Origin: Thermus sediminis
GTDB lineage: Bacteria > Deinococcota > Deinococci > Deinococcales > Thermaceae
NCBI RefSeq assembly: GCF_003426945.1
Contig: NZ_QURO01000004.1
Coordinates: 558,001 to 622,000, forward strand
DNA: 64,000 nt
Reading direction: 5' to 3'
The notes under the pieces are model-generated. The model was not told the origin of the DNA and did no database searches. It saw nothing but the letters and a program-made list of their open reading frames with translations. The position numbers and the translations under genes are program-made. This document shows positions 1 to 64,000 of the stretch, one piece after another (within the stretch, counting starts at the first letter, position 1; each line of letters starts with the position of its first letter).

Positions 1-2
1 GC

Positions 3-695
3 AAGCTTTACACCCAGCTCACCCAAGGCCTCCAGGCCGACCTCTTCTTCTCCGCCGAGGACCTTTACCCCAGGCTCCTGGAGGAGAGGGGCTTGGTGGA
101 ACCCGGCACGCGGGGGCTCTACGCTCTAGGGCGCCTGGCCCTCTGGCTGGACCGCCGCCTGGGCCTACAACCGGGCCTCGAGGCCCTGAAGGACCCCCGC
201 ATCACCCAGCTGGCCATCGCCAACCCCGTTCACGCCCCCTATGGCCGCGCCGCCGTTACCCTGCTGGAACGCTATGGCCTCCTAAAGAGGCGGGAGGACA
301 CCCCCATCCCCGACTTCACCCGCCTCCCCTGGGAGGCCATTCCCTGGGAGCGCCTCACGGGCGGGGTGGAGGCCTACTGGGACGCAGGCCCCCTGCGCCG
401 GGGCAAGCCGGGCTTCACCTTCGTCTACGGGGAGAACATAAGCCAAACCGCCCAGATGGCCCTGGCCTCCACCCGGGCCGGGATCCTGGCCCTGCCCCTG
501 GTGGTGCACGAGAGCCTTTCCAGGCCAGGCACCTACTGGGTGCCCCCCCCGGAGAGCCACCTGCCCTTGCGGCAAAGCTACGTGGTGCTAAGGGGGCGGG
601 CCCGTCCCGAGGTCATGGCCTTCCACCGCTTCATCGGAAGCCCAGAGGGCCGGGCCATCCTGAAGCGCTTCGGCTTCCTCCTCCCCGGGGAATAG
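3..695 (+). CDS. modA: Molybdate ABC transporter substrate-binding protein, 5' truncated by window edge
   Basis: Periplasmic type-2 binding protein that would capture molybdate or tungstate for the ModBC transporter. The reading frame is open from base 3, so the start and signal peptide lie upstream of the window; about 230 C-terminal residues are visible. Family-typical stretches are a segment like ADLFFSAEDLYPRLLEERGL near the left edge, IANPVHAPYGRAA in the middle, GENISQTAQMALASTRAG, and a C-terminal FHRFIGSPEGRAILKRFGF. The next gene begins 4 bp after the stop and encodes the matching permease, which supports the assignment. Sulfate or another oxyanion as substrate is possible but less likely given the ModA-like motifs. 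Confidence 0.88.
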   Translation, partial: KLYTQLTQGLQADLFFSAEDLYPRLLEERGLVEPGTRGLYALGRLALWLDRRLGLQPGLEALKDPRITQLAIANPVHAPYGRAAVTLLERYGLLKRREDTPIPDFTRLPWEAIPWERLTGGVEAYWDAGPLRRGKPGFTFVYGENISQTAQMALASTRAGILALPLVVHESLSRPGTYWVPPPESHLPLRQSYVVLRGRARPEVMAFHRFIGSPEGRAILKRFGFLLPGE

Positions 696-699
696 GTCC

Positions 700-1374
700 A
701 TGGAGCCCGGCTTCTGGACCGCCCTCCTCCTCTCCTTCAAGGTGGCCTCTTTGGCCTCCCTTCTTCTTCTCCTCCTGGGGGTGCCCGTGGCCTGGGCCCT
801 GGCCTTCCGCCGTTTCCCCGGCAAAGTCCTGGTGGAGTCCCTGATCCTTCTGCCCCTGGTCCTCCCCCCCACGGTCCTGGGGTTTTACCTCCTCGTCTTT
901 CTGGCCCCCGAGGGGCCCTTCTTCCGGCTGACCGGACTCCTTTGGGCCTTTCGCTTTGAGGGGTTGGTCTTCGCCAGCCTGGTCTTCAGCCTCCCCTTTG
1001 GCCTCACCGCTTACCGGGAGGCCTTCTTGGCCCTGGACCCCAACCTCCTGGAGGTGGCCCGCACCCTAGGGGTTTCCCGGGTACGGGTATGGACCCGGGT
1101 GGTCCTGCCCTTGGTCTGGCCCGGCCTCCTCTCGGGGACGCTCCTCGCCTTCGCCAAGATCCTGGGGGAGTTCGGGGTCCTCCTCATGGTGGGCGGGTCC
1201 ATCCCCGGCGAGACCCAGGTGGTGAGCGTCTACCTCTACGACCTGGTCCAGGCCCTGCGCTTCGCCGAGGCGGCTAGGGCCAGCCTGGTGCTCCTGTCCC
1301 TGAGTTTTCTCCTGGTGTTCCTGGTGCGCCTTCTGGAAAGGAGGTGGCGGGCGTGGAGGTCCACTACCGGATAA
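700..1374 (+). CDS. modB: Molybdate ABC transporter permease ModB
   Basis: Inner-membrane permease of 224 residues, the usual ModB length, with about five hydrophobic segments. The membrane motif LILLPLVLPPTVLGFYLLVF (about residues 49-68) and the EAA cytoplasmic loop EVARTLGVSRVRVWTRVVLP (about 139-158), which docks on the ATPase, are typical of molybdate permeases. The ATG lies 4 bp after modA. The 3' end overlaps the start of the ATPase gene by about 20 bp, so modABC is one transcription unit. Confidence 0.92.
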   Translation: MEPGFWTALLLSFKVASLASLLLLLLGVPVAWALAFRRFPGKVLVESLILLPLVLPPTVLGFYLLVFLAPEGPFFRLTGLLWAFRFEGLVFASLVFSLPFGLTAYREAFLALDPNLLEVARTLGVSRVRVWTRVVLPLVWPGLLSGTLLAFAKILGEFGVLLMVGGSIPGETQVVSVYLYDLVQALRFAEAARASLVLLSLSFLLVFLVRLLERRWRAWRSTTG

Positions 1375-2344
1375 GGCGGCCGGTGGCCCTCGAGGTCCGT
1401 TTCCAGATCCGGGGCTTCACCGCCCTCTTAGGGGAAAGCGGCGTGGGCAAGACCACGCTCCTCAAGGCCCTGGCGGGCCTCATCCCTGCGGAGGGCACCC
1501 CCTTTGGCGGCCTCCCGGCGGAGAGGCGCCCCATAGGCTACCTGCCCCAGGACCTGGCCCTCTTCCCCCACATGACCGCATGGGAGAACGTGGCCTTCCC
1601 CCTAAGGGGCCGGGGCCGGAGGGAGCGGGCCCTGGCCCTTCTGGAGCGGGTGGGCCTCAAGGAGCACGCAGAAAAGCGCCCCAGGGCCCTCTCCGGCGGG
1701 CAGAAGCAGCGGGTGGCCCTGGCCCGGGCCCTGGCCAGGGAGCCGGAACTCCTCCTCCTGGACGAGCCCACCAGCGCCCTGGACCCTGTGACCAAGGACC
1801 GGGTCCTGGGGGAGCTGGTGGGCCTCTTGAGGCGGGAGGGCCTCCCCGCCTTGGCGGTGAGCCACGACCCCTTCCTGGCGGGGATGGCGGACTGGCTGGT
1901 GGTCCTGGGGCGGGGAAGGGTCCTCCAGGAAGGCCCCCCCGGGGAGGTCCTGGCCGCCCCCGTCTCGGTGGAGGCGGCGAGGCTTCTCGGCTACGAGAAC
2001 CTCTTCCCGGCGCGGGTGCACCCGGGCGGGGTGGAGGCGGGGGGGTTTTCCTCAGGATGCCCCTTCCTCCCTGGGCCCGGGAGGGCAAGGGGGCCTGGCT
2101 TGGGGTGCGGGCCTTGGAGGTGATGGTGGTACGCCAGGACCGCCCCCCACCTGGGGAAAACGTGCTAGAGGGCCTTCTGGAGCGCCTTCACCCCGAGGGC
2201 CTGGCCTACCGGGGGGTGTTCCGGGGGGCCCTCACCCTGGAGATCCTCCTCCCCCGGCACGTGCAGGAGAGGCTCCGCCTCGAGGCGGGCAAGCCCATCC
2301 GCGTGGCCCTGAAGCCCCGCTACCTGCACCTGATGCCGGGCTAG
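1353..2344 (+). pseudogene. modC: Molybdate ABC transporter ATPase ModC, interrupted by a single-base frameshift in a G7 run
   Basis: ATP-binding subunit of the molybdate transporter. Walker A GESGVGKTT (about residues 27-35), signature LSGGQKQ (about 113-119) and Walker B LLLLDEP (about 134-140) are intact. The frame then runs into unrelated sequence and stops at 2123. The neighbouring frame from 2046 on gives a convincing TOBE molybdate-binding tail, for example GLLERLHPEGLAYRGVFRGA, ending at 2344. Adding one G to the run at 2039-2045 joins the halves into a 330-residue ModC of normal length. GTG at 1353 is chosen as start because the strong ribosome site AAAGGAGG at 1337-1344 is 8 bp upstream; a GTG at 1344 is also in frame. 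The cause could be a real deletion, a homopolymer sequencing error, or transcriptional slippage that rescues the product. Confidence 0.8.
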
Positions 2345-2770
2345 GCGCAGGAGGGTTCCCAAGGGCAGGCCGAACTTGTTCCAAAGCCCCCGGAGGAAGA
2401 ACCGGGCCTGGGGCCGCTCCAGGCCCAGGGCGGCCGCCAAGGCCCTGGGCTCGGGGGCCACCCCTCGCCCCAGGGCCAGGAGGACCTGGACCTCCCCGGG
2501 GAGGAGCCGCAGCCCAAACCGCCCGAGGAGCCCCTCGGGGAGGGTTTCTGGGTCGTCCCGCCGGGTCAGGAAGGCTAGGACCCGGAGGTCGTAGGCCCGC
2601 ACCCCCCTGTGGGTGGGCCAGAGGACCACCTTTCCCCGCTCCAGCTGGTCCAGCCCCGAGAGGGAAAGCCCCCGGCCTTCCCTCCAGGAAACCGTAAAGC
2701 CCGCCCCGCGCAAAGCCTTGTAGACCAAGCCGTAAAGCTCCAAGCTTACGGTGTGCACCACCAGTTGCAA
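2165..2770 (-). CDS. LuxR-type helix-turn-helix regulator-like protein with an antisense tail
   Basis: A 201-residue protein convergent with modC. Residues about 88-145 (PGEVQVLLALGRG, then ALAAALGLERPQARFFLRGL) resemble a LuxR/GerE DNA-binding domain. The N-terminal 85 residues have no metal or phosphoacceptor motif I can see and may be a degenerate receiver. TTG at 2770 is the likely start because AAAGGAGG sits about 7 bp upstream. The HTH domain ends near residue 145, and the remaining 55 residues are encoded wholly opposite the TOBE end of modC (180-bp overlap). That tail is probably non-conserved read-through after loss of an ancestral stop. A role in regulating molybdate uptake would only be a guess from position. 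Confidence 0.6.
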   Translation of the reverse strand: MQLVVHTVSLELYGLVYKALRGAGFTVSWREGRGLSLSGLDQLERGKVVLWPTHRGVRAYDLRVLAFLTRRDDPETLPEGLLGRFGLRLLPGEVQVLLALGRGVAPEPRALAAALGLERPQARFFLRGLWNKFGLPLGTLLRLARHQVQVAGLQGHADGLARLEAEPLLHVPGEEDLQGEGPPEHPPVGQALGVKALQKAL

Positions 2771-2818
2771 AACCCACCTCCTTTCGCCAAGGGACCTAGA
2801 GGCCGCAGGCCGCTAGAC

Positions 2819-3136
2819 CTAGGCGAAAGGCGGGGGGCGGGGAGCAAGGGACTGGGAGGCGGGGGAAGGGTACCCGGGAGCCTGGCGGAGGCGCTCCCGG
2901 AGGACCTGAAGAAGCGTAGGGGGCGCGGGCTCGGCCACCGGGGGGAGGCCCGGGGCCATCTGCAGGCCGCAGAGGAGGGAGTGGCTGGCCTCCGCTTCCC
3001 CCCCGTGGGCCTGGCAGAGATCCCCCCGCAGGGAAGGGTTCTGGACCTGCATGAGGTACATCTGGAGGGCCACCCCGGTGGAGGCCACCAGGGCGAGGGC
3101 CAGGTAAAGGCCCAGAAGCGCCCCCCTAAGGCGCAT
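2819..3136 (-). CDS. Small signal-anchored protein of unknown function
   Basis: A 105-residue protein starting with ATG at 3136. It opens with a signal-peptide or anchor-like stretch (RGALLGLYLALALVASTGVA), followed by a Pro/Gln-rich extracytoplasmic part with two cysteines (LCQAHGGE and LLCGLQ). I recognise no family. It lies 49 bp upstream of the LuxR-like gene on the same strand and is divergent from hisS. The coding bias and hydrophobic N-terminus argue for a real exported protein, but the low-complexity C-terminus leaves doubt. Confidence 0.5.
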   Translation of the reverse strand: MRLRGALLGLYLALALVASTGVALQMYLMQVQNPSLRGDLCQAHGGEAEASHSLLCGLQMAPGLPPVAEPAPPTLLQVLRERLRQAPGYPSPASQSLAPRPPPFA

Positions 3137-3145
3137 GCCCTTAGG

Positions 3146-3174
3146 CTAACAAACACCCTTTCCCCTTGTAAAGT
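3146..3174 (+). promoter_or_regulatory. Candidate hisS promoter giving a nearly leaderless mRNA
   Basis: CTAACA (3146-3151), 17-bp spacer, TAAAGT (3169-3174). Transcription would begin at about 3181-3183, at the hisS ATG, as in the leaderless mRNAs common in Thermus. Each box matches the consensus at about four of six positions. Confidence 0.35.
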
Positions 3175-3182
3175 GAAGGGGT

Positions 3183-4439
3183 ATGGCCGTTCGGGGCACC
3201 AGCGACCTCTTCGGCAAAGAGCTCAGGCTCCACCAACGCATCGTGGCCACTGCCCGCGAGGTCTTGGAGGCGGCGGGGGCCTTGGAGCTGGTCACCCCCC
3301 TATTTGAGGAAACCCAGGTCTTTGAGAAGGGGGTGGGGGCCGCCACGGACATCGTGCGCAAGGAGATGTTCACCTTCCAGGACCGGGGTGGCCGCTCCCT
3401 CACCCTGCGCCCCGAGGGCACCGCCGCCATGGTGCGGGCTTATCTGGAGCACGGGATGAAGGTCTGGCCCAAGCCCGTGAGGCTTTGGATGGCGGGGCCC
3501 ATGTTCCGGGCAGAGAGGCCCCAAAAGGGGCGGTACCGGCAGTTCCACCAGGTGAACTACGAGGCCCTGGGCTCGGAAAGCCCCATCTTGGACGCGGAGG
3601 CCATCGCCCTCCTCCACCGCTGCCTCAGGGAGCTGGGCCTCAAGCGCCTCCAGGTCAAGCTCTCCTCCGTGGGGGACGCCGAGGACCGGGCCCGGTACAA
3701 CGCCTACCTGAAGGAGGTCCTCACCCCCCACAAGGAGGCCCTTTCCCCGGACTCCAAGGAGCGGCTTGCCCTCAACCCCATGCGCATCCTGGACTCCAAG
3801 AGCGAGGCCGACCAGGCCCTGCTCCGGGAGATCGGGGTGAGGCCCATGCTGGACTTCCTGGGCGAGGAGGCCCGGGCCCACCTCCTGGCGGTGGAGCGCC
3901 ACCTCACCCGCCTAGGGGTACCCTATGCGCTGGAGCCCACCCTGGTCCGGGGGCTGGACTACTACATGCGCACCGCCTTTGAGGTCCACCACCCGGAGAT
4001 CGGGGCCCAGTCCGCCCTGGGGGGCGGGGGGCGTTACGACGGGCTTTCCGAGCTCCTGGGGGGGCCCAGGGTGCCCGGGGTGGGCTTCGCCTTCGGCGTG
4101 GAGCGGGTGGCCCTGGCCCTGGAGGCCGAGGGCTTCGCCCCCCCTGAGGAAAGGGGGCCCGACCTCTACCTCATCCCCCTATTGGAGGAGGCGGTGGCCG
4201 AGGCCTTCTACGTGGCGGAAACCCTGAGGCCCAGGCTAAGGGTGGAGTACGCCCTCACCCCCAGGAAGCCCGGCAAGGGGGTGGAGGAGGCCCTGAGGCG
4301 GGGAGCGGCTTTCGCGGGGTTTTTGGGCGAGGAGGAGCTTAAGGCGGGGGAACTCACCCTAAAGCGCCTTTCCACCGGGGAGCAGGTGCGCCTCCCCTAC
4401 CAACAGGTGGCGGGCTTTCTCCTCTCCGCCCTGGCGTGA
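3183..4439 (+). CDS. hisS: Histidine--tRNA ligase
   Basis: Class II synthetase that charges tRNA-His, a cytoplasmic homodimer. At 418 residues it is close to the T. thermophilus enzyme length. Motif 2 [16 protein letters not shown] is at about 108-123, the histidine-A signature LVRGLDYY at about 254-261, the glycine-rich [15 protein letters not shown] at about 280-294, and motif 3 [12 protein letters not shown] at about 299-310. A C-terminal anticodon-binding domain follows (GPDLYLIPL onward). It is the first gene of a rightward block hisS-aspS-phzF-HAD-asnS, 24 bp ahead of aspS. Confidence 0.97.
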
Positions 4440-4463
4440 GCATCCTGTAAGCTTTAGAGGATT

Positions 4464-6209
4464 ATGCGCCGCACCCACTACGCTGGGAGTCTCAGGGAAG
4501 CCCACGCGGGGGAGGAGGTGGTCCTCGAGGGCTGGGTGAACCGCCGCCGCGACCTGGGGGGGCTCATCTTCCTGGACCTGAGGGACCGGGAAGGCCTGGT
4601 GCAGCTCGTGGCCCACCCGGAAAGCCCCGCCTACAGGGAGGCCGAACGGGTGCGCTCGGAATGGGTGGTGCGGGCCCAGGGGGTGGTGCGCCTCCGGCCC
4701 GAACCCAACCCCCGCCTGGCTACGGGAAGGGTGGAGGTGGAGCTAAAGGCCCTCGAGGTCCTCGCCGAGGCCAAGACCCCTCCCTTCCCCGTGGACGCCG
4801 GCTGGCGGGGGGAGGAGGAGAAGGAGGCGGCGGAGGAACTCCGCCTCAAGTACCGTTACCTGGACCTACGCCGCAAGAGGATGCAGGACCACCTCCGCCT
4901 CCGCCACCGGGTGGTCAAGGCCATCTGGGACTTCCTGGACCGGGAAGGCTTCATTCAGGTGGAAACCCCCTTCCTCACCAAGAGCACCCCGGAAGGGGCC
5001 CGGGACTTCCTGGTCCCCTACCGCCAGGAACCGGGGCTCTTTTACGCCCTGCCCCAGTCCCCCCAGCTCTTCAAGCAGATGCTCATGGTGGCGGGGCTAG
5101 ACCGCTACTTCCAGATCGCCCGTTGCTTCCGGGACGAGGACCTGAGGGCCGACCGCCAGCCGGACTTCACCCAGATGGACCTGGAGATGAGCTTCGTGGA
5201 GGTGGAGGATATCCTGGAGCTCAACGAACGCCTCATGGCCCACGTCTTCCGCGAGGCCCTGGGGGTGGAGCTTTCCCTCCCCCTCCCCCGCCTCCCCTAT
5301 GGGGAGGCCCTGGAGCGGTTTGGCTCCGACAAGCCCGACCTCCGCTTCGGCCTGGAGATGGTGGAGGTAGGCCTCCTTTTCAAGGAGAGTGGCTTCGCCC
5401 TCTTCCAGGAGGCGGAAAGGGTCAAGGCCCTAAGGGTCCCCAAGGCCCTCTCCCGCAAGGAGATCGCCCTTCTGGAGGAGGAGGCCAGGCGCAAGGGGGC
5501 AGGGGGCCTGGCCTGGGCCCGGGTGGAGGAGGGGGGCCTTGCGGGCGGGGTGGCCAGGCACCTGGAGCCCGTGCGGGAGGCCCTCCTGAAGGCCACAGAG
5601 GCGGAGGCCGGGGACACCCTCCTCTTCGTAGCCGGGCCCCTAAGGGTGGCTGCGGAGGCCATGGGGGCGGTGCGCCTCCTCCTGGCCGACCTCCTGGGGC
5701 TCAAGCGGGAGGGGTTCCGCTTCCTCTGGGTGGTGGACTTCCCCCTCCTGGAGTGGGACGGGGAGCGAGGGGGGTGGACCTACATGCACCACCCCTTCAC
5801 CAGCCCCCACCCCGAGGACCTCCCCCTTCTGGAAACCGACCCGGGGAGGGTGCGGGCCCTGGCCTACGACCTGGTGCTCAATGGGGTGGAGGTGGGCGGC
5901 GGGTCCATCCGCATCCACGACCCTGGGCTCCAGGCCAGGATGTTCCGGCTTTTGGGCATCGGGGAGGAGGAGCAGAGGGAAAAGTTTGGCTTCTTCCTCG
6001 AGGCCCTCTCCTACGGGGCCCCGCCCCACGGGGGCATCGCCTGGGGCCTGGACCGCCTCCTGGCCCTCATGACCGGTAGCCCCTCCATCCGCGAGGTCAT
6101 CGCCTTCCCCAAGAACAAGGAGGGGAAAGACCCCCTCACCGGGGCTCCCAGCTCCATTCCCGAGGGGCAGTTGGCCGAGCTGGGCCTAAAGGTGATCCGC
6201 CGTGGCTAG
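4464..6209 (+). CDS. aspS: Aspartate--tRNA ligase, bacterial type
   Basis: Class IIb synthetase of 581 residues. The N-terminal OB-fold anticodon-binding domain ([20 protein letters not shown] onward) precedes the catalytic core, which has motif 2 [16 protein letters not shown] at about 222-237 and motif 3 [13 protein letters not shown] at about 524-536. The roughly 130-residue GAD-type insertion between motifs 2 and 3 marks it as the bacterial enzyme rather than the short archaeal type that some Thermus also carry. Because asnS is also in the block, it can act as a discriminating enzyme. The 3' end overlaps the phzF-like gene by 8 bp. Confidence 0.97.
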
Positions 6210-7095
6210 GATTCCTTACGCCCTGGTAGACGCCTTCGCCCCCGCCCCTGGGGCGGGAAACCGCGTGGCCATCGTCCTGGACGCCCGGGGCATGACCCCG
6301 GAGGAGATGGGGCGGGTGGCCCAGCGCCTGGGCGAGCCCGAGACCGCCTTCGTCACCGAGCGGCGGAGCCCGGCCTTCGGGGTCCGCTTCTTCACTCCCT
6401 CGGGGGAAGTGGAGTTCTCCGGCCACGCCGCCCTCGCCCTGGGCCTCACCCTGGTGCGCCTGGGCCTGGCCCCCGAGGGCACTCCCCGCCTCTACCTGCA
6501 CACCCCTACCGAGGCCCTGCCCGTGGAGCTGGTCTACGAGGAGGGGGAGCCCAGGAAGGCCTGGGTACGGGGGCCCACCCCCCGCTTCCGCGACCTCCCT
6601 CCCTACGGGGCCCTGAAGGCGGCCCTAGAGGCCCTGGGCGCCGACGAGCGCTACCTACACCGGGGCCTCCCCTATGGCATCGCCTACACGGGGCTTTGGA
6701 GCCTCTTCGTGCCCCTCATCGCCCCTGGAGTGGTGGATGCCCTGGAGCCGGAGATGCCCGCCCTCGTGGAGGTCTCCAGCAGGCTGGAGGTGGCCACGGT
6801 CCACGCCTACGCCCCCATGGGGCCCCGGAGCTTTTATGCCCGGGATTTTGCCCCCCTCCTTGGCATCCCCGAGGACCCGGTGACGGGCTCGGCCAACGCC
6901 GCCCTGGGGGCCCTCCTGGCCCGCTCCGGGGTGGTCCCCAGGCGGGAGGGGGAGGTGCGCCTCACCATCTACCAGGGACACCGGCTGGGCAACCCCGGGG
7001 TGGTGGAGGTGCTCGTAGAGTATAGCCCCACCGGCCTCCCCTATGCGGTGAAGATTGGGGGGGAGGCGGCTATCGTGATGAGGGGGGAGCTCTAG
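6202..7095 (+). CDS. PhzF-family isomerase-like protein
   Basis: A 297-residue member of the PhzF superfamily, which has the two-lobed diaminopimelate-epimerase fold. The conserved catalytic glutamate sits in GEPETAFVT (Glu about 49), followed by GHAALALG and, in the second lobe, [16 protein letters not shown]; both are family signatures. The physiological substrate cannot be read from sequence. A phenazine pathway is not implied, because no other phz genes are present. It starts with GTG inside the end of aspS (8-bp overlap) and shares one base with the next gene, so it is co-transcribed with the synthetases. Confidence 0.85.
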
Positions 7096-7907
7096 TGGTC
7101 CGGCTGGTCTTCGTGGACGTGGACGGCACCCTGGTGGGCAAGGACGGGGTGCCGGCGTGCGTCTTTCCCAAGGTGGCGGCCCTGAGGGCCAAGGGGGTGC
7201 GCCTCAGCCTGGTCACCGGGAGGCCGGGAAGGGGGGAGACCCTGGGCTACGCTAGGCTTTTGGACCCCACGGGGCTCCATGTCTTTGAGTCTGGGGCCGT
7301 GATCCTAAGCCTCTCCCGGGACCCCCATACGCCCCCCGCCACCCCCCTCGGGGTGGAGGCCCTCCCTGAGGAGGCAGCCCAGGAGGCCATTCGCCTAGCC
7401 CGAAGGCTTGGCCTCCCCCTCGAGGGCTACACCGCCGAGGGGGGCTTCTACGTGGAGGGGGATAGCCCCCTCCTCCAGGCCCACCAGGCCCTCTTGGGCC
7501 TTTCGGCGGAAGGAGCGGACCTCCTCAGGCTGGAAGAACCCCTGGTGCGCCTCCAGGTGCTAGCAGATCCCCTGGCCCCCCTGGGGGCCTTCTTAGAGTG
7601 CCTTCCCCCCGAGCTCTCCTTCCACATCGCCGAAAGCCCTGGGATGCCCGGGGTCCGCTTCGTCTCCCTCACCAAAAGGGGGGTGAGCAAGCTCTCCGCC
7701 GCCCGCCGAGTGGCCGAGGCCCACGGCCTTTCCCTAGAGGAGGCAGCCATGGTGGGGGACGGGGAGAACGACCTGGAGCTCATCCGGGCCGTGGGCCTGG
7801 GGATCGCTATGGGGAACGCCCCCCCTTCGGTGAAGCAGGCCGCCAAAAAGGTGGTGGCCCCGGTGGAGGCCTGCGGCCTGGCGGAGGCCCTGGGCCTCCT
7901 GGAGTAG
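7095..7907 (+). CDS. HAD-superfamily (class IIB, Cof-like) phosphatase
   Basis: A 270-residue haloacid-dehalogenase phosphohydrolase. Motif I DVDGTL (about residues 8-13) holds the nucleophile Asp and the acid/base Asp, motif II is VTGRP, motif III is the Lys of VSKLSAARRVAEAHGL, and motif IV is MVGDGENDLEL. The long cap between motifs II and III places it in the Cof/sugar-phosphatase IIB branch. Mannosyl-3-phosphoglycerate or another sugar phosphate are possible substrates but cannot be distinguished here. It sits between phzF and asnS with 12 bp to the latter. Confidence 0.85.
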   Translation: MVRLVFVDVDGTLVGKDGVPACVFPKVAALRAKGVRLSLVTGRPGRGETLGYARLLDPTGLHVFESGAVILSLSRDPHTPPATPLGVEALPEEAAQEAIRLARRLGLPLEGYTAEGGFYVEGDSPLLQAHQALLGLSAEGADLLRLEEPLVRLQVLADPLAPLGAFLECLPPELSFHIAESPGMPGVRFVSLTKRGVSKLSAARRVAEAHGLSLEEAAMVGDGENDLELIRAVGLGIAMGNAPPSVKQAAKKVVAPVEACGLAEALGLLE

Positions 7908-7919
7908 ACTACCCAGGGT

Positions 7920-9236
7920 ATGCGGACCTTCATCGACGAGATCAGCCGCCACGAGGGGAAGGAGGTGGAGCTCCGGGGCTGGCTTTATGGGAAGCGCTCC
8001 AAGGGCAAGATCCACTTCCTCATCCTCCGGGACGGCACCGGCTTCCTCCAGGCCACGGTGGTCAAGGGGGAGGTCCCCGAGGAGGTCTTCCAGAGGGCCG
8101 ACCACCTGCCCCAGGAGACCGCCCTCAAGGTGTGGGGTCTGGTCCGCCAGGACCCCCGTGCCCCGGGGGGGTTTGAGCTCTCCGTGCGCCACCTGGAGGT
8201 GGTGAGCCTGCCCCAGGGGGAGTACCCCATCGGCCCCAAGGAGCACGGGATAGACTTCCTCATGGACCACCGCCACCTCTGGCTCCGCCACCGCAGGCCC
8301 TTCGCGGTCATGCGCATCCGGGACGAGGTGGAAAGGGCCATCCACGACTTCTTCGGCGAGCGGGGCTTCCTCCGCTTTGACGCCCCCATCCTCACCCCGA
8401 GCGCCGTGGAGGGGACCACCGACCTCTTTGAGGTGGACCTCTTTGACGGGGAGAAGGCCTACCTCTCCCAGTCGGGCCAACTCTACGCCGAGGCGGGGGC
8501 CGTGGCCTTCGCCAAGGTCTACACCTTCGGCCCCACCTTCCGGGCGGAGCGGAGCAAGACCAGGCGGCACCTCCTGGAGTTCTGGATGGTGGAGCCCGAG
8601 GTGGCCTTCATGACCCACGAGGAGAATATGGCCCTCCAGGAGGAACTGGTGAGCTTCCTGGTGGCCCGGGTCCTGGAGAGGCGGGCTAAGGAGCTGGAGA
8701 TGCTCGGGCGGGACCCGAGGGCCTTGGAGCCCGCCGCCCAAGGCAACTACCCCCGCCTCACCTACAAGGAGGCCGTGGCCCTGGTGAATCGCCTGAGCGA
8801 AAAGGACCCTGAGATCCCCCCCCTCTCCTACGGGGAGGACTTCGGCGCCCCCCACGAGGCCGCCCTGAGCCGCCAGTTTGACCGCCCCCTCTTCGTGGAG
8901 CGCTACCCCGCCCGGATCAAGGCCTTCTACATGGAGCCCGACCCCGAAGACCCCGAGCTCGTCCTAAACAACGACCTCCTGGCCCCGGAGGGCTACGGGG
9001 AGATCATCGGGGGAAGCCAGAGGATCCACGAACTGGAGCTTCTGCGGCGGAAGATCCGGGAGTTCGGCCTCCCCGAGGAGGTCTACGACTGGTACCTGGA
9101 CCTGAGGCGCTTCGGCAGCGTGCCCCACGCGGGCTTTGGCCTGGGGCTAGAGCGCACCGTGGCCTGGATCTGCGGCCTCGCCCACGTGCGGGAGGCCATC
9201 CCCTTCCCCCGGATGTACACAAGGATGCGCCCTTGA
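7920..9236 (+). CDS. asnS: Asparagine--tRNA ligase
   Basis: Class IIb synthetase of 438 residues. It has an N-terminal OB-fold ([20 protein letters not shown]), motif 2 [20 protein letters not shown] at about 207-226, and motif 3 [17 protein letters not shown] at about 403-419. The lack of a GAD insertion and the wording of motif 2 separate it from AspRS. Its presence means Asn-tRNA can be made directly, in parallel to the transamidation route known in Thermus. It is the last gene of the rightward block. Confidence 0.96.
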
Positions 9237-9414
9237 AAGGCCCATGGGATTCGGGAATCTCTCGCCAAAGGCCCCTCTCCGCTACCCGGAGGCAGGGCCT
9301 GGGCCAAGGCGGAAACTCCTCCCCAGGTGCCCAAGACGGGCCTGAGGATCTGCTGTCGCACCCACGCCTGGCTCTGGCAGCCTTTGGAAGGCGAGGGCTT
9401 AGAGGCGCAAGCCC
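9237..9414. other. Convergent intergenic gap between asnS and pdxT
   Basis: 178 bp without a convincing gene. Near its right end GGGCTT (9397-9402) and AAGCCC (9411-9416) can form a 6-bp hairpin, with no T-run. A short GATTC/GAATC inverted repeat lies near 9247-9258. No promoter or RNA family was recognised. Confidence 0.4.
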
Positions 9415-9990
9415 CTAGACCCCAGCTAGCTCCAGGAAGTAGCGGTGGAGACGGGCGTCCCCTGTGAGCTCGGGGTGGAAGCTGCTGGCGAGGAGCCTCC
9501 CCTGGCGCACCAGGACGGGAAGGCCCCCTAGCTCCGCCAGGACCTCCACCCCCTCCCCCAGGCGGCGGAAGACCGGGGCCCGGATGAAGACCCCGGGGAA
9601 GGCCCCCAGGCCCTTCACCTCCACCTCCTCCCGGAAGCTCTCCACCTGTCTGCCGAAGGCGTTGCGCTCCACGGCCACGTCCAGGACCCCAAGCCTCGGC
9701 TGCCCGGGGTAGCCCAGGATCTCCCTGGCCATCCAGATGGCCCCGGCGCAGGTGCCGAAGAGGGCCAGGCTCCCCTCCTCCACCTGGTGGCGCACGGCCT
9801 CCTCGAGGCCGTACTCCCGGGCCAGCTTGCCGATGGTGGTGGACTCCCCCCCGGGGACGATGAGGGCCCTCAGGCCAGGGAGGTGCTCCGGCTTGCGCAC
9901 CTCCCTGGCCTCGAGCCCAAGCCGCCTGAGGGCCTCCTTGTGCTCGCGGAAATCCCCCTGAAGGGCCAAAACGCCGACCACGCCCCTCAT
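9415..9990 (-). CDS. pdxT: Pyridoxal 5'-phosphate synthase glutaminase subunit PdxT
   Basis: Class I glutamine amidotransferase that feeds ammonia to PdxS in the DXP-independent vitamin B6 pathway. At 191 residues it has the standard length. Visible are GGES (about 47-50), the nucleophile in FGTCAGAIWMA (Cys81) and the His-Glu pair in SSFHPELTGD (His172, Glu174). The ATG at 9990 is chosen because the family begins at MRGVVGVLALQG; an upstream in-frame extension is Pro/Gly-rich and overlaps the preceding gene. Unusually, pdxS lies about 16 kb away rather than adjacent. It is the last gene of a leftward operon, 7 bp after the UV endonuclease gene. Confidence 0.95.
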   Translation of the reverse strand: MRGVVGVLALQGDFREHKEALRRLGLEAREVRKPEHLPGLRALIVPGGESTTIGKLAREYGLEEAVRHQVEEGSLALFGTCAGAIWMAREILGYPGQPRLGVLDVAVERNAFGRQVESFREEVEVKGLGAFPGVFIRAPVFRRLGEGVEVLAELGGLPVLVRQGRLLASSFHPELTGDARLHRYFLELAGV

Positions 9991-9997
9991 CCTCCCC

Positions 9998-10858
9998 CTA
10001 GGCCCCCCTCCTGTCAAGGACAGCCTCCAGGGCCCTTTCCTTCCCCTTGGCCTCCAGCATGAGGTCGGCGGGGGCGGGAAGGGCGGCAAGGAGCCTCTCC
10101 CAGTCCTCCCGGGCCACATGGAAGGCGTGGGCCCCGGGGCGCCTTTTGGGGTCTTGGCTAGCCAGGTGGACCTTGGGCCTTCCCCGCCAGGTGGGGAAGG
10201 CCAGGCGGAGGGCCTCTTCCAGGGTAAGCCGTCCGGGATTCAGGGCGTGGTGGAGGGTGTCCACCACCACGGGCACCCCCAGGGCCTCCGCCGCCCTTAA
10301 CACCTCCTCCACGCTCCATAGGCGCTCGTCGCTTTCCAGGGCCAGGTAGCGGAGGATCTCCCCCTCGTCTTGGAGGTTTTCCAGGAAGCGCCGCATAGCC
10401 CTGTCCTTGTCCCCATAGGTCCCGCCCAGGTGGAGGACCAAGACCCCGTCCTCCGCTCCCATGAGGGAGAGGACCCGGGCCGAGTAGCGGAGCTCCGCCA
10501 GGGAGCGCTCCACCACCTGGGGGTCCGGGCTTCCCGGGTTCACGTACTGGCCCGGGTGCATGGAGAGCCGCTGGCCGAGGCCACGGGCCAAGGCCCCAAG
10601 ACGGGCTAGCTCCTCCCCGTGGGCCTGCTCCCAGTCGTAGGGGAAGAGGGGGTGGGAGGCGAAGGGGATGAGATGCTGGCCCACGCGGAAAAGGTGGAAG
10701 CCATGCCCCGGGTTCCAGCGGAGGATCCTCTCCAAGTCCTCTAGGTTCTCCGCCACCTTGGCGCGCGCCCTCTCCTCCGAGAGGAGGGTGAGGCGCAGGG
10801 TGTGGTTGGTGCTGGCCCCCAAGGTGAGGTTTTCGCAGGGGTAGCCCAGCCGGATCAC
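9998..10858 (-). CDS. uvsE: UV damage endonuclease UVDE
   Basis: TIM-barrel metalloenzyme that nicks DNA 5' of UV photoproducts, the entry step of an alternative excision-repair pathway. 286 residues. The opening [35 protein letters not shown] and [18 protein letters not shown] are family hallmarks that carry metal-binding His, Glu and Asp residues; VVDTLHH follows in the second half. Its start overlaps the end of the YceI gene by 4 bp (ATGA). A UV-specific repair enzyme about 2 kb from a rhodopsin/pigment island is notable, though UVDE is widespread in Thermus. Confidence 0.93.
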
Positions 10859-11358
10859 CGCCGGACCTCGGCCTCGAGGAAGACCTCCACCTCGTCCCTC
10901 ACCTCCAGGAAGAGGAAGCGGGGCCGCTCAAACCCCCACTCGGAGAAGCGGGTGGTGAAGCTTCCCCGGAAGCGGTTTTGGGAAAGCTCCCCCAGGATGC
11001 GCACGGGCCTCCTCCTCCCCGCCATCTCCAGCTCCCCCTCCACCACGAACCGCGCCCCTTCCCGAAAGGCCCGCCTGGGGTAGAGGCAGGCCAGGGGGTG
11101 GTCCTTGGCCCTCAGGATCTCCAGGGCCTTCTTGTCCCGCTCGGCGTTGCCCGAGTCCCAGGCCTCTTGCCGCACGCACACCTTACCCGAGGCCCTTTCC
11201 AAGCCGTCCCAGACCACCTCCCCCTGGGCGGTGGGGTTTTTCCCTTCCCAGCTTCCCAGGGGGTAGTAGCCCCGGTAGCGGGCAAGCCCCTCCACGGCGT
11301 AGGGGGCCTGGGCCTGGGCCAAAAGGAGAAAGCACGCCAGGGCCAGGTACTTCCTCAT
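10855..11358 (-). CDS. YceI-like secreted lipid-binding domain protein
   Basis: A 167-residue exported protein. The signal peptide [18 protein letters not shown] is followed by a beta-rich YceI-like domain ([19 protein letters not shown], then [20 protein letters not shown], then [11 protein letters not shown]). YceI proteins are lipocalin-like barrels that bind polyisoprenoids or other amphiphiles in the periplasm; a Thermus homologue is structurally known. Two cysteines, in KVCVRQ and PLACLY, could form a disulfide. It lies between the flavin-reductase-like gene (3-bp gap) and the UV endonuclease gene. Confidence 0.75.
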
Positions 11359-11361
11359 GGC

Positions 11362-11922
11362 CTACTCCAAGCCCTCCCCATGCGCGGAAGGAAGGGGCTC
11401 TCCGCCAGGCCCCCCACGGCGGTCCCGCCGGGATGGGGAAGGAAACCTCCAGCGCTCCCCCAAGGTGGCGAAGTCGCGGAAGCCCAGGAAAAGGATGGGC
11501 CTCTCCTTGGCCTCGGAGGAGCCCTCTACGTGGACCACCTCCCCCAGGAAGAGGGCGTGGTCCCCGTCGGTGGGCCACTCGGCCACCCGCATCTCGTAGA
11601 CGGCAAGGGCCCTCTCGGGGACCAGAGTGTGGGCTAGCCTCCGGGCTGGCCTCAGGGCCACCCCGAGCCGCTTCGCCTTTTCCACCCTCCGCCCCGAAAG
11701 GTACCCGGCCCGCACCACCCAGGCCCGCTCCTCCCAGGGGAGGAAGGCCAAGGCGGCCTCGGAAAGCTCCCGGAGGAGGGTCAGGGTATGGTTCTTCCGG
11801 TCCACAGCAAAGAGGAAGCGGAAGGGCTCCTTGGAGGCGGGCATCCACCAGGCCATGGGCATGAAGTTTCGCCCCACGGCGAGGAGGGCGAGGCGCATGG
11901 GGTAGAAGTAGGCCCGGTACAC
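11362..11922 (-). CDS. Flavin-reductase-like FMN-binding split-barrel protein
   Basis: A 186-residue protein with features of the flavin reductase/flavoredoxin family: VGRNFMPMAWWMPASKEPF near the N-terminus, where the family contacts FMN, and DGDHALFLGEVV at about residues 118-129, a near-invariant family stretch. The last 25 residues are basic and low in complexity. It starts with GTG at 11922, one base after the SDR gene. A partner enzyme cannot be named; it may itself be an oxidoreductase using bound FMN. Confidence 0.8.
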   Translation of the reverse strand: MYRAYFYPMRLALLAVGRNFMPMAWWMPASKEPFRFLFAVDRKNHTLTLLRELSEAALAFLPWEERAWVVRAGYLSGRRVEKAKRLGVALRPARRLAHTLVPERALAVYEMRVAEWPTDGDHALFLGEVVHVEGSSEAKERPILFLGFRDFATLGERWRFPSPSRRDRRGGPGGEPLPSAHGEGLE

Positions 11923-11923
11923 C

Positions 11924-12547
11924 CTAGACCTCCAGGAGGCTGGGCGGGGGTTCCTTGAGCACCCCTTCCAGGACCCTTCGGGCGGCCTCCTCCGGGGAGA
12001 GGGCGCCCTTGGGCGCCCCCCCCAGGGGGGCCCAAAGCCCCGTGGCCACGGCGGGAAGCCTGACCAGGACCAGGTGAACCCCTTCCCGCACGAGCTCTTT
12101 CCGGGCAGCTTCCAGGTAGGCCTCGAGGGCCCCTTTGGCCGCGGCGTAAGGGGCGAAGCCGGGCACCCGCACGTAGGCGGGGTAGGCCCCGAAGAAGACG
12201 GCCCGGGCCCCCTGGCGAAAGCGGGCGTGCTTGAGGAGAAAGGCGGAGCTGAAGAGGTGCGCGGCCATCATCCCCTCCAGGACCTCCCGCCCCACCCCCC
12301 GCACCGGGGCCCTCCCCGCCACCCCCACGGCGTGCAGGAGGAGGTCCAAGGGCCCCACCTCCTCCAGGAGGGCCCTGGCCTCCAGCTCGTCGGTGAGGTC
12401 CGCGGGCAGGGCCCGACCCCCCACGGCCTGGGCTAGCTCCAGAAGAGGCCCGGCCCGCCTCCCGCAGAGGAAAAGCTCCTGGCCCTTCAAAGCCCGGGCC
12501 AGGGCACCGCCCACTCCCCCGGTGGCTCCGGTGATGAGCACCCGCAT
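11924..12547 (-). CDS. Short-chain dehydrogenase/reductase
   Basis: A 207-residue Rossmann-fold SDR. The cofactor motif TGATGGVGGALARAL is at the N-terminus, DLTDELEA marks the adenine-contacting Asp, and the catalytic YAAAK sits near residue 133. The position that normally carries the catalytic serine reads FFGAYPAY with no Ser, so activity may be altered. ATG at 12547 is preferred over a GTG three codons upstream. It heads the leftward operon ending in pdxT and is 78 bp downstream of the rhodopsin gene. Confidence 0.85.
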   Translation of the reverse strand: MRVLITGATGGVGGALARALKGQELFLCGRRAGPLLELAQAVGGRALPADLTDELEARALLEEVGPLDLLLHAVGVAGRAPVRGVGREVLEGMMAAHLFSSAFLLKHARFRQGARAVFFGAYPAYVRVPGFAPYAAAKGALEAYLEAARKELVREGVHLVLVRLPAVATGLWAPLGGAPKGALSPEEAARRVLEGVLKEPPPSLLEV

Positions 12548-12625
12548 GCCTTTCACCCTAGGCCATGGGAGGGGAGGGCTTTGTAGCCGGAAGAGGATAG
12601 GGGCCGCCCCAGGTGGACCCTCCCT

Positions 12626-13408
12626 TCAGGCGGCCTTAGCCTCCACGCCGAAGCCCTCCTCGAGGCTCTTGGCCCTGGCGATGGCGAAGATCAGGAGGCC
12701 GTAGATGGGCTTGGCGATGAGGTCGGCCAGGCTGTAGCCGATCTGGATGGCCACCTCCTGGGCCGCACCCCCAGGGAGCCAGGTGCCCAGGGCGTAGGCG
12801 ATGGGGTAGAAGCCCCAGGACATGAGGAGCACCAGCCGGGTGGCGTTTAGAAGTTCCAGCACCCTAGGCCCAAACCTGGCCTCCCGGATGGTCTGGCCCA
12901 GCTCCACCCAGAGCACATAGAGGATGTAGGCGAAGGGGATGGTGGAGAGCACCCCCCAAAGGGTCCTGGGGCCAGGCTCCGTGCTCACCTCCCCCACGTA
13001 CCCCAGGCCCAGCATGAGGACCGAGGCCACCACCAGCTTGATGGACAGGTTCCACGTACGGGCTGCGGTCAGGCCCAAGACCAGGATGAGTTCCAGAAGG
13101 AGAAGGGGCACGGTGAGGAGCCAGTCGGCGTAGCGGTAGAAGTCGTTGAAGGGCTTTCCCGTGGGCACGTAGACCCCGTCCTGGAACTGGTAGGCCCCGA
13201 TCCAGCTCTCAAAGATGCGCAGGTAGTGGTACCCGGCGATGAAGACGATGAGGGCGGAGAGGTAGAGGGCGATGTGGTACCGGGGGGCCACGTAGCTCCT
13301 CGCCAGGAGGAAGAAGACGAAGGCGGCCAGCATCCCGGCGATGGTGAGGGAGAGCATGTTGAAAACCAGCCAGTATTCTCCGAAGCTGAGCTCTGGAAGC
13401 ATTCTCAC
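12626..13408 (-). CDS. Microbial rhodopsin, proton-pump type
   Basis: A 260-residue seven-helix retinal protein of the proteorhodopsin/xanthorhodopsin group. The helix C motif RYADWLLTVPLLLLE gives Asp95, Thr99 and Glu106, the D-T-E set of outward proton pumps. The Schiff-base lysine is Lys233 in DLIAKPIYG. GYHYLRI (His61) fits the histidine that partners the counterion in this group. Length and residue numbers agree with my memory of the thermophilic rhodopsin of T. thermophilus JL-18. A Gly in helix E (Gly152 in TLWGVLSTIPF) may be the gap that lets a carotenoid antenna approach retinal in xanthorhodopsins. A GTG at 13408 gives 260 residues, but the strong AGGAGGTGAA at 13411-13420 is better spaced for the ATG at 13402. 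It is divergent from the retinal-forming gene blh. Confidence 0.96.
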   Translation of the reverse strand: MRMLPELSFGEYWLVFNMLSLTIAGMLAAFVFFLLARSYVAPRYHIALYLSALIVFIAGYHYLRIFESWIGAYQFQDGVYVPTGKPFNDFYRYADWLLTVPLLLLELILVLGLTAARTWNLSIKLVVASVLMLGLGYVGEVSTEPGPRTLWGVLSTIPFAYILYVLWVELGQTIREARFGPRVLELLNATRLVLLMSWGFYPIAYALGTWLPGGAAQEVAIQIGYSLADLIAKPIYGLLIFAIARAKSLEEGFGVEAKAA

Positions 13409-13500
13409 ACTTCACCTCCTAAGTGGATGGGCCCACCTGGGGCAGGTCCGACTCCATTAGAGGACGGTGAAGAGGCGGCGACCTTTGCCTACACAACACT

Positions 13501-13517
13501 TTGACAGAAGATGTACA
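13501..13517 (+). promoter_or_regulatory. Possible CarH/LitR-type direct-repeat element upstream of blh
   Basis: TTGACA (13501-13506) and TGTACA (13512-13517) recur exactly 11 bp apart in an unusually AT-rich patch between the divergent rhodopsin and blh genes. B12-dependent light sensors of the CarH/LitR family bind 11-bp direct repeats with a TnTACA-like core. The match is exact for one copy and one base off for the other. No regulator gene is visible in the window, so this is a hypothesis. Confidence 0.35.
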
Positions 13518-13561
13518 ATACACCACAAAGGCCCGTTTCCGACGGGAAGGAAGATGGTGGC

Positions 13562-14329
13562 GTGCCCGCCTACTACCTCCTGCCCCTGGTTCTCCTCCCC
13601 GAGACCTGGGCCCTAGGCCTCCTCCTCCTCTCCGCCCTCTTCCTGGGCCTGCCCCATGGGGCCGCCGACCTCCTCGTGGTCCGGAGGCTTGGCCTTCCCC
13701 TCCTCCCCTTCCTCGCCCTCTACCTGGCCTTGGCGGGCCTCCTCCTCGCCCTCCTCTTCCACTACCCGCCCTTTGCCCTCCTCCTCTTCTTGGGGATGGC
13801 CCTCTTCCACTGGGGCCGGGTGGAGGGCAGGGGAGCCTTGGGCTACCTCCGGGCAGGGACGGTTCTCCTCTTCCCCTTCCTCTTCCACCAGGAGGCCATC
13901 CTCCCCTTCCTCCGGGCCTTCGCCGGGGGCTTTAGCCTCCCCCCTTTGGCGGCGGGGACCCTTTGGGGCCTCCTCCTCCTCCTGGCCCTATGGGAAAAGC
14001 CCGGGGCTAGGGCCCTGGGGGACACCCTCCTCCTGGCCCTGGTGGCGGCCCTGGCCCACCCTTACGCCACCCTGGCGGGCTACTTCCTCCTCCAGCACAG
14101 CCTGGATAGCCTCCGCCTGGTGGGCGTCCGGGGCCGGGAGTGGCTCCTCGTGTATGCGGGGACCCTGGGAGGACTCCTCCTCGCCCTCCTCCTCTACCCG
14201 AGGCTTTTGGACCCCCTGGCCGCCTACATGGGGGCCATCTTCGCCCTCACCCTGCCCCACCTCCTGACCATGGAACTCTGGCTGAGGCGGCCTCGGCCTC
14301 CCGCACGATGGCCCGGGACAGGCCGCTGA
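13562..14329 (+). CDS. blh: Beta-carotene 15,15'-dioxygenase, Brp/Blh family (retinal synthesis)
   Basis: Polytopic membrane enzyme that cleaves beta-carotene to retinal, the chromophore of the adjacent rhodopsin. The four family histidine motifs are visible in order: LGLPHGAADLL, LFHWGR, LLQHSLDSL and LTLPHLLTMELW; these His are thought to bind the catalytic iron. About seven to eight hydrophobic helices. The GTG at 13562 is preferred because GGAAGGA lies about 10 bp upstream; an ATG at 13511 is also in frame but would translate the candidate operator and a CCCGT/ACGGG hairpin (13531-13545). The gene ends inside the convergent SDR-DUF2867 gene (83-bp overlap), so its last 15-20 residues (Arg/Pro-rich) may be acquired at a junction. 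Confidence 0.93.
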   Translation: MPAYYLLPLVLLPETWALGLLLLSALFLGLPHGAADLLVVRRLGLPLLPFLALYLALAGLLLALLFHYPPFALLLFLGMALFHWGRVEGRGALGYLRAGTVLLFPFLFHQEAILPFLRAFAGGFSLPPLAAGTLWGLLLLLALWEKPGARALGDTLLLALVAALAHPYATLAGYFLLQHSLDSLRLVGVRGREWLLVYAGTLGGLLLALLLYPRLLDPLAAYMGAIFALTLPHLLTMELWLRRPRPPARWPGTGR

Positions 14330-15695
14330 AGATGGGGCGGTGGAGGGGGTAGAGGAGCCACCAGTAGAGGAGGCCGAAGAGCCCCTTGGGCTCAAAGTAG
14401 GCGGTCTGGAGGAGGAGGCTCCCCTCCCCCTCGGGTATGGCCCGCCACTCCAGCCAAGCCTTTCCAGGAAGGCGCATCTCTGCCCTTAGGCGGAGAAGGC
14501 GATGGGGTTGCACGGCCTCCACCCGCCAGAAGTCCACCGCCTCCCCGGGGAGGAGCTCCGTGGGGTGGCGCCGCCCCCGCCTGAGCCCTGGCCCCCCCAC
14601 CATCCGGTCCAGGAGGCCCCTCAGGGCCCAGGCCCAGCCCCAGACCAGCCAGCCCCTCTCCCCGCCCAAGGAGGCGAAGCTTTGGAAGAGGGCCTCTGGC
14701 GGGGCCTTGCTCCGAAGGACCCGCACCTCGCGGATGAGGCCCTCCCGGTCCTCGAGGCGGTACCCCTCCCCGTGGAGGGCCCCGGACCAACGGGTCTCCA
14801 CCTCTCCCAGGGCGATCCTCTCCAGGGCCAGCTCCACCGCCTTCCGGTAGGGGATGGGCTCCACCCCGGGGAAGAGGGCCTTGGCCCTACGGGTGTCCGC
14901 CACCAAGGGGTGGAGGATCCCCTCCACCAAGGGGAGGGCCAGGCGGTTGGGGATGGGGGTGACCAGGCCCACCCAGAGGGCGGCGAGCCTCGGGGCCAGG
15001 ACGGGCAGGGGCAGGATGACCCGCTTAAGCCCCCGCACCTCGGCGTAGGTCTCCATCATGGCCTTGAAGGTGAGGGGCGGGGCCCCAATCTCCACCACGC
15101 CCATGGGCCCCCGCTCCAGGGCGAGGAGGAGGTAGGCCAGGACGTCCCGGATGGCGATGGGGGAGACGGGGTTCAGGATCCAGCGGGGGGCCACCATGAG
15201 GGGAAGCCTCTCCGTGAGGTAGCGGACCATCTCAAAGCTGGCCGAGCCCGAGCCCACGATGGGCCCGGCCCGGAACTCCGTGGTGGGGAGGAGGGAGCGG
15301 AGGGTCTCCCCCACCCGGGCCCGGCTCTCCAGGTGGGGGGAGGGCCTCCCCTCCCGGGGCAAGAGGCCCCCCAGGTAGACCACGTGCCCGAGCCCCACCT
15401 CCCGGGCCACCCGGGCGAAGGCCTCCACCTGACGCCTTTCCGCCTCCTGGAAGCGGACCTCGGAAAGCATGGCGTGGACCAGGTAGTAGGCGGCCTCCAC
15501 GCCCAAAAGGGCCCGCTTCAGGCTTTCCCCGTCCTCCAGGCTCCCCCGCACCACCTCCACCTGGCCCGCCCAGGGGCGGCCCTGGAGCCGGGCCTCGTCC
15601 CGCACCAGGACCCGCACCCGGTGGCCCCGCTCCAGGAGGCGGGGGACGAGCCTCCCCCCCACGTACCCCGTGGCCCCCGTGACCAGGACCCGCAT
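14247..15695 (-). CDS. SDR-family NAD(P)-binding protein with C-terminal DUF2867 domain
   Basis: A 482-residue two-domain protein. Residues 1 to about 300 form an atypical SDR (TGATGYVGGRLVPRLLERGH, then DVLAYLLLALERG), and the C-terminal part (about 320-460) looks like DUF2867, with WRVEAVQPHRLLRLRAEMRL and LLQTAYFEPKGLFG. Proteins of this architecture often sit near carotenoid or light-regulated genes in Deinococcus-Thermus, but their reaction is unknown to me. It starts 81 bp from the divergent carotenoid-type oxidoreductase and converges on blh. Confidence 0.8.
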   Translation of the reverse strand: MRVLVTGATGYVGGRLVPRLLERGHRVRVLVRDEARLQGRPWAGQVEVVRGSLEDGESLKRALLGVEAAYYLVHAMLSEVRFQEAERRQVEAFARVAREVGLGHVVYLGGLLPREGRPSPHLESRARVGETLRSLLPTTEFRAGPIVGSGSASFEMVRYLTERLPLMVAPRWILNPVSPIAIRDVLAYLLLALERGPMGVVEIGAPPLTFKAMMETYAEVRGLKRVILPLPVLAPRLAALWVGLVTPIPNRLALPLVEGILHPLVADTRRAKALFPGVEPIPYRKAVELALERIALGEVETRWSGALHGEGYRLEDREGLIREVRVLRSKAPPEALFQSFASLGGERGWLVWGWAWALRGLLDRMVGGPGLRRGRRHPTELLPGEAVDFWRVEAVQPHRLLRLRAEMRLPGKAWLEWRAIPEGEGSLLLQTAYFEPKGLFGLLYWWLLYPLHRPIFSGLSRAIVREAEAASARVPWSGGGAG

Positions 15696-15776
15696 GCCCT
15701 AAGCATAGGGGCCCGGGCCCCGGAGAGTGGCGCCCAGGACCAAATCCCCCTTGGGCCTTCCCGGTAGCCTACGCCC

Positions 15777-17150
15777 ATGCGGGCGGTGGTGGTGGGGGCA
15801 GGGATCGGGGGGCTCGTGGCCGCCAGGGCCCTGGGGCGGGCGGGGGTGGAGGTGGTGGTCCTCGAGGCCCACACCTACCCCGGGGGCTTGGCGGGGAGCT
15901 TCCTCCACCGGGGCCACCGCCTGGACGCCGGGGCCACCCTCCTCTCGGGCTTCGCCCCGGAGGCCCCCCTGGGTCTCGTGGCCCGGGCCCTGGGGATGCG
16001 CTTTCCCGTGGAGCCCCTCCCCGAGGGCTTCCCCCTCATGGAGGTCCTCCTCCCCCGGGGGCGGGTGGTGCGCCCCGTGGGGCGGGAGAGGGAGCAGGAG
16101 GCCCAGAGGGACTTCTTCGGCCCCCGGGTCCTCCCCTTCTGGCGGTGGCAGGCGGAGCGGGCAGAGAGGCTTAAAGCCCTCGCCCCCCGCCTCCCCTGGC
16201 CCCCGGAAGGGGGAGAACTTCCCCAGCTCCTGGCCCTGCTTCCCGAGCTTCTTCCCCTCCTTCCCGATCTCTTCCTGAAGGGGGTCCACCGGGCCCCCCA
16301 GGACCCCCATTTCCTCCGCTTCCTGGACGCCCAGCTCCTCATCGCAAGCCAGACAGAAGCGGCCAGGACCTACGCCCTCTACGCCGCCATGGCCCTGGAC
16401 CTGCCCCACCTGGGCCCAGCCCTCGTCCCGGGGGGGGTGGGCCGGGTGGCCGAGGCCCTGGCGGAGGGCCTCGAGGTCCGCTACAAGGCCCGGGCGGAGA
16501 GGCTTCTCCTGAAGGGGGGGCGGGCGATAGGGGTGGAGGTGGCCTACGGGGGGAGGAGGCGGGGGGAAAGGGAGGTGGTGGAGGCCGACCTCTTCGTCCT
16601 GAACATCCCCCCAGAACCCCTCCTCGGCCTTTCCCCCCGGGTGCCCAGGGACGCCTGGGGCGCCTTCGCCGTCCACGGGGTCCTGCCCCTCCCCGTCCCT
16701 CCCCCCTACTACCGGCAGAACGCCCTGGAGAAGCCCTTCGCCTTCCTCTCCTTAAGGCCCGAAGGGGAGAAAACGGTCTTCAGCCTGAGCCTCCACACCC
16801 CCCTCTCCCTCTGGGAAGGGCTTTCCCGGGAGGACTACCTCGCCCAAAAGGCCCGCTGGGGGCGCCTCGCCCTCCGCCTGGGGGAGGCCCTCCTCCCGGG
16901 GCTAGGGGAGGCGGAGTTCCTCCTCTTCGCCACCCCCCTCACCTACCGCCGCTTCGCCGGAAGGGCCTGGGTGGGGGGCTACCCCCAGACCCACCCCTTC
17001 CGCTTCCCCCGGGTCCGCCTCCTCGCCAACGTCTACCGGGTGGGGGAAGGGGTCTTTCCCGGGCAGAGCGTCCCCGCAGCGGCCCTCTCCGGCCTCAGGG
17101 CGGCCCGCCTGGCCCTGGAGAGCCTGGGGCTTGGGCCTGAGGAAATGTAA
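15777..17150 (+). CDS. FAD-dependent carotenoid desaturase/isomerase-like oxidoreductase
   Basis: A 457-residue flavoprotein. It begins with an FAD-binding dinucleotide fold, GAGIGGLVAARALGRAGVEV then VVLEAHTYPGG, as in CrtI/CrtISO/CrtO. Near the C-terminus YRVGEGVFPGQSVPAAALSG matches the second FAD-contacting signature of carotenoid desaturases and isomerases. Whether it desaturates, isomerises or ketolates a carotenoid cannot be told from sequence. Its place 1.4 kb from a beta-carotene cleavage enzyme and 2.4 kb from a rhodopsin makes a pigment role plausible. Confidence 0.8.
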   Translation: MRAVVVGAGIGGLVAARALGRAGVEVVVLEAHTYPGGLAGSFLHRGHRLDAGATLLSGFAPEAPLGLVARALGMRFPVEPLPEGFPLMEVLLPRGRVVRPVGREREQEAQRDFFGPRVLPFWRWQAERAERLKALAPRLPWPPEGGELPQLLALLPELLPLLPDLFLKGVHRAPQDPHFLRFLDAQLLIASQTEAARTYALYAAMALDLPHLGPALVPGGVGRVAEALAEGLEVRYKARAERLLLKGGRAIGVEVAYGGRRRGEREVVEADLFVLNIPPEPLLGLSPRVPRDAWGAFAVHGVLPLPVPPPYYRQNALEKPFAFLSLRPEGEKTVFSLSLHTPLSLWEGLSREDYLAQKARWGRLALRLGEALLPGLGEAEFLLFATPLTYRRFAGRAWVGGYPQTHPFRFPRVRLLANVYRVGEGVFPGQSVPAAALSGLRAARLALESLGLGPEEM

Positions 17151-17176
17151 CCTAGTGCACACCACACCGGCCACGG

Positions 17177-17200
17177 TCCATACCTACTAGTAGGTATGGA
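17177..17200. promoter_or_regulatory. 24-bp perfect palindrome, probable TetR operator spanning the regulator's start codon
   Basis: The half-site TCCATACCTACT is followed directly by its exact reverse complement. The palindrome includes the ATG (17196-17198) of the TetR gene. This is the size and symmetry expected of a TetR-dimer operator, so bound repressor would block its own operon. No Shine-Dalgarno precedes the ATG, suggesting a leaderless or very short leader. Confidence 0.75.
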
Positions 17201-17726
17201 CACCCGGGCCCGGATCCTCCAGGCCGCCCGCAAGGCTTTTGCCGAAAGGGGCTATGCGGCCACCCGCCTAGATGAACTGGCGGCCGAGCTGGGCCTTACG
17301 AAGGGGGCCTTCTACCACCACTTCCGCAACAAGCGGGAGCTTCTTTTGGCCCTCCTCGAGGCCTCCCAGGCAGAGGCCCGCCGGGCCCTGGAAGGGGAAG
17401 GCCCTCTGGAGGAGCGCCTTCTGCGCTACGCCCTCGCCTACCAGGAGGGGGTGGAACCCCTGGCCGCCTTGGCCAGCGCCCACGGAGGCCGGGGCGGGGA
17501 GGAGGAAGCCCGAAGCCTGGCCCAGGAAGCCATGCGCCAGGAGCTAACCTTCCTGGAAAGCTTCTTTTCCCGCGTAGATCCAAAAAGGGGGCGTAGGCTG
17601 GCCGCCCTCTTCGCTTCCATCGTCCACGGGGCCTACATGCTGGAGAAGCACGTGGGCGGCTACCGGGCGGAGGAGCTTCTGAAGGAGGGTGTCCGGGTGT
17701 TCGCAAGGGGGATGGAAGAAAAATGA
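17196..17726 (+). CDS. TetR-family transcriptional regulator
   Basis: A 176-residue repressor-type protein. The N-terminal helix-turn-helix (about residues 4-50) reads ARILQAARKAFAERGYAATR, then LDELAAELGLTKGAFYHHFR, then NKRELL, which is textbook TetR. The C-terminal ligand-binding half has no motif that names an inducer. It heads the operon with a LolA-like protein (4-bp ATGA overlap) and a drug-type exporter, the usual arrangement for a self-regulated efflux system whose pump substrate is also the inducer. Confidence 0.92.
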   Translation: MDTRARILQAARKAFAERGYAATRLDELAAELGLTKGAFYHHFRNKRELLLALLEASQAEARRALEGEGPLEERLLRYALAYQEGVEPLAALASAHGGRGGEEEARSLAQEAMRQELTFLESFFSRVDPKRGRRLAALFASIVHGAYMLEKHVGGYRAEELLKEGVRVFARGMEEK

Positions 17727-18304
17727 AGAAAATCCACACATTCATGCTGATGCTGGCTTTGGGTTTCACCTGGGCGCTGTCGCCGGAAGAGGTATGGCAA
17801 GCCCTGGAGGCCCACGGCAAGGTGCAGGGCTACCTGGCCCAGGCCCGCCAGGGCCCGGTGGTCTACCAGGTGGCCTACCTGCGCCCCAAGGTGCGCATAG
17901 ACTGGCTGGAAGGCCCCGAGTACCTGAAGGGGAGCGCCCTCATCTCCGACGGGGAGAAACTCTGGAGCAAGGGACCCAAAGGGGGCTGGCAGACCTCCCC
18001 CGCCGGCGCTACCCCGGAGGACCCCATGCAACTCCTCTTCACCGACCCCAAGGCCCTGCGCAAGGACTACCTCCTCCGGGAAGTCCAGGAGGAGGGAGGG
18101 CTTTGGACCTTCACCCTAGCCAAAAAGACGCCTCCCAAAGACGAGCGCCAACCCGCCGCCTGGCGGGTCACCCTCAACCCCAAGGGGCACCTCCCCTTCC
18201 GCTACCAGGTGCTTTCCCCTTCTGGAAAGGTCCTCTCCACCGTGGAATACCTTAGGCTGGACCCCACCCCTCCCGCCCCCAGCCTCTTTGAGGTGAAGCC
18301 ATGA
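17723..18304 (+). CDS. LolA-like outer-membrane lipoprotein carrier fold protein
   Basis: A 193-residue exported protein with signal peptide MKKIHTFMLMLALGFTWA. The mature part, LSPEEVWQALEAHGKVQGYLA with later GSALISDGEKLWSKGPKGGW and VTLNPKGHLPFRYQVLSPSG, resembles LolA/LolB-like half-barrels that carry lipids or lipoproteins. It is translationally coupled on both sides (4-bp overlaps) between the TetR gene and the exporter gene, so it probably handles a hydrophobic cargo with the exporter. The family call is from pattern only. Confidence 0.6.
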   Translation: MKKIHTFMLMLALGFTWALSPEEVWQALEAHGKVQGYLAQARQGPVVYQVAYLRPKVRIDWLEGPEYLKGSALISDGEKLWSKGPKGGWQTSPAGATPEDPMQLLFTDPKALRKDYLLREVQEEGGLWTFTLAKKTPPKDERQPAAWRVTLNPKGHLPFRYQVLSPSGKVLSTVEYLRLDPTPPAPSLFEVKP

Positions 18305-19794
18305 GCGGCCGCCTTCTCCTGGCCCTCCTCTTGGGCGTCTTCATGGGCGCCTTGGACAACGCCATCCTGGCTCCCGCTCTCCCTGCCATCGCCGAGGACT
18401 TGGGCACGGGCGTGGACCGGGTAACCCTAGCCTTCTCCATCTACTCTGTCTTCTACGCTGTGGCCGTTCCCATCCTGGGACGGCTTTCCGATCTTTGGGG
18501 CTATGGGCGCATCTACGGCACTTCCATGGCCCTCTTCGCCGGGGGCAGCGCCCTGGCGGCCCTATCCTCCAGCCTGGAAACCCTCGTCCTGGCCCGGGTG
18601 ATCCAGGCGGTGGGAGCGGGGGGACTCTTCCCCGTAGCCCAGGCCATCGTGGGGGCCACGGTGGGCCAGGAAAAGCGGGGAGCTTACCTGGGCCAGATCC
18701 TGGGGGTCTTCGCCCTGGGGAACGTGCTGGGCCCCAACCTGGGCGGTTTCATCGTGGAGCGGGCCTCCTGGCACTGGGTCTTTTGGATCAACGTGCCCAT
18801 AGGTCTGATCGGGGTCCTCCTCCTCTTGGGCTCCCCCTTGCCCAAATCCCAGGGAAAGGCCCTTTTGGACCTGGTAGGAGGAGTTCTGGTGGCCCTCACC
18901 TTCGGAAGCCTGGTGATGGGCATCCAAGGGCTGGAGCGGCTCACGGAGCTGGGCTTTTTCTCTCCCAGGATCGGGGGGCTTTTCCTCCTCTCCGGAGTGT
19001 CCGCTCTCCTCCTTATCCTCTACGAGTCCCGCCACCCAGCTCCCCTTCTGGACGTGCGCCTGGCCCTCTCCCCACCCTTCTTGCCCCTCTGGCTGGTGTC
19101 CACTTTGGTGGGCTACGCCCTTCTCGGCGGCATCGTCTTCGCTCCCCTGTACGCCCAGGTAGCCTTCTTCCTCTCCCCCTTCGCCTCAGGGGCCATCCTG
19201 AACGCCCTGGCCTTGGCCCTGGGCGGGATGAGCGGCTTCGCCGGAGCCATGGTGGGCCGCGTGGGCGGGAAGCGCCTCGTGGTCCTGGGCATGGCCCTCA
19301 CAGCTTTGGGCCTCTTCCTCATGGCCTACCTGGCGAGCACCCTCCCTCTCCTTCTCCTGGGGCTCTTCCTTCTAGGAACGGGGCTTGGCTTGGTCCAGGG
19401 GCCTCTATCCTACCTGGCCTTGGGCCTCGCTCCCGAGGGGAGCCAGGGCCAGGTGTCCAGCCTGGTCTCCCTTACCCGGAGCCTGGGGGCTGCGGCCGGC
19501 ATAACGGTCTCCGGGGTGCTCCTCTCCAGGAAAAGCCAGGAGCTAGCAAGCCTCACCGCTGGAGGGCCTGTGGGCTTCTCGGGAGGAACGGGCAACCTGG
19601 CCGAGGCCCCCGCCTTCGTCCAGACCCTTCTGCAGAACACCCTGGGGGCCGGGGTGCTGGACGGGTGGCGCCTGGCCTTCTTCGCTGCCCTTATGGGCTT
19701 CCTAGCCTCTTTCCTCCTACGGGAAGCTCCTAGAACCCCTGCCTCCGCAGATACTCCCAAACCTCCCCAGCCGTCCGCCCCTCCCGCTCCGTGA
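18301..19794 (+). CDS. MFS transporter, DHA2 (EmrB/QacA-like) exporter
   Basis: A 497-residue transporter with about 14 hydrophobic segments, matching the DHA2 drug:H+ antiporter family. The motif-D-like MGALDNAILAPALPAIAEDL lies in the first helix region and the motif-A region reads GRLSDLWGYGRIYGTSM. Motif-C-like GNVLGPNLGGFIVERASWHW, with the following FWINVPIG, is strongly DHA2. The substrate is unknown. The Pro/Ala-rich last 20 residues overlap the convergent hydrolase gene by 65 bp. It is the third gene of the TetR operon. Confidence 0.92.
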   Translation: MSGRLLLALLLGVFMGALDNAILAPALPAIAEDLGTGVDRVTLAFSIYSVFYAVAVPILGRLSDLWGYGRIYGTSMALFAGGSALAALSSSLETLVLARVIQAVGAGGLFPVAQAIVGATVGQEKRGAYLGQILGVFALGNVLGPNLGGFIVERASWHWVFWINVPIGLIGVLLLLGSPLPKSQGKALLDLVGGVLVALTFGSLVMGIQGLERLTELGFFSPRIGGLFLLSGVSALLLILYESRHPAPLLDVRLALSPPFLPLWLVSTLVGYALLGGIVFAPLYAQVAFFLSPFASGAILNALALALGGMSGFAGAMVGRVGGKRLVVLGMALTALGLFLMAYLASTLPLLLLGLFLLGTGLGLVQGPLSYLALGLAPEGSQGQVSSLVSLTRSLGAAAGITVSGVLLSRKSQELASLTAGGPVGFSGGTGNLAEAPAFVQTLLQNTLGAGVLDGWRLAFFAALMGFLASFLLREAPRTPASADTPKPPQPSAPPAP

Positions 19795-20974
19795 GGAGGT
19801 CCAGGTGGGTGAGGCCGGGGAGGATGCGGACCTCGGCGGGGGTTCCGGGAAAGGCCTCCTCCAGGCGGAAGCCCCGGGCCTCGGGGATAAGCCCCCTCCC
19901 CGCCCCCAGGGCCAGGACCGGGTAGGGCAGGGGCCTGGGCCTCAGGTCCGGAAGGGCGTAGGGGTGGCCGGCGATCTCCAGGAGGAGCCGGTAGGGGAAG
20001 TACCACTCGGAAAAGCCCGTCTCGGGCCGGGCGAAGGCCCGGAGGAAGGCCCTTGGGTCCGTGGCCTCCCTGGTGTCCCGCCAGCGGATGAGCCCGTCCC
20101 TGGGCCCCCGGACGGTGAGGACGAGCTGCCCCTGGAGGAGGCCCAGGAGGCTTAGGCCCTCCCGGGCCCAGGCCCGGCCCACGCTCACGCTAAAGACGGG
20201 GAAGAGGCTGTAGTGGTCGTCCACCCGGAGGAGGGCCCGGGCCTCCCGGGTGGCCCGGTAGGGGCCGAAAGGGACGGGCTCCTCGGGGCGGCGGGCAGCG
20301 AGGTAGGCCTCGGCCTCCGCCAGGGCCAGGTCCTTGGGGGTGAGGAAGCCCCCGAAAACGGGGCTCGCCTCCCCGGAGAGGAGGGCCCTGAGGCCAGGAA
20401 GGCGGCCAAAGGGGGTGTCCTGCCCCTCCAGGAAGGCCTCCCGGGAGACCTGGACCACCCCTAGGCTCCCGTCCAGGAGGACGAGGCCCCCAAGCTTCTC
20501 CCCGTGGAGCCAGGCGTAAAGCGTGGCCAGGGAGGCCCCAAGGGAGTGGCCCAGGAGGACCACCGGGCCCCGCTTCCTGGCCTCTTCCACCGCCAGGTCC
20601 AGGTCCCTTAGGTGCACCTCCAGGCCCCAGGCCCTTAGGGGGCTCAGGTCGGGCTCCTCCAGGGCCTGGTAGTAGGCCAAGGGGTCTTCCTTGAGAAAGC
20701 CCCGGCGGTCCTCGAGGCCGTTGGCCCGCCGGTCCCAGGCCCAGACCTCGAGGGAAGGATCCAAGGCCTTCAGATGCTCGGCCAGGAGGACGAAGTTGCC
20801 GGCCCCACCAAGGAGCCCGGGCACAAAGAGGAGAACCGCCCTGGGTCTTTCCGCTGAGTAGACCAGGGCGTAGCTCCGGTCCAGAGGGGCAAAACCCGTG
20901 TCCGCCCCGGGAAGGGCCCGGTACTCCTGGGCCAGGGCCGAGGCCAAAAGCAGCAATAAAGCCAAGGGGCGCAT
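19730..20974 (-). CDS. Secreted alpha/beta-hydrolase
   Basis: A 414-residue protein with signal peptide MRPLALLLLLASALA. The alpha/beta-hydrolase core shows LLFVPGLLGGAGN (oxyanion-hole region), the nucleophile elbow GHSLGAS (Ser near residue 143) and a late catalytic His in LPGLTHLDLL; the intervening cap is long. Extracytoplasmic esterase or lipase activity is likely, the substrate unknown. It converges on and overlaps the exporter gene and is followed upstream by the R2lox-like gene on the same strand. Confidence 0.82.
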   Translation of the reverse strand: MRPLALLLLLASALAQEYRALPGADTGFAPLDRSYALVYSAERPRAVLLFVPGLLGGAGNFVLLAEHLKALDPSLEVWAWDRRANGLEDRRGFLKEDPLAYYQALEEPDLSPLRAWGLEVHLRDLDLAVEEARKRGPVVLLGHSLGASLATLYAWLHGEKLGGLVLLDGSLGVVQVSREAFLEGQDTPFGRLPGLRALLSGEASPVFGGFLTPKDLALAEAEAYLAARRPEEPVPFGPYRATREARALLRVDDHYSLFPVFSVSVGRAWAREGLSLLGLLQGQLVLTVRGPRDGLIRWRDTREATDPRAFLRAFARPETGFSEWYFPYRLLLEIAGHPYALPDLRPRPLPYPVLALGAGRGLIPEARGFRLEEAFPGTPAEVRILPGLTHLDLLTEREGRTAGEVWEYLRRQGF

Positions 20975-21013
20975 GGTCCCAGGCTGAAGGCGAGGCCCCC
21001 CCAGGACTAGGGC

Positions 21014-21895
21014 CTACCCCACAAGCCCCTCCAAGGCCCCGGCCCCCAGGCTCCTGGCCCTTTCCAGAACCCGCATCCGGCCGGCGAACTGGCCCATGGC
21101 GTAGGCCAGGAACTCTTCCGCAGAAACCTCCAGGGGCATCCCCTCGGTGTAGGCGGCGAAGAGCTCCTGCACCACCCCCAAAGCCTCCGGCAAAAGGAGG
21201 TTCAGCCGGGCCTCCACCGCAGGCCAAAGCCCCGGGTCCTCCCCCAGGTGGCGGGCGATGAGGAAAAGGCCGTAGGCCATGTGCCGGCTCTCGTCCCGTT
21301 GGATATGGGCCACCCCTTCCAGGGTGGCCGGGAGGTCCAGCCCCTGCGCCCGGAGGCGGTCCACCGCCCGGAAAAAGCCCTGGTAGCCCGTCTCCGCTAG
21401 CACCCCCTCCACCACCACGTTGTAGGTGAGGGCTGCCTCCACCTGGGCCTTAGGACTCCTGTCCACCTCCAGGCGGCCCATGGCCTCAGGGAGGAGCTCA
21501 TGGAAGATGCGGCGGTAGTGGGGCCCGTGGTAGTGGGCAAGCCCCCCCTTGGCCCCCGCCACCTCCTCCAGGAAGCGGGCGAAGAACTCCACGTGCTTAG
21601 CCTCCTCCAGGAGGAAGGTGGTGAGGTACATCTCCTCCTCTAGCCTCCCCTCCCCGGCCACCGCCCGCACCAGGGGGAGGAGGTCCAGTGTCACCGCCTC
21701 CTCCCCGCCCAGGAAGAGGCTGGTCAGCCTTAGGAGAAGGTCCTGGGCCCGGGGGTCCAAGGCCTGGAAGGCCTCCCGGTCGCGGGTGAAGTCCAGGGCA
21801 GCCGGGTCCCAGAAAAGGCGCTTGGCCTTGTGGTAGAGCCTCATGGGAAACCCCGCTTCCAGGCCCCGCTCGACGCTTCTAAAACCCGTGCGCAT
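21014..21895 (-). CDS. R2-like ligand-binding oxidase (R2lox), Mn/Fe type
   Basis: A 293-residue four-helix-bundle ferritin-like protein. The six metal ligands and cross-link pair of R2lox align by spacing: Glu65 with Val68 three residues on (GGEEAV), Glu98/His101 (EEAKH), Tyr158 and Glu163 (TYNVVVEG) and Glu202/His205 (DESRH). In R2lox these form a Mn/Fe site with a Tyr-Val ether cross-link and a long-chain lipid ligand. It lacks the C-terminal radical-transfer features of true ribonucleotide reductase R2, and no nrdA is nearby. The physiological reaction of this family is still unclear. Confidence 0.85.
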   Translation of the reverse strand: MRTGFRSVERGLEAGFPMRLYHKAKRLFWDPAALDFTRDREAFQALDPRAQDLLLRLTSLFLGGEEAVTLDLLPLVRAVAGEGRLEEEMYLTTFLLEEAKHVEFFARFLEEVAGAKGGLAHYHGPHYRRIFHELLPEAMGRLEVDRSPKAQVEAALTYNVVVEGVLAETGYQGFFRAVDRLRAQGLDLPATLEGVAHIQRDESRHMAYGLFLIARHLGEDPGLWPAVEARLNLLLPEALGVVQELFAAYTEGMPLEVSAEEFLAYAMGQFAGRMRVLERARSLGAGALEGLVG

Positions 21896-21913
21896 TCCGC
21901 CCCCCTTTCCCCC

Positions 21914-22633
21914 TCATCCTACCTCGGCCAGGATGAGGCCAAGCTGCCCGTACCGCTCTAGCCGGGCCCGGAAACCCACCCCCTCCAAGAGGGCCTGGAT
22001 CTCCCCCTCCCCAGGCCGCCATAGGCCTAGGCTAGGCCCAGGCCCCAAGAGGAGGAGGCCAAAAAGCCTCCCTCCTGGCCGCAGGACCCGCTTGGCCTCG
22101 GAGGCCGCCCTACGGGGGTCCTGGAACTCGTTCCAGGTGGGTCCGATCGCCAGGCCGCCAAAGGCTCCGTCACGGAAGGGAAGCTTCTCCCCGTGCCCAA
22201 GGAGGTAGGCCCCGGGCCGCTTCCTCCTGGCCACCCGCAGGAAGGCGGGGGAAGGGTCCAGTCCCAGGGCCTTCTCCCCCAGGGCCTCCCGATAAATCCC
22301 CGTCCCCGTGCCCACGTCCAGGAAGGGGGGTCCGGCGGGGAGGAGCCAGGCGCGAAGGCGCGCAAGTTCTTCGGCCAGGGTGAGCCGGCCCCCGGATAGG
22401 AGGGCCGTGGAGCGCACCCGCCAGAGGTCGTAGAGCCAGGCCACGGGGGGAAGGGCATTGACCAGGCGCAGGTGGGGCCTTTCCCAGTGGGCCCTCAGGT
22501 CCAGAAAGCCCCCGCGCCAGGGGTAGCGCGCAGGGCAACGGGGGCAAAGGGTCCCTTCCCCCAAAAAAGGCCCCTCCCCGCAGCGAGGGCAGGCGAGGAG
22601 GGGAAGAAAAGGGGCAAGGCTACTGGGTGCCAC
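21914..22633 (-). CDS. Class I SAM-dependent methyltransferase with N-terminal zinc ribbon
   Basis: A 239-residue protein. The N-terminus has CPRCGEGP and LCPRCPARYPW, a four-cysteine zinc ribbon as in RlmA-type 23S rRNA methyltransferases and relatives. The SAM-binding motif FLDVGTGTGIYREAL follows at about residue 103, then GLDPSPAFLRVARRK. The substrate could be rRNA or a small molecule; the ribbon mildly favours RNA. Its start overlaps the end of the DUF4397 gene by 14 bp, so the two are probably co-transcribed. Confidence 0.78.
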   Translation of the reverse strand: MAPSSLAPFLPLLACPRCGEGPFLGEGTLCPRCPARYPWRGGFLDLRAHWERPHLRLVNALPPVAWLYDLWRVRSTALLSGGRLTLAEELARLRAWLLPAGPPFLDVGTGTGIYREALGEKALGLDPSPAFLRVARRKRPGAYLLGHGEKLPFRDGAFGGLAIGPTWNEFQDPRRAASEAKRVLRPGGRLFGLLLLGPGPSLGLWRPGEGEIQALLEGVGFRARLERYGQLGLILAEVG

Positions 22634-23285
22634 CCAAGACGGTAGCGTCCACCACGGTCACCACGGAGAGCGTGCCCGCACCGAGGCTTCCCACGGCAAA
22701 GACCGTGTAGATCTTGCCGCTTTCCAGGTTCACCCCGGGAAGGGAGAGGGCCACGGTGGTAGTCCCCGCTGCCCGGACCTCGAGGTCATAGCTCCCCGCG
22801 GGCACGGAGAGGTAGGTGCTGGCCCGGGGGAAGGGAAGGTTGGCAAAAAGGACCGGTCCTCCCCTCACGGCCACGTCCACGGCAGGGGCATCGGGGGAGG
22901 TGTGGACCACGCGGACGCGGGCAAAGCCAGCCCGGGGGAAGAAGCCCGCCAGGGTGTCCGTGTAGACCTGGGGTCGGATGTTGGCCAGGAAACCGGTGGC
23001 GGCCACCGTGTAGTAGACCCCTTCGCGGAGGTCTAGCTCGGCGTCTATGACCACCGGGGCGTCCTGCCCTGCGGGCACCACCTGGACCCGCACCCTGGTT
23101 GCAGGGAGAGAGATGTAGGGCGTCACCTGCTTGAAGGCGAGGCCCGTGATGGCCCGCTGCCCGTTCACCAGGACATCCACCGCCGGGGCGTCGGGGGAGA
23201 GGTGGGCCACGCGCACCATGGCCCCCTGGGCTAGGGCCATCGCTCCCATCGCCAACACAGCAAGAAGCGCCAAAACCTTCTTCAT
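22620..23285 (-). CDS. Secreted DUF4397 repeat protein
   Basis: A 221-residue exported protein. The signal peptide MKKVLALLAVLAMGAMALAQ is followed by two tandem DUF4397 units, each opening with a near-identical block: VRVAHLSPDAPAVDVLVNGQ and VRVVHTSPDAPAVDVAVRGG. These immunoglobulin-like beta domains occur in surface proteins, often in more copies; function unknown. The ATG at 23285 is chosen for the signal peptide and the strong AAAGGAGGT 5 bp upstream. It has its own TATAAT promoters, so it is likely well expressed. Confidence 0.9.
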   Translation of the reverse strand: MKKVLALLAVLAMGAMALAQGAMVRVAHLSPDAPAVDVLVNGQRAITGLAFKQVTPYISLPATRVRVQVVPAGQDAPVVIDAELDLREGVYYTVAATGFLANIRPQVYTDTLAGFFPRAGFARVRVVHTSPDAPAVDVAVRGGPVLFANLPFPRASTYLSVPAGSYDLEVRAAGTTTVALSLPGVNLESGKIYTVFAVGSLGAGTLSVVTVVDATVLGGTQ

Positions 23286-23321
23286 CGCATACCTCCTTTG
23301 GACCCTATCGGTCCAGATAAA

Positions 23322-23367
23322 ATTATAGCGGATGGAAATTATACAAAACATGGGCCTGGGCCACAAA
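23322..23367 (-). promoter_or_regulatory. Promoter region of the DUF4397 gene with two TATAAT boxes
   Basis: On the minus strand, TTTGTG (23367-23362), an 18-bp spacer and TATAAT (23343-23338) form a good promoter. A second perfect TATAAT lies at 23327-23322. Between promoter and ribosome site, GGACC...GGTCC (23300-23314) can form a small hairpin. The AT-rich patch stands out in this GC-rich DNA. Confidence 0.6.
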
Positions 23368-23438
23368 GCTTCCTCTAACCCGCTCAGGAAGACCCTGGGC
23401 CAAGGGGAAGCGCCTCTTCGCCTCACCCCCTGCGAGAC

Positions 23439-25497
23439 CTAAAGCCGGGCCCAAAGGAGGCGGAGGCTGTTCAGGGTCACCAGAAGGAGCGCGCCGTTGT
23501 CCGCCAGGACCGCCGCCCAAAGCCCCGTCAGGCCGTTAAGGGTGGTGAGCAGGACCAAAAGCTTCAGGCCCAAGGCCAGAGCGATGTTCTGCGCCACCGC
23601 CCTGCGCACCAGGCGGCTCAGGCGGATACCCCGGGGAAGGGCCTTGAGGCCCAAGATCCCGGCGTCTGCGGCCTTCAAGGCCACCTCGGTACCCCCTAGG
23701 ACCGCCAGGCCCACCGTGGCCCGGGCCAAAGCGGGGGCGTCGTTGACCCCATCCCCCACCATGGCCACACCCCCCTTCCGGTCCAAGGCCGCCACCAGCT
23801 CCAGCTTGGCCTCGGGGGTAAGGCGGGCCTTCACCTCCCAAGGGGAAAGGCCCAAGAGGGGAAAGGCCCAAGGCCTGCCCCAGGACTAGGGCAGGGGCCT
23901 CGGCGTCCCCGGTAAGGAGGAGGGGCTTCAGACCAAGGGACCGCACCTCCTCTAGGACCTCCCTGGCCTCGGGCCTGGGGAGGTCGGCGAAGGCCAGGAG
24001 GGCCAGGGGCTTTCCCCCCTGGATCAGCAGGGTCAAAGCCTTCCCCTCGGCCTCCAGGACCGCCACCCGGGCCGCCAGCTCCTGAGGTGAGTTCAGGGGC
24101 GAGGGGCGCACAACCGCCACCTCCTCCCCCCCCACCTGGGCAAAGGCCCCCACAGCCGGAACCACCCGGTGCTCCCGGGCCTCGGGGAGAAGGAGCCCCT
24201 GGGCCCTTTCCCGCACCGCCCGGGCCAGAGGGTGGCTGGCCCCAGCCTCCACCGCCGCCGCCAGGGCCAGGGCCTCGGTCTCGGAGACCCCAAGAGGCTC
24301 CACCCGCACCAGCCTAGGCTCCCCCAGGGTGAGGGTCCCCGTCTTGTCCAAGGCCAGGTGGCGCACCCCGCCAAGCCGCTCCAGGGACCCCCCGCCCTTG
24401 AAGAGGAGGCCCAGTCTGGCCCCCCGGGCCACCCCTGCGGCCACGGCGGCGGGTACCGAGACCACCAGGGCGCAGGGGCAGGCGATGAGGAGGAGGGTCA
24501 GGGCCTGATAGAGGTGGCGGGGGAAGTCCCCGAGGAATAGGGGCAGGACCCCACCCCAAAAGAGGGCGAGGAGGAGGATGGCGGGGGTGTAGCGGCGGCT
24601 GAAGGCATCCACCAGCCTCTCCATCCGGGACTTGCGCAAGAGGGCCTCCTCGGTGAGGCGCTCCACCTGGGCCAGGAAGCCCTCCAGAGGCAACCTTTCC
24701 ACCTCCACAACGAGGCTACCCGCCACCACCAGGCTTCCCCCGTAGACCCTCTCCCCCACCCCCCGCCTCCGCGGCAGGGGCTCCCCGGTGAAGGGGGCCT
24801 CCTCCACTTCCGCCTCTCCCTCCAGGACCACCCCGTCCGCGGGGACCCTCTCGCCCCAAGGCACCCGCACCCAGTCCCCTGGGCTCAAAAACCCCAGGGG
24901 AACCTCCCTCAGTCCTCCTCCCTCCAGCCTTAGGGCCCGCTGGGGTAGAAGGCTTCCCAGGGCGAAGAGGGCCTTGCGGGAGCGGTCCACGCTGTAGGCC
25001 TCCAGAACCTCCCCCAGGAGGAAGAGGAAGACCACCGCCGCCCCCTCGGCTTCGGCCCCGATGAGGAGGGCCCCGAGGGTGGCCAGGGTGACCAGGGCCT
25101 GCATGCTGAAGGGGTTCCGGCGGAAGCCGGCCAACGCCCGCCGGGCCAAGGGGAAGAGCCCCAGGAGGGCCGCCAAGGAGTACCCGTAGGCCCCCACGGG
25201 CGGCAGGACTAGGGCCAAAAGGCAAAGCCCCCCCACCAGGAGGGCCCAGGACCAGGGCCCGGGGAGCCCCCGTGCCCCCACCCCTATCGCCCGGAGGCGG
25301 TAACCCATGGGCTTCAGGGCCTTTTCCAGCTCCCTTTCCGCCCTGGGATCCTTGACCACCAAGAAGAGCTTCCCGCTGGCGAAGCTGGCCCGAGCGGCCT
25401 CCACTCCAGGGAGGCCCTTGGCTGTTTCCTCCACGTGGCGGGCGCAGTCCGGGCAGTCCATGCCCTCCACCCGGTACACCCTGGAGAGGGGCTCCAT
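23439..25497 (-). pseudogene. Zn/Cd/Pb-type P1B ATPase, frameshifted by a 16-bp tandem duplication
   Basis: Heavy-metal efflux ATPase. The N-terminal half has a metal-binding domain with GMDCPDC, the membrane motif IACPCALVVSVPAA, which is closer to ZntA/CadA than to copper pumps, and the phosphorylation site DKTGTLT. About 541 residues in, the frame is lost at two perfect copies of AGGGGAAAGGCCCAAG (plus strand, 23841-23856 and 23857-23872). The C-terminal part, with the hinge MVGDGVNDAPALARA and last helices, follows in another frame. Removing one copy restores 680 residues, a normal length, so the lesion looks recent and potentially reversible. The SmtB-like regulator gene lies just upstream, which supports a zinc/cadmium role. 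Confidence 0.88.
23841..23872. repeat. Perfect 16-bp tandem duplication inside the metal ATPase gene
   Basis: Two abutting identical copies of AGGGGAAAGGCCCAAG. Sixteen is not a multiple of three, so the duplication alone explains the frameshift; deletion by slipped-strand mispairing would repair the gene. Confidence 0.95.
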
Positions 25498-25528
25498 GCC
25501 CTCATGGTGGCATCGTTTGAGTGGTTAT

Positions 25529-25876
25529 TCAAACGTCTTCGGTGGCGTGGGCCAGGACCCCCTCCAGGAGGGCCTCCACGTGGGCATCGGCGATGCGGTA
25601 GTAGGCCTGCTTCCCCTCCCGGCGGAAGGCCACCAGGCGGGCGGCCCGGAGGAGGCGGAGCTGGTGGCTCACCCCCGAGACCGAAACCCCGGCGAGGAGG
25701 GCCAGGTCGCAGACGCAAAGCTCCCCCGCCCCCTTCAGGGCCAGGAGGAGGCGTATGCGGGTGGGGTCCGAAAGGGCCTTGAGGAGGTGGGCCGCCTTCT
25801 TCAGGATCCCTTCCTCCGGAAGGGCCGCCCTAGCCCGTTCCACCCTTTCCGGGTGGATCTCGTACACCCCGCAGAC
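25529..25876 (-). CDS. ArsR/SmtB-family metal-sensing repressor
   Basis: Winged-helix repressor of about 115-123 residues. The metal-site helix region ELCVCDLALLAG holds the paired cysteines of the SmtB/ArsR/CadC group, and VSVSGVSHQLRLLRAARLVA is the recognition helix-turn-helix; the C-terminus HVEALLEGVLAHATED offers the alpha-5 histidines used by zinc sensors. Thermus SmtB is the closest type I know. The start is uncertain: GTG at 25876 avoids the overlap with pdxS, while an in-frame start at 25900 would overlap it by 20 bp. It is 31 bp upstream of the broken ATPase gene that it presumably controls. Confidence 0.85.
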   Translation of the reverse strand, partial: VCGVYEIHPERVERARAALPEEGILKKAAHLLKALSDPTRIRLLLALKGAGELCVCDLALLAGVSVSGVSHQLRLLRAARLVAFRREGKQAYYRIADAHVEALLEGVLAHATEDV

Positions 25877-25880
25877 CGCC

Positions 25881-26762
25881 CTACCAGCCCCGCTTGGCAA
25901 GCCGCTCCTCTTCCCTGAGGACGTCCAGGTTGATGCCCACCATGGGTTCCCCCAGGTCCTCGGAGACCTCGGCCAGGACCTCGGGGTCGTTGTAGTGGGT
26001 CACCGCCCGCACGATGGCCCGGGCCCTTTTCTTGGGGTCCCCGGACTTGAAAATCCCTGAGCCCACAAAGACCCCGTCCATGCCCAAGTGCATCATGAGG
26101 GCCGCATCCGCAGGCGTGGCGATGCCGCCAGCGGCGAAGTTCACCACGGGAAGGCGGCCGTGCTGATGCACCCAACGCACCAGCTCCAGGGGGGCCCCGA
26201 TCCCCTTGGCGTAGGCCAAAAGCTCGTCCTCCCGTAGGGACTGGACGTAGCGGATCCCCTTCCACATGGCGCGGGCGTGGCGCACGGCCTCCACCACGTT
26301 GCCCGTGCCCGCCTCCCCTTTGGTGCGGATCATGGCCGCTCCTTCGGCGATGCGCCTCAGGGCCTCCCCCAGGTCCCGGGCCCCGCAGACGAAGGGCACC
26401 TTGAACTTCCACTTGTCGATGTGGTGCTCCTCGTCGGCGGGGGTCAGGACCTCGGACTCGTCGATGAAGTCCACCCCGATGGCCTCAAGGACCATGGCCT
26501 CCACGAAGTGGCCAATGCGCACCTTGGCCATGACAGGGATGGACACCGCCGCCATGATCTCCTTGATGACCTTGGGGTCGGACATGCGGGCCACGCCCCC
26601 CTGGGCGCGGATATCGGCGGGGACCCTCTCCAGGGCCATCACCGCCACCGCCCCCGCCTCCTCGGCGATGACGGCCTGCTCCGGGGTGGTCACGTCCATG
26701 ATCACCCCGCCCTTGAACATCTCGGCGAAACCGGTCTTGATCTGGAAGGTGCCCTTCTCCAT
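25881..26762 (-). CDS. pdxS: Pyridoxal 5'-phosphate synthase lyase subunit PdxS
   Basis: TIM-barrel enzyme that makes PLP from ribose 5-phosphate, glyceraldehyde 3-phosphate and ammonia from PdxT. 293 residues. The family opening [20 protein letters not shown], the catalytic-lysine stretch [35 protein letters not shown] and the phosphate loop [14 protein letters not shown] are all present. The ATG at 26762 fits the family start MEKGTF. It lies directly upstream of the SmtB-like gene on the same strand, and far from pdxT. Confidence 0.97.
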
Positions 26763-26821
26763 TCCGCCCCCTATCCTCCAGCTTAGGCCTCGAAGGGTCA
26801 AGGGTAGGGGAACACAAACCC

Positions 26822-28015
26822 TCAGGGCAGGTAGGCCAAAGGGTTCCTGGGCGTCCCGTTCACCCGCACCTCAAAGTGCAGGTGGGGCCCCGTGGACCAG
26901 CCGGTGGACCCCACGTGGCCGATCACCTGGCCCCCTTCCACCCACTGGCCCGGGCGGACGGTGATCCGGCTCATGTGGGCGTAGAGGGTCTCCAGGCCCC
27001 CCCCGTGGTCCAGGACCACGTGGAAGCCGTAGCCAACCGAACTCCACCCCGCCACTCGCACCTGTCCGCTCTTGGCGGCCATGATGGGGGTACCATGGGG
27101 GGCGGCCAGGTCTATCCCTGTGTGGTAGCGCTGGAAGACCCCTCGTTGGCCGTAATACGTGGTGATGCGGAAGCTGGCGAGAGGCCAGCGCATTCCCCCT
27201 TCCTGGTAGCTCACCCGGCGCACCTCAGACCCCGGGGTCTGGCGGGCCTGGGCCTGGCGAAGCTGGGCCTGCCTGGCCGCCTCCTGCCTACGCCTCTGCT
27301 CCGCCAAGCGCCTGAGCTCCTCCTGACGGCGGCGCTCGGCCTCGAGGCGGGCCCTTCTCTCCGCCTCCTGCTGGGCGCGAAGGCGCTGGTAGGTGGTCCT
27401 GGCCTCTATGCCGGGGAGGAGGACCAGGTCCCCTGCCCTAAGCTCCGTGGGGTCCTGGATGCCGTTGGACCGGGCCACGGCTACCGGGGAGAGGCCGAAG
27501 CGCTGGGAGAGGGAAACCAGGGTCTCCCCTTCCGGAAGAGCCACCAGGAGCCCCCTGGTTCCCCTGGGAATGTAGAGCAGGCTTCCCGCCACCAGGCGGT
27601 CCAGGCTCTCCAGGGAAGGGTTGGCAGAGACCAAGTCCAGGATGGAAAGCCCAAAGCGCTGGGCCAGGGAGGCCAGGGTGTCCCCAGGCCGCACCCGGTA
27701 CACCTCCACCCCCGGGGGGACCCGGGGTTCCCTCTCCTCCACCGCCACCAGGGGGATGCGAACCTCCTGGCCCACCTGCAAGCGGTCGTTTTTGAGGCCG
27801 CTGGACCACATGATGTGCCTGGGGTCCACCCGGTAACGGGCGGCGATCCCCGCTAGGGTGTCCCCGGGGCGCACCGTGTAGAGCACCCAGCCCTTCCTCG
27901 GCGCTCCCCCCACCTCCACCGTGGCCTCTGGGAGGGGTAGGGGGCTAAGGATGGGCAGTTTAGCCAAGGCAGGCAGGGCGCAAAATAGGCACAAGGCTCC
28001 CAAAATCCCCCGCAA
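26822..28015 (-). CDS. LysM-repeat M23 family metallopeptidase (envelope)
   Basis: A 397-residue exported cell-wall enzyme or division-factor-like protein. After the signal peptide ([18 protein letters not shown]) come two clear LysM domains ([16 protein letters not shown] and [17 protein letters not shown]) and a third, weaker one ([15 protein letters not shown]). A highly charged Arg/Glu/Gln coiled coil (about 215-270) precedes the C-terminal M23 domain with [18 protein letters not shown] and GPHLHFEV, whose His/Asp ligate zinc. The order LysM, coiled coil, M23 resembles NlpD/EnvC-type amidase activators, but here the zinc ligands are kept, so it may cut peptidoglycan itself. Confidence 0.92.
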
Positions 28016-28036
28016 AGGTCACCTCCAAAAACCTAA

Positions 28037-28065
28037 CCCGGGGGGATTATACCAACCCCCCGGGG
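28037..28065 (-). promoter_or_regulatory. Promoter of the LysM-M23 gene embedded in an inverted repeat
   Basis: A perfect TATAAT on the minus strand (28051-28046) lies in the 10-base loop between inverted arms CCCGGGGGG (28037-28045) and CCCCCCGGG (28056-28064). A weak -35-like TTGCCC lies 19 bp upstream. The symmetric GC arms around a -10 box could be an operator. Confidence 0.45.
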
Positions 28066-28093
28066 CCAAGGGGCAAGGGGCGAAGGCCTAAGT

Positions 28094-28124
28094 GCCCCAC
28101 CGCGGCTTTCGCTGCGGTGGGGGC
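28094..28124 (-). terminator. GC-rich hairpin downstream of rho
   Basis: Arms GCCCCACCGC (28094-28103) and GCGGTGGGGGC (28114-28124, one bulged G) enclose a 10-base loop. It lies 65 bp after the rho stop codon, in the rho direction. There is no following T-run, so it may be a weak terminator, an RNA-stability hairpin or a Rho-assisted end. A second, imperfect inverted repeat lies at about 28143-28186. Confidence 0.45.
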
Positions 28125-28188
28125 CCTCAAAAGCCCTCCCCTAGCTCCGACTTGGCTATCCCATGTTGCGAAACCAAAGTCCGAGCAC

Positions 28189-29469
28189 TTAGCGGGCCGC
28201 CAGGGCCGCCAGGAACTCCTTGTTGCTCTTGGTGCGGGCCAGACGGGAGAGGAGCATCTCCATAGCCTCGGCGGGGTCCATGTCCGCCAGGACCTTGCGG
28301 AGGAGCCACATCTTGTGGACCACCTCCTCGCCAAGGAGGAGCTCCTCCCGCCTGGTGCCGGACTTCAGGATGTCTATGGCGGGGAAGATGCGGCGCTCCT
28401 CCAGACGGCGGGAGAGGTGGAGCTCCATGTTGCCCGTCCCCTTGAACTCCTCAAAGATCACATCGTCCATGCGGCTTCCCGTCTCCACCAGGGCGGTGGC
28501 CAGGATGGTGAGGCTCCCCCCGCCCCGGATGTTCCGGGCCGCCCCCAGGAAGCGCTTGGGGAAGTAGAGGGCGGCGGAGTCCAGACCCCCCGAGAGGGTG
28601 CGCCCCGTGGGCGGGGTCACCAGGTTGTTGGCCCGGGCCAGGCGGGTGATGGAGTCCAGGAGGATCATCACGTGCCCTCCCTCCTCCACGATGCGCTTGG
28701 CCCTCTCATGGACGAACTCCGCCACGCGGATGTGGTTCTGGGGGGGCTCGTCAAAGGTGCTGGCGATGACCTCCGCTCCCCCCACGCTTTCCCGGAAGTC
28801 CGTGACCTCTTCGGGCCGCTCGTCGATGAGGAGGACGATGACCTTGATGTCGGGCTCGTTTTTGAGGACGGCGTTGGCGATCTTCTTGAGGAGGGTGGTC
28901 TTGCCCGCCTTGGGGGGGGCCACAATGAGCCCCCTCTGCCCCCGGCCGATGGGGGCCAGGAGGTCAATGACCCGGGTGGAGAGCTCCTCAGGGACGGTTT
29001 CCAGCCGGATCTGCCGATCGGGGAACTGGGGGATGAGCTCGTCAAAGCGGGGGCGGTTCCTGGCGGCCTCGGGGTCCAGGTCGTTCACCGCCTCCACCTT
29101 GATGAGGGTCCCGAAGCGCTCGTTCTCCCTAGGGGGCCGGACCCGGCCCACGAGGTAGTCCCCGCTCCTCAGGGCGTACTGGCGGATGAGGCCAGCGGAG
29201 ACGATGGCCACCCGGGACTCGAGGTTGTACAGGTTCTCCGTGAGGAAGCCATAGCCATCGGGACTGATCTCCAGGTAGCCCTTGACCAGCCTGAGGCCCT
29301 CCCCCTGGGTCTGCCTCTCCAGGAGGGCCATGATCAGCTGGTCCTTCTTCATGCGCTTGTAGTTCTCAATGCCCACTTCCTGGGCCAGGAGGTGGAGCTC
29401 GGGGAGGATCTTGGCGGAGAGTTCCTGGTAGGAAAGGGCCATCTCGGGGGTTTCCACTCGCTTCTTCAT
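28189..29469 (-). CDS. rho: Transcription termination factor Rho
   Basis: Hexameric RNA helicase of 426 residues. It has an N-terminal helical domain ([20 protein letters not shown]), a cold-shock-like RNA-binding domain ([20 protein letters not shown]), Walker [12 protein letters not shown] at about 184-194, the Walker B region [16 protein letters not shown], the Q-loop/R-loop region ([20 protein letters not shown]) and the arginine-finger area [14 protein letters not shown]. The start overlaps the transaldolase stop by 4 bp (ATGA), so the two genes are coupled. Confidence 0.98.
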
Positions 29470-30137
29470 GGCTTGACCTTATCCCAGTCCTCCATAAAGC
29501 GCTTGAGACCGAGGTCCGTGAGGGGGTGCTTGAGGAGGGCCTTGAAGACGCCATAGGGCATGGTGGCGATGTCCGCCCCCAGGAGGGCGGCCTCGGTGAC
29601 GTGGCGGGGGTGGCGGATGGAGGCGGCGATGACCCGGACAGGGAGGTCCTGGACCTCCCTGATCTCCACGATCTCCCGTAGAAGCTCCCCCCCGTCCCAG
29701 GAGATGTCGTCCACCCGGCCCAAGAAGGGGCTCAGATAGGCTGCCCCTGCCCGGGCCGCGAGAAGGGCCTGGTTGGCGGAGAAGATGAGGGTCATGTTGA
29801 CCTTGATCCCCTCGGCGGAAAGACGCTTGCAGGCCCTTAGGCCCTCCTCGGTGGTGGGGAGCTTGACCACGATCTGGGGGTGGATGGCAGCAAGCCGCCT
29901 CCCCTCCGCCACCATGGCCTCGGCCTCGAGGGCCGTCACCTCCGCAGAGACCGGCCCACCCACCAGCTCGCAAAGGGTCGCCAGGTGGGAGCGCAGGCCA
30001 TCCCAGGTGAGCCTCTCTCCTCTGGCGGCAAACTCCTTGGCCACCAGGGTGGGGTTGGTGGTCGCCCCGGAGAGGACGCCCCAAAGGGCGATCTCCCGTA
30101 TCTCCTCCAAGTTGGCGGTGTCCAGGTAAAGCTCCAT
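29466..30137 (-). CDS. Transaldolase, short TalC/FSA-type
   Basis: A 223-residue TIM-barrel aldolase of the small transaldolase/fructose-6-phosphate aldolase family. It opens [15 protein letters not shown] and contains [13 protein letters not shown], the Schiff-base lysine in [12 protein letters not shown] (Lys92), [19 protein letters not shown] and SPFLGRVDD. It would act in the non-oxidative pentose phosphate pathway; transaldolase and FSA activities cannot be separated by eye. ATG at 30137 is preceded by AAAGGAGAGC. It is immediately upstream of rho. Confidence 0.9.
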
Positions 30138-30202
30138 GCTGCTCTCCTTTTCAAGGGAAAGGGGACCGGCTTGGTGCCAGTCTAGCAGACCGAGGAGGGG
30201 CG

Positions 30203-30232
30203 TTGTCAAGGGAGGGGAGGGGCTGCTAGGAT
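30203..30232 (+). promoter_or_regulatory. ileS promoter
   Basis: TTGTCA (30203-30208), 18-bp spacer, TAGGAT (30227-30232). Transcription would start at about 30239, giving a roughly 300-base leader that contains the T-box. Confidence 0.6.
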
Positions 30233-30275
30233 GGCCTTAGCCGCCAAAGGGGGATTTTACCCTAGAGCAGGCGGC

Positions 30276-30529
30276 CTGTAAAGGCGAGGATGGGGCGAGT
30301 ACCCCTGCCCAAGAGCCCAAAGCGAGCTGGGGAGGGTGGGAGCCCGGCGGTGAGGGCAGGTGGGAAGATCACCCCGGAGCCGCGGGAGGAAAGGGGGTTC
30401 CCCGAGTAATGCCCGCCGGGCGGCGCCCGTAATAGCGCCAAAACGAGGGCCTGGATCAACCCAGGAAGCGCGGTGGTACCGCGGAAGTCCCGGTGGCTTT
30501 CGTCCGCGCCCATAGGGCGCGGGCGTTTT
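30276..30529 (+). promoter_or_regulatory. T-box riboswitch controlling ileS, isoleucine specifier AUC
   Basis: Leader RNA that senses uncharged tRNA-Ile. In stem I the lower helix pairs GGGG (30292-30295) with CCCC (30372-30375), AGTA (30298-30301) faces the specifier loop, and CCTGCCC (30304-30310) pairs with GGGCAGG (30354-30360). The specifier is ATC (30368-30370) followed by A, an Ile codon. The T-box core GCGCGGTGGTACCGCGG is at 30468-30484. It is followed by an 11-bp hairpin (30501-30525, loop ATA) and TTTT (30526-30529), fitting an attenuator terminator 15 bp before the ileS ATG. The short T-run and the nearby ribosome site leave open a translational component. Confidence 0.92.
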
Positions 30530-30544
30530 GCTAGGAGGTGAGGG

Positions 30545-33500
30545 ATGTTCAAGGAGGTCGGCGAGCCGGACTTTCCCAAGCTGGAAGAAGAAGTTCTGGC
30601 CTTCTGGAAGCGGGAGCGGATCTTCCAAAAGAGCGTGGAGAGGCGCAAGGGGGGCCCCCGGTACACCATCTACGAGGGGCCGCCCACGGCCAACGGCCTG
30701 CCCCACGTGGGCCACGCCCAGGCCCGGAGCTACAAGGACCTCTTCCCCCGCTTCAAGACCATGCAGGGCTACTACGTCCCCAGGCGGGCAGGCTGGGACA
30801 CCCACGGGCTTCCCGTGGAGCTGGAGGTGGAAAAGGGCCTAGGCCTGGGGAGCAAGCGGGAGATCGAGGCCTACGGCATCGGGCGCTTCAACCAGGCCTG
30901 CCGGGAGTCCGTCTTCACCTACGAAAAGGAGTGGGAGGCCTTCACCGAGCGCCTCGCCTACTGGGTGGACCTGGAGGACGCCTACGCCACCCTAGACCCC
31001 ACCTACATTGAGAGCATCTGGTGGAGCCTGAAGAACCTCTTTGACCGGGGCCTCCTCTACCGGGACCACAAGGTGGTGCCCTACTGCCCCCGGTGCGGCA
31101 CCCCCCTTTCCTCCCACGAGCTCGCCCTGGGCTACAAGGAGATCCACGACCCCTCGGTCCACGTGCGCTTTCGGCTAAAGGAACCCCAGAGCCTAGGCCT
31201 CGAGCAGGCCAGCCTCCTCATCTGGACCACCACCCCCTGGACCCTGCCCGGGAACGTGGCGGCGGCGGTCCACCCGGAGTTCACCTACGCCGCCTTCGCC
31301 CTAGACGGGGAGGCCCTGATCCTGGAGGAGGGCCTGGGGAAAAGGCTCCTCGGCGAGGAAACCCCGGTTCTCAAGACCTTCCCCGGGAAGGCCCTCGAGG
31401 GCCTCCCCTACGACCCCCCCTACCCCCAGGAGGTGGAGCGGGGCTACGTCACGGTCTTAGCGGAGTACGTGAGCCGGGAGGACGGCACGGGCATCGTCCA
31501 CCAGGCCCCCGCCTTCGGCGCCGAGGACCTGGAGACGGCCAAGGCCTACGGCCTCCCCCTCCTCAAGACCGTGGACGAGGAGGGGAGGGTGCGGGTGGCC
31601 CCCTTCCAAGGCCTCCCCCTCCGCGAGGCCAACCGGGCCATCCTCAAGGACCTCCGGGCCCGGGGCCTCCTCTTCAAGGAGGAGAGCTACCTCCACAGCT
31701 ACCCCCACTGCTGGCGGTGCGCCACCCCCCTCATGTACTACGCCACGGAGACCTGGTTCATCCGGAGCACCGCCTTCAAGGAGGAGCTTATCCAGAAAAA
31801 CCGGGAGATCCACTGGGTCCCCCCCCACATTCAGGAGGGGCGCTACGGGGAGTGGCTCAGGAACCTGGTGGACTGGGCCCTAAGCCGCAACCGCTACTGG
31901 GGCACGCCCCTCCCCATCTGGGTCTGCGAGTCCTGCGGCAAGGAGGAGGCCATAGGGAGCTTCGCGGAGCTTAAGGCCCAGGCCAAGACCCCCCTCCCCG
32001 AGCCCTTTGACCCCCACCGCCCCCACGTGGACGGGGTGGAGCTAGGGTGCGCCTGCGGGGGCACCATGCGCCGGGTGCCCTACGTCATTGACGTCTGGTA
32101 CGACTCCGGGGCCATGCCTTTCGCCTCGGTCCACTACCCCTTTGAGAACGGGGAGGAGTTCCGGGAGGCCTTCCCCGCCGACTTCATCGCCGAGGGGATC
32201 GACCAGACCCGGGGCTGGTTCCACTCCCTGCACCAGCTCGGGGTCATGCTCTTCGGCTCCGTCGCCTTCAAGAACGTCATCTGCCACGGCCTCATCCTGG
32301 ACGAGAAGGGGCAGAAGATGTCCAAGTCCAAGGGGAACGTGGTGGACCCCTGGGACATCCTGCGGGAGTTTGGGGCGGATGCCCTGAGGTGGTACATCTA
32401 CATCTCCGCCCCTCCGGAGGCGGACCGCCGCTTCGGCCCCAACCTGGTGCGGGAGGCGGTGCGGGACTACTTCCTCACCCTTTGGAACGTCTACAGCTTC
32501 TTTGTGACCTACGCCAACCTGGACCGCCCCAACCTGAAGGCCCCACCCCCGGCCAAGGAGCGGCCCGAGCTGGACCGCTGGCTCCTCGCCCGCATGCAGG
32601 ACCTCATCCAGAAGGTGACGGAGGCCCTCGAGGCCTACGACCCCACCACCTCTAGCCGGGCCCTAAGGGACTTCGTGGTGGAGGACCTCTCCCAGTGGTA
32701 CGTGCGCCGGGGCAGGCGGCGCTACTGGAAGAACGAGGACCCCTGGGACCGGGAGTCGGCCTACGCCACCCTCTACGAGGCCCTGGTCCTCATCGCCAAG
32801 CTCTCCGCCCCCTTCACCCCCTACCTGGCCGAGGCCCTCTGGCAGAACCTGGTGCGAAGCGTAGACGAGGGGGCCCCGGAGAGCGTCCACCTCGCCGACT
32901 GGCCGGGGGTGGACCCCGCCCTCTTGGACGAGGCGCTGGTAGCCAAGATGCGGGCGGTCCTCCGGGTGGTGGACCTGGCCCGCGCGGCCCGGGCCCGAAG
33001 CGGGGTCAAGACCCGAACCCCCCTCCCCCTTCTCCTGGTCACCGCCCCCACCGCCTTGGAACGGGAGGGCCTTCGCCACTTCGCCCCCGAGATCGCCGAG
33101 GAGCTCAACGTCAAGGAGGTGCGGGTCCTAGAGCCCGGGGAGGAGGTCCTCTCCTACCGGGTCCTCCCCAACCTCAAGCTCCTGGGAAAGAAGTACGGGA
33201 AGCGGGTTCCCCAGATCCGCGAGGCCCTAGAAAGGGAGCGGGAGCGGGTGGCGGCCGCCGTCCTCAGGGGCGAGGGCGTGGACCTGGAGGTGGGGGGGGA
33301 GACCCTCCACCTCTCCCCGGAGGAGGTGCTCCTCGAGGCCCAGGCCCCCGAGGGGTACCAGGCCCTGGAGAAGGACGGGTACGTGGCCGCCCTGGAGGTG
33401 CGGGTCACGGAGGACCTAAGGCTGGAGGGCCTGGCCCGGGACCTGATCCGCCTCCTGCAGGAGGCCAGAAAGGGCATGGGCCTCAGGGTCTCGGACCGCA

Positions 33501-33688
33501 TCCGCGTGCGCTACGGGGCGGAAGGGGCCTACCTGGAGGCCCTGAAGCGGCACGGGGAGTGGATCGCCGGGGAGGTCCTGGCCGTGGAGTTCGCCGAAGG
33601 CCCCCTGGAGGGCTACGAGACCGGGGTGGAGGACGAGGAGGGGAAGGCCCGCTTCGCCCTGGAGAAGGCGGAAGCCATCCCCGGCTGA
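30545..33688 (+). CDS. ileS: Isoleucine--tRNA ligase
   Basis: Class I synthetase of 1047 residues. The HIGH-type motif is [10 protein letters not shown] (His near residue 55) and the KMSKS motif is [11 protein letters not shown] (about 590). The long CP1 editing domain has [11 protein letters not shown] and [12 protein letters not shown], which hydrolyses Val-tRNA-Ile. Cys motifs [16 protein letters not shown] and VCESCGKE suggest zinc binding. The start ATG at 30545 follows AGGAGGTG. Expression is controlled by the T-box leader just upstream. Confidence 0.98.
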
Positions 33689-33764
33689 GGCCGCCCCCAA
33701 GCCCCTAGGCTAACAGGGGAGGCCCCCCTTCCCTGCCCTCCCGCAGCCCTCTCCGTGGACGCGC

Positions 33765-33794
33765 TTTACCGGGGGCTGGGGCTAGGGGTATAGT
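33765..33794 (+). promoter_or_regulatory. Promoter for the Xaa-Pro peptidase gene, probably leaderless
   Basis: TTTACC (33765-33770), 18-bp spacer, TATAGT (33789-33794). The predicted start of RNA (about 33801-33802) coincides with an in-frame GTG at 33802, and no Shine-Dalgarno is present, so translation may begin on a leaderless mRNA. Confidence 0.5.
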
Positions 33795-34839
33795 GCCTCC
33801 CGTGCAGGAGCTGCAAGCCCTTCTAGAAACCCTGGGGCTAGACGCCCTCTACGTGACCCGCCCGGAGAACGTGCGCTACCTCTCCGGCTTCCCCCACCCG
33901 GAGGACGCCCAGGTCCTCCTCACCGGGGAAGGGGCCTTCCTCCTCACCGACCCCCGCTACCCCGAGGCGGAGCGGGAAAGCGGGATCCCCGCCAAGGTCC
34001 TGAGGCGGGAGGAGCGGGAGGCCCTCCTCAAGGACCTGAGGGGCCGGGTGGGCTTTGAGGCGGAACACCTCCCCTACGCCGCCCTGGAGCGCCTCCGGGA
34101 GATGGCCCCGGTGGAGTGGGTGCCCACCAAGGGGGTCATCGAGCGCCTCCGCCTCAGGAAGACCCCGGAGGAGGTGGAGCGGATCCGCAAGGCCCAGGCC
34201 CTGGCGGAGAAGGCCCTGGAGCACGCCCTGGGCCTCCTCCGGCCCGGGGTGGAGGAGCGGGAAGTGGCCCTGGAGGTGGAGTTCTTCCTGCGCAAGGGGG
34301 GGGCCGAGGGCGTGGCCTTCCCCCCCATCGTGGCCTCGGGGGTGAGGGGGGCCCTGCCCCACGCCAGGGCCTCGGAGAAGCGGCTTGTGGCGGGGGAGAT
34401 GGTCACCTTGGACCTGGGGGCCAAGGTGGCGGGGTACCACTCGGACATGACCCGCACCTTCGCCCTGGGGAAGGCCTCTTCCGAGATGCGCCGGGTGTAC
34501 GAGGCGGTCCAGGCCGCCCTCGAGGTGGCCCTGGAAAACCTGCGGCCGGGGAGGACGGGCAAGGAGGTGGACGCCCTGGCCCGGGAGGCGCTGGGGCGCC
34601 ATGGCCTGGACCGCCACTTCGTCCACTCCCTGGGCCACGGGGTGGGCCTTTCCGTGCACGAGGGGCCAAGCCTCTCCCCCTACGCGGAGGAGGTCCTGGA
34701 GCCCGGCATGGTGGTCACGGTAGAGCCCGGGGTCTACCTGCCCGGGGTGGGCGGCGTGAGGGTAGAAGAGCTGGTCCTCCTCACCGAGGACGGGATAGAG
34801 CTCCTCTCCCGCTTCCCCCGGGGCTACCTGGAGGTTTGA
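33793..34839 (+). CDS. M24 family Xaa-Pro aminopeptidase/dipeptidase
   Basis: A cytoplasmic pita-bread metallopeptidase of 345-348 residues. The N-terminal creatinase-like domain (LYVTRPENVRYLSGFPHPED) precedes the catalytic domain with the five dimetal ligands: DLGAKVAGYHSDMTR (two Asp), HSLGHGVGLSVHEGP (His), VTVEPGVYLPG (Glu) and GVRVEELVLLTEDG (Glu). It releases or cleaves N-terminal residues next to proline. The promoter places RNA start at GTG 33802, three codons inside the longest frame, and that may be the real start. A hairpin follows the gene. Confidence 0.92.
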   Translation: MPPVQELQALLETLGLDALYVTRPENVRYLSGFPHPEDAQVLLTGEGAFLLTDPRYPEAERESGIPAKVLRREEREALLKDLRGRVGFEAEHLPYAALERLREMAPVEWVPTKGVIERLRLRKTPEEVERIRKAQALAEKALEHALGLLRPGVEEREVALEVEFFLRKGGAEGVAFPPIVASGVRGALPHARASEKRLVAGEMVTLDLGAKVAGYHSDMTRTFALGKASSEMRRVYEAVQAALEVALENLRPGRTGKEVDALAREALGRHGLDRHFVHSLGHGVGLSVHEGPSLSPYAEEVLEPGMVVTVEPGVYLPGVGGVRVEELVLLTEDGIELLSRFPRGYLEV

Positions 34840-34844
34840 TGCCA

Positions 34845-34872
34845 CCCCATGCTGGCTTGCGCCAGCATGGGG
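34845..34872. terminator. Perfect 12-bp hairpin after the Xaa-Pro peptidase gene
   Basis: CCCCATGCTGGC (34845-34856), loop TTGC, GCCAGCATGGGG (34861-34872), starting 6 bp after the stop codon. There is no T-run, so it may act with Rho or as a 3'-end stabiliser. Confidence 0.55.
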
Positions 34873-34939
34873 GCCCCGGCGGAAGGTTCCCGGGAGGCTT
34901 TTCTAAGCTGGCAGAGCGAAGGAAACAGGAAGAAATGGT

Positions 34940-35434
34940 ATGATGCGCCTTCTGGCCCTGATCCCCTTCCTTCTGGCCCTCAGCCTGGGCCAAAGCTACA
35001 CGGTGAAAAGGGGGGACACCCTCTACCGCATCGCCAGGGCCCACGGCCTCAGCGTGGCGGAGCTCATGCGCTTAAACGGCCTCACCTCGGAGCGCATCTA
35101 CCCGGGCCAGGTCCTGAGGGTGGGGCAGGGGGCGCCTCCGGAAAGGCGCTTCCTCCAGGAAGGCCTCGCCGTCTGGTACGGCCCCGGCTTCCACGGCAGG
35201 AGGACGGCCAGCGGCGAGGTCTACGATCAAAACGCCCTCACCGCCGCCCACCCCAGCCTCCCCTTCGGCACCCGGGTGCGGGTCACCAACCCCAAAAACG
35301 GCCGGAGCGTGGTGGTGCGCATCAATGACCGAGGTCCCTTTGGGGGGAGGTACATCATTGACCTCTCCTACGCCGCCGCCAAGGCCATCGGGGCCCTCTC
35401 CGCCACCTGGGTGCACCTAGAGGTCTTGGAATGA
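34940..35434 (+). CDS. LysM-containing RlpA-like protein
   Basis: A 164-residue exported envelope protein. Signal peptide [17 protein letters not shown], then one LysM domain ([20 protein letters not shown], residues about 20-62), then an RlpA double-psi beta barrel with [40 protein letters not shown] and [16 protein letters not shown]. RlpA proteins bind or cleave denuded glycan strands at division sites; the catalytic-type Asp and His ([13 protein letters not shown]) are present, so lytic activity is possible. The stop overlaps the nfo start by 4 bp. Confidence 0.92.
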
Positions 35435-36252
35435 GCGTCCGCTACGGGTTTCACCTATCCATCGCCGGCAAGAAGGGGGTGGCGGGGGCCCTCGAGGAGG
35501 CCCTGGCCCTGGGCCTCACCGCCCTCCAGATCTTCGCCAAAAGCCCCCGGGGCTGGAGGGCCAGGTCCCTCTCCCCAGGCGAGGTGGAGGCCTTCCGCGC
35601 CCTCAAGGAGATGGCGGGGGGGATGCCCGCGGCGATCCACGCCTCCTACCTGGTGAACCTAGGAGCGGAGGGGGAACTTTGGGAAAAGAGCGTGATGAGC
35701 CTGGCGGACGACCTGGGAAAGGCCGCCCTCCTGGGCGTGGAGTACGTGGTGGTCCACCCCGGCTCCGGGGACCCCAGGAGGATCAAGGAGGGGGCCCTAA
35801 GGGCCCTCCGCCTGGCCGGGGCCAAGGGGAGGCCCACCCTCCTCCTGGAGAACACCGCCGGAGGCGGGGAGAAGGCGGGAAGCCGCTTTGAGGAGCTGGC
35901 CTGGCTCCTCCAGGACACCCCCTTGCAGGCCTGCCTAGACACCTGCCACGCCTTCGCCGCCGGGTACGACGTGAAGGGGGACCCGAGAGGGGTCCTCTCC
36001 GCCCTGGACCGAGCGGTGGGGCTGGACCGGGTCCCCGTGGTCCATCTCAACGACTCTGTGGGGGGCCTGGGAAGCCGCGTAGACCACCACGCCCACCTCC
36101 TCAAGGGCCAGATCGGGGAAGGCCTCAAGGGGGTCCTCCTGGACCCCAGGCTCGAGGGCCGGGTCTTCATCCTGGAAACCCCGAGGAGCCCCGAGGAGGA
36201 CGCCTGGAACCTGGGGGTCCTCCGCGGTTGGCTAGAGGAGGCCGCCCCCTAG
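35431..36252 (+). CDS. nfo: Endonuclease IV (AP endonuclease)
   Basis: TIM-barrel tri-zinc enzyme of 273 residues that incises abasic sites in base excision repair. Zinc ligands lie in family blocks: [78 protein letters not shown] and FILETP. It is coupled to rlpA by the ATGA overlap and its 3' end runs 21 bp into the convergent small membrane protein gene. Confidence 0.96.
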
Positions 36253-36450
36253 GAAAAGCCTGAGGGCAGAGACCACCAGGACCAGAAGCCCTAGCCTAAA
36301 GGCCCGCTCCTCCCCAAAAATCACCCCAAGCCCCGCTCCCAGGAGGGCCAGGGGTAGCACCAGCCAGTTGAGCCAGCCCAGGAGGGGCAAAAGAGCCGGA
36401 AACAAGAGCAGAAGCGCGATAACCGAAAGGGCAAGGCTCAGGGTGCGCAT
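36232..36450 (-). CDS. Small three-helix membrane protein of unknown function
   Basis: 72 residues, almost entirely hydrophobic: three predicted membrane segments (about 4-22, 27-45 and 53-70) and a single charged loop FGEERAFR. No family recognised. It lies 9 bp downstream of the site-2 protease gene on the same strand and converges on nfo, so it may be the last gene of the protease operon. Confidence 0.55.
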   Translation of the reverse strand: MRTLSLALSVIALLLLFPALLPLLGWLNWLVLPLALLGAGLGVIFGEERAFRLGLLVLVVSALRLFLGGGLL

Positions 36451-36459
36451 GGCCCCAGC

Positions 36460-37119
36460 CTATCCGAAGAAAAAGCCGAAGAAGACCCCGCGCGCGAAAC
36501 GGAGCACCTCCTGGATGGGCCCCCGGAGCACGAAGAAGATGAGGAGGAAGGAGAGCCAGGCGTACTGCTCAAGCCGCCAGAGGAAGGGGTGCCAGGAGAG
36601 GGGGAGGAAGCTTTGCAGGATCTTGGACCCGTCCAAGGGGGGGATGGGCAGGAGGTTGAAGATCGCCAGGACCAGGTTGATGCTGCTGGCGAAGAAAAAG
36701 GCCAGGGCCAGGACCCCTATGGGGGAACGCCCATCGCCTTGGAAGGCGAGGGCCACGCCCGAGGGGTCCAGGGCAAAAAGCCCCCGCACCAGGAGGGCGA
36801 AGAGGACGGCGAGGAGGAGGTTGATGACGATCCCCGCGATGGACACCACGAAGAGGCCCAGACGGTAGCTCCTGAAGGCCCCGGGGTTGACGGGCACCGG
36901 CTTGGCCCAGCCAAAGCCCACGAGGAGGAGGAGGACCGTGCCCAAGGGGTCCAGGTGCTTGAGGGGGTTTACGGTGAGGCGGCCCAGGCGCCTAGCGGTC
37001 CCGTCCCCAAAGCGCCATGCGGCGTAGGCGTGGCCCCACTCGTGGAGGGATAGGCTGAGGAGAAGGGCCAGGAGGGCCAGGGCAAAGGCCAGGGGATCTT
37101 GCTGCAGGAGGGCGATCAT
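36460..37119 (-). CDS. Site-2 protease family intramembrane metalloprotease (M50)
   Basis: A 219-residue minimal site-2 protease that cuts within membrane segments. The zinc-binding HEWGH is at about residues 26-30 ([18 protein letters not shown]), [13 protein letters not shown] gives the family loop, and [14 protein letters not shown] carries the third ligand Asp near residue 165. No PDZ or CBS domain. It overlaps the stop of an adjacent paralogue by 4 bp; that paralogue has lost the zinc site, so the two may work as a heteromer. Confidence 0.93.
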
Positions 37120-37721
37120 AGGCCGAAGACCCGATAGACGGCGCTAAGGAGGCCGGAAAGCCCCTGGACCACGGAGGCGGTGACCCCGGTAAAGGAAAGC
37201 ACCAGGAAGATGAGGATAAAGCCCAGGGGGCCATAAGCCGCCAGGCGATCCAGAAAGCGCCGGGCCTCGAGGCTCCCCACGGCATAAAGGGCCTTGGCCC
37301 CGTCTAGGGGGGGCACGGGAAAGAGGTAGATGGCGGCGTGGAGGAGCATGAGGCGCTGGGCGGCGAAGAGGCCTTCCCCGAAGGGATAGGGCAGAAAACG
37401 GGCCAGGAGGCCGTAGAGGAAGGCGGCGAAGAAAAAGCCCAGAGGCCCCATCAAGGCCACCGCGGCCCCCTTCCGCCCGGGAAGGTTCGTGGGCACAAAG
37501 CGGGGCCAGCCAAAGCCCAAAAGGAGGAGGAGGATCAGGCCGAAGGGCTCCAGGTGCACCCTCGGGTCCAAGGAGAGGAAGCCGTAGCGCCGGGGGGCGG
37601 TCTCCCCGTAACGGTCCGCCCAAAAGGCCTGGAAGAGGTTGTGGATCACCAGGCCCAGGGCGGCGAAGGCGAAGGCGACCAAGAAGACCGAGGGGTCATT
37701 GAGGAGAGGCAAGAGTCCCAT
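37116..37721 (-). CDS. Catalytically dead site-2 protease paralogue
   Basis: A 201-residue membrane protein aligning along its length with the next gene: LVIHNLFQAFWADRYGE stands where the active enzyme has [36 protein letters not shown] matches its [17 protein letters not shown], and YLFPVPPLDGAKAL matches [14 protein letters not shown]. The HExxH has become HNLFQ, losing the catalytic Glu and second His while keeping the PPLDG block. A pseudo-enzyme that recruits substrate or regulates its partner is the natural reading. The start overlaps the end of the long DHH-CCA gene by 26 bp. Confidence 0.85.
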   Translation of the reverse strand: MGLLPLLNDPSVFLVAFAFAALGLVIHNLFQAFWADRYGETAPRRYGFLSLDPRVHLEPFGLILLLLLGFGWPRFVPTNLPGRKGAAVALMGPLGFFFAAFLYGLLARFLPYPFGEGLFAAQRLMLLHAAIYLFPVPPLDGAKALYAVGSLEARRFLDRLAAYGPLGFILIFLVLSFTGVTASVVQGLSGLLSAVYRVFGL

Positions 37722-40167
37722 CGCCCACCAGTCTACGGGCTAAGGCCAGCTCCTCCTCAAAGGTCCGCACCTCCCCCCTGGCCCGGGCCTCGGCCACCCG
37801 CCTCAGGATCTCCCCCACCGCAGGCCCCGGCTTGAGGCCCATCTCCAGGAGGTCCCTGCCCCTCAGGAACCGGGGCTTCTCCAGGAGCCACCCTTCCCTC
37901 TCGGGGAAAAGGGCCAGGAAGGCGCTCCTCAAGGGCTCCTTCTGGAAGGCCTCCCGTTCCACCTCCTCGCCTTTGGCCGCCCGCAAAAGGAGATCGAGCC
38001 CTTCCTGGAGGCGCTTGGGCACGGCCAAGCCCTGGGCCCGCTCCAGAGGGGCCTCCTGGAAGTAGAGGAGAAGGAGCAGGCAAGCCTCCACCCACACCTT
38101 AGCCGAACCTTCCAAGGGCCGGAGGCGGGCAAAGGGCTCCCTGGGGGGCAGGCGCAGGCGGTAGAGGGGGTACAGGGCTCCCAGCTCCTCCAGGAGGGCC
38201 AGGGCCTCGAGGAAGGACGCCTCCTCCAAGGTGAGGAGAAGCTCGTCCCGGAGGCGGCTTTTGCTGGCGGTGGCCAGGACCTCGGGGAGGAGGGCTGGCG
38301 GGAGGGCCTTGAGGGCCTCCTCGGCGAAGCGGAAGGAGAGCCGGGTGGCCAGGCGCGCCCCCCGCACGATGCGGCTTGGGTCCTCCACGAAGGATAGGGG
38401 ATGGAGGGGCCTAAGAAGCCGCCTCCTCAGGTCCTCCAGCCCCCCATAGGGATCCAGAAGCTCCAGGGTGGCCAGGGAGAGGGCCATGGCGTTCACCGTA
38501 TAGTCCCGCCTTTCCAAATCCTTGGCGATGGGGGCGGGCCGCACCTGGGGTAGGGCCCCGGGGTAGGGGTAGACCTCCTCCCGGCTTTCCGCCAGGTCCA
38601 GGGCGAGGCCAAAGGGAAGGCGCACCCTCCCCGTGCCGAAGGCGTAGTGAAGGGCGTAGCTCCCCCCGAAGCGCTCCACCAAAAAGCGGGCCACCTCCTC
38701 CGCCCGCACCCCCGGCTCCAGCACCAGGTCCACATCCGGTCCCGAGCGCCCCAGGAGGGCGTCCCGCACCGCGCCCCCCACCAGGTACACCCCTTGGGGA
38801 AAGGCCTCCTTGAGGGCCAGGACCACCCGCCGCGCCCCTTCGGGGAGCGCGGCGAGGATCCGCTCGCCCAAGGGGGCCTCCGGGGCGGGCCGCTTCCTGT
38901 AGAGGTCCGTACGGGTGAAGATGCCGAGGAGCCTGTACCCTTCCCCCACCCTCTCCCCCACCAAGACCCTGCCCCCAGCCTCCTTCAGCCGGGCCTCCGC
39001 CCGGGAGAGGGGGGTCTCCGGGGGCAGGACCACGGCCCGGGCCAGGAAGCCCTCCACGGGGTGGGCCAAAAGGCCCAGGCGCTCCGCCTTTTTCAGGTCC
39101 CGCCTCCTGGCCAGGCCCAAGACCCGCACTCCACCCCCCTCGAGGGGCACCACCACGGGCATGGCCCCGTACCCCCGCTCCTCCAGGGCCTTAAGGGCCT
39201 CCCGCACCGTGGTGGGGGAACATACCTCCACTGGAGAGGTCATGGCCTCCCTTAGGGTGGCCTCGGGGTCCAGGTACTGGGGAAGGCTTTGCAGAAGGCT
39301 CCGCAAGGCGGTCCTCTCCCCTTTGACCCGGGCGAAGGCCGCCCGGGGGTGCCCTCCGCCCCCCACCTGGGCCAGCCAGCGGGCCACGTCCAAGCGTTCC
39401 TTGCTCCGGGCGATGAGGAGCACCTCCCTCCCCAGGCGCAGGATCAGAAGCACCCCATCGGCTTCGTGGAGGTCCAAGAGGGTGTGGGCCAGGGGGGCCA
39501 GGGCGGGCACGTACCCCTCCTCCTTGGCCCGGGCCAAAAGGAGGCGGAAGCCCCCCTTCTCCACCACTCTGGCGCTTTTCAGAAGGTCCTGGAGGATGGC
39601 CCTGGCCTCCGGGCCCAGGTGGGGCCGGACCCAGGTCCGCACCCTGGGGATCTCCGCCCCCTCTAGGGCCAGAAAGTGGGCAGCCTCCAGGTCCAAGGGG
39701 GTGGTGGAGGGGAAGCTGAACCCCCCCGTGTCCTCCCAAATCCCCGCATAGGCCAGGGTGGCCTCCAAGGGGGTAAGGGCGAGGCCCCGCTCCCTCAGAA
39801 GGGGCACCAACAGGCTCACCGTGGCCCCCACCTCCTGGACCCGCCCCCCCACCGCGGGCACGTCCCCAGGGGAGCGGGGGTGGTGGTCAAAGACCAGGAA
39901 GGGCACCCGCCCCACCAGGGCGCGAAAAGGGCCGATGCGCTCGGGGCGAGCGTTGTCCACCAGGACCACCTCGGATACCTTCCCCAAGGGGACTTCCGAG
40001 GCGGGCACCAGGTCCAGGCGGTCCTCCAGGAGGGGGGCGATCTCCTTCAGGGGGCCCTCGAGGCCCCCTACCACCGCCAGCACGCTCCCGGGAAAGAGCT
40101 TCCCCGCCAGGACCATGGAGCCCAGGGCATCAAAGTCCAGGTTCTCGTGCGCCACCACCACCCGCAC
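37696..40167 (-). CDS. DHH-CBS-CCA: tRNA nucleotidyltransferase fused to a DHH phosphoesterase-like domain
   Basis: An 823-residue fusion. Residues 1 to about 300 form a DHH/DHHA1 phosphoesterase domain (DFDALGS, VDNARPE, DHHPRSP, GGGGHPRAAF), about 310-430 two CBS domains (LREAMTSPVEVCSPTTVREA onward), and about 450-820 a class II nucleotidyltransferase: VYLVGGAVRDALLGRSGPDV then DLVL (catalytic Asp pair) and RRDYTVNAMAL. The tail part adds A, CC or CCA to tRNA 3' ends; the same architecture is known in Aquifex and Deinococcus-Thermus, sometimes as an A-adding enzyme. Both encoded tRNAs here already carry CCA, so its role may be repair. The DHH half could be a nanoRNase-like 3' trimming activity (inference). 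Confidence 0.92.
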   Translation of the reverse strand: MRVVVAHENLDFDALGSMVLAGKLFPGSVLAVVGGLEGPLKEIAPLLEDRLDLVPASEVPLGKVSEVVLVDNARPERIGPFRALVGRVPFLVFDHHPRSPGDVPAVGGRVQEVGATVSLLVPLLRERGLALTPLEATLAYAGIWEDTGGFSFPSTTPLDLEAAHFLALEGAEIPRVRTWVRPHLGPEARAILQDLLKSARVVEKGGFRLLLARAKEEGYVPALAPLAHTLLDLHEADGVLLILRLGREVLLIARSKERLDVARWLAQVGGGGHPRAAFARVKGERTALRSLLQSLPQYLDPEATLREAMTSPVEVCSPTTVREALKALEERGYGAMPVVVPLEGGGVRVLGLARRRDLKKAERLGLLAHPVEGFLARAVVLPPETPLSRAEARLKEAGGRVLVGERVGEGYRLLGIFTRTDLYRKRPAPEAPLGERILAALPEGARRVVLALKEAFPQGVYLVGGAVRDALLGRSGPDVDLVLEPGVRAEEVARFLVERFGGSYALHYAFGTGRVRLPFGLALDLAESREEVYPYPGALPQVRPAPIAKDLERRDYTVNAMALSLATLELLDPYGGLEDLRRRLLRPLHPLSFVEDPSRIVRGARLATRLSFRFAEEALKALPPALLPEVLATASKSRLRDELLLTLEEASFLEALALLEELGALYPLYRLRLPPREPFARLRPLEGSAKVWVEACLLLLLYFQEAPLERAQGLAVPKRLQEGLDLLLRAAKGEEVEREAFQKEPLRSAFLALFPEREGWLLEKPRFLRGRDLLEMGLKPGPAVGEILRRVAEARARGEVRTFEEELALARRLVGDGTLASPQ

Positions 40168-40181
40168 GGTTAAAAGCTTAC

Positions 40182-40210
40182 TTGACGGGGGCTAGGCCCC
40201 TTGGTACACT
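40182..40210 (+). promoter_or_regulatory. Promoter of tRNA-Ser
   Basis: TTGACG (40182-40187), 17-bp spacer, TACACT (40205-40210). RNA would start about 8 bases before the mature 5' end of the tRNA. Confidence 0.8.
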
Positions 40211-40224
40211 CAGGCTTGGCGCTT

Positions 40225-40318
40225 GGAGAGGTGCCCGAGTGGCTGAAGGGACACGACTGGAAATCGTGTAGGCGGGCCTAAACCTGCCTCGCGGGTTCGA
40301 ATCCCGCCCTCTCCGCCA
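40225..40318 (+). tRNA. tRNA-Ser (GGA)
   Basis: 94 bases including the encoded 3' CCA. Acceptor strands GGAGAGG and CCTCTCC pair fully, with discriminator G315. The anticodon stem CACGA/TCGTG encloses the loop CTGGAAA with anticodon GGA, reading UCC/UCU Ser codons. The long variable arm (GTAGGCGGGCCTAAACCTGC region) is the serine-type class II feature, and the T arm GCGGG-TTCGAAT-CCCGC is perfect. Confidence 0.98.
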
Positions 40319-40357
40319 GAAAGCCCCAGGCCTCGCGGCTGGGGGCTTTCCTTTTCC
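40319..40357 (+). terminator. Intrinsic terminator after tRNA-Ser
   Basis: GAAAGCCCC (40319-40327) pairs with GGGGCTTTC (40342-40350), followed by CTTTTCC. It starts directly at the end of the CCA. Confidence 0.85.
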
Positions 40358-40386
40358 ACCCCTTTCCACTCTGGCCTCTAGAGGTC

Positions 40387-40421
40387 AAAAGGGCTTCCCC
40401 CCTCGCGACCGAGGGGGGAAG
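40387..40421 (-). terminator. Intrinsic terminator after tRNA-Ala
   Basis: On the minus strand a perfect 12-bp stem, CTTCCCCCCTCG with its complement (40394-40405 and 40410-40421), is followed by GCCCTTTT (T-run at 40390-40387). It lies 16 bp beyond the tRNA-Ala 3' end. Confidence 0.85.
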
Positions 40422-40437
40422 GCTTGCGTCCTGGACC

Positions 40438-40512
40438 TGGTGGAGCGGGGGGGATTTGAACCCCCGTCCTCCCGCTTGCAAGGCGGGTGCTCTCCCCCTG
40501 AGCTACCGCCCC
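40438..40512 (-). tRNA. tRNA-Ala (TGC)
   Basis: 75 bases including the encoded CCA. Acceptor GGGGCGG/CCGCTCC contains the G3-U70 wobble that is the alanine identity element. The anticodon stem CCCGC/GCGGG encloses loop CTTGCAA with anticodon TGC. The T arm is GGGGG-TTCAAAT-CCCCC. Its promoter is back-to-back with that of rpsB. Confidence 0.97.
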
Positions 40513-40523
40513 AAGCCTCAGGG

Positions 40524-40552
40524 AGTATAGCCCAAACGGGGGGGTTACGCAA
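40524..40552 (-). promoter_or_regulatory. Promoter of tRNA-Ala
   Basis: Minus strand: TTGCGT (40552-40547), 17-bp spacer, TATACT (40529-40524), with RNA start a few bases before the mature tRNA. Its -35 box overlaps the -35 region of the divergent rpsB promoter. Confidence 0.75.
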
Positions 40553-40573
40553 AGGGCTAAGGAGCCCTATAAT
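40545..40573 (+). promoter_or_regulatory. Promoter of the rpsB operon
   Basis: A perfect TATAAT (40568-40573) lies 17 bp after TTACGC (40545-40550). RNA would start near 40580, leaving a leader of about 97 bases before the rpsB ATG. The -35 box shares bases with that of tRNA-Ala, so the two promoters may compete for polymerase. Confidence 0.75.
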
Positions 40574-40579
40574 CGGTAA

Positions 40580-40676
40580 GGCGTGCCGGACCAGCCCCTG
40601 GGCAGGGGAAGGTCCCTGGGGAAAGAGGCCGGCCCGCGGGAAACGCCAAGCCCAACCTTCCCCGAACGGGAGGACT
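40580..40676 (+). promoter_or_regulatory. Structured rpsB leader RNA, candidate autoregulatory site
   Basis: The leader can fold: GCCGG (40585-40589) with CCGGC (40629-40633) closes the element, and CCCCT (40595-40599) with AGGGG (40604-40608) forms an inner hairpin with a GGGC loop. GGACC (40588-40592) with GGTCC (40611-40615) competes with the closing stem. Mutually exclusive stems before a ribosomal protein gene suggest feedback by S2, as in other bacteria; this is inferred. Confidence 0.5.
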
Positions 40677-41473
<797 letters not shown>

Positions 41474-41477
<4 letters not shown>

Positions 41478-42064
41478 GCCAGACCGAACTCATCAAGAAG
41501 CTCCGAGAGGCCACGGGGGCCGGGATGATGGACGTGAAGAAGGCCCTCGAGGACGCGGGCTGGGACGAGGACAAGGCGGTGCAGCTCCTGCGGGAGCGGG
41601 GGGCCATGAAGGCCGCCAAGAAGGCGGAGCGCGAGGCCCGAGAAGGCCTCATCGGCCACTACATCCACCACAACGGGCGGGTGGGGGTGATCCTGGAACT
41701 CAACTGCGAGACGGACTTCGTGGCCAGGAACGAGGTCTTCCAAAACCTAGCCAAAGACCTGGCCATGCACATCGCCATGATGAATCCCCGCTACATCTCT
41801 GCCGAAGAGGTCCCCGCCGAGGAGCTGGAAAGGGAGCGGCAGATCTACATCCAGGCGGCCCTGAACGAGGGCAAGCCCAGGGAGATCGCCGAGAGGATCG
41901 CCGAGGGCCGCCTGAAGAAGTACCTGGAGGAGGTGGTCCTCCTGGAGCAGCCCTTCATCAAGGACGACAAAGTCAAGGTGAAGGAGCTCCTCCAGCAAGC
42001 CATCGCCAAGACCGGGGAGAACATCGTGGTGCGGCGCTTCTGCCGCCTGGGAGTGGGGGCGTAG
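41474..42064 (+). CDS. tsf: Elongation factor Ts
   Basis: Nucleotide-exchange factor for EF-Tu, 196 residues, the short Thermus form that dimerises. The EF-Tu contact motif [19 protein letters not shown] is at about residues 12-30 and the second signature [14 protein letters not shown] at about 77-90. It is coupled to rpsB by a 4-bp overlap, and an intrinsic-terminator-like hairpin follows within 13 bp. Confidence 0.98.
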
Positions 42065-42879
<815 letters not shown>

Positions 42880-42899
42880 TTGCGCGGAAAGGAGGCAGC

Positions 42900-43457
42900 A
42901 TGACCCTGAAGGAGCTCTATGCGGAAACCCGGAGCCAAATGCAAAAAAGCCTGGAGGTTCTGGAACACAACCTGGCGGGCCTGCGCACTGGGCGGGCCAA
43001 CCCCGCCCTGCTCCTACACCTCAAGGTGGAGTACTACGGTACCCAGGTACCCCTCTCCCAAATCGCCACCGTCACCGCCCCCGACGCCAGGACCCTGGTG
43101 GTCCAGTCCTGGGACCAGGGCGCCCTTAAGGCCATTGAGAAGGCCATCCGCGACTCCGACCTGGGCCTGAACCCCAGCAACAAGGGGGACGCCCTTTACA
43201 TCAACATCCCCCCCCTCACCGAGGAACGGCGCAAGGAGCTGGTGAAGGCCGCCCGCCACTACGCCGAGGAAGGGCGCATCGCCATCCGCAACATCCGCCG
43301 GGAGGCCTTGGAGAGGCTGAAGAAGCTCTCCAAGGAGCTTCACCTCTCCGAGGACGACACCAAGCGGGGGGAGGCCGAGATCCAAAAGATCACCGACGAG
43401 TTCATCGCCAAAGCGGACGCGCTTTCGGCCAAAAAGGAGCAGGAGATCCTGGGCTGA
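42900..43457 (+). CDS. frr: Ribosome recycling factor
   Basis: Releases ribosomes from mRNA with EF-G after termination. 185 residues, the exact usual length. Conserved blocks: LEHNLAGLRTGRANPALLLH near the N-terminal helix, RDSDLGLNPSNKGDALYINI then PPLTEERRKELVKAARHYAE in the middle, and the C-terminal helix KITDEFIAKADALSAKKEQE. A strong AAAGGAGG lies just upstream. Confidence 0.98.
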   Translation: MTLKELYAETRSQMQKSLEVLEHNLAGLRTGRANPALLLHLKVEYYGTQVPLSQIATVTAPDARTLVVQSWDQGALKAIEKAIRDSDLGLNPSNKGDALYINIPPLTEERRKELVKAARHYAEEGRIAIRNIRREALERLKKLSKELHLSEDDTKRGEAEIQKITDEFIAKADALSAKKEQEILG

Positions 43458-43488
43458 GATGCCGCCTTCCGAGGATCTGTAGGGAGGG

Positions 43489-44316
43489 GTGGTGAGGGAC
43501 GACCTTCCTCTAAGGGTGGTCTCCTCCATTTTGGGAGCCGCCCTCCTCCTCCTGGTCCTCTGGGTAGGCCTTCCCCTCATCCTTCCCACCCTCCTTTTGC
43601 TTCTCGCGATCGGCGGGCTGGAGCTGAGGAACATGCTGGCCCGAAGGGGAATCGCCTTAAACCTCCCCTTCCTCTTGGGCGGAGGGAGCCTCCTCTTCCT
43701 CTCCTCCCTGCCCCAGCTCCACTGGCACTTTCCCCAAGTACCCTGGCGGGAGGTGGTCCTGGGCCTTTTCCTCATAGGGAGCTTGAGCTACGAGCTCCTA
43801 AGGGGTGCGGACCTGGCCCGTTTCGCCTTCACCCTCGTGGCCTTCCTCTACCTGCCCTGGACCCTAGGGTACGTCCTCCTCCTCCGGGAAATCCCGGATG
43901 GCACCCTGGGGCTTTGGACCCTGTCCTTGCCCCTCGTGGCCAGCTTCGCCACCGACATCGGGGCCTACTTCGCCGGGCGGTTTTTCGGCCGCAACCAGCT
44001 GGCCCCGGAGATCAGCCCAGGCAAGACCCTAGAAGGCTCCTTAGGAGGGATCCTTTTCAGCTTCGCGGCCCTTTTGGTCTACACGGGGGTGGTACGGGAG
44101 GTCTTCCCCTTTGGGCTCTTGGAGCTTTGGTTCTTCAGCCTTCTCCTCTCCCTAGCGGCGCAGCTTGGGGACCTGGTGGAGTCCATGCTGAAGCGCTTTT
44201 GCGGGGTGAAGGACTCCGGCCATTTCCTGCCGGGGCACGGGGGGCTTTTGGACCGCTTGGATAGCCTCCTCTTCACCATACCTGTCACCTATTTTTTGGT
44301 AGTGTTTTTCACATGA
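43489..44316 (+). CDS. cdsA: Phosphatidate cytidylyltransferase (CDP-diglyceride synthase)
   Basis: Membrane enzyme making CDP-diacylglycerol from phosphatidate and CTP. 275 residues with about eight helices. The C-terminal family signature is complete, from [20 protein letters not shown] on to [11 protein letters not shown], with the essential Lys/Asp residues. GTG at 43489 follows GGGAGGGG; a second GTG is the next codon. In many bacteria uppS precedes cdsA; it is absent here. The stop overlaps dxr by 4 bp. Confidence 0.95.
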
Positions 44317-45416
44317 AGCAGGTGGTGGTTCTCGGTTCCACGGGCTCCATCGGCCGGCAGGCCCTCGAGGTCTGCCGCTGGCGGGGCTACCGGGTGGTGG
44401 GCCTGGCGGCGGGGAGGAACCTGGAGGTCCTCGCCGACCAGATCCGGGAGTGGCGGCCCCTTTTGGTGGCGGCGGAGGAGGGCCTCCACGGGGAGCTCAG
44501 GGCCCGTTTCCCCGGGCTCAAGCTCGCTCTCCCCGAGGAGGTGGCGGCCCTCGAGGCTGAGGTGGCCGTGGCCGCCATCCCGGGCCTGGCCGGGCTCCCG
44601 CCCACCCGGGTGGCGGTGCGCACGGGCAAGCGGGTGGCCTTGGCCAACAAGGAGGCCATGGTGGCGGCGGGACCCCTCCTTTGGGAGGAGGCGGAGGGGA
44701 GCGGGGCGGAGATCCTCCCCGTGGACTCGGAGCACTCCGCCCTCTTCCAGGCCCTGCTGGGGGAGCGTCGGGAGGATGTGGCCGAGCTCATCCTCACGGC
44801 CAGCGGCGGTCCCTTCCTCAGGGGCCCCGAAGACCTCTCCCAGGTGACCCCGGAGATGGCCCTCAACCACCCCCGCTGGCGCATGGGGCCCAAGGTGACC
44901 GTGGACTCCGCTACCCTCTTCAACAAGGGGCTGGAGGCCCTCGAGGCCAAGGCCCTCTTCCGCCTTCCCCTGGAGAGGATCCGGGTCCTCATCCACCCCC
45001 AGGCCTACGTCCACGGCCTGGTGCGCTTCGTAGACGGGAGCTTGAAGGCCCAGCTTGGCCCCACGGACATGCGCCTTTTCATCCAGTACGCCCTCACCTA
45101 CCCGGAGCGGGCGGAAACCTCCCTCAAGGACCTCCCCATCCCCGGGGTCCTGGAGTTTTTGGAGCCGGACCTCGAGCGCTTCCCTGCCCTGGCCGTGGCC
45201 TACGAGGCGGGAAGGCTTGGGGGCGTGGCCCAGGTGGCCGTTTCCGCCGCGGACGAGGTGGCGGTGGAGGCTTTTCTCCAGGGCCGGATCCCCTTCACCC
45301 GCATCCCGGAAGTGTTGGCCAGGGTCCTGGAAAACACCCCCGAAGAACCCCTAACATGGGATAGCCTCTTCGCCGTGGACGCCTGGGCCCGGGAGGAGGC
45401 CAAGAGGTGGGCATGA
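44313..45416 (+). CDS. dxr: 1-deoxy-D-xylulose 5-phosphate reductoisomerase
   Basis: Second step of the MEP isoprenoid pathway, converting DXP to MEP with NADPH. 367 residues. NADPH-binding [15 protein letters not shown] starts the protein, [16 protein letters not shown] and [16 protein letters not shown] contain catalytic Lys, Asp and Glu, and [20 protein letters not shown] then [11 protein letters not shown] completes the metal and substrate site. This supplies precursors for menaquinone and for the carotenoids implied by the island at 12.6-17 kb. Confidence 0.97.
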
Positions 45417-46423
45417 GCCTGATCTGGTTCCTGATCATCATCGGCGTTAGCATCTTCGTGCACGAGCTGGGCCACTACCTAGCCGCCAGGGCCCAGGGGG
45501 TTCGGGTCAAGGCCTTCAGCGTGGGCTTCGGCCCGGTCCTCTTTCGGAGGTCGGCCTGGGGCACGGAGTGGCGCCTCTCCGCCATTCCCTTGGGGGGCTA
45601 TGCGGACATCGAGGGCCTCCTCCCCGAGGAGCGGGGCCGGGGATACGACGCCCTGCCCTTCCTAGGCAAGCTCTTGGTCCTGGTGGCGGGGGTGGCGATG
45701 AACGTGGTCCTGGCCTGGGGCCTCCTCGCCTACCTGTTCAGCGCCCAGGGGGTGCCGGAGGCGACGGGGCGGGCGGTGATCCTGGAGGTCCTACCCGGGA
45801 GCGTCGCCGAAGGCGCAGGGCTAAGGCCCGGGGACATCCTCCTGGCGGTGGACGGAAAGCCCCTAGAACGCCCCCAGGAGATCGAGCGCCTCAAGGTCCC
45901 CGGCCTCCGCACCTTCACCGTGCTGCGGGAGGGGCAGGAGGTGGCCCTGGAGCTCAACTGGCAGGCGGGGATGGAAAGGCTGGGGGTGGTCTACCAACCG
46001 GAGGTGACCTTCCGCGAGACCAGCTTTCTCTCAGGGCTGGCCTTAGCGGTAGGCCGCACCCTGGCCTTCGGCCCGGAGCTGGTCCGGGCCCTAGTGGGGG
46101 GGCTCTTAGGGGTGCTGGCGGGGCGCGAGGACTCGGGGGTGATAGGCCCCGTGGGCATCGTGGCTGAGACAGGGCGAGCAGCCCAGGAGGGGATCTTCCG
46201 CCTCCTTGAGCTCACCGTGGCCATCAACCTCTCCCTGGCCCTCTTCAACCTCCTGCCCATCCCTGCCCTGGACGGGGGGCGGATCCTCCTCCTCTTCCTC
46301 TCCCGTCTCTTCCGCATCCGCCCGGAGCAGGAGGCCCTGGTGCACTACCTGGGCTTCCTCTTCCTCATCTTCCTGGTCCTCCTGGTCACCCTGCAGGATC
46401 TGAGGCGGCTCTTGGGAGGCTGA
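45413..46423 (+). CDS. rseP: RIP metalloprotease RseP
   Basis: Membrane site-2 protease with one periplasmic PDZ domain, 336 residues. Zinc-binding HELGH lies in the first helix ([20 protein letters not shown]), the PDZ region includes [20 protein letters not shown], and the third zinc ligand is in [17 protein letters not shown]. The ATG at 45413 overlaps the dxr stop (ATGA); a GTG two codons upstream is also in frame. It cleaves anti-sigma factors or leftover signal peptides in other bacteria. Confidence 0.95.
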
Positions 46424-47049
46424 TGGAGGCTACGGTCCTCATCCCTGCCTACAACGAGGAGAGCACCATCGCAGGGGTGGTGCGGGTGGCCAAGGAGGCG
46501 GGCTTTCCCGTGGTGGTGGCGGACGACGGCTCCCTGGACCGCACCGCGGAGGAGGCGGAGAAGGCCCAGGCCCAGGTGATCCGCCTTCCCGGGAACCGCG
46601 GCAAGGGTGGGGCCATCGCCGAGGGGCTCAAGGCGGTGAGGACCCCCTTGGTCCTCCTGCTGGACGCGGACCTTCTGGGGCTTAGGGCGGAGCACCTCCA
46701 GGCCCTCGTCCTGCCCGTGGCCAGGGGGGAAGCGGAGATGGCCGTAGGGGTGTTCAGGGGAGGGCGGCCCTCCACGGACTTGGCCATGCGTTTCGCCCCT
46801 TTCCTTTCGGGGCAACGGGCCCTGCGCACCGAGGACCTGCGGGGCGTGCCCGGCCTGGAAAGGGCCCGCTACGATCTGGAGCTCCTCCTCACCCGTCACG
46901 CCCGGGCAAGGGGCTGGCGGGTGCGCTACCTGCCCCTTTCCGGGGTGAGCCAGGTGATGAAGGAGGAGAAGCGGGGCTTCCTAAGGGGCTTCCTCCACCG
47001 CCTGCGCATGTACGGGGAGCTCCTCCGCTACCGCCTCAAGGCAAGGTGA
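46423..47049 (+). CDS. Family 2 glycosyltransferase (GT-A fold)
   Basis: A 208-residue soluble transferase. It starts ATVLIPAYNEESTIAGVVRV, has the nucleotide-sugar DD pair in VVADDGSLDRT and the metal-binding DxD equivalent in LLLDADLLGL. No C-terminal membrane segment, so it is short for a polyprenyl-phosphate glycosyltransferase. Donor and acceptor unknown. The start overlaps the rseP stop (TGATG-type junction), making it the last gene of the rpsB-rseP series. Confidence 0.88.
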   Translation: MEATVLIPAYNEESTIAGVVRVAKEAGFPVVVADDGSLDRTAEEAEKAQAQVIRLPGNRGKGGAIAEGLKAVRTPLVLLLDADLLGLRAEHLQALVLPVARGEAEMAVGVFRGGRPSTDLAMRFAPFLSGQRALRTEDLRGVPGLERARYDLELLLTRHARARGWRVRYLPLSGVSQVMKEEKRGFLRGFLHRLRMYGELLRYRLKAR

Positions 47050-47560
47050 AGCGGAGGAGCTCCACCCAAGCCTCCCCCGCGCGGTAGGCCACCACCCCCA
47101 GACCCGGGACCAAGTAGATCTCCTTGAGGTCGGTCCCCCCCCTCTCCGTGGTGTAGGCCACCCGCACCCGGTAGGCGTTGAAGGCCCCCGCCCTGGTCCT
47201 GACCCCCTCGAGGCCCTCCACCCGGGCGGAAAGGGCCACCCTTTGGCCCTGGAACCGGGCGCTCCCCCCCCAGGCCACCCCGGGGCCTAGCTGGGCGGGA
47301 TAGAGGAGGAGGGGCGGGGCGAAGGGAAAGTACCCCTCGGGAAGGCCTACCCCCAGGAGATGGAGCCCCTCCGGGCCTGCCTTGAGCTGGTCCTCCCGAA
47401 AGACCCGGCCCTCCCTCAGGTAGCGGAGGCGGTAGCCCTCGGGGGTGGGTGAAAGCTCCTGCAGGGTGCCGTCCGAGTAGGCGTACCGCCCGCCCCCCTT
47501 GGGGAAGACCTGGGCCAGGGCCAGGGGGAGGAGAAGGAGAAGGGCCACAAGCCGCCTCAT
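47036..47560 (-). CDS. Secreted protein of unknown function
   Basis: A 174-residue protein with signal peptide MRRLVALLLLLPLALA. The mature part is beta-rich: GGRYAYSDGTLQELSPTPEG, then GVAWGGSARFQGQRVALSAR, then the DUF3108-like ending GTDLKEIYLVPGLGVVAYRA. I cannot name a function. The ATG at 47560 is chosen for the signal peptide; upstream in-frame sequence is a Pro/Arg-rich shadow of proC. It converges on the glycosyltransferase gene with a 14-bp overlap. Confidence 0.7.
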   Translation of the reverse strand: MRRLVALLLLLPLALAQVFPKGGGRYAYSDGTLQELSPTPEGYRLRYLREGRVFREDQLKAGPEGLHLLGVGLPEGYFPFAPPLLLYPAQLGPGVAWGGSARFQGQRVALSARVEGLEGVRTRAGAFNAYRVRVAYTTERGGTDLKEIYLVPGLGVVAYRAGEAWVELLRFTLP

Positions 47561-47612
47561 AACCCAGAACCCCTCCCGAACCCCCCAGGCCCAGGCTTGG
47601 GACAGGCCGGCA

Positions 47613-48398
47613 TCACTCCGCCTCCCCCAGCTCGTGCCCCCGCCTGGTGGCCGCCTCCACCGCCTCGTAGAAGGCGGCCCTGAGGGCCCGGGCCTCGAGG
47701 GCGTGGAGGCCGTGGATGGTGGTGCCTCCGGGGCTCGCCACCTCGTCCTTGAGCTCCGCGGGGTGGCGGCCCTTGAGGAGCTCCCCCGTGGCCGCCATGG
47801 CCTCCGCCGCCAGGCGCAGGGCCAGGCCCCGGGGCATCCCCATCTTGACCCCGGCGTCCGCCAGGGCCTCGGCCACGAGCGCCAGGTAGGCGGGAGCGGA
47901 GGCGGACATGGCGGTGAAGGGGTCAAAGAGGTGCTCGGGGATCTCGTACACGCCCCCCACGGTGGCGAAGAGGGCCCGGGCGAAGTCTAGGTCGCCCGCC
48001 TCCTTGGCCTCCCTTGGGGCGGTGAGGGCGGTGGAGCTCTCCCCGATGGCCGCCGCCAGGTTGGGCATGGCCCGCACCACCCGCCGGGTGGAGAGCCTCC
48101 GGGCCAGGACCGCGGTGGACACCCCGGCCATGATGGAGATGTACCCCACCCGCGGGTGGGCGATCTCCGGGGCCAGCTGGGGGAAGTCCCGCGGCTGGAC
48201 CGCAAGGAGGACCCGCTCCGCCTGGGGGAGGGCCTCGAGGGACAGGGGCTGGATGCCGAAGGCCTCCGCCAGCTCCTGGGCCCGCCCCGGCGTGCGCCCC
48301 ACCACCCCTACCTCCTCAGGGCGCAGGAAGCCCCCGCTCAAGGCCCCCCGCAGGATGCTCCGGCCCATCTTGCCCAGGCCCAGGAAGACCAGCTTCAT
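47613..48398 (-). CDS. proC: Pyrroline-5-carboxylate reductase
   Basis: Last step of proline synthesis, NAD(P)H-dependent. 261 residues. The N-terminal Rossmann motif is FLGLGKMGRSILRGAL, RAMPNLAAAIGESSTAL is the family active-site block, and DEVASPGGTTIHGLHALEA the C-terminal signature. It overlaps the rsmB stop by 4 bp (ATGA), so it is co-transcribed with rsmB and probably spoVS. Confidence 0.96.
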   Translation of the reverse strand: MKLVFLGLGKMGRSILRGALSGGFLRPEEVGVVGRTPGRAQELAEAFGIQPLSLEALPQAERVLLAVQPRDFPQLAPEIAHPRVGYISIMAGVSTAVLARRLSTRRVVRAMPNLAAAIGESSTALTAPREAKEAGDLDFARALFATVGGVYEIPEHLFDPFTAMSASAPAYLALVAEALADAGVKMGMPRGLALRLAAEAMAATGELLKGRHPAELKDEVASPGGTTIHGLHALEARALRAAFYEAVEAATRRGHELGEAE

Positions 48399-49591
48399 GC
48401 CTTAGAGTCTACCTTCCGTAGGCGCAGGTAATAAAACCCGTCCAGGCCCTCCCGGGGGGCCACGTAGACCCCAAGCCCCTCCCGGAGCACCGGCAAAGGG
48501 CAGGCGAAGGGCTCGGGGCGGAACCCCGGATGCCCCGCCAAAAAGGCCCGGGCCACCCCCTCCCCCTCCTCCTCGGTAAGGGAGCAGACGGCGTAGACCA
48601 GAAGCCCCCCCTCCTCTGTGGCCCGGGCAGCGGTCTCCAGAAGCCTCATCTGGAGCTCGGCCATGGCCTTGGGGTCCCCTGGGCGGAGGCGGTAGCGGAG
48701 CTCGGGGTGGGTGCGAAGGGTGCCCGTGCCGGTGCAGGGGGCGTCCAGGAGCACCTTCCTGGCCCTCTCCTCGATGGGTTCCCTGAGGTCTTGGGTGCGG
48801 TAGGTGACCCTAAGCCCAAGCCTCTCCGCCGTCCTGGCGCCCGCCTCCTGGCGCCTTCGGTTCAGGTCGTAGGAGACCACCTCCGCCCCCTTGGCTGAGA
48901 GGTAAAAGGCCTTGAGCCCCGCCCCTCCGCAGAGGTCCAGGACCTTCTCCCCAGGCTCGGGCGCAAGCAGTTGGGCGGGGAAGAGGGAGGCCGGGTTCTG
49001 GGGCTGGAGGCCCAGGGCAGGGAAATCGGTCTTGGGGCCCTCCCAGACGTAGCTCCCCGGGACAGGGCCCGGCCTGAGGCCCACGGGGCGGTAGGCGGTG
49101 ACGAAGAGGGGAGCAGGCTCGTTGAAGCCCTCGGCGAAGCCCACCTCCCCGAAAAAGCCCCGCCAAGCCTCGCAGAGCCAGTCGGGCAGGGAAAGGCGCA
49201 CGCACTCCGGGGCTTCCCGAGGATGGAGGCGGCGGAGCACAGCGTTCACCAGGCCCGCCAGGGCGGGGTGGCGGCCCTTGGCCTCCTCCACCCAGGGGCT
49301 TACCCGGGCGTGGCCCGGCTTCCCGGAAAGCCACTCCAAAGCCCCTAGGCGCAGGATCCAGCGCACCTCCTTGGGCAGCCGCTCCGGGGCCTTCAGGTGG
49401 GGCTCCAGGAGGAAGTCCAGAAGCCTGAGCCGCCGGAGGACCCCGTAGACCAGGTGGGTGGCGTAGGCCTTGTCCCGCTGGGAAAAGCCCGACCGGTCCA
49501 GGGCCCGGTCCAGGAGGAGCTGGGCCCGGCCCCCGCGCTCCACCTCCAGGAGGATCCCGAGGGCCAGGTCCCTAGGGGATGCGGCCCTCAA
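48395..49591 (-). CDS. rsmB: 16S rRNA cytosine methyltransferase, RsmB/Sun family
   Basis: A 398-residue m5C methyltransferase. Residues 1 to about 130 are a NusB-like RNA-binding domain (RDLALGILLEVERGGRAQLL, then VRWILRLGALEWL). The catalytic domain has the SAM loop VLDLCGGAGLKAFYLSAKGA, the first catalytic cysteine in DAPCTGTGTLR and the second in VYAVCSLTEEEGE. The start is TTG at 49591, overlapping the spoVS stop by 4 bp, with GGAG just upstream. The target base is probably 16S C967-equivalent, but Thermus paralogues can be broader. Confidence 0.93.
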   Translation of the reverse strand: MRAASPRDLALGILLEVERGGRAQLLLDRALDRSGFSQRDKAYATHLVYGVLRRLRLLDFLLEPHLKAPERLPKEVRWILRLGALEWLSGKPGHARVSPWVEEAKGRHPALAGLVNAVLRRLHPREAPECVRLSLPDWLCEAWRGFFGEVGFAEGFNEPAPLFVTAYRPVGLRPGPVPGSYVWEGPKTDFPALGLQPQNPASLFPAQLLAPEPGEKVLDLCGGAGLKAFYLSAKGAEVVSYDLNRRRQEAGARTAERLGLRVTYRTQDLREPIEERARKVLLDAPCTGTGTLRTHPELRYRLRPGDPKAMAELQMRLLETAARATEEGGLLVYAVCSLTEEEGEGVARAFLAGHPGFRPEPFACPLPVLREGLGVYVAPREGLDGFYYLRLRKVDSKA

Positions 49592-49860
49592 GACTCCAGG
49601 GGGTGGGCCCTGATGCTGAACTTAAGGGCGGTCCGCTCCTCGTTCTCCAGGTCCAGCTTGACGAAGGCGGGCTTGACCACCAGGTCCAGGTTGTCGGGGG
49701 CGATGTAGCCCCGGGCGATGGCGATGGCCTTCACCGCCTGGTTCACCGCCTGGGGCCCGATGGCCTGGACCTCCACCTCGCCCTTGGTGCGCAGAAGCGC
49801 CGCAATGGCGCCAGCCACGGAGTTGGGGCGGGACTTGGAAGAGACGCGCAACGTTTCCAC
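49588..49860 (-). CDS. spoVS: Stage V sporulation protein S homologue
   Basis: A 90-residue Alba-like-fold protein. The family consensus is nearly complete: ETLRVSSKSRPNSVAGAIAA, GEVEVQAIGPQAVNQAVKAI and the ending LKFSIRAHP. In Bacillus it affects asymmetric division and coat assembly; in non-sporulating Thermus the role is unknown, and nucleic-acid binding is a reasonable guess from the fold. GTG at 49860 follows AGGAGGT. It heads the spoVS-rsmB-proC operon. Confidence 0.95.
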   Translation of the reverse strand: METLRVSSKSRPNSVAGAIAALLRTKGEVEVQAIGPQAVNQAVKAIAIARGYIAPDNLDLVVKPAFVKLDLENEERTALKFSIRAHPLES

Positions 49861-49950
49861 TTTGACCTCCTGAGAACCCCTGGGCCACCCCGCTTGGGAA
49901 GCCTTGGGCGGCTTGGGTCCATGCTAGGGCAGGAGGGGCCTCCTTGGCAA

Positions 49951-50388
49951 CTAGGCGGCCAAAACCCGCTCCTCCAGGCCCTTGAGGAGGTTTTCCACGT
50001 TCTCCTGCATCAGCTTCTGCACCAGCTTCTGCAGCAGTCCCCCGAAGATGGGGATGGTGAGCTCGTAGGTGAGGGTGAGGACCACCCGGGTGCCCTCCCC
50101 CTCGGGCAGGAAGGCCCAGGTGCCCTCGTAGCGGTCAAAGTCCCCCTCGGGGGAGTGGAAGCGGTTCCTCAGGTTCTCGTCATCCCACTCCTCCTCCTCC
50201 AGCCAACGCACCTTCCTGCCCATGGCCATCGCCACCCACTCGCTCTTGGTGCGGTCGCCCTCCCGGGAGAGGACCCTTAGGCTCTCCACCTCCTTGAGGT
50301 AGGGCTTGAGGCCCTCGAGGTCCTTGGCCAGGGCGTAGACCTTCTCCGGGGGTGCTGGGATGTACCGCTCGGCGCGCACCTCGGGCAT
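49951..50388 (-). CDS. SRPBCC (START/polyketide-cyclase-like) domain protein
   Basis: A 145-residue soluble protein with a helix-grip fold: AERYIPAPPEKVYALAKDLE, then LKPYLKEVESLRVLSREGDR, then RYEGTWAFLPEGEGTRVVLT. Similar to coenzyme Q-binding/COQ10-like and Rv-type START proteins; it probably holds a hydrophobic ligand. No partner is evident. It follows the recX remnant by 9 bp on the same strand and is 90 bp upstream of spoVS. Confidence 0.82.
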   Translation of the reverse strand: MPEVRAERYIPAPPEKVYALAKDLEGLKPYLKEVESLRVLSREGDRTKSEWVAMAMGRKVRWLEEEEWDDENLRNRFHSPEGDFDRYEGTWAFLPEGEGTRVVLTLTYELTIPIFGGLLQKLVQKLMQENVENLLKGLEERVLAA

Positions 50389-50397
50389 GGGCCCTTT

Positions 50398-50804
50398 TTA
50401 CCCCCTTTCCTCCTCCTTGGCAAGGCGGTGGGCCTCGAGGGCCGCGGAGAGGGGAAAGCCCCACCCCTAGGGGCAGCGGACCGCCTAGGCCTTGTCCTGC
50501 CGCCTGGGGTAGGGGCGGAGGGCCCTGAGGAGGGCCCCCAACACGTCCTCCCCCTGGGGCAGGACCGCCACCTCCTCCCCCACCCCCTGGGCCCGCAGGG
50601 GCCCCCCAAGCCCCAGGGGGCCGTACTTGCGGCGCACAGCTACGAGGGTCTCGGCGAAGGCCCGGTCATCCAGGTAACCCAAGGCTTCCAGGCGCCTCAG
50701 GGCCTCCCCCCGCCGAAGCCGGCCTTGGGCTTCTCCCCAAGGCGGGCCCGGCCCAGGGCCCGCCGGGCCAGGAGGCGGAGGGCGTAGGGCAGGGCCTCGT
50801 CCAT
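50398..50804 (-). pseudogene. recX: Decayed recX (recombination regulator)
   Basis: Remnants of RecX, which inhibits or tunes RecA. From the ATG at 50804 the start ALPYALRLLARRALGRA is RecX-like but runs into a stop after about 35 codons. The rest continues in another frame with GEALRRLEALGYLDDRAFAE and RRKYGPLGLGGPLRAQGVGE, then hits TAG (50485) and a second TAG, while recognisable C-terminus (GFPLSAALEAHRLAKEEE) still follows to 50398. One frameshift plus two nonsense codons point to genuine decay rather than a single read error. recA is not in the window. Confidence 0.75.
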
Positions 50805-50827
50805 GCCTTTGGGGTACGCTAAAGCCC

Positions 50828-51514
50828 ATGCGGGTCTTCGCCATCGCCGATCCCCACCTCTCCCGCGCGCACCCCAAGCCCATGACCATTTTCGGGCCCG
50901 CCTGGCAGGGCCACCCCGAGGCCTTTTTCCGAGGCTGGCGGCAGGTGGTGGGCCCCGAGGACCTGGTCATCGTGGCCGGGGACATCTCCTGGGCCATGCG
51001 CCTCAGCGAGGCCATCCCCGACCTTTTGGACCTTTCGGCCCTTCCCGGGAAAAAGGTCCTCCTCAAAGGGAACCACGACTACTGGTGGCCCTCCATCAGC
51101 CGCCTGAGGGCAGTCCTCCCCGAAGGGATGTACGCCCTGCAAAACGACGCCCTGGTCCTGGGCAACGTGGCGGTGGCGGGCACCCGGGGGTGGGAGTACC
51201 CCCCCAAGACCCCGGAGGACGAGAAGATCCTCGCCCGGGAGGTGGAGCGGCTCGGGCTCTCCCTGAAGGCCCTCGAGGGGAAGCCCTACCGCCACCTGGT
51301 CCTGGCCTTCCACTTTCCCCCCTTCGGCCCCGGTGGGGAGGCCAGCCCCCTTCTGGAAAAGGCGCTGGAGGCAGGACCCCAGAGCATCGTCTACGGCCAC
51401 CTGCACGGGGCGGACCCTGAGCGCCTGCCCAGGGCCTACCGGGACGTCCCCCTCCACCTGGTGGCCGCAGACGCCCTGGGCTTCCGGCCCAAACTGGTCC
51501 TGGACGCAGGCTAA
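50828..51514 (+). CDS. Metallophosphoesterase
   Basis: A 228-residue calcineurin-type phosphoesterase. The dimetal motifs occur in order: AIADPHLS (Asp, His), VAGDISW (Asp), KGNHDYWW (Asn, His), AFHFPP (His) and YGHLHG (His, His). It resembles predicted phosphohydrolases acting on nucleotides or phosphodiesters; no substrate can be named. Divergent from the recX remnant, and its 3' neighbour (MBL gene) begins 15 bp later. Confidence 0.9.
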   Translation: MRVFAIADPHLSRAHPKPMTIFGPAWQGHPEAFFRGWRQVVGPEDLVIVAGDISWAMRLSEAIPDLLDLSALPGKKVLLKGNHDYWWPSISRLRAVLPEGMYALQNDALVLGNVAVAGTRGWEYPPKTPEDEKILAREVERLGLSLKALEGKPYRHLVLAFHFPPFGPGGEASPLLEKALEAGPQSIVYGHLHGADPERLPRAYRDVPLHLVAADALGFRPKLVLDAG

Positions 51515-51517
51515 GGT

Positions 51518-51523
51518 TATACT
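51518..51523 (+). promoter_or_regulatory. -10 box placing RNA start at the ATG of the MBL gene
   Basis: TATACT at 51518-51523 ends six bases before the ATG at 51530, the spacing expected for a leaderless transcript. The -35 region (TGGTCC, 51495-51500) is poor. Confidence 0.4.
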
Positions 51524-51529
51524 TGGTAC

Positions 51530-52282
51530 ATGGTTTGGAAGCCGGTGGGGGAAGGGGTGGAGGCCCTCTACCTGACCACGCCCATCGGGCGGTGGGTGGG
51601 GTACGGGGTCTACGTGTACCGGTACCGGGGCCTCCTGGTGGACACGGGTCCCTCCAAGGCACGGCCTTTCCCCCCGGAGGCCGAGGCCGCCCTCCTTACC
51701 CACGCCCACGAGGACCATGCGGGCGGGGCGGCGCGGCTCGGGCTGCCCACCTATGGAAGCGCGGCCACGGCGGGCCTCCTCGCCGCCCCAAGCCCCCTGC
51801 GCCTCTACCGCCGCCTGGTCTGGGGCAACCCTGCCCCCTTGCAGGTGGCGGTGGCGGAGCGGGTGGGCCCCCTCCACCTCCTGCCCACCCCGGGCCACGC
51901 CCCGGACCACGTGGCCCTCTACGACCCCGAGAGGGGCCTCCTCTTCGGCGGGGACCTCTTCCTGGGCGTGAAGGCCAGCCTGGCCCCACCGGGCTTTGAC
52001 CTAAAAGCCCTCTTGGAAAGCTTGAGGGCCGTGATCGCCCTCAAGCCCTCGGCCTTCTACTGCGCCCATGCGGGGCCCGTGGCGGCCCCCCTTCAGGCCC
52101 TGCGGGCCAAGCTGGATTTTCTGGAGAGGAAGCGGGAGGAGGCCCTTGGCCTGAAGGCGAAAGGCCTGGCCCCCGAGGAGGCGGTGCGCCACCTTTTCGG
52201 CGGGGAAAGCCCCATAGCCTACCTCTCCGGAGGGGAGATGAGCCGCCTGGCCCTGGTGAAGGCCCTTATGATGGAGCCATGA
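51530..52282 (+). CDS. Metallo-beta-lactamase-fold hydrolase
   Basis: A 250-residue MBL-fold protein. The zinc motif is THAHEDHAGG (about residues 57-66), followed by PTPGHAPDHVALYDP (His) and LFGGDLFLG (Asp), with a late His in YCAHAGPV. The C-terminal about 50 residues form a helical extension (LERKREEALGLKAKGLAPEE). It may be glyoxalase-II-like or act on another thioester or lactone. No Shine-Dalgarno precedes the ATG; a -10 box six bases upstream suggests a leaderless mRNA. Confidence 0.88.
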   Translation: MVWKPVGEGVEALYLTTPIGRWVGYGVYVYRYRGLLVDTGPSKARPFPPEAEAALLTHAHEDHAGGAARLGLPTYGSAATAGLLAAPSPLRLYRRLVWGNPAPLQVAVAERVGPLHLLPTPGHAPDHVALYDPERGLLFGGDLFLGVKASLAPPGFDLKALLESLRAVIALKPSAFYCAHAGPVAAPLQALRAKLDFLERKREEALGLKAKGLAPEEAVRHLFGGESPIAYLSGGEMSRLALVKALMMEP

Positions 52283-52383
52283 TCCCCGTCCTCCTCCCCC
52301 CCCATCCCCAGGAAGGGGGTCCTGGAGGCTCCCCAGGTGGCGGTCCGTCCCCGGGGTCAAGGCGCCCCTTAGGGGTTTGAGCG

Positions 52384-52935
52384 GTGTCCAACCCCTGGCG
52401 TTTCCTCCTTCTCCTCCAAGGAGGCCTCCTCCTCCTGGGGGCTTCGGGGATGCTCCTCCTGGACTTTCCCCTGGGCGGGGACAGCCCCTGGACCGAGGTC
52501 CCGACAGGGGTGCTCCTCTTGCTGCTCCTGGCGGGCCTCGAGGCCCTCTTTCGCCGCCTCCTGCCCGCCTCCTTCGGGGAGGCGGAGAGGCTCCACGGGG
52601 AGCTGGGAAGGGCCCTGAAGACCTCGGGGCTTGGCCCCCCAGCCCTCCTCCTCCTGGCCCTCCTCTCCGGGGTGGCGGAGGAGGTCTTCTTCCGGGGGTT
52701 CCTGCAGAGCCTCCTCCTCCTGAAGCTTGGGACCCCGGCCGTTCTCCTCCAAGCCTTCCTCTTCGCCCTCCTCCATCCCGCCCCCAAGGCGGCCTGGGCC
52801 TACACCCTGTACACCGGGGTGGCGGGCCTCCTCTTCGGCTTGGCCTACCTTTTGACGGGAAGCCTTCTTCCTGGAATCCTGGCCCACACCCTCCACAACG
52901 CCCGGGGTTTCTACCAGGCTTGGCGCGGCGCTTAG
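52384..52935 (+). CDS. CPBP-family intramembrane metalloprotease
   Basis: A 183-residue membrane protein with about five helices. The CAAX-protease/bacteriocin-processing motifs are all present: EEVFFRG (EExxxR, about residues 99-105), FLFALLHP (FxxxH) and LAHTLHNARG (HxxxN/D). Known roles of this family include prenyl-protein processing and bacteriocin immunity; no associated peptide gene is visible. It starts with GTG at 52384, about 100 bp after the MBL gene in a GC-rich gap with nothing else evident. Confidence 0.9.
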   Translation: MSNPWRFLLLLQGGLLLLGASGMLLLDFPLGGDSPWTEVPTGVLLLLLLAGLEALFRRLLPASFGEAERLHGELGRALKTSGLGPPALLLLALLSGVAEEVFFRGFLQSLLLLKLGTPAVLLQAFLFALLHPAPKAAWAYTLYTGVAGLLFGLAYLLTGSLLPGILAHTLHNARGFYQAWRGA

Positions 52936-52991
52936 CCCAACGCCCACGCCCGGCAAGGAGAAAGGGACTACATTGTCCCCCGGTCCCGTGC

Positions 52992-52997
52992 TAAAAT
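52992..52997 (+). promoter_or_regulatory. -10-like box upstream of prkA
   Basis: TAAAAT at 52992-52997. TTGTCC (52973-52978) upstream is only 13 bp away, too close for a standard sigma-A -35, so an activator or alternative sigma is possible. RNA start near 53004 would favour the prkA ATG at 53034 over the one at 52998. Confidence 0.35.
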
Positions 52998-53033
52998 ATG
53001 GCGAGCAGAGGTTATCCCAGCGAGGCCTATGAT

Positions 53034-55042
<2,009 letters not shown>

Positions 55043-55046
<4 letters not shown>

Positions 55047-56086
55047 GGCCGGTTGAGCGCGACCTCCTGCGCTTCAAGGAGATCGTCCGGGGGGAGGTGA
55101 AAAAAAGGGCCCGGGAGTTCCTGACCCGGGAGGAGCTTTTGGGCCAGATGGAGGGGCGGGTGGTCTCCATCCCCCTCCCCCAGCTGGAGGTGCCCAAGAT
55201 CGTTTACGGGGAGCCCTGGGGCGAGGGCCTCCTGGGCGGGGGGCCGGGGGCGGAGGGCCTGGGCCCGGGGGGGCACATCCCCGTGGCCGAGCTGGAGCTG
55301 GAGGAGTTCTTGGACCTCATGGGGGAGGCCCTCAAGCTCCCCCGCCTCAGGCCCAAGGGGGAGGGGGAGGTGACGGAGGAGGCCTTCCGCCATACCACCA
55401 TCGCCCGGAAAGGCCCCAGGGGCCTCCGCCACGTGCGCCGCACCCTCAAGGAAAGCCTTAAGCGAAGCCTCTTTTCGGGAGAGTACCGGGAGGAGGACCC
55501 GAGGCTTGTCCCTGAGCGGGAGGACCTCCGCTACAAGGCCCCAAAGGCCAAGCCCCGGCCCCACGCCCAGGCGGTGGTCCTCTTCGCCCTGGACGTCTCG
55601 GGAAGCATGCGGGAGGAGGAGCTGAGCCTGGTGAGAACCCTCTCCTTTTGGATCACCCTCTGGATCCGCCGCCACTTCCCCAGGCTGGAAAGGCGCTACC
55701 TCCTCCACGACGCCGAGGCCTGGGAGGTCTCCGAGGAGGAGTTCTTCAAGGCCCGGGAAGGAGGGGGAACGAGGCTCTCCAGCGCCCTCCTCCTGGCGGA
55801 GGAGATCCTCAAGGCCTACCCCGAGGCCTTCTACAACCGCTACCTCTACCACTTCTCCGACGGGGAGAACTGGCACGGGGACACCCCCGTGGCCCTTGAG
55901 GCCCTAGGCCGCCTCCTCCCATCCCTGGCCCTTTACGGCTACGCCCAGGTCCAGGGCCCCTACGGCCAGGGGCGTTTCCTAGAGGAGGTAGAGGAGGCCC
56001 TGGGGGAACGGGAGGAGCTGGCCGCGGTGGAGGTGCGGGGCCGGGAGGACCTGGCGTTGGCCCTAAGGCGGCTTTTGGGAGGGTAA
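55043..56086 (+). CDS. YeaH/YhbH family (DUF444) protein
   Basis: A 347-residue partner of PrkA. The C-terminal half is a von Willebrand A-like domain with the metal-site motif [14 protein letters not shown] (Asp near residue 187) and later [17 protein letters not shown] and [13 protein letters not shown]-type blocks. The N-terminal segment [20 protein letters not shown] then a Gly-rich linker is family-typical. It overlaps prkA by 4 bp and is followed one base later by spoVR, so all three are co-translated. Confidence 0.95.
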
Positions 56087-56087
56087 A

Positions 56088-57461
56088 GTGCGGAAGGAGC
56101 TGCAGGACTGGGCCCTCCGCCTGCGGGAACGGGCGGAAGCGGAGGAGCTTTCCTTTCCTCCTGTGCTCTTTGAGGAGGTGGGGCCCGAGGAGATGGCCAT
56201 GCTGGCCGCCTACGGGGGGTTTCCCCGCCGCTACCCCCACTGGCGCTTTGGGAGCGAGTACCTGCGCCACCGGGAGGTCTACCGCTATGGCCTTGGGCGC
56301 ATCTACGAGCTGGTGGTGAACACCGCCCCTGTGCACGCTTACCTCCTCAAGGGAAACACCCTCCTTGCGCAGAAGCTGGTCATCGCCCACGTCTACGCCC
56401 ACGCCGACTTCTTCCAGAACAACCTGGCCTTCCGCCCCACCCCCAAGGACATGCTAGAGGAGATGGCCCACCACGCCGCCTTCGTGGAAAGGGCTATGGA
56501 AAAGCATGGGGCCAGGAGCGTGGAGGAGTTCTTGGACATGGCCCTCTCCCTGGAGAACCTCATTGACCCCCACACCCCCTACATCCAAAGGCCCCGGGAG
56601 GTGGAGGAAAAGCCCGAGTCCCCCAGGCTTAAGGTGCGCCCCTACCTGGACCCCTACGTGAACCCACCCCCCGAGCCCCCCAAGGAGGCGGAGGAGGGGG
56701 CGAGCCTGAAGCCCCTTCCCCCGAGGCCGACCCGGGACATCCTGGGCTTCCTGGCCCAATACGCCCCCTTGGCCCCTTGGCAGAGGGGCATCCTGGAGAT
56801 CATCCGGGAGGAAAGCCTCTACTATGCCCCCCAGGCCGCCACCAAGATCCTCAACGAGGGCTGGGCCACCTACTGGCACACCCGGCTCCTCCTCCCCCTT
56901 CTCTCCCCCGAGGAGGCCTTGGAGTTCGCCGAACTGCAGGCAGGCCTCCTCGCCCCTCATGGCTTCAACCCCTACCGCCTGGGCTACCTCCTCCTGAAGG
57001 AGGTGGAGGAGAGGTGGGATAAGGGACGGTACGGTCCCGAATACGAGGCCCTTCCCCTAGGGGAAAGGCTCCGCTACGAGAGGCCCACGGGGGAAGGGAG
57101 GAGGAAGCTCTTCCAGGTGCGCACCGTACACACGGACATCTCCTTCCTGGAGGAGTTCCTCACCCCCGAGTTCGCCCTGCGCCAACGCCTCATTGCCCCC
57201 GAGGACCTGCCCCGGTTCCAGGGGGCCAAAAGGGCCCTCCTCTTCCGCCTCACCAACATGGGCTACCCCATCGTAGAACTGGTGGACGCCAACTACGGTA
57301 ACCGGGGGGAGCTCTACCTGGAGCACCTTTACGAAGGCGTGGAGCTGGACCAAAGAAAGACCAAGGCGGTGTTGCAAAACCTCCACCGCCTCTGGGGCCG
57401 CCCCGTCCACCTGAAGACGGTGGCCAACGGGAAGGAAACCCTCCTCTCCGCGGGCGCCTAG
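56088..57461 (+). CDS. spoVR: SpoVR family protein
   Basis: A 457-residue protein of the SpoVR/YcgB family. Typical blocks: GFPRRYPHWRFGSEYLRHRE near the N-terminus, VIAHVYAHADFFQNNLAF, QAATKILNEGWATYWHTRLL and the Asn-rich ending VDANYGNRGELYLEHLYEGV. In Bacillus it affects spore cortex; in non-sporulating bacteria the PrkA-YeaH-SpoVR trio is linked to nutrient and envelope stress. Biochemical role unknown. Start GTG at 56088; the stop overlaps the convergent TlpA-like gene by 4 bp. Confidence 0.95.
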   Translation: MRKELQDWALRLRERAEAEELSFPPVLFEEVGPEEMAMLAAYGGFPRRYPHWRFGSEYLRHREVYRYGLGRIYELVVNTAPVHAYLLKGNTLLAQKLVIAHVYAHADFFQNNLAFRPTPKDMLEEMAHHAAFVERAMEKHGARSVEEFLDMALSLENLIDPHTPYIQRPREVEEKPESPRLKVRPYLDPYVNPPPEPPKEAEEGASLKPLPPRPTRDILGFLAQYAPLAPWQRGILEIIREESLYYAPQAATKILNEGWATYWHTRLLLPLLSPEEALEFAELQAGLLAPHGFNPYRLGYLLLKEVEERWDKGRYGPEYEALPLGERLRYERPTGEGRRKLFQVRTVHTDISFLEEFLTPEFALRQRLIAPEDLPRFQGAKRALLFRLTNMGYPIVELVDANYGNRGELYLEHLYEGVELDQRKTKAVLQNLHRLWGRPVHLKTVANGKETLLSAGA

Positions 57462-58249
57462 CGCAGGACCCGGAGGTAGCCCAGGAGGAGGGCCTCGGAG
57501 AGCTCCCCCAAGTGCCGGCTCACAAGCTGCCCCTCCCGGTCAAAGAAGAAGGTGGTAGGAAGCCCCTGGATGCCCAAGGCCTGGGAGAGGCGGGTCTCGG
57601 GGTCCAGGAGGACCCAGTCCACCACCAGGCCTTCGCTCTCCAGGAAGCGCCTCACGGTCTCCGGGCCCTCTCCCTGGCTCACGAAGACGAAGTAGATCTC
57701 AGGGTTCTCCCGGCTCAGGCGCATCATCATGGGCAGCTCACGCCGGCAAGGGGGGCACCAGGTGGCCCAGGCGTTGAGGACCACGGGCTTGCCCTTGAAC
57801 TGGGCTAGGGAAACCTCCGTGCCCCCCAGGGTATAGAGGGTCAGGGCGGGAAGCTCCTGCCCCTCCGTCTCCCGGCCCCGGGTCAGGAGGAGGCCCGCCA
57901 CCAACAAAGCCGCCATCCCCGCTCCCAGGGCGTACCGCCAAAGGCGCTTGGGCAAGGTCATGAGCGTGTACCCTCCTCCTGCCAGGATACCCCATAAGGG
58001 GTCAAACCCCCCCTGCCAGACGTAGAGGGCGCTGAGGGGGTCCTTGGCGTAGACCGAGGCGTTTTGCAAGACGAAGCCGAGCCTGGCCCCGAGGAGCCCC
58101 ACCAGGATGGCGTTATAGGCCCAAGGGGCGAGCCTCCTGTCCACCCGCCGGGCCAGGACTTCGGCCACCACCACCATGGCCAAGAGGGCCAGGGCCACCT
58201 GGACCCTGGCCCAGGGCAGGGCGAAGGGGCCCACCTGCAGGGCATCCAT
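57458..58249 (-). CDS. Membrane-anchored TlpA/ResA-type thioredoxin with Lgt-like N-terminal membrane region
   Basis: A 263-residue protein in two parts. Residues 1 to about 125 contain four or five membrane segments, opening with VGPFALPWARVQVALALLAM and GARLGFVLQNASVYAKDP, which resemble the first helices of prolipoprotein diacylglyceryl transferase but without its catalytic loop. Residues about 130-263 are a periplasmic thioredoxin domain with WATWCPPCRRELPMM, a ResA/TlpA redox site. It probably reduces or transfers disulfides outside the membrane. Last gene of a leftward operon with a rhodanese lipoprotein and a disulfide oxidoreductase. Confidence 0.88.
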   Translation of the reverse strand: MDALQVGPFALPWARVQVALALLAMVVVAEVLARRVDRRLAPWAYNAILVGLLGARLGFVLQNASVYAKDPLSALYVWQGGFDPLWGILAGGGYTLMTLPKRLWRYALGAGMAALLVAGLLLTRGRETEGQELPALTLYTLGGTEVSLAQFKGKPVVLNAWATWCPPCRRELPMMMRLSRENPEIYFVFVSQGEGPETVRRFLESEGLVVDWVLLDPETRLSQALGIQGLPTTFFFDREGQLVSRHLGELSEALLLGYLRVLR

Positions 58250-58623
58250 CAGCGGACCAAGGGGAACCCCGCCCGCTCAATGGCCAGCACCCCGCCCTCC
58301 AGGTTATAGAGGTTGGTGTACCCCTTCCGCTTCAGGTACTCCGCCGCCTGGCGGCTGCGGTTGCCGCTTCGGCAGTAGAGGTAGACGGGCTTGTCCTTGG
58401 GCAGGGTGTCCGCCCAGCGGGCCACCTCCTCCACGGGAAGGTTCACCGCTCCCGGCACGTGGCCTGCGGCATACTCCTGGGGGGTACGCACGTCCACCAC
58501 CAGGGCCCCCGATCCCAAGGCCCGGTAAAGCTCCTCCGGGCCCACGTTCTGGTAGCTCCCCTTGGACCCGCAGGCGGCCAGGACAGGGAGGAGGAGAAGG
58601 GCGAGGAAGGCCCGCCGGTTCAT
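58249..58623 (-). CDS. Rhodanese-domain lipoprotein
   Basis: A 124-residue single-domain sulfurtransferase anchored outside the membrane. The signal ends in the lipobox LAAC (Cys18), followed by the rhodanese domain with VVDVRTPQEYAAGHVPGAVN and the active-site loop YCRSGNRSRQAA (Cys near residue 84). It would accept persulfide sulfur in the periplasm. Its stop and the TlpA-like start share a base, and it begins one base after the protein disulfide oxidoreductase stop, so all three form one unit. Confidence 0.93.
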   Translation of the reverse strand: MNRRAFLALLLLPVLAACGSKGSYQNVGPEELYRALGSGALVVDVRTPQEYAAGHVPGAVNLPVEEVARWADTLPKDKPVYLYCRSGNRSRQAAEYLKRKGYTNLYNLEGGVLAIERAGFPLVR

Positions 58624-58624
58624 G

Positions 58625-59314
58625 CTAGGCCTTCACCCCCACGGCCTTCCTGATGGCCTGGAGGAACTGGGAGAGGGGCTGGGCCCCCAGCACCCGCTCC
58701 TTGCCGCCGTTGATGATGGTGTCCGGCACCCCGTGGATGTGGTAGCGGTTAGAAAGCTCGGGGAACTCGTTGGCCTCGATCATCTCGCCGAAGACCTTGG
58801 GGGAGGCGTAGGCCAGGCGGTGGGCGGTGCGGACCGCCTGGGGGCAGTAGGGGCAGGTGGGGGTGACGAAGACCTGGAGGACCACCTCCTCGGGGAGGTT
58901 GTTGAGCTCCTCCACCACGTTCTCGGGGAGGCCGTGGCCGTCCCGGCCGAGCATCTCTATGTCCTCCAGGAGGCTTGCGAACTCGTAGCCCGCGGGGATC
59001 CCCCGGTAGCGGAGGTTGATGGCCTCCGAGCCCTTTTCCCGGAGGATCAGGGTGGGGGCCGCCTCCACCTTGTAGGCCTTGGCCGCCTCCCGCCCCTCCG
59101 GGGCGGCCAGGTCGTAGACCACGAGGTGGAGCCTATCGGAGAGGGTCAAAAGCTCCTCCAGAAGCTGCTTGGTCTCCTTGCAGTACATGCAGGGCTCCTT
59201 GCCCGGGGCGATCAGGGTGGAGGTGTCGGTGAAAAGGACCATCTCCACGTCCCGGGTCAGGCCCGAAAGCCGCTCGCGCACGATCTCCTGTTCCTTGGGT
59301 CCCAGTAGCGCCAT
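58625..59314 (-). CDS. Protein disulfide oxidoreductase (PDO), glutaredoxin-like tandem
   Basis: A 229-residue protein made of two thioredoxin folds, each with an active site: EPCMYCKET (about residue 43) and TPTCPYCPQAV (about 156). Such PDOs handle intracellular disulfides in thermophiles. PTLILREKGSEA and GVPDTIINGGKE give the cis-proline loops. ATG at 59314 follows AGGAGGG. Upstream lies a candidate CsoR/CstR-type operator (59328-59343), so the operon may respond to persulfide or copper. Confidence 0.93.
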   Translation of the reverse strand: MALLGPKEQEIVRERLSGLTRDVEMVLFTDTSTLIAPGKEPCMYCKETKQLLEELLTLSDRLHLVVYDLAAPEGREAAKAYKVEAAPTLILREKGSEAINLRYRGIPAGYEFASLLEDIEMLGRDGHGLPENVVEELNNLPEEVVLQVFVTPTCPYCPQAVRTAHRLAYASPKVFGEMIEANEFPELSNRYHIHGVPDTIINGGKERVLGAQPLSQFLQAIRKAVGVKA

Positions 59315-59327
59315 GTTCCCTCCTGGA

Positions 59328-59343
59328 TACCCCCGTAGGGGTA
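59328..59343. promoter_or_regulatory. CsoR/CstR-like operator in the leader of the PDO operon
   Basis: TACCCCCGTAGGGGTA: arms TACCCC (59328-59333) and GGGGTA (59338-59343) around a 4-bp centre. It lies just downstream of the predicted start of the leftward transcript. A near-copy sits in the divergent promoter at 59447-59461. Confidence 0.6.
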
Positions 59344-59355
59344 GGTCCTTCAACA

Positions 59356-59383
59356 ACTATAGCAGACGGAGAGGGAATGTGCA
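59356..59383 (-). promoter_or_regulatory. Promoter of the PDO operon
   Basis: Minus strand: TGCACA (59383-59378), 16-bp spacer, TATAGT (59361-59356). RNA would start near 59349, six bases before the operator-like palindrome. Confidence 0.5.
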
Positions 59384-59435
59384 TAGAGGTGGCGAGGCAT
59401 CGGGGGCCCTAGACCCCTGGCGGGCGACCCCGGTC

Positions 59436-59465
59436 TTGACACCCCTTACCCCGGTAGGGTATATT
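59436..59465 (+). promoter_or_regulatory. Strong promoter of the persulfide dioxygenase operon with embedded operator
   Basis: A perfect TTGACA (59436-59441), 18-bp spacer, TATATT (59460-59465). The palindrome TACCCCGGTAGGGTA (59447-59461) fills the spacer and overlaps the -10 box, the classic position for repression. It matches the 59328 site in TACCC, GTA and GGGTA. DNA of this form is bound by CsoR-family copper or persulfide (CstR) repressors. Confidence 0.75.
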
Positions 59466-59507
59466 GAGGCCCGTTAGGGACAAAGGTCCCAGCAGGGAGG
59501 GAAAACC

Positions 59508-60944
59508 ATGGTCTTTCGGCAGATCTACGAAGAAGGCTTGGCCCAGATGAGCTACCTCCTGGGTTGCGCTGCCACCGGGGAGGCCTTGGTGGTGGACCCC
59601 AAGCGGGACGTGGACACCTACCTGGAGCTGGCGGAGAGCCTGGGCCTCCGCATCACCGCCATCGCCGAAACCCACATCCACGCCGACTACCTCTCCGGGG
59701 CCCGGGAGCTGGCCAGGGCCACGGGGGCCACCCTCTACCTCTCCGACGAGGGGGACGAGAACTGGAAGTACGGGGGCCTCGAGGGCTTCTCCTACGTCCT
59801 CCTCAAGGACGGGGACGAGTTTAGGGTGGGGAACATCCGGGTGAGGGCGGTCCACACCCCCGGCCACACCCCCGAGCACCTCTCCTTCCTGGTGGCCGAC
59901 GGGGCGGTGACGGAGGAACCCCTCCTCTTCCTCACCGGGGACTTCGTCTTCGTGGGGGACGTGGGGCGGCCCGACCTCCTGGAGGAGGCGGCGGGCCTCA
60001 AGGGCACCGCCATCCCCGGGGCCCGGCGCCTGTTCCGTAGCCTCAAGGAGAAGTTCCTGACCCTCCCCGACCACGTCCAGGTCTGGCCTGGGCACGGGGC
60101 GGGCTCCGCCTGCGGCAAGGCCCTGGGGGCCCTCCCCGCCACCACCGTGGGCTACGAGCGCCGCCACGCCTGGTGGGCGGAGTACCTGGAAAGGGACGAT
60201 GAGGAGGGGTTTGTGAAGGCCCTCCTGGAGGGCCAGCCCGAGGCCCCCACCTACTTCAAGGAGATGAAGCGCCTGAACCGGGACGGGATGCCCATCCTGG
60301 GGGGTATCCCCCACCCGGGCCGCCTCACCAAGGCCCAGTTTGACCGCCACCTGGCCCAAGGGGCCATCCTGGTGGACACCCGGGACAAGTTCGCCTTCGC
60401 CGGGGGGCACATCCCGGGGAGCGTCAACCTCCCCGCCGGGAAGAACTTCTCCACCTGGGCGGGCTGGCTCCTCCCCTACGACCGGCCCCTCATCCTCCTG
60501 GCCCATCCCTCGGAGGTGGAGGAGCTGACCCGGGCCCTCATCCGCATCGGCCTGGACGAGGTGGTGGGCTATATCCCAAGCCTCCAGGGCTACGCTGAGG
60601 GCGAGCTGGAAACCGTCCCCCAGATCACCGTCAAGGAGGCCAAGGAGCTCTGGGAGTCGGGGAAGGCCCTCATCCTGGACGTGCGGGCCCGGGACGAGTA
60701 CCTCTCGGGGCACATCCCCGGGGCCCTGAACCTCCACGCGGGCCGGGTGCTGGCCCACCTGGACCGCCTGCCCAAGGACCGGCCCCTCATCGTCCACTGC
60801 GTGGGCGGGGACCGCTCCAGCACCGCCATCTCCGCCCTCCTCGCCCACGGCTTTAGGAACGCCCTGAACCTCACCGGGGGAATCCGGGCCTGGCGGGAGG
60901 CGGGCTTCCCCGTGGTGAAGGGCGAGGAGCTGGTGGAGGCCTAA
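59508..60944 (+). CDS. Persulfide dioxygenase-rhodanese fusion (CstB/ETHE1-like)
   Basis: A 478-residue three-domain enzyme. Residues 1 to about 245 are an ETHE1-like metallo-beta-lactamase with ETHIHADYLSGA, VHTPGHTPEHL, LFLTGDFVFVGDVGRPDL and WPGHGAGSACG, the mononuclear iron site that oxidises persulfide to sulfite. Then come two rhodanese domains: the first (about 265-360) lacks the cysteine (LLAHPSEVEE), the second (about 375-470) has it in VHCVGGDRSS. This MBL-pseudorhodanese-rhodanese order is that of staphylococcal CstB. It is the first gene of the operon with a tandem rhodanese and a TauE exporter. Confidence 0.94.
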   Translation: MVFRQIYEEGLAQMSYLLGCAATGEALVVDPKRDVDTYLELAESLGLRITAIAETHIHADYLSGARELARATGATLYLSDEGDENWKYGGLEGFSYVLLKDGDEFRVGNIRVRAVHTPGHTPEHLSFLVADGAVTEEPLLFLTGDFVFVGDVGRPDLLEEAAGLKGTAIPGARRLFRSLKEKFLTLPDHVQVWPGHGAGSACGKALGALPATTVGYERRHAWWAEYLERDDEEGFVKALLEGQPEAPTYFKEMKRLNRDGMPILGGIPHPGRLTKAQFDRHLAQGAILVDTRDKFAFAGGHIPGSVNLPAGKNFSTWAGWLLPYDRPLILLAHPSEVEELTRALIRIGLDEVVGYIPSLQGYAEGELETVPQITVKEAKELWESGKALILDVRARDEYLSGHIPGALNLHAGRVLAHLDRLPKDRPLIVHCVGGDRSSTAISALLAHGFRNALNLTGGIRAWREAGFPVVKGEELVEA

Positions 60945-60963
60945 CACCAAAGGAGACAGCGCC

Positions 60964-61623
60964 ATGTACGAGACCCAGGTCCAGAACCTCTCCCCCGAGG
61001 AGGCCAAGCGCCTCTACGACGAGGGCGTGCCCTTCATTGACGTGCGGGAGGTGGAGGAGTACGCCCAGGCCCGCATCCCCAAGGCCTCCCTCCTCCCCCT
61101 CTCCGAGTTCATGGCCCGCTACGGGGAGATCCCCAAGGACCGGCCCGTGGTCCTCTACTGCCGCACGGGGAACCGCTCCTGGCAGGCGGCGGCTTGGCTG
61201 GCCTCCTTGGGCTACGACCAGGTGCTGAACCTCGAGGGGGGCATCGTCCAATGGTACCGGGCGGGCCTCCCCGTGGACACCACCCCGGTGGAGGTGGGCT
61301 ATGGGGCCACCCCCTTCCAGGAGGTGGGCCCCCACGAGGCCCAGACCCTCCTGGGGGAGGCCTTGGTGGTGGACGTGCGCGAGGCCTGGGAGTACGGGGA
61401 GGGCCACCTGCCGGGGGCCATCAACATCCCCCTCTCCAGCCTGCCCCAGAGGCTTTCGGAGCTTCCCAAGGACCGCCCCATTCTCCTCGTCTGCAACTCG
61501 GGGAACCGCTCGGGGGTGGCTGCCGACTTCCTGGTGGCCCAGGGCTTCCCCGGGGAGAGGGTCTACAACCTGGAGGGGGGCACCCACGCCTGGATGGCCT
61601 CTGGCCTCCCCATTGAGCGATGA
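60964..61623 (+). CDS. Tandem rhodanese sulfurtransferase
   Basis: A 219-residue cytoplasmic protein made of two active rhodanese domains: FIDVREVEEYAQARIP with catalytic loop LYCRTGNRSWQAA (Cys near residue 66), and VVDVREAWEYGEGHLPGAIN with LVCNSGNRSGVAA (Cys near residue 178). It could relay sulfane sulfur to the preceding dioxygenase or form thiosulfate from the sulfite it makes. It lies 19 bp after the dioxygenase gene and its stop overlaps the exporter start by 4 bp. Confidence 0.94.
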   Translation: MYETQVQNLSPEEAKRLYDEGVPFIDVREVEEYAQARIPKASLLPLSEFMARYGEIPKDRPVVLYCRTGNRSWQAAAWLASLGYDQVLNLEGGIVQWYRAGLPVDTTPVEVGYGATPFQEVGPHEAQTLLGEALVVDVREAWEYGEGHLPGAINIPLSSLPQRLSELPKDRPILLVCNSGNRSGVAADFLVAQGFPGERVYNLEGGTHAWMASGLPIER

Positions 61624-62366
61624 CCCTGGCCCTTCTCGGCGCCCTCCTCATCGGCCTTTCCCTGGGGCTATTGGGCTCGGGGGGGTCCATCCTCACCGTA
61701 CCCGTGCTGGTCTACCTCCTGGAGGTACCCCCCAAGCAGGCCATCGCCGAAAGCCTCCTCATCGTGGGGGGGATCGCCCTCCTGGGAGCCATCCCCTACG
61801 CCCTGAGGGACCTGGTGAGCTGGCGCAACGTCCTCCTCTTCGGGCTTCCCGGCATGGCGGGGACCTACCTGGGGGCCTGGCTCTCCCAGTTCGTCTCCGG
61901 GGAGACCCAGCTCCTCACCTTCGCCCTGGTCATGCTCCTGGCCGCCTACTTCATGGCCCGGCCTGCCCCCTTGCGGCCCGCCTCCCACAAGCGCCAGGCT
62001 TGGAAGATCGTCCTCGAGGGGACGGCGGTGGGGGCCCTCACCGGCTTCGTGGGCGTGGGCGGGGGCTTTTTGATCGTGCCCGCCCTGGTCCTCCTGGGAG
62101 GGCTTCCCATGCACCTGGCCGTGGGCACCAGCCTCCTCATCATCGCCATAAAGTCCTTCGTCGGCTTCTACGCCTACCTCCACCTCCTCCCCGCCCTAGG
62201 GCTTTCCGTGAACCTCTCCACCGCTGGGCTTTTCATCCTGGCAGGGGCCTTGGGAAGCCTCCTTGGAGGGAGGCTGGCCCTGAGGCTTCCCCAGGAGGCC
62301 TTGAAGCGGGGCTTCGCCCTCTTCCTGGTGGGAATGGGGGCCTACATCGTGGTCCAGAACCTGTAA
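61620..62366 (+). CDS. TSUP/TauE-family sulfite or organosulfonate exporter
   Basis: A 248-residue membrane protein with about eight helices in two internally repeated halves. The family repeats are visible as GLSLGLLGSGGSILTVPVLV at the N-terminus and GALTGFVGVGGGFLIVPALV in the second half. In cst operons this protein exports sulfite or thiosulfate generated by the dioxygenase, which fits its place as third gene here. The stop is 10 bp before the nitrilase-like gene. Confidence 0.93.
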   Translation: MTLALLGALLIGLSLGLLGSGGSILTVPVLVYLLEVPPKQAIAESLLIVGGIALLGAIPYALRDLVSWRNVLLFGLPGMAGTYLGAWLSQFVSGETQLLTFALVMLLAAYFMARPAPLRPASHKRQAWKIVLEGTAVGALTGFVGVGGGFLIVPALVLLGGLPMHLAVGTSLLIIAIKSFVGFYAYLHLLPALGLSVNLSTAGLFILAGALGSLLGGRLALRLPQEALKRGFALFLVGMGAYIVVQNL

Positions 62367-62376
62367 ACTCTAGGGC

Positions 62377-63225
62377 GTGCCCTTCCGCACCTTCTTGGCG
62401 GTCCAGGCCGAGGCCAGGCCGGAGGCCTACTGCACGGAGGGGGCCTTCCGGGAGCGGGTCTTCGCCCTCCTCAAGCCCCTGGAAGGCACCCCAGCCCCCA
62501 GGCTCGCCGCCTTCCCCGAGCTCTTCGGCCTCCCCCTCCTCCTCCACCTGGGGGGGGAGTTCCGCCCAATGGAACTCCTCCGGGACCCCCTCCTCCCTTG
62601 GCGGCGGGCCCGGCGGGCCTACGGGGTCTTCCACCGGGTCATGGCCGAGGCCGCCCGGGCCTTTGGCACCTACCTCCTTTCAGGCACCCTCCTCTCCCCT
62701 CCCTACGAGGAGGAGCTTTCCCGGGGGCGGTTTGCCCGCACCTTCCTCTTCCAAAACCTGGCCCTCTTCTATAACCCCGAGGGCCGCCTCCTGGCCCAGG
62801 TGCCGAAGATGGAACGCACGCCTCCCGAGCGCTGGCTGAGGCCCGGGCGCTTCGGCCCCCATCTGGTGGAAACCCGGGCCGGGCGGGTGGGCCTCCTGAT
62901 CTGCCTGGACGGCTTTTTTGAGAAGCACCTCTCTCGCCTGGACGCCCTGGGGGCGGAGGTCCTCCTCCAACCCTCCGCCAACCCCGCCTCCTGGGAGAGG
63001 CCCTGGCCCTGGGACCCGGGCCGGAAGGAGGGGGAGGTCTGGCTGGCCTCGGCCCGGGAGAGGCTTCTAGGCCGGGAGAACCTCAAAATCCTTCTCAACC
63101 CCATGCTGAACGGCAGGATCCTCTCCTTTTCCTTTGAGGGGCAAAGCGGGATCTACGCCCCCGGGGAGGCCCTTCGCCTGGCCCAAAACCCCAGGGGGGA
63201 CGAGGCCCTCCTCCTCACCCTATAG
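62377..63225 (+). CDS. Carbon-nitrogen hydrolase (nitrilase superfamily)
   Basis: A 282-residue protein with the Glu-Lys-Cys triad of nitrilases and amidases: Glu in AAFPELFGLPLL (about residue 48), Lys in QVPKMERTPP (about 147) and Cys in VGLLICLDGFFE (about 178). The second half has LLQPSANPASWERP, the usual post-cysteine block. The amide substrate is unknown. It lies 10 bp after the exporter and may belong to the sulfur operon. GTG start at 62377; no clear Shine-Dalgarno. Confidence 0.88.
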   Translation: MPFRTFLAVQAEARPEAYCTEGAFRERVFALLKPLEGTPAPRLAAFPELFGLPLLLHLGGEFRPMELLRDPLLPWRRARRAYGVFHRVMAEAARAFGTYLLSGTLLSPPYEEELSRGRFARTFLFQNLALFYNPEGRLLAQVPKMERTPPERWLRPGRFGPHLVETRAGRVGLLICLDGFFEKHLSRLDALGAEVLLQPSANPASWERPWPWDPGRKEGEVWLASARERLLGRENLKILLNPMLNGRILSFSFEGQSGIYAPGEALRLAQNPRGDEALLLTL

Positions 63226-64000
63226 GCGTAGGCGCTCGGGAAAGAGCCGAATGGGGATGGAGCGGACGAGGGCCTGGGCCAACTTCTCCCAGGCCTTGGC
63301 CTTCAGGAACCTTTCCAACTCGGGGGCCACCTGCTCCAAGGGGTAGCGGCCCGGGGGGAGAACCCTTTCCAGGAGGATCAGGTGGAAGCCGTACTCGGTC
63401 TTCACCGGAGCGGAAACCTGGCCGGGCCTCAGGAGGAGGGCCCTTTCAAAAGCGGGGATGTAGGTGCCCTCGGGCTCGCACCCCAGGTCCCCACCCGCCT
63501 CCTTGGAGCCCGGGTCCTGGGAAACCTCCTGGGCCACCTTGGCGAAGGCCTCTCCCCCATTCAGGCGGGCCAGGGCAGCCTCGGCCTCCTCCAGGGTGGG
63601 CAGGAGGATGTGCCGGGCGCAGTAGAGGGTCCCGTGCCGGTACTCCGGGGAAAGGAGCCAGAGGATTTTGAGGGCGGCAGGGGACACAGCCAGCTTGGCC
63701 TGGTAGTGGCCCTCGAGGGCCTCCAGGGCCATGGCCTCGCTCAGGAGGGCACGGTAGGCGGGGAGGTCCGGCACCCCCGCCCCCTTGAGGGCCGAAAGGA
63801 GGGCCTCCTCGCTGGGGAAGGCAGCCTTGAGCTCCCCCACCCGGGCCTCCACCCGGTCGGGGCGGGGCCAAAAGCCCTGGGCCCGGGCCACCTGAAGGAG
63901 GGCCCGCTCCTCCGCCAGGGCCTCGAGGTAGGGGGCCCGGTACTGGGCCAGGAGGCTGAGGGTTTCCTCCGACTCGGAGAGGCCGAGCTGCCTCAGGGCG
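63220..64000 (-). CDS. Parvulin-type (PpiC) peptidyl-prolyl isomerase, 5' truncated by window edge
   Basis: About 260 C-terminal residues are visible; the frame is open to the window edge, so the start and any signal or membrane anchor lie beyond. The SurA-like helical part precedes a parvulin domain with YCARHILLPTLEEAEAALAR, AKVAQEVSQDPGSKEAGGDL and VSAPVKTEYGFHLILLERVL, the standard order of PpiC. Such proteins fold exported proteins in the periplasm. The gene converges on the nitrilase-like gene with a 6-bp overlap. Confidence 0.9.
   Translation of the reverse strand, partial: ALRQLGLSESEETLSLLAQYRAPYLEALAEERALLQVARAQGFWPRPDRVEARVGELKAAFPSEEALLSALKGAGVPDLPAYRALLSEAMALEALEGHYQAKLAVSPAALKILWLLSPEYRHGTLYCARHILLPTLEEAEAALARLNGGEAFAKVAQEVSQDPGSKEAGGDLGCEPEGTYIPAFERALLLRPGQVSAPVKTEYGFHLILLERVLPPGRYPLEQVAPELERFLKAKAWEKLAQALVRSIPIRLFPERLRL

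Follow-up and report, generated by a model that had tools for sequence, protein, structure and literature searches.

We analysed a window of 64,000 nucleotides from a 2.03-Mb contig of Thermus sediminis, in which a rhodopsin gene and a blh gene stand side by side. The pair is probably a working retinal-phototrophy cassette, an old resident of Thermus that has undergone at least four deletions and is most likely gated by light through the photoreceptor CarH. The cassette itself is of a known kind, represented by the rhodopsin TR and by the rhodopsin of T. aquaticus Y51MC23 (PMC4605624). The new element is a predicted one: repeats resembling a CarH operator in the spacer between the two genes. 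Our search of the open-access literature turned up neither a description of the deletion scars presented below nor one of a rhodopsin controlled by CarH.

For most bacteria, little is known about what turns on the expression of rhodopsin genes. The prediction made here is that CarH, a photoreceptor whose structure is understood, gates the pump together with the supply of its pigment, and the genus concerned is open to cultivation and genetic work. The T. thermophilus laboratory strains HB8 and HB27 have lost the phototrophy cassette, at a position within a few kb of carH-ldrP, and the cassette-bearing species are thus the right place for testing. The features of the locus are listed in Table 1.

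Table 1. Coordinates, in the window, of the cassette, its candidate control elements and its neighbours
Feature	Coordinates	Strand	Basis and remarks
yceI-like gene and flavin reductase	10855..11922	-	PF04264, PF01613; same block next to carH-ldrP on pTT27
SDR1, short-chain dehydrogenase next to the rhodopsin gene	11924..12556	-	PF00106; same neighbour in 7/7 carriers
Xanthorhodopsin-type light-driven proton pump	12626..13408	-	260 aa; start GTG 13408 or ATG 13402; PF01036, identity to 5AZD, key residues
Candidate rhodopsin -10, TCTAAT	13456..13461	-	Putative; sequence inspection, partial conservation in relatives; no good -35
crtB-promoter-like element, ACYTTTG...ACACTT on the + strand	13479..13501	-	Putative; possible LdrP or promoter site of the rhodopsin gene
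Candidate CarH operator, three tandem 11-bp repeats nnnnTnnACAn	13486..13518	+	TGCCTACACAA CACTTTGACAG AAGATGTACAA
Candidate blh promoter	13501..13529	+	Putative; -35 TTGACA (13501-13506) in repeat 2, 17 nt, -10-like CACAAA (13524-13529)
blh, beta-carotene 15,15'-dioxygenase (Brp/Blh family)	13562..14329	+	255 aa from GTG 13562; frame open up to ATG 13511
Convergent overlap of the blh and SDR2 (DUF2867) 3' ends	14247..14329		Similar overlap in 7/7 cassettes
SDR2, NmrA/DUF2867 protein next to blh	14247..15695	-	PF11066, PF05368; conserved neighbour; homologue on pTT27
FAD oxidoreductase related to carotenoid isomerase/desaturases	15777..17150	+	PF01593; TIGR02730 at 140 bits, under the 587-bit cut-off

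The rhodopsin and Blh proteins

The rhodopsin reading frame matched the PF01036 profile with 139.6 bits (cut-off 24.6). Its best solved match was 5AZD, with 95.8% identity over 260 residues and 11 differences counted on the alignment. The 5AZD protein is TR from T. thermophilus JL-18, a light-driven proton pump (PMC7894484, PMC6713869). The pump residues Asp95, Thr99 and Glu106 and the retinal lysine Lys233 were all present, and the high identity to TR suggests that the T. sediminis protein transports protons outward under light. In xanthorhodopsins, a pocket glycine opens room for a carotenoid antenna. Gly152 of the window rhodopsin aligned with the small residue of the antenna pocket in Kin4B8 (Gly153), and use of such an antenna by the Thermus rhodopsin is possible.

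Blh scored above the cut-offs of both the curated family TIGR03753 (107 bits; cut-off 95.25) and PF15461 (63.4 bits; cut-off 28). Four histidines, invariant in all 35 aligned Brp/Blh members (seven from Thermus and 28 relatives), were kept in the window protein. In all seven Thermus sequences, the family-typical HSxxH was replaced by HSxxS (around residues 179-183 of 255 aa); the fifth histidine of this motif occurs in about 79% of the aligned Brp/Blh family and is thus not universal. The predicted structure was all-helical and confident (pLDDT 93), and a fold search with this model found no solved relative. The blh start shared with relatives was GTG 13562 (VPAYYLLP versus MPSLYLLP). We rejected ATG 13511 as a start, as it lies inside the third operator-like repeat and relatives begin later. 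Thermus Blh is predicted to form retinal from beta-carotene, for whose supply crtB, crtI and a lycopene cyclase gene were all found in the T. sediminis genome.

Among the seven species that carry the pair, dN/dS was 0.11 for the rhodopsin gene, as low as for rpoB (0.10), 0.25 for blh and 0.22-0.29 for flanking genes. An earlier note on this DNA had described a D-T-E proton-pump rhodopsin and a Blh with all four histidine blocks, 100-160 bp apart and forming an intact, functional-looking cassette. The profile matches, the conserved residues and the purifying selection on both genes agreed with this description, as did the spacer (153 bp to GTG 13562, 102 bp to ATG 13511). The same note had called the cassette self-contained, which was too strong, since the beta-carotene that Blh needs comes from a crt cluster lying elsewhere, at a distance of about 400 kb.

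Operator-like repeats and proposed light control

The operator rule for CarH of T. thermophilus requires three 11-bp nnnnTnnACAn repeats in tandem, with the -35 lying within one of them (PMC9304148). The candidate operator between the rhodopsin gene and blh matched all 12 defined bases of this rule and was the sole exact triple match in the T. sediminis genome. The TTGACA -35 fell in repeat 2, as it does in the carH/crtB operators. Over 27 Thermus genomes, the exact triple pattern occurred in 11, once in each, and the pattern read backwards as a control gave no match. Six of these 11 matches were located in the carH/crtB spacer, three between the rhodopsin gene and blh (G000, G005 and G013), and two at another locus in the near-identical pair G011/G012. 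The matches of that pair (G011:C18:21056-21083 and G012:C13:65003-65030) lie upstream of a GGDEF-like frame, possibly a further CarH target. With a matrix trained exclusively on 13 carH/crtB operators, a scan of 206 kb placed the window site first among the non-training sites, at 19.6 bits, and the next unrelated site reached 5.2.

Six of the seven rhodopsin/blh spacers contained at least two exact tandem repeats (shuffle mean 0.028 genomes), these spacers being homologous and thus not independent samples. One backwards-pattern match was also obtained among the seven, so that two-repeat matches alone are not decisive. Many columns of repeats 1 and 2 were invariant across the seven species. The third repeat was degenerate in G019, G022 and G002, and G021 had imperfect repeats only.

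On the blh side, CnACA at the -10 position was invariant in the seven species, the -10 itself being weak. When 280 kb were scanned with a matrix derived from 13 crtB promoters, the crtB-like element on the rhodopsin side ranked among the best sites (12.1 bits); it was weak or absent in three of the seven carrier species. The overlap of the operator with the promoter was clearer on the blh side than over the rhodopsin promoter, and control of the rhodopsin side is less certain than that of the blh side. The best crtB-promoter-like element in the 280 kb was that of G021, between the divergent SDR2 and FAD oxidoreductase genes, which may belong there to the same light regulon.

The proposed regulator is encoded in the same genome. 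The carH gene of T. sediminis (NF052513, 505 bits; cut-off 400) adjoins crtB about 400 kb from the cassette, and in several carriers carH is found on the same contig as the cassette, at about 7-15 kb. All seven carriers have a carH gene, accompanied by a TTGACA within operator repeats that are complete or partial. We also found ldrP, a lycopene cyclase and a P450, which we counted in favour of our overall reading of the cassette. In the dark, AdoB12-bound LitR/CarH keeps crtB and the carH gene itself repressed; light frees CarH, which derepresses itself and ldrP, and LdrP activates crt and further genes (PMC5401885). By analogy, AdoB12-bound CarH would sit in the dark on the three repeats over the blh -35 and shut the divergent region. 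Light would break the B12 Co-C bond, CarH would leave the operator, and blh, the rhodopsin gene and the carotenoid genes would be switched on together, perhaps with help from LdrP at the rhodopsin promoter. Beta-carotene from the crt pathway would then be converted by Blh to retinal, which would fill a TR-type outward proton pump.

The pump and Blh could also work as described if the repeats were not a CarH site in vivo. In that case, expression would be constitutive or under a different regulator, LdrP for example, and promoter elements would account for the TnnACA periodicity. Such a reading draws on the imperfect third repeat of several species, the lack of any perfect repeat in G021 and the crtB-like element in four of the seven carriers. 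We consider it unlikely in view of the genome-wide uniqueness of the site, the empty backwards control, the 11-bp spacing, the placement of TTGACA as in the carH operator and the presence of carH in every carrier. CarH gating remains the interpretation that we prefer.

A fixed site with deletion scars

The rhodopsin-blh pair was recovered in seven of the 27 Thermus species genomes, each time at the same site and with the gene order uvsE-yceI-flavin reductase-SDR1-cassette-SDR2-FAD oxidoreductase. The uvsE gene (UV damage endonuclease; 9998-10858 in the window) belongs to this conserved block and fits a theme of light exposure. On pTT27 of T. thermophilus HB8, the same SDR/flavin-reductase/YceI block adjoins crtB-carH-ldrP and other carotenoid genes.

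Several genomes without the pair retained pieces of it at the cassette site. The last 50-75 or so rhodopsin codons were kept in G001, G003, G014 and G023, together with the end of blh in three of these four, and G006 and G026 kept the last blh codons. The same blh 3' piece is present in T. thermophilus HC11, which HB8 and HB27 match over 901 bp with 99.4-99.6% identity. Breakpoints differed between G014, G001, the pair G003/G023 (with a common blh-side breakpoint) and the group G006/G026/T. thermophilus, indicating at least four independent deletions. Up to the break, the flank in G001 shares 96.6% identity with the locus of G002, where the cassette is intact, and the loss in G001 is thus recent. 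The overlap of blh with the SDR2 gene may be the reason why deletions spare the end of blh. In rpoB trees, carriers and relics were present on both sides of the genus; these trees were unresolved in parts of the genus, and the losses were thus counted from distinct scars and not from the tree alone. The fixed site, the scars and the distribution of carriers and relics together indicate that the cassette is old in Thermus and was lost repeatedly.

The earlier note had rightly stated that rhodopsins are known from only some Thermus, and had named universality combined with synteny as grounds for abandoning its reading: the cassette is far from universal, and it is syntenic in all carriers. The flanks had been taken for two ordinary SDR genes, which does not fit with the position of the same block beside the CarH/LdrP carotenoid genes in HB8. 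The impression that the cassette had been inserted there failed once the SDR-SDR interval was compared across Thermus genomes, given the single site in seven carriers and the remnants at that site in at least six species without the pair.

The patchy distribution could also stem more from gain than from loss, by recent transfer and homologous recombination via the shared flanks. Thermus is naturally competent, which would favour such exchange, and the rhodopsin tree weakly paired G000 with G013, the grouping of G000 with G005 not being rejected (p-AU 0.095). Against this, blh strongly grouped G000 with G005, as rpoB did (100/100), and scars with distinct breakpoints prove that losses occurred. 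We thus regard a history dominated by transfer as distinctly improbable and retain old residence with repeated loss.

Two further explanations fared worse. The rhodopsin gene noted in T. aquaticus Y51MC23 was called a light detector for carotenoid synthesis (PMC4605624), and carotenoid genes are indeed under light regulation. The DTE pump triad, a sequence almost identical to that of a pump whose proton transport has been measured (PMC7894484), the presence in the genome of a gene for a known photoreceptor, CarH, and the lack of a transducer gene among the neighbours examined make this role very unlikely here. Least credible is the insertion of a mobile cassette between the SDR genes, which would account for the absence of the pair from most Thermus species and is contradicted by the one fixed site in seven species and the remnants at that site elsewhere. 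The neighbouring genes that we examined included neither a transposase nor an integrase, and we found no convincing flanking direct repeats and no IS element as a cause of insertion. Searching plasmids for this rhodopsin yielded no record from Thermus.

Comparison with known systems and wider relatives

The closest non-Thermus rhodopsins were those of Fimbriimonadales (62-65%), followed by those of Meiothermus-group genomes. Near related rhodopsins, two-repeat CarH-type sites were found 10 times in 26.6 kb of upstream sequence (four of the 10 in Thermus) and three times in 325 kb of downstream sequence. Several Deinococcota genomes with such sites upstream of the rhodopsin gene also have carH-like genes. 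The upstream repeats of Fimbriimonadales were rejected as CarH sites, these genomes giving only MerR-type matches without a B12 domain. Tentatively, rhodopsin phototrophy may be a direct output of CarH beyond Thermus, in the Meiothermus group and some Chloroflexota, which would join sensor and harvester in one circuit over several phyla; we see in this a possibility suggested by the repeats, and expect less of it than of CarH control within Thermus.

In the rhodopsin-blh pairs of other bacteria, as in Thermus, the pump gene lies beside the gene for the retinal-forming enzyme. Where the non-Thermus loci examined had a blh close by, it was almost always encoded on the strand of the rhodopsin gene, mostly directly downstream of it, whereas the Thermus genes diverge around a shared regulatory region. 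TR, only 11 substitutions away and with the same pump residues, is the nearest known protein, and the papers on it (PMC7894484, PMC6713869) treat the protein and not its neighbourhood or control. Like the candidate operator of the window, the carH/crtB operator of T. thermophilus stands between divergent genes and has three 11-bp TnnACA repeats in tandem, the second of which contains TTGACA; the window site differs in that the genes on either side of it encode a proton pump and a retinal synthase. Compared by gene order, pTT27, which bears the light-inducible gene cluster of T. thermophilus, has the same succession yceI-flavin reductase-SDR1-SDR2-FAD oxidoreductase, genes that may form part of that cluster, with only the last blh codons remaining where the cassette stands in T. 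sediminis.
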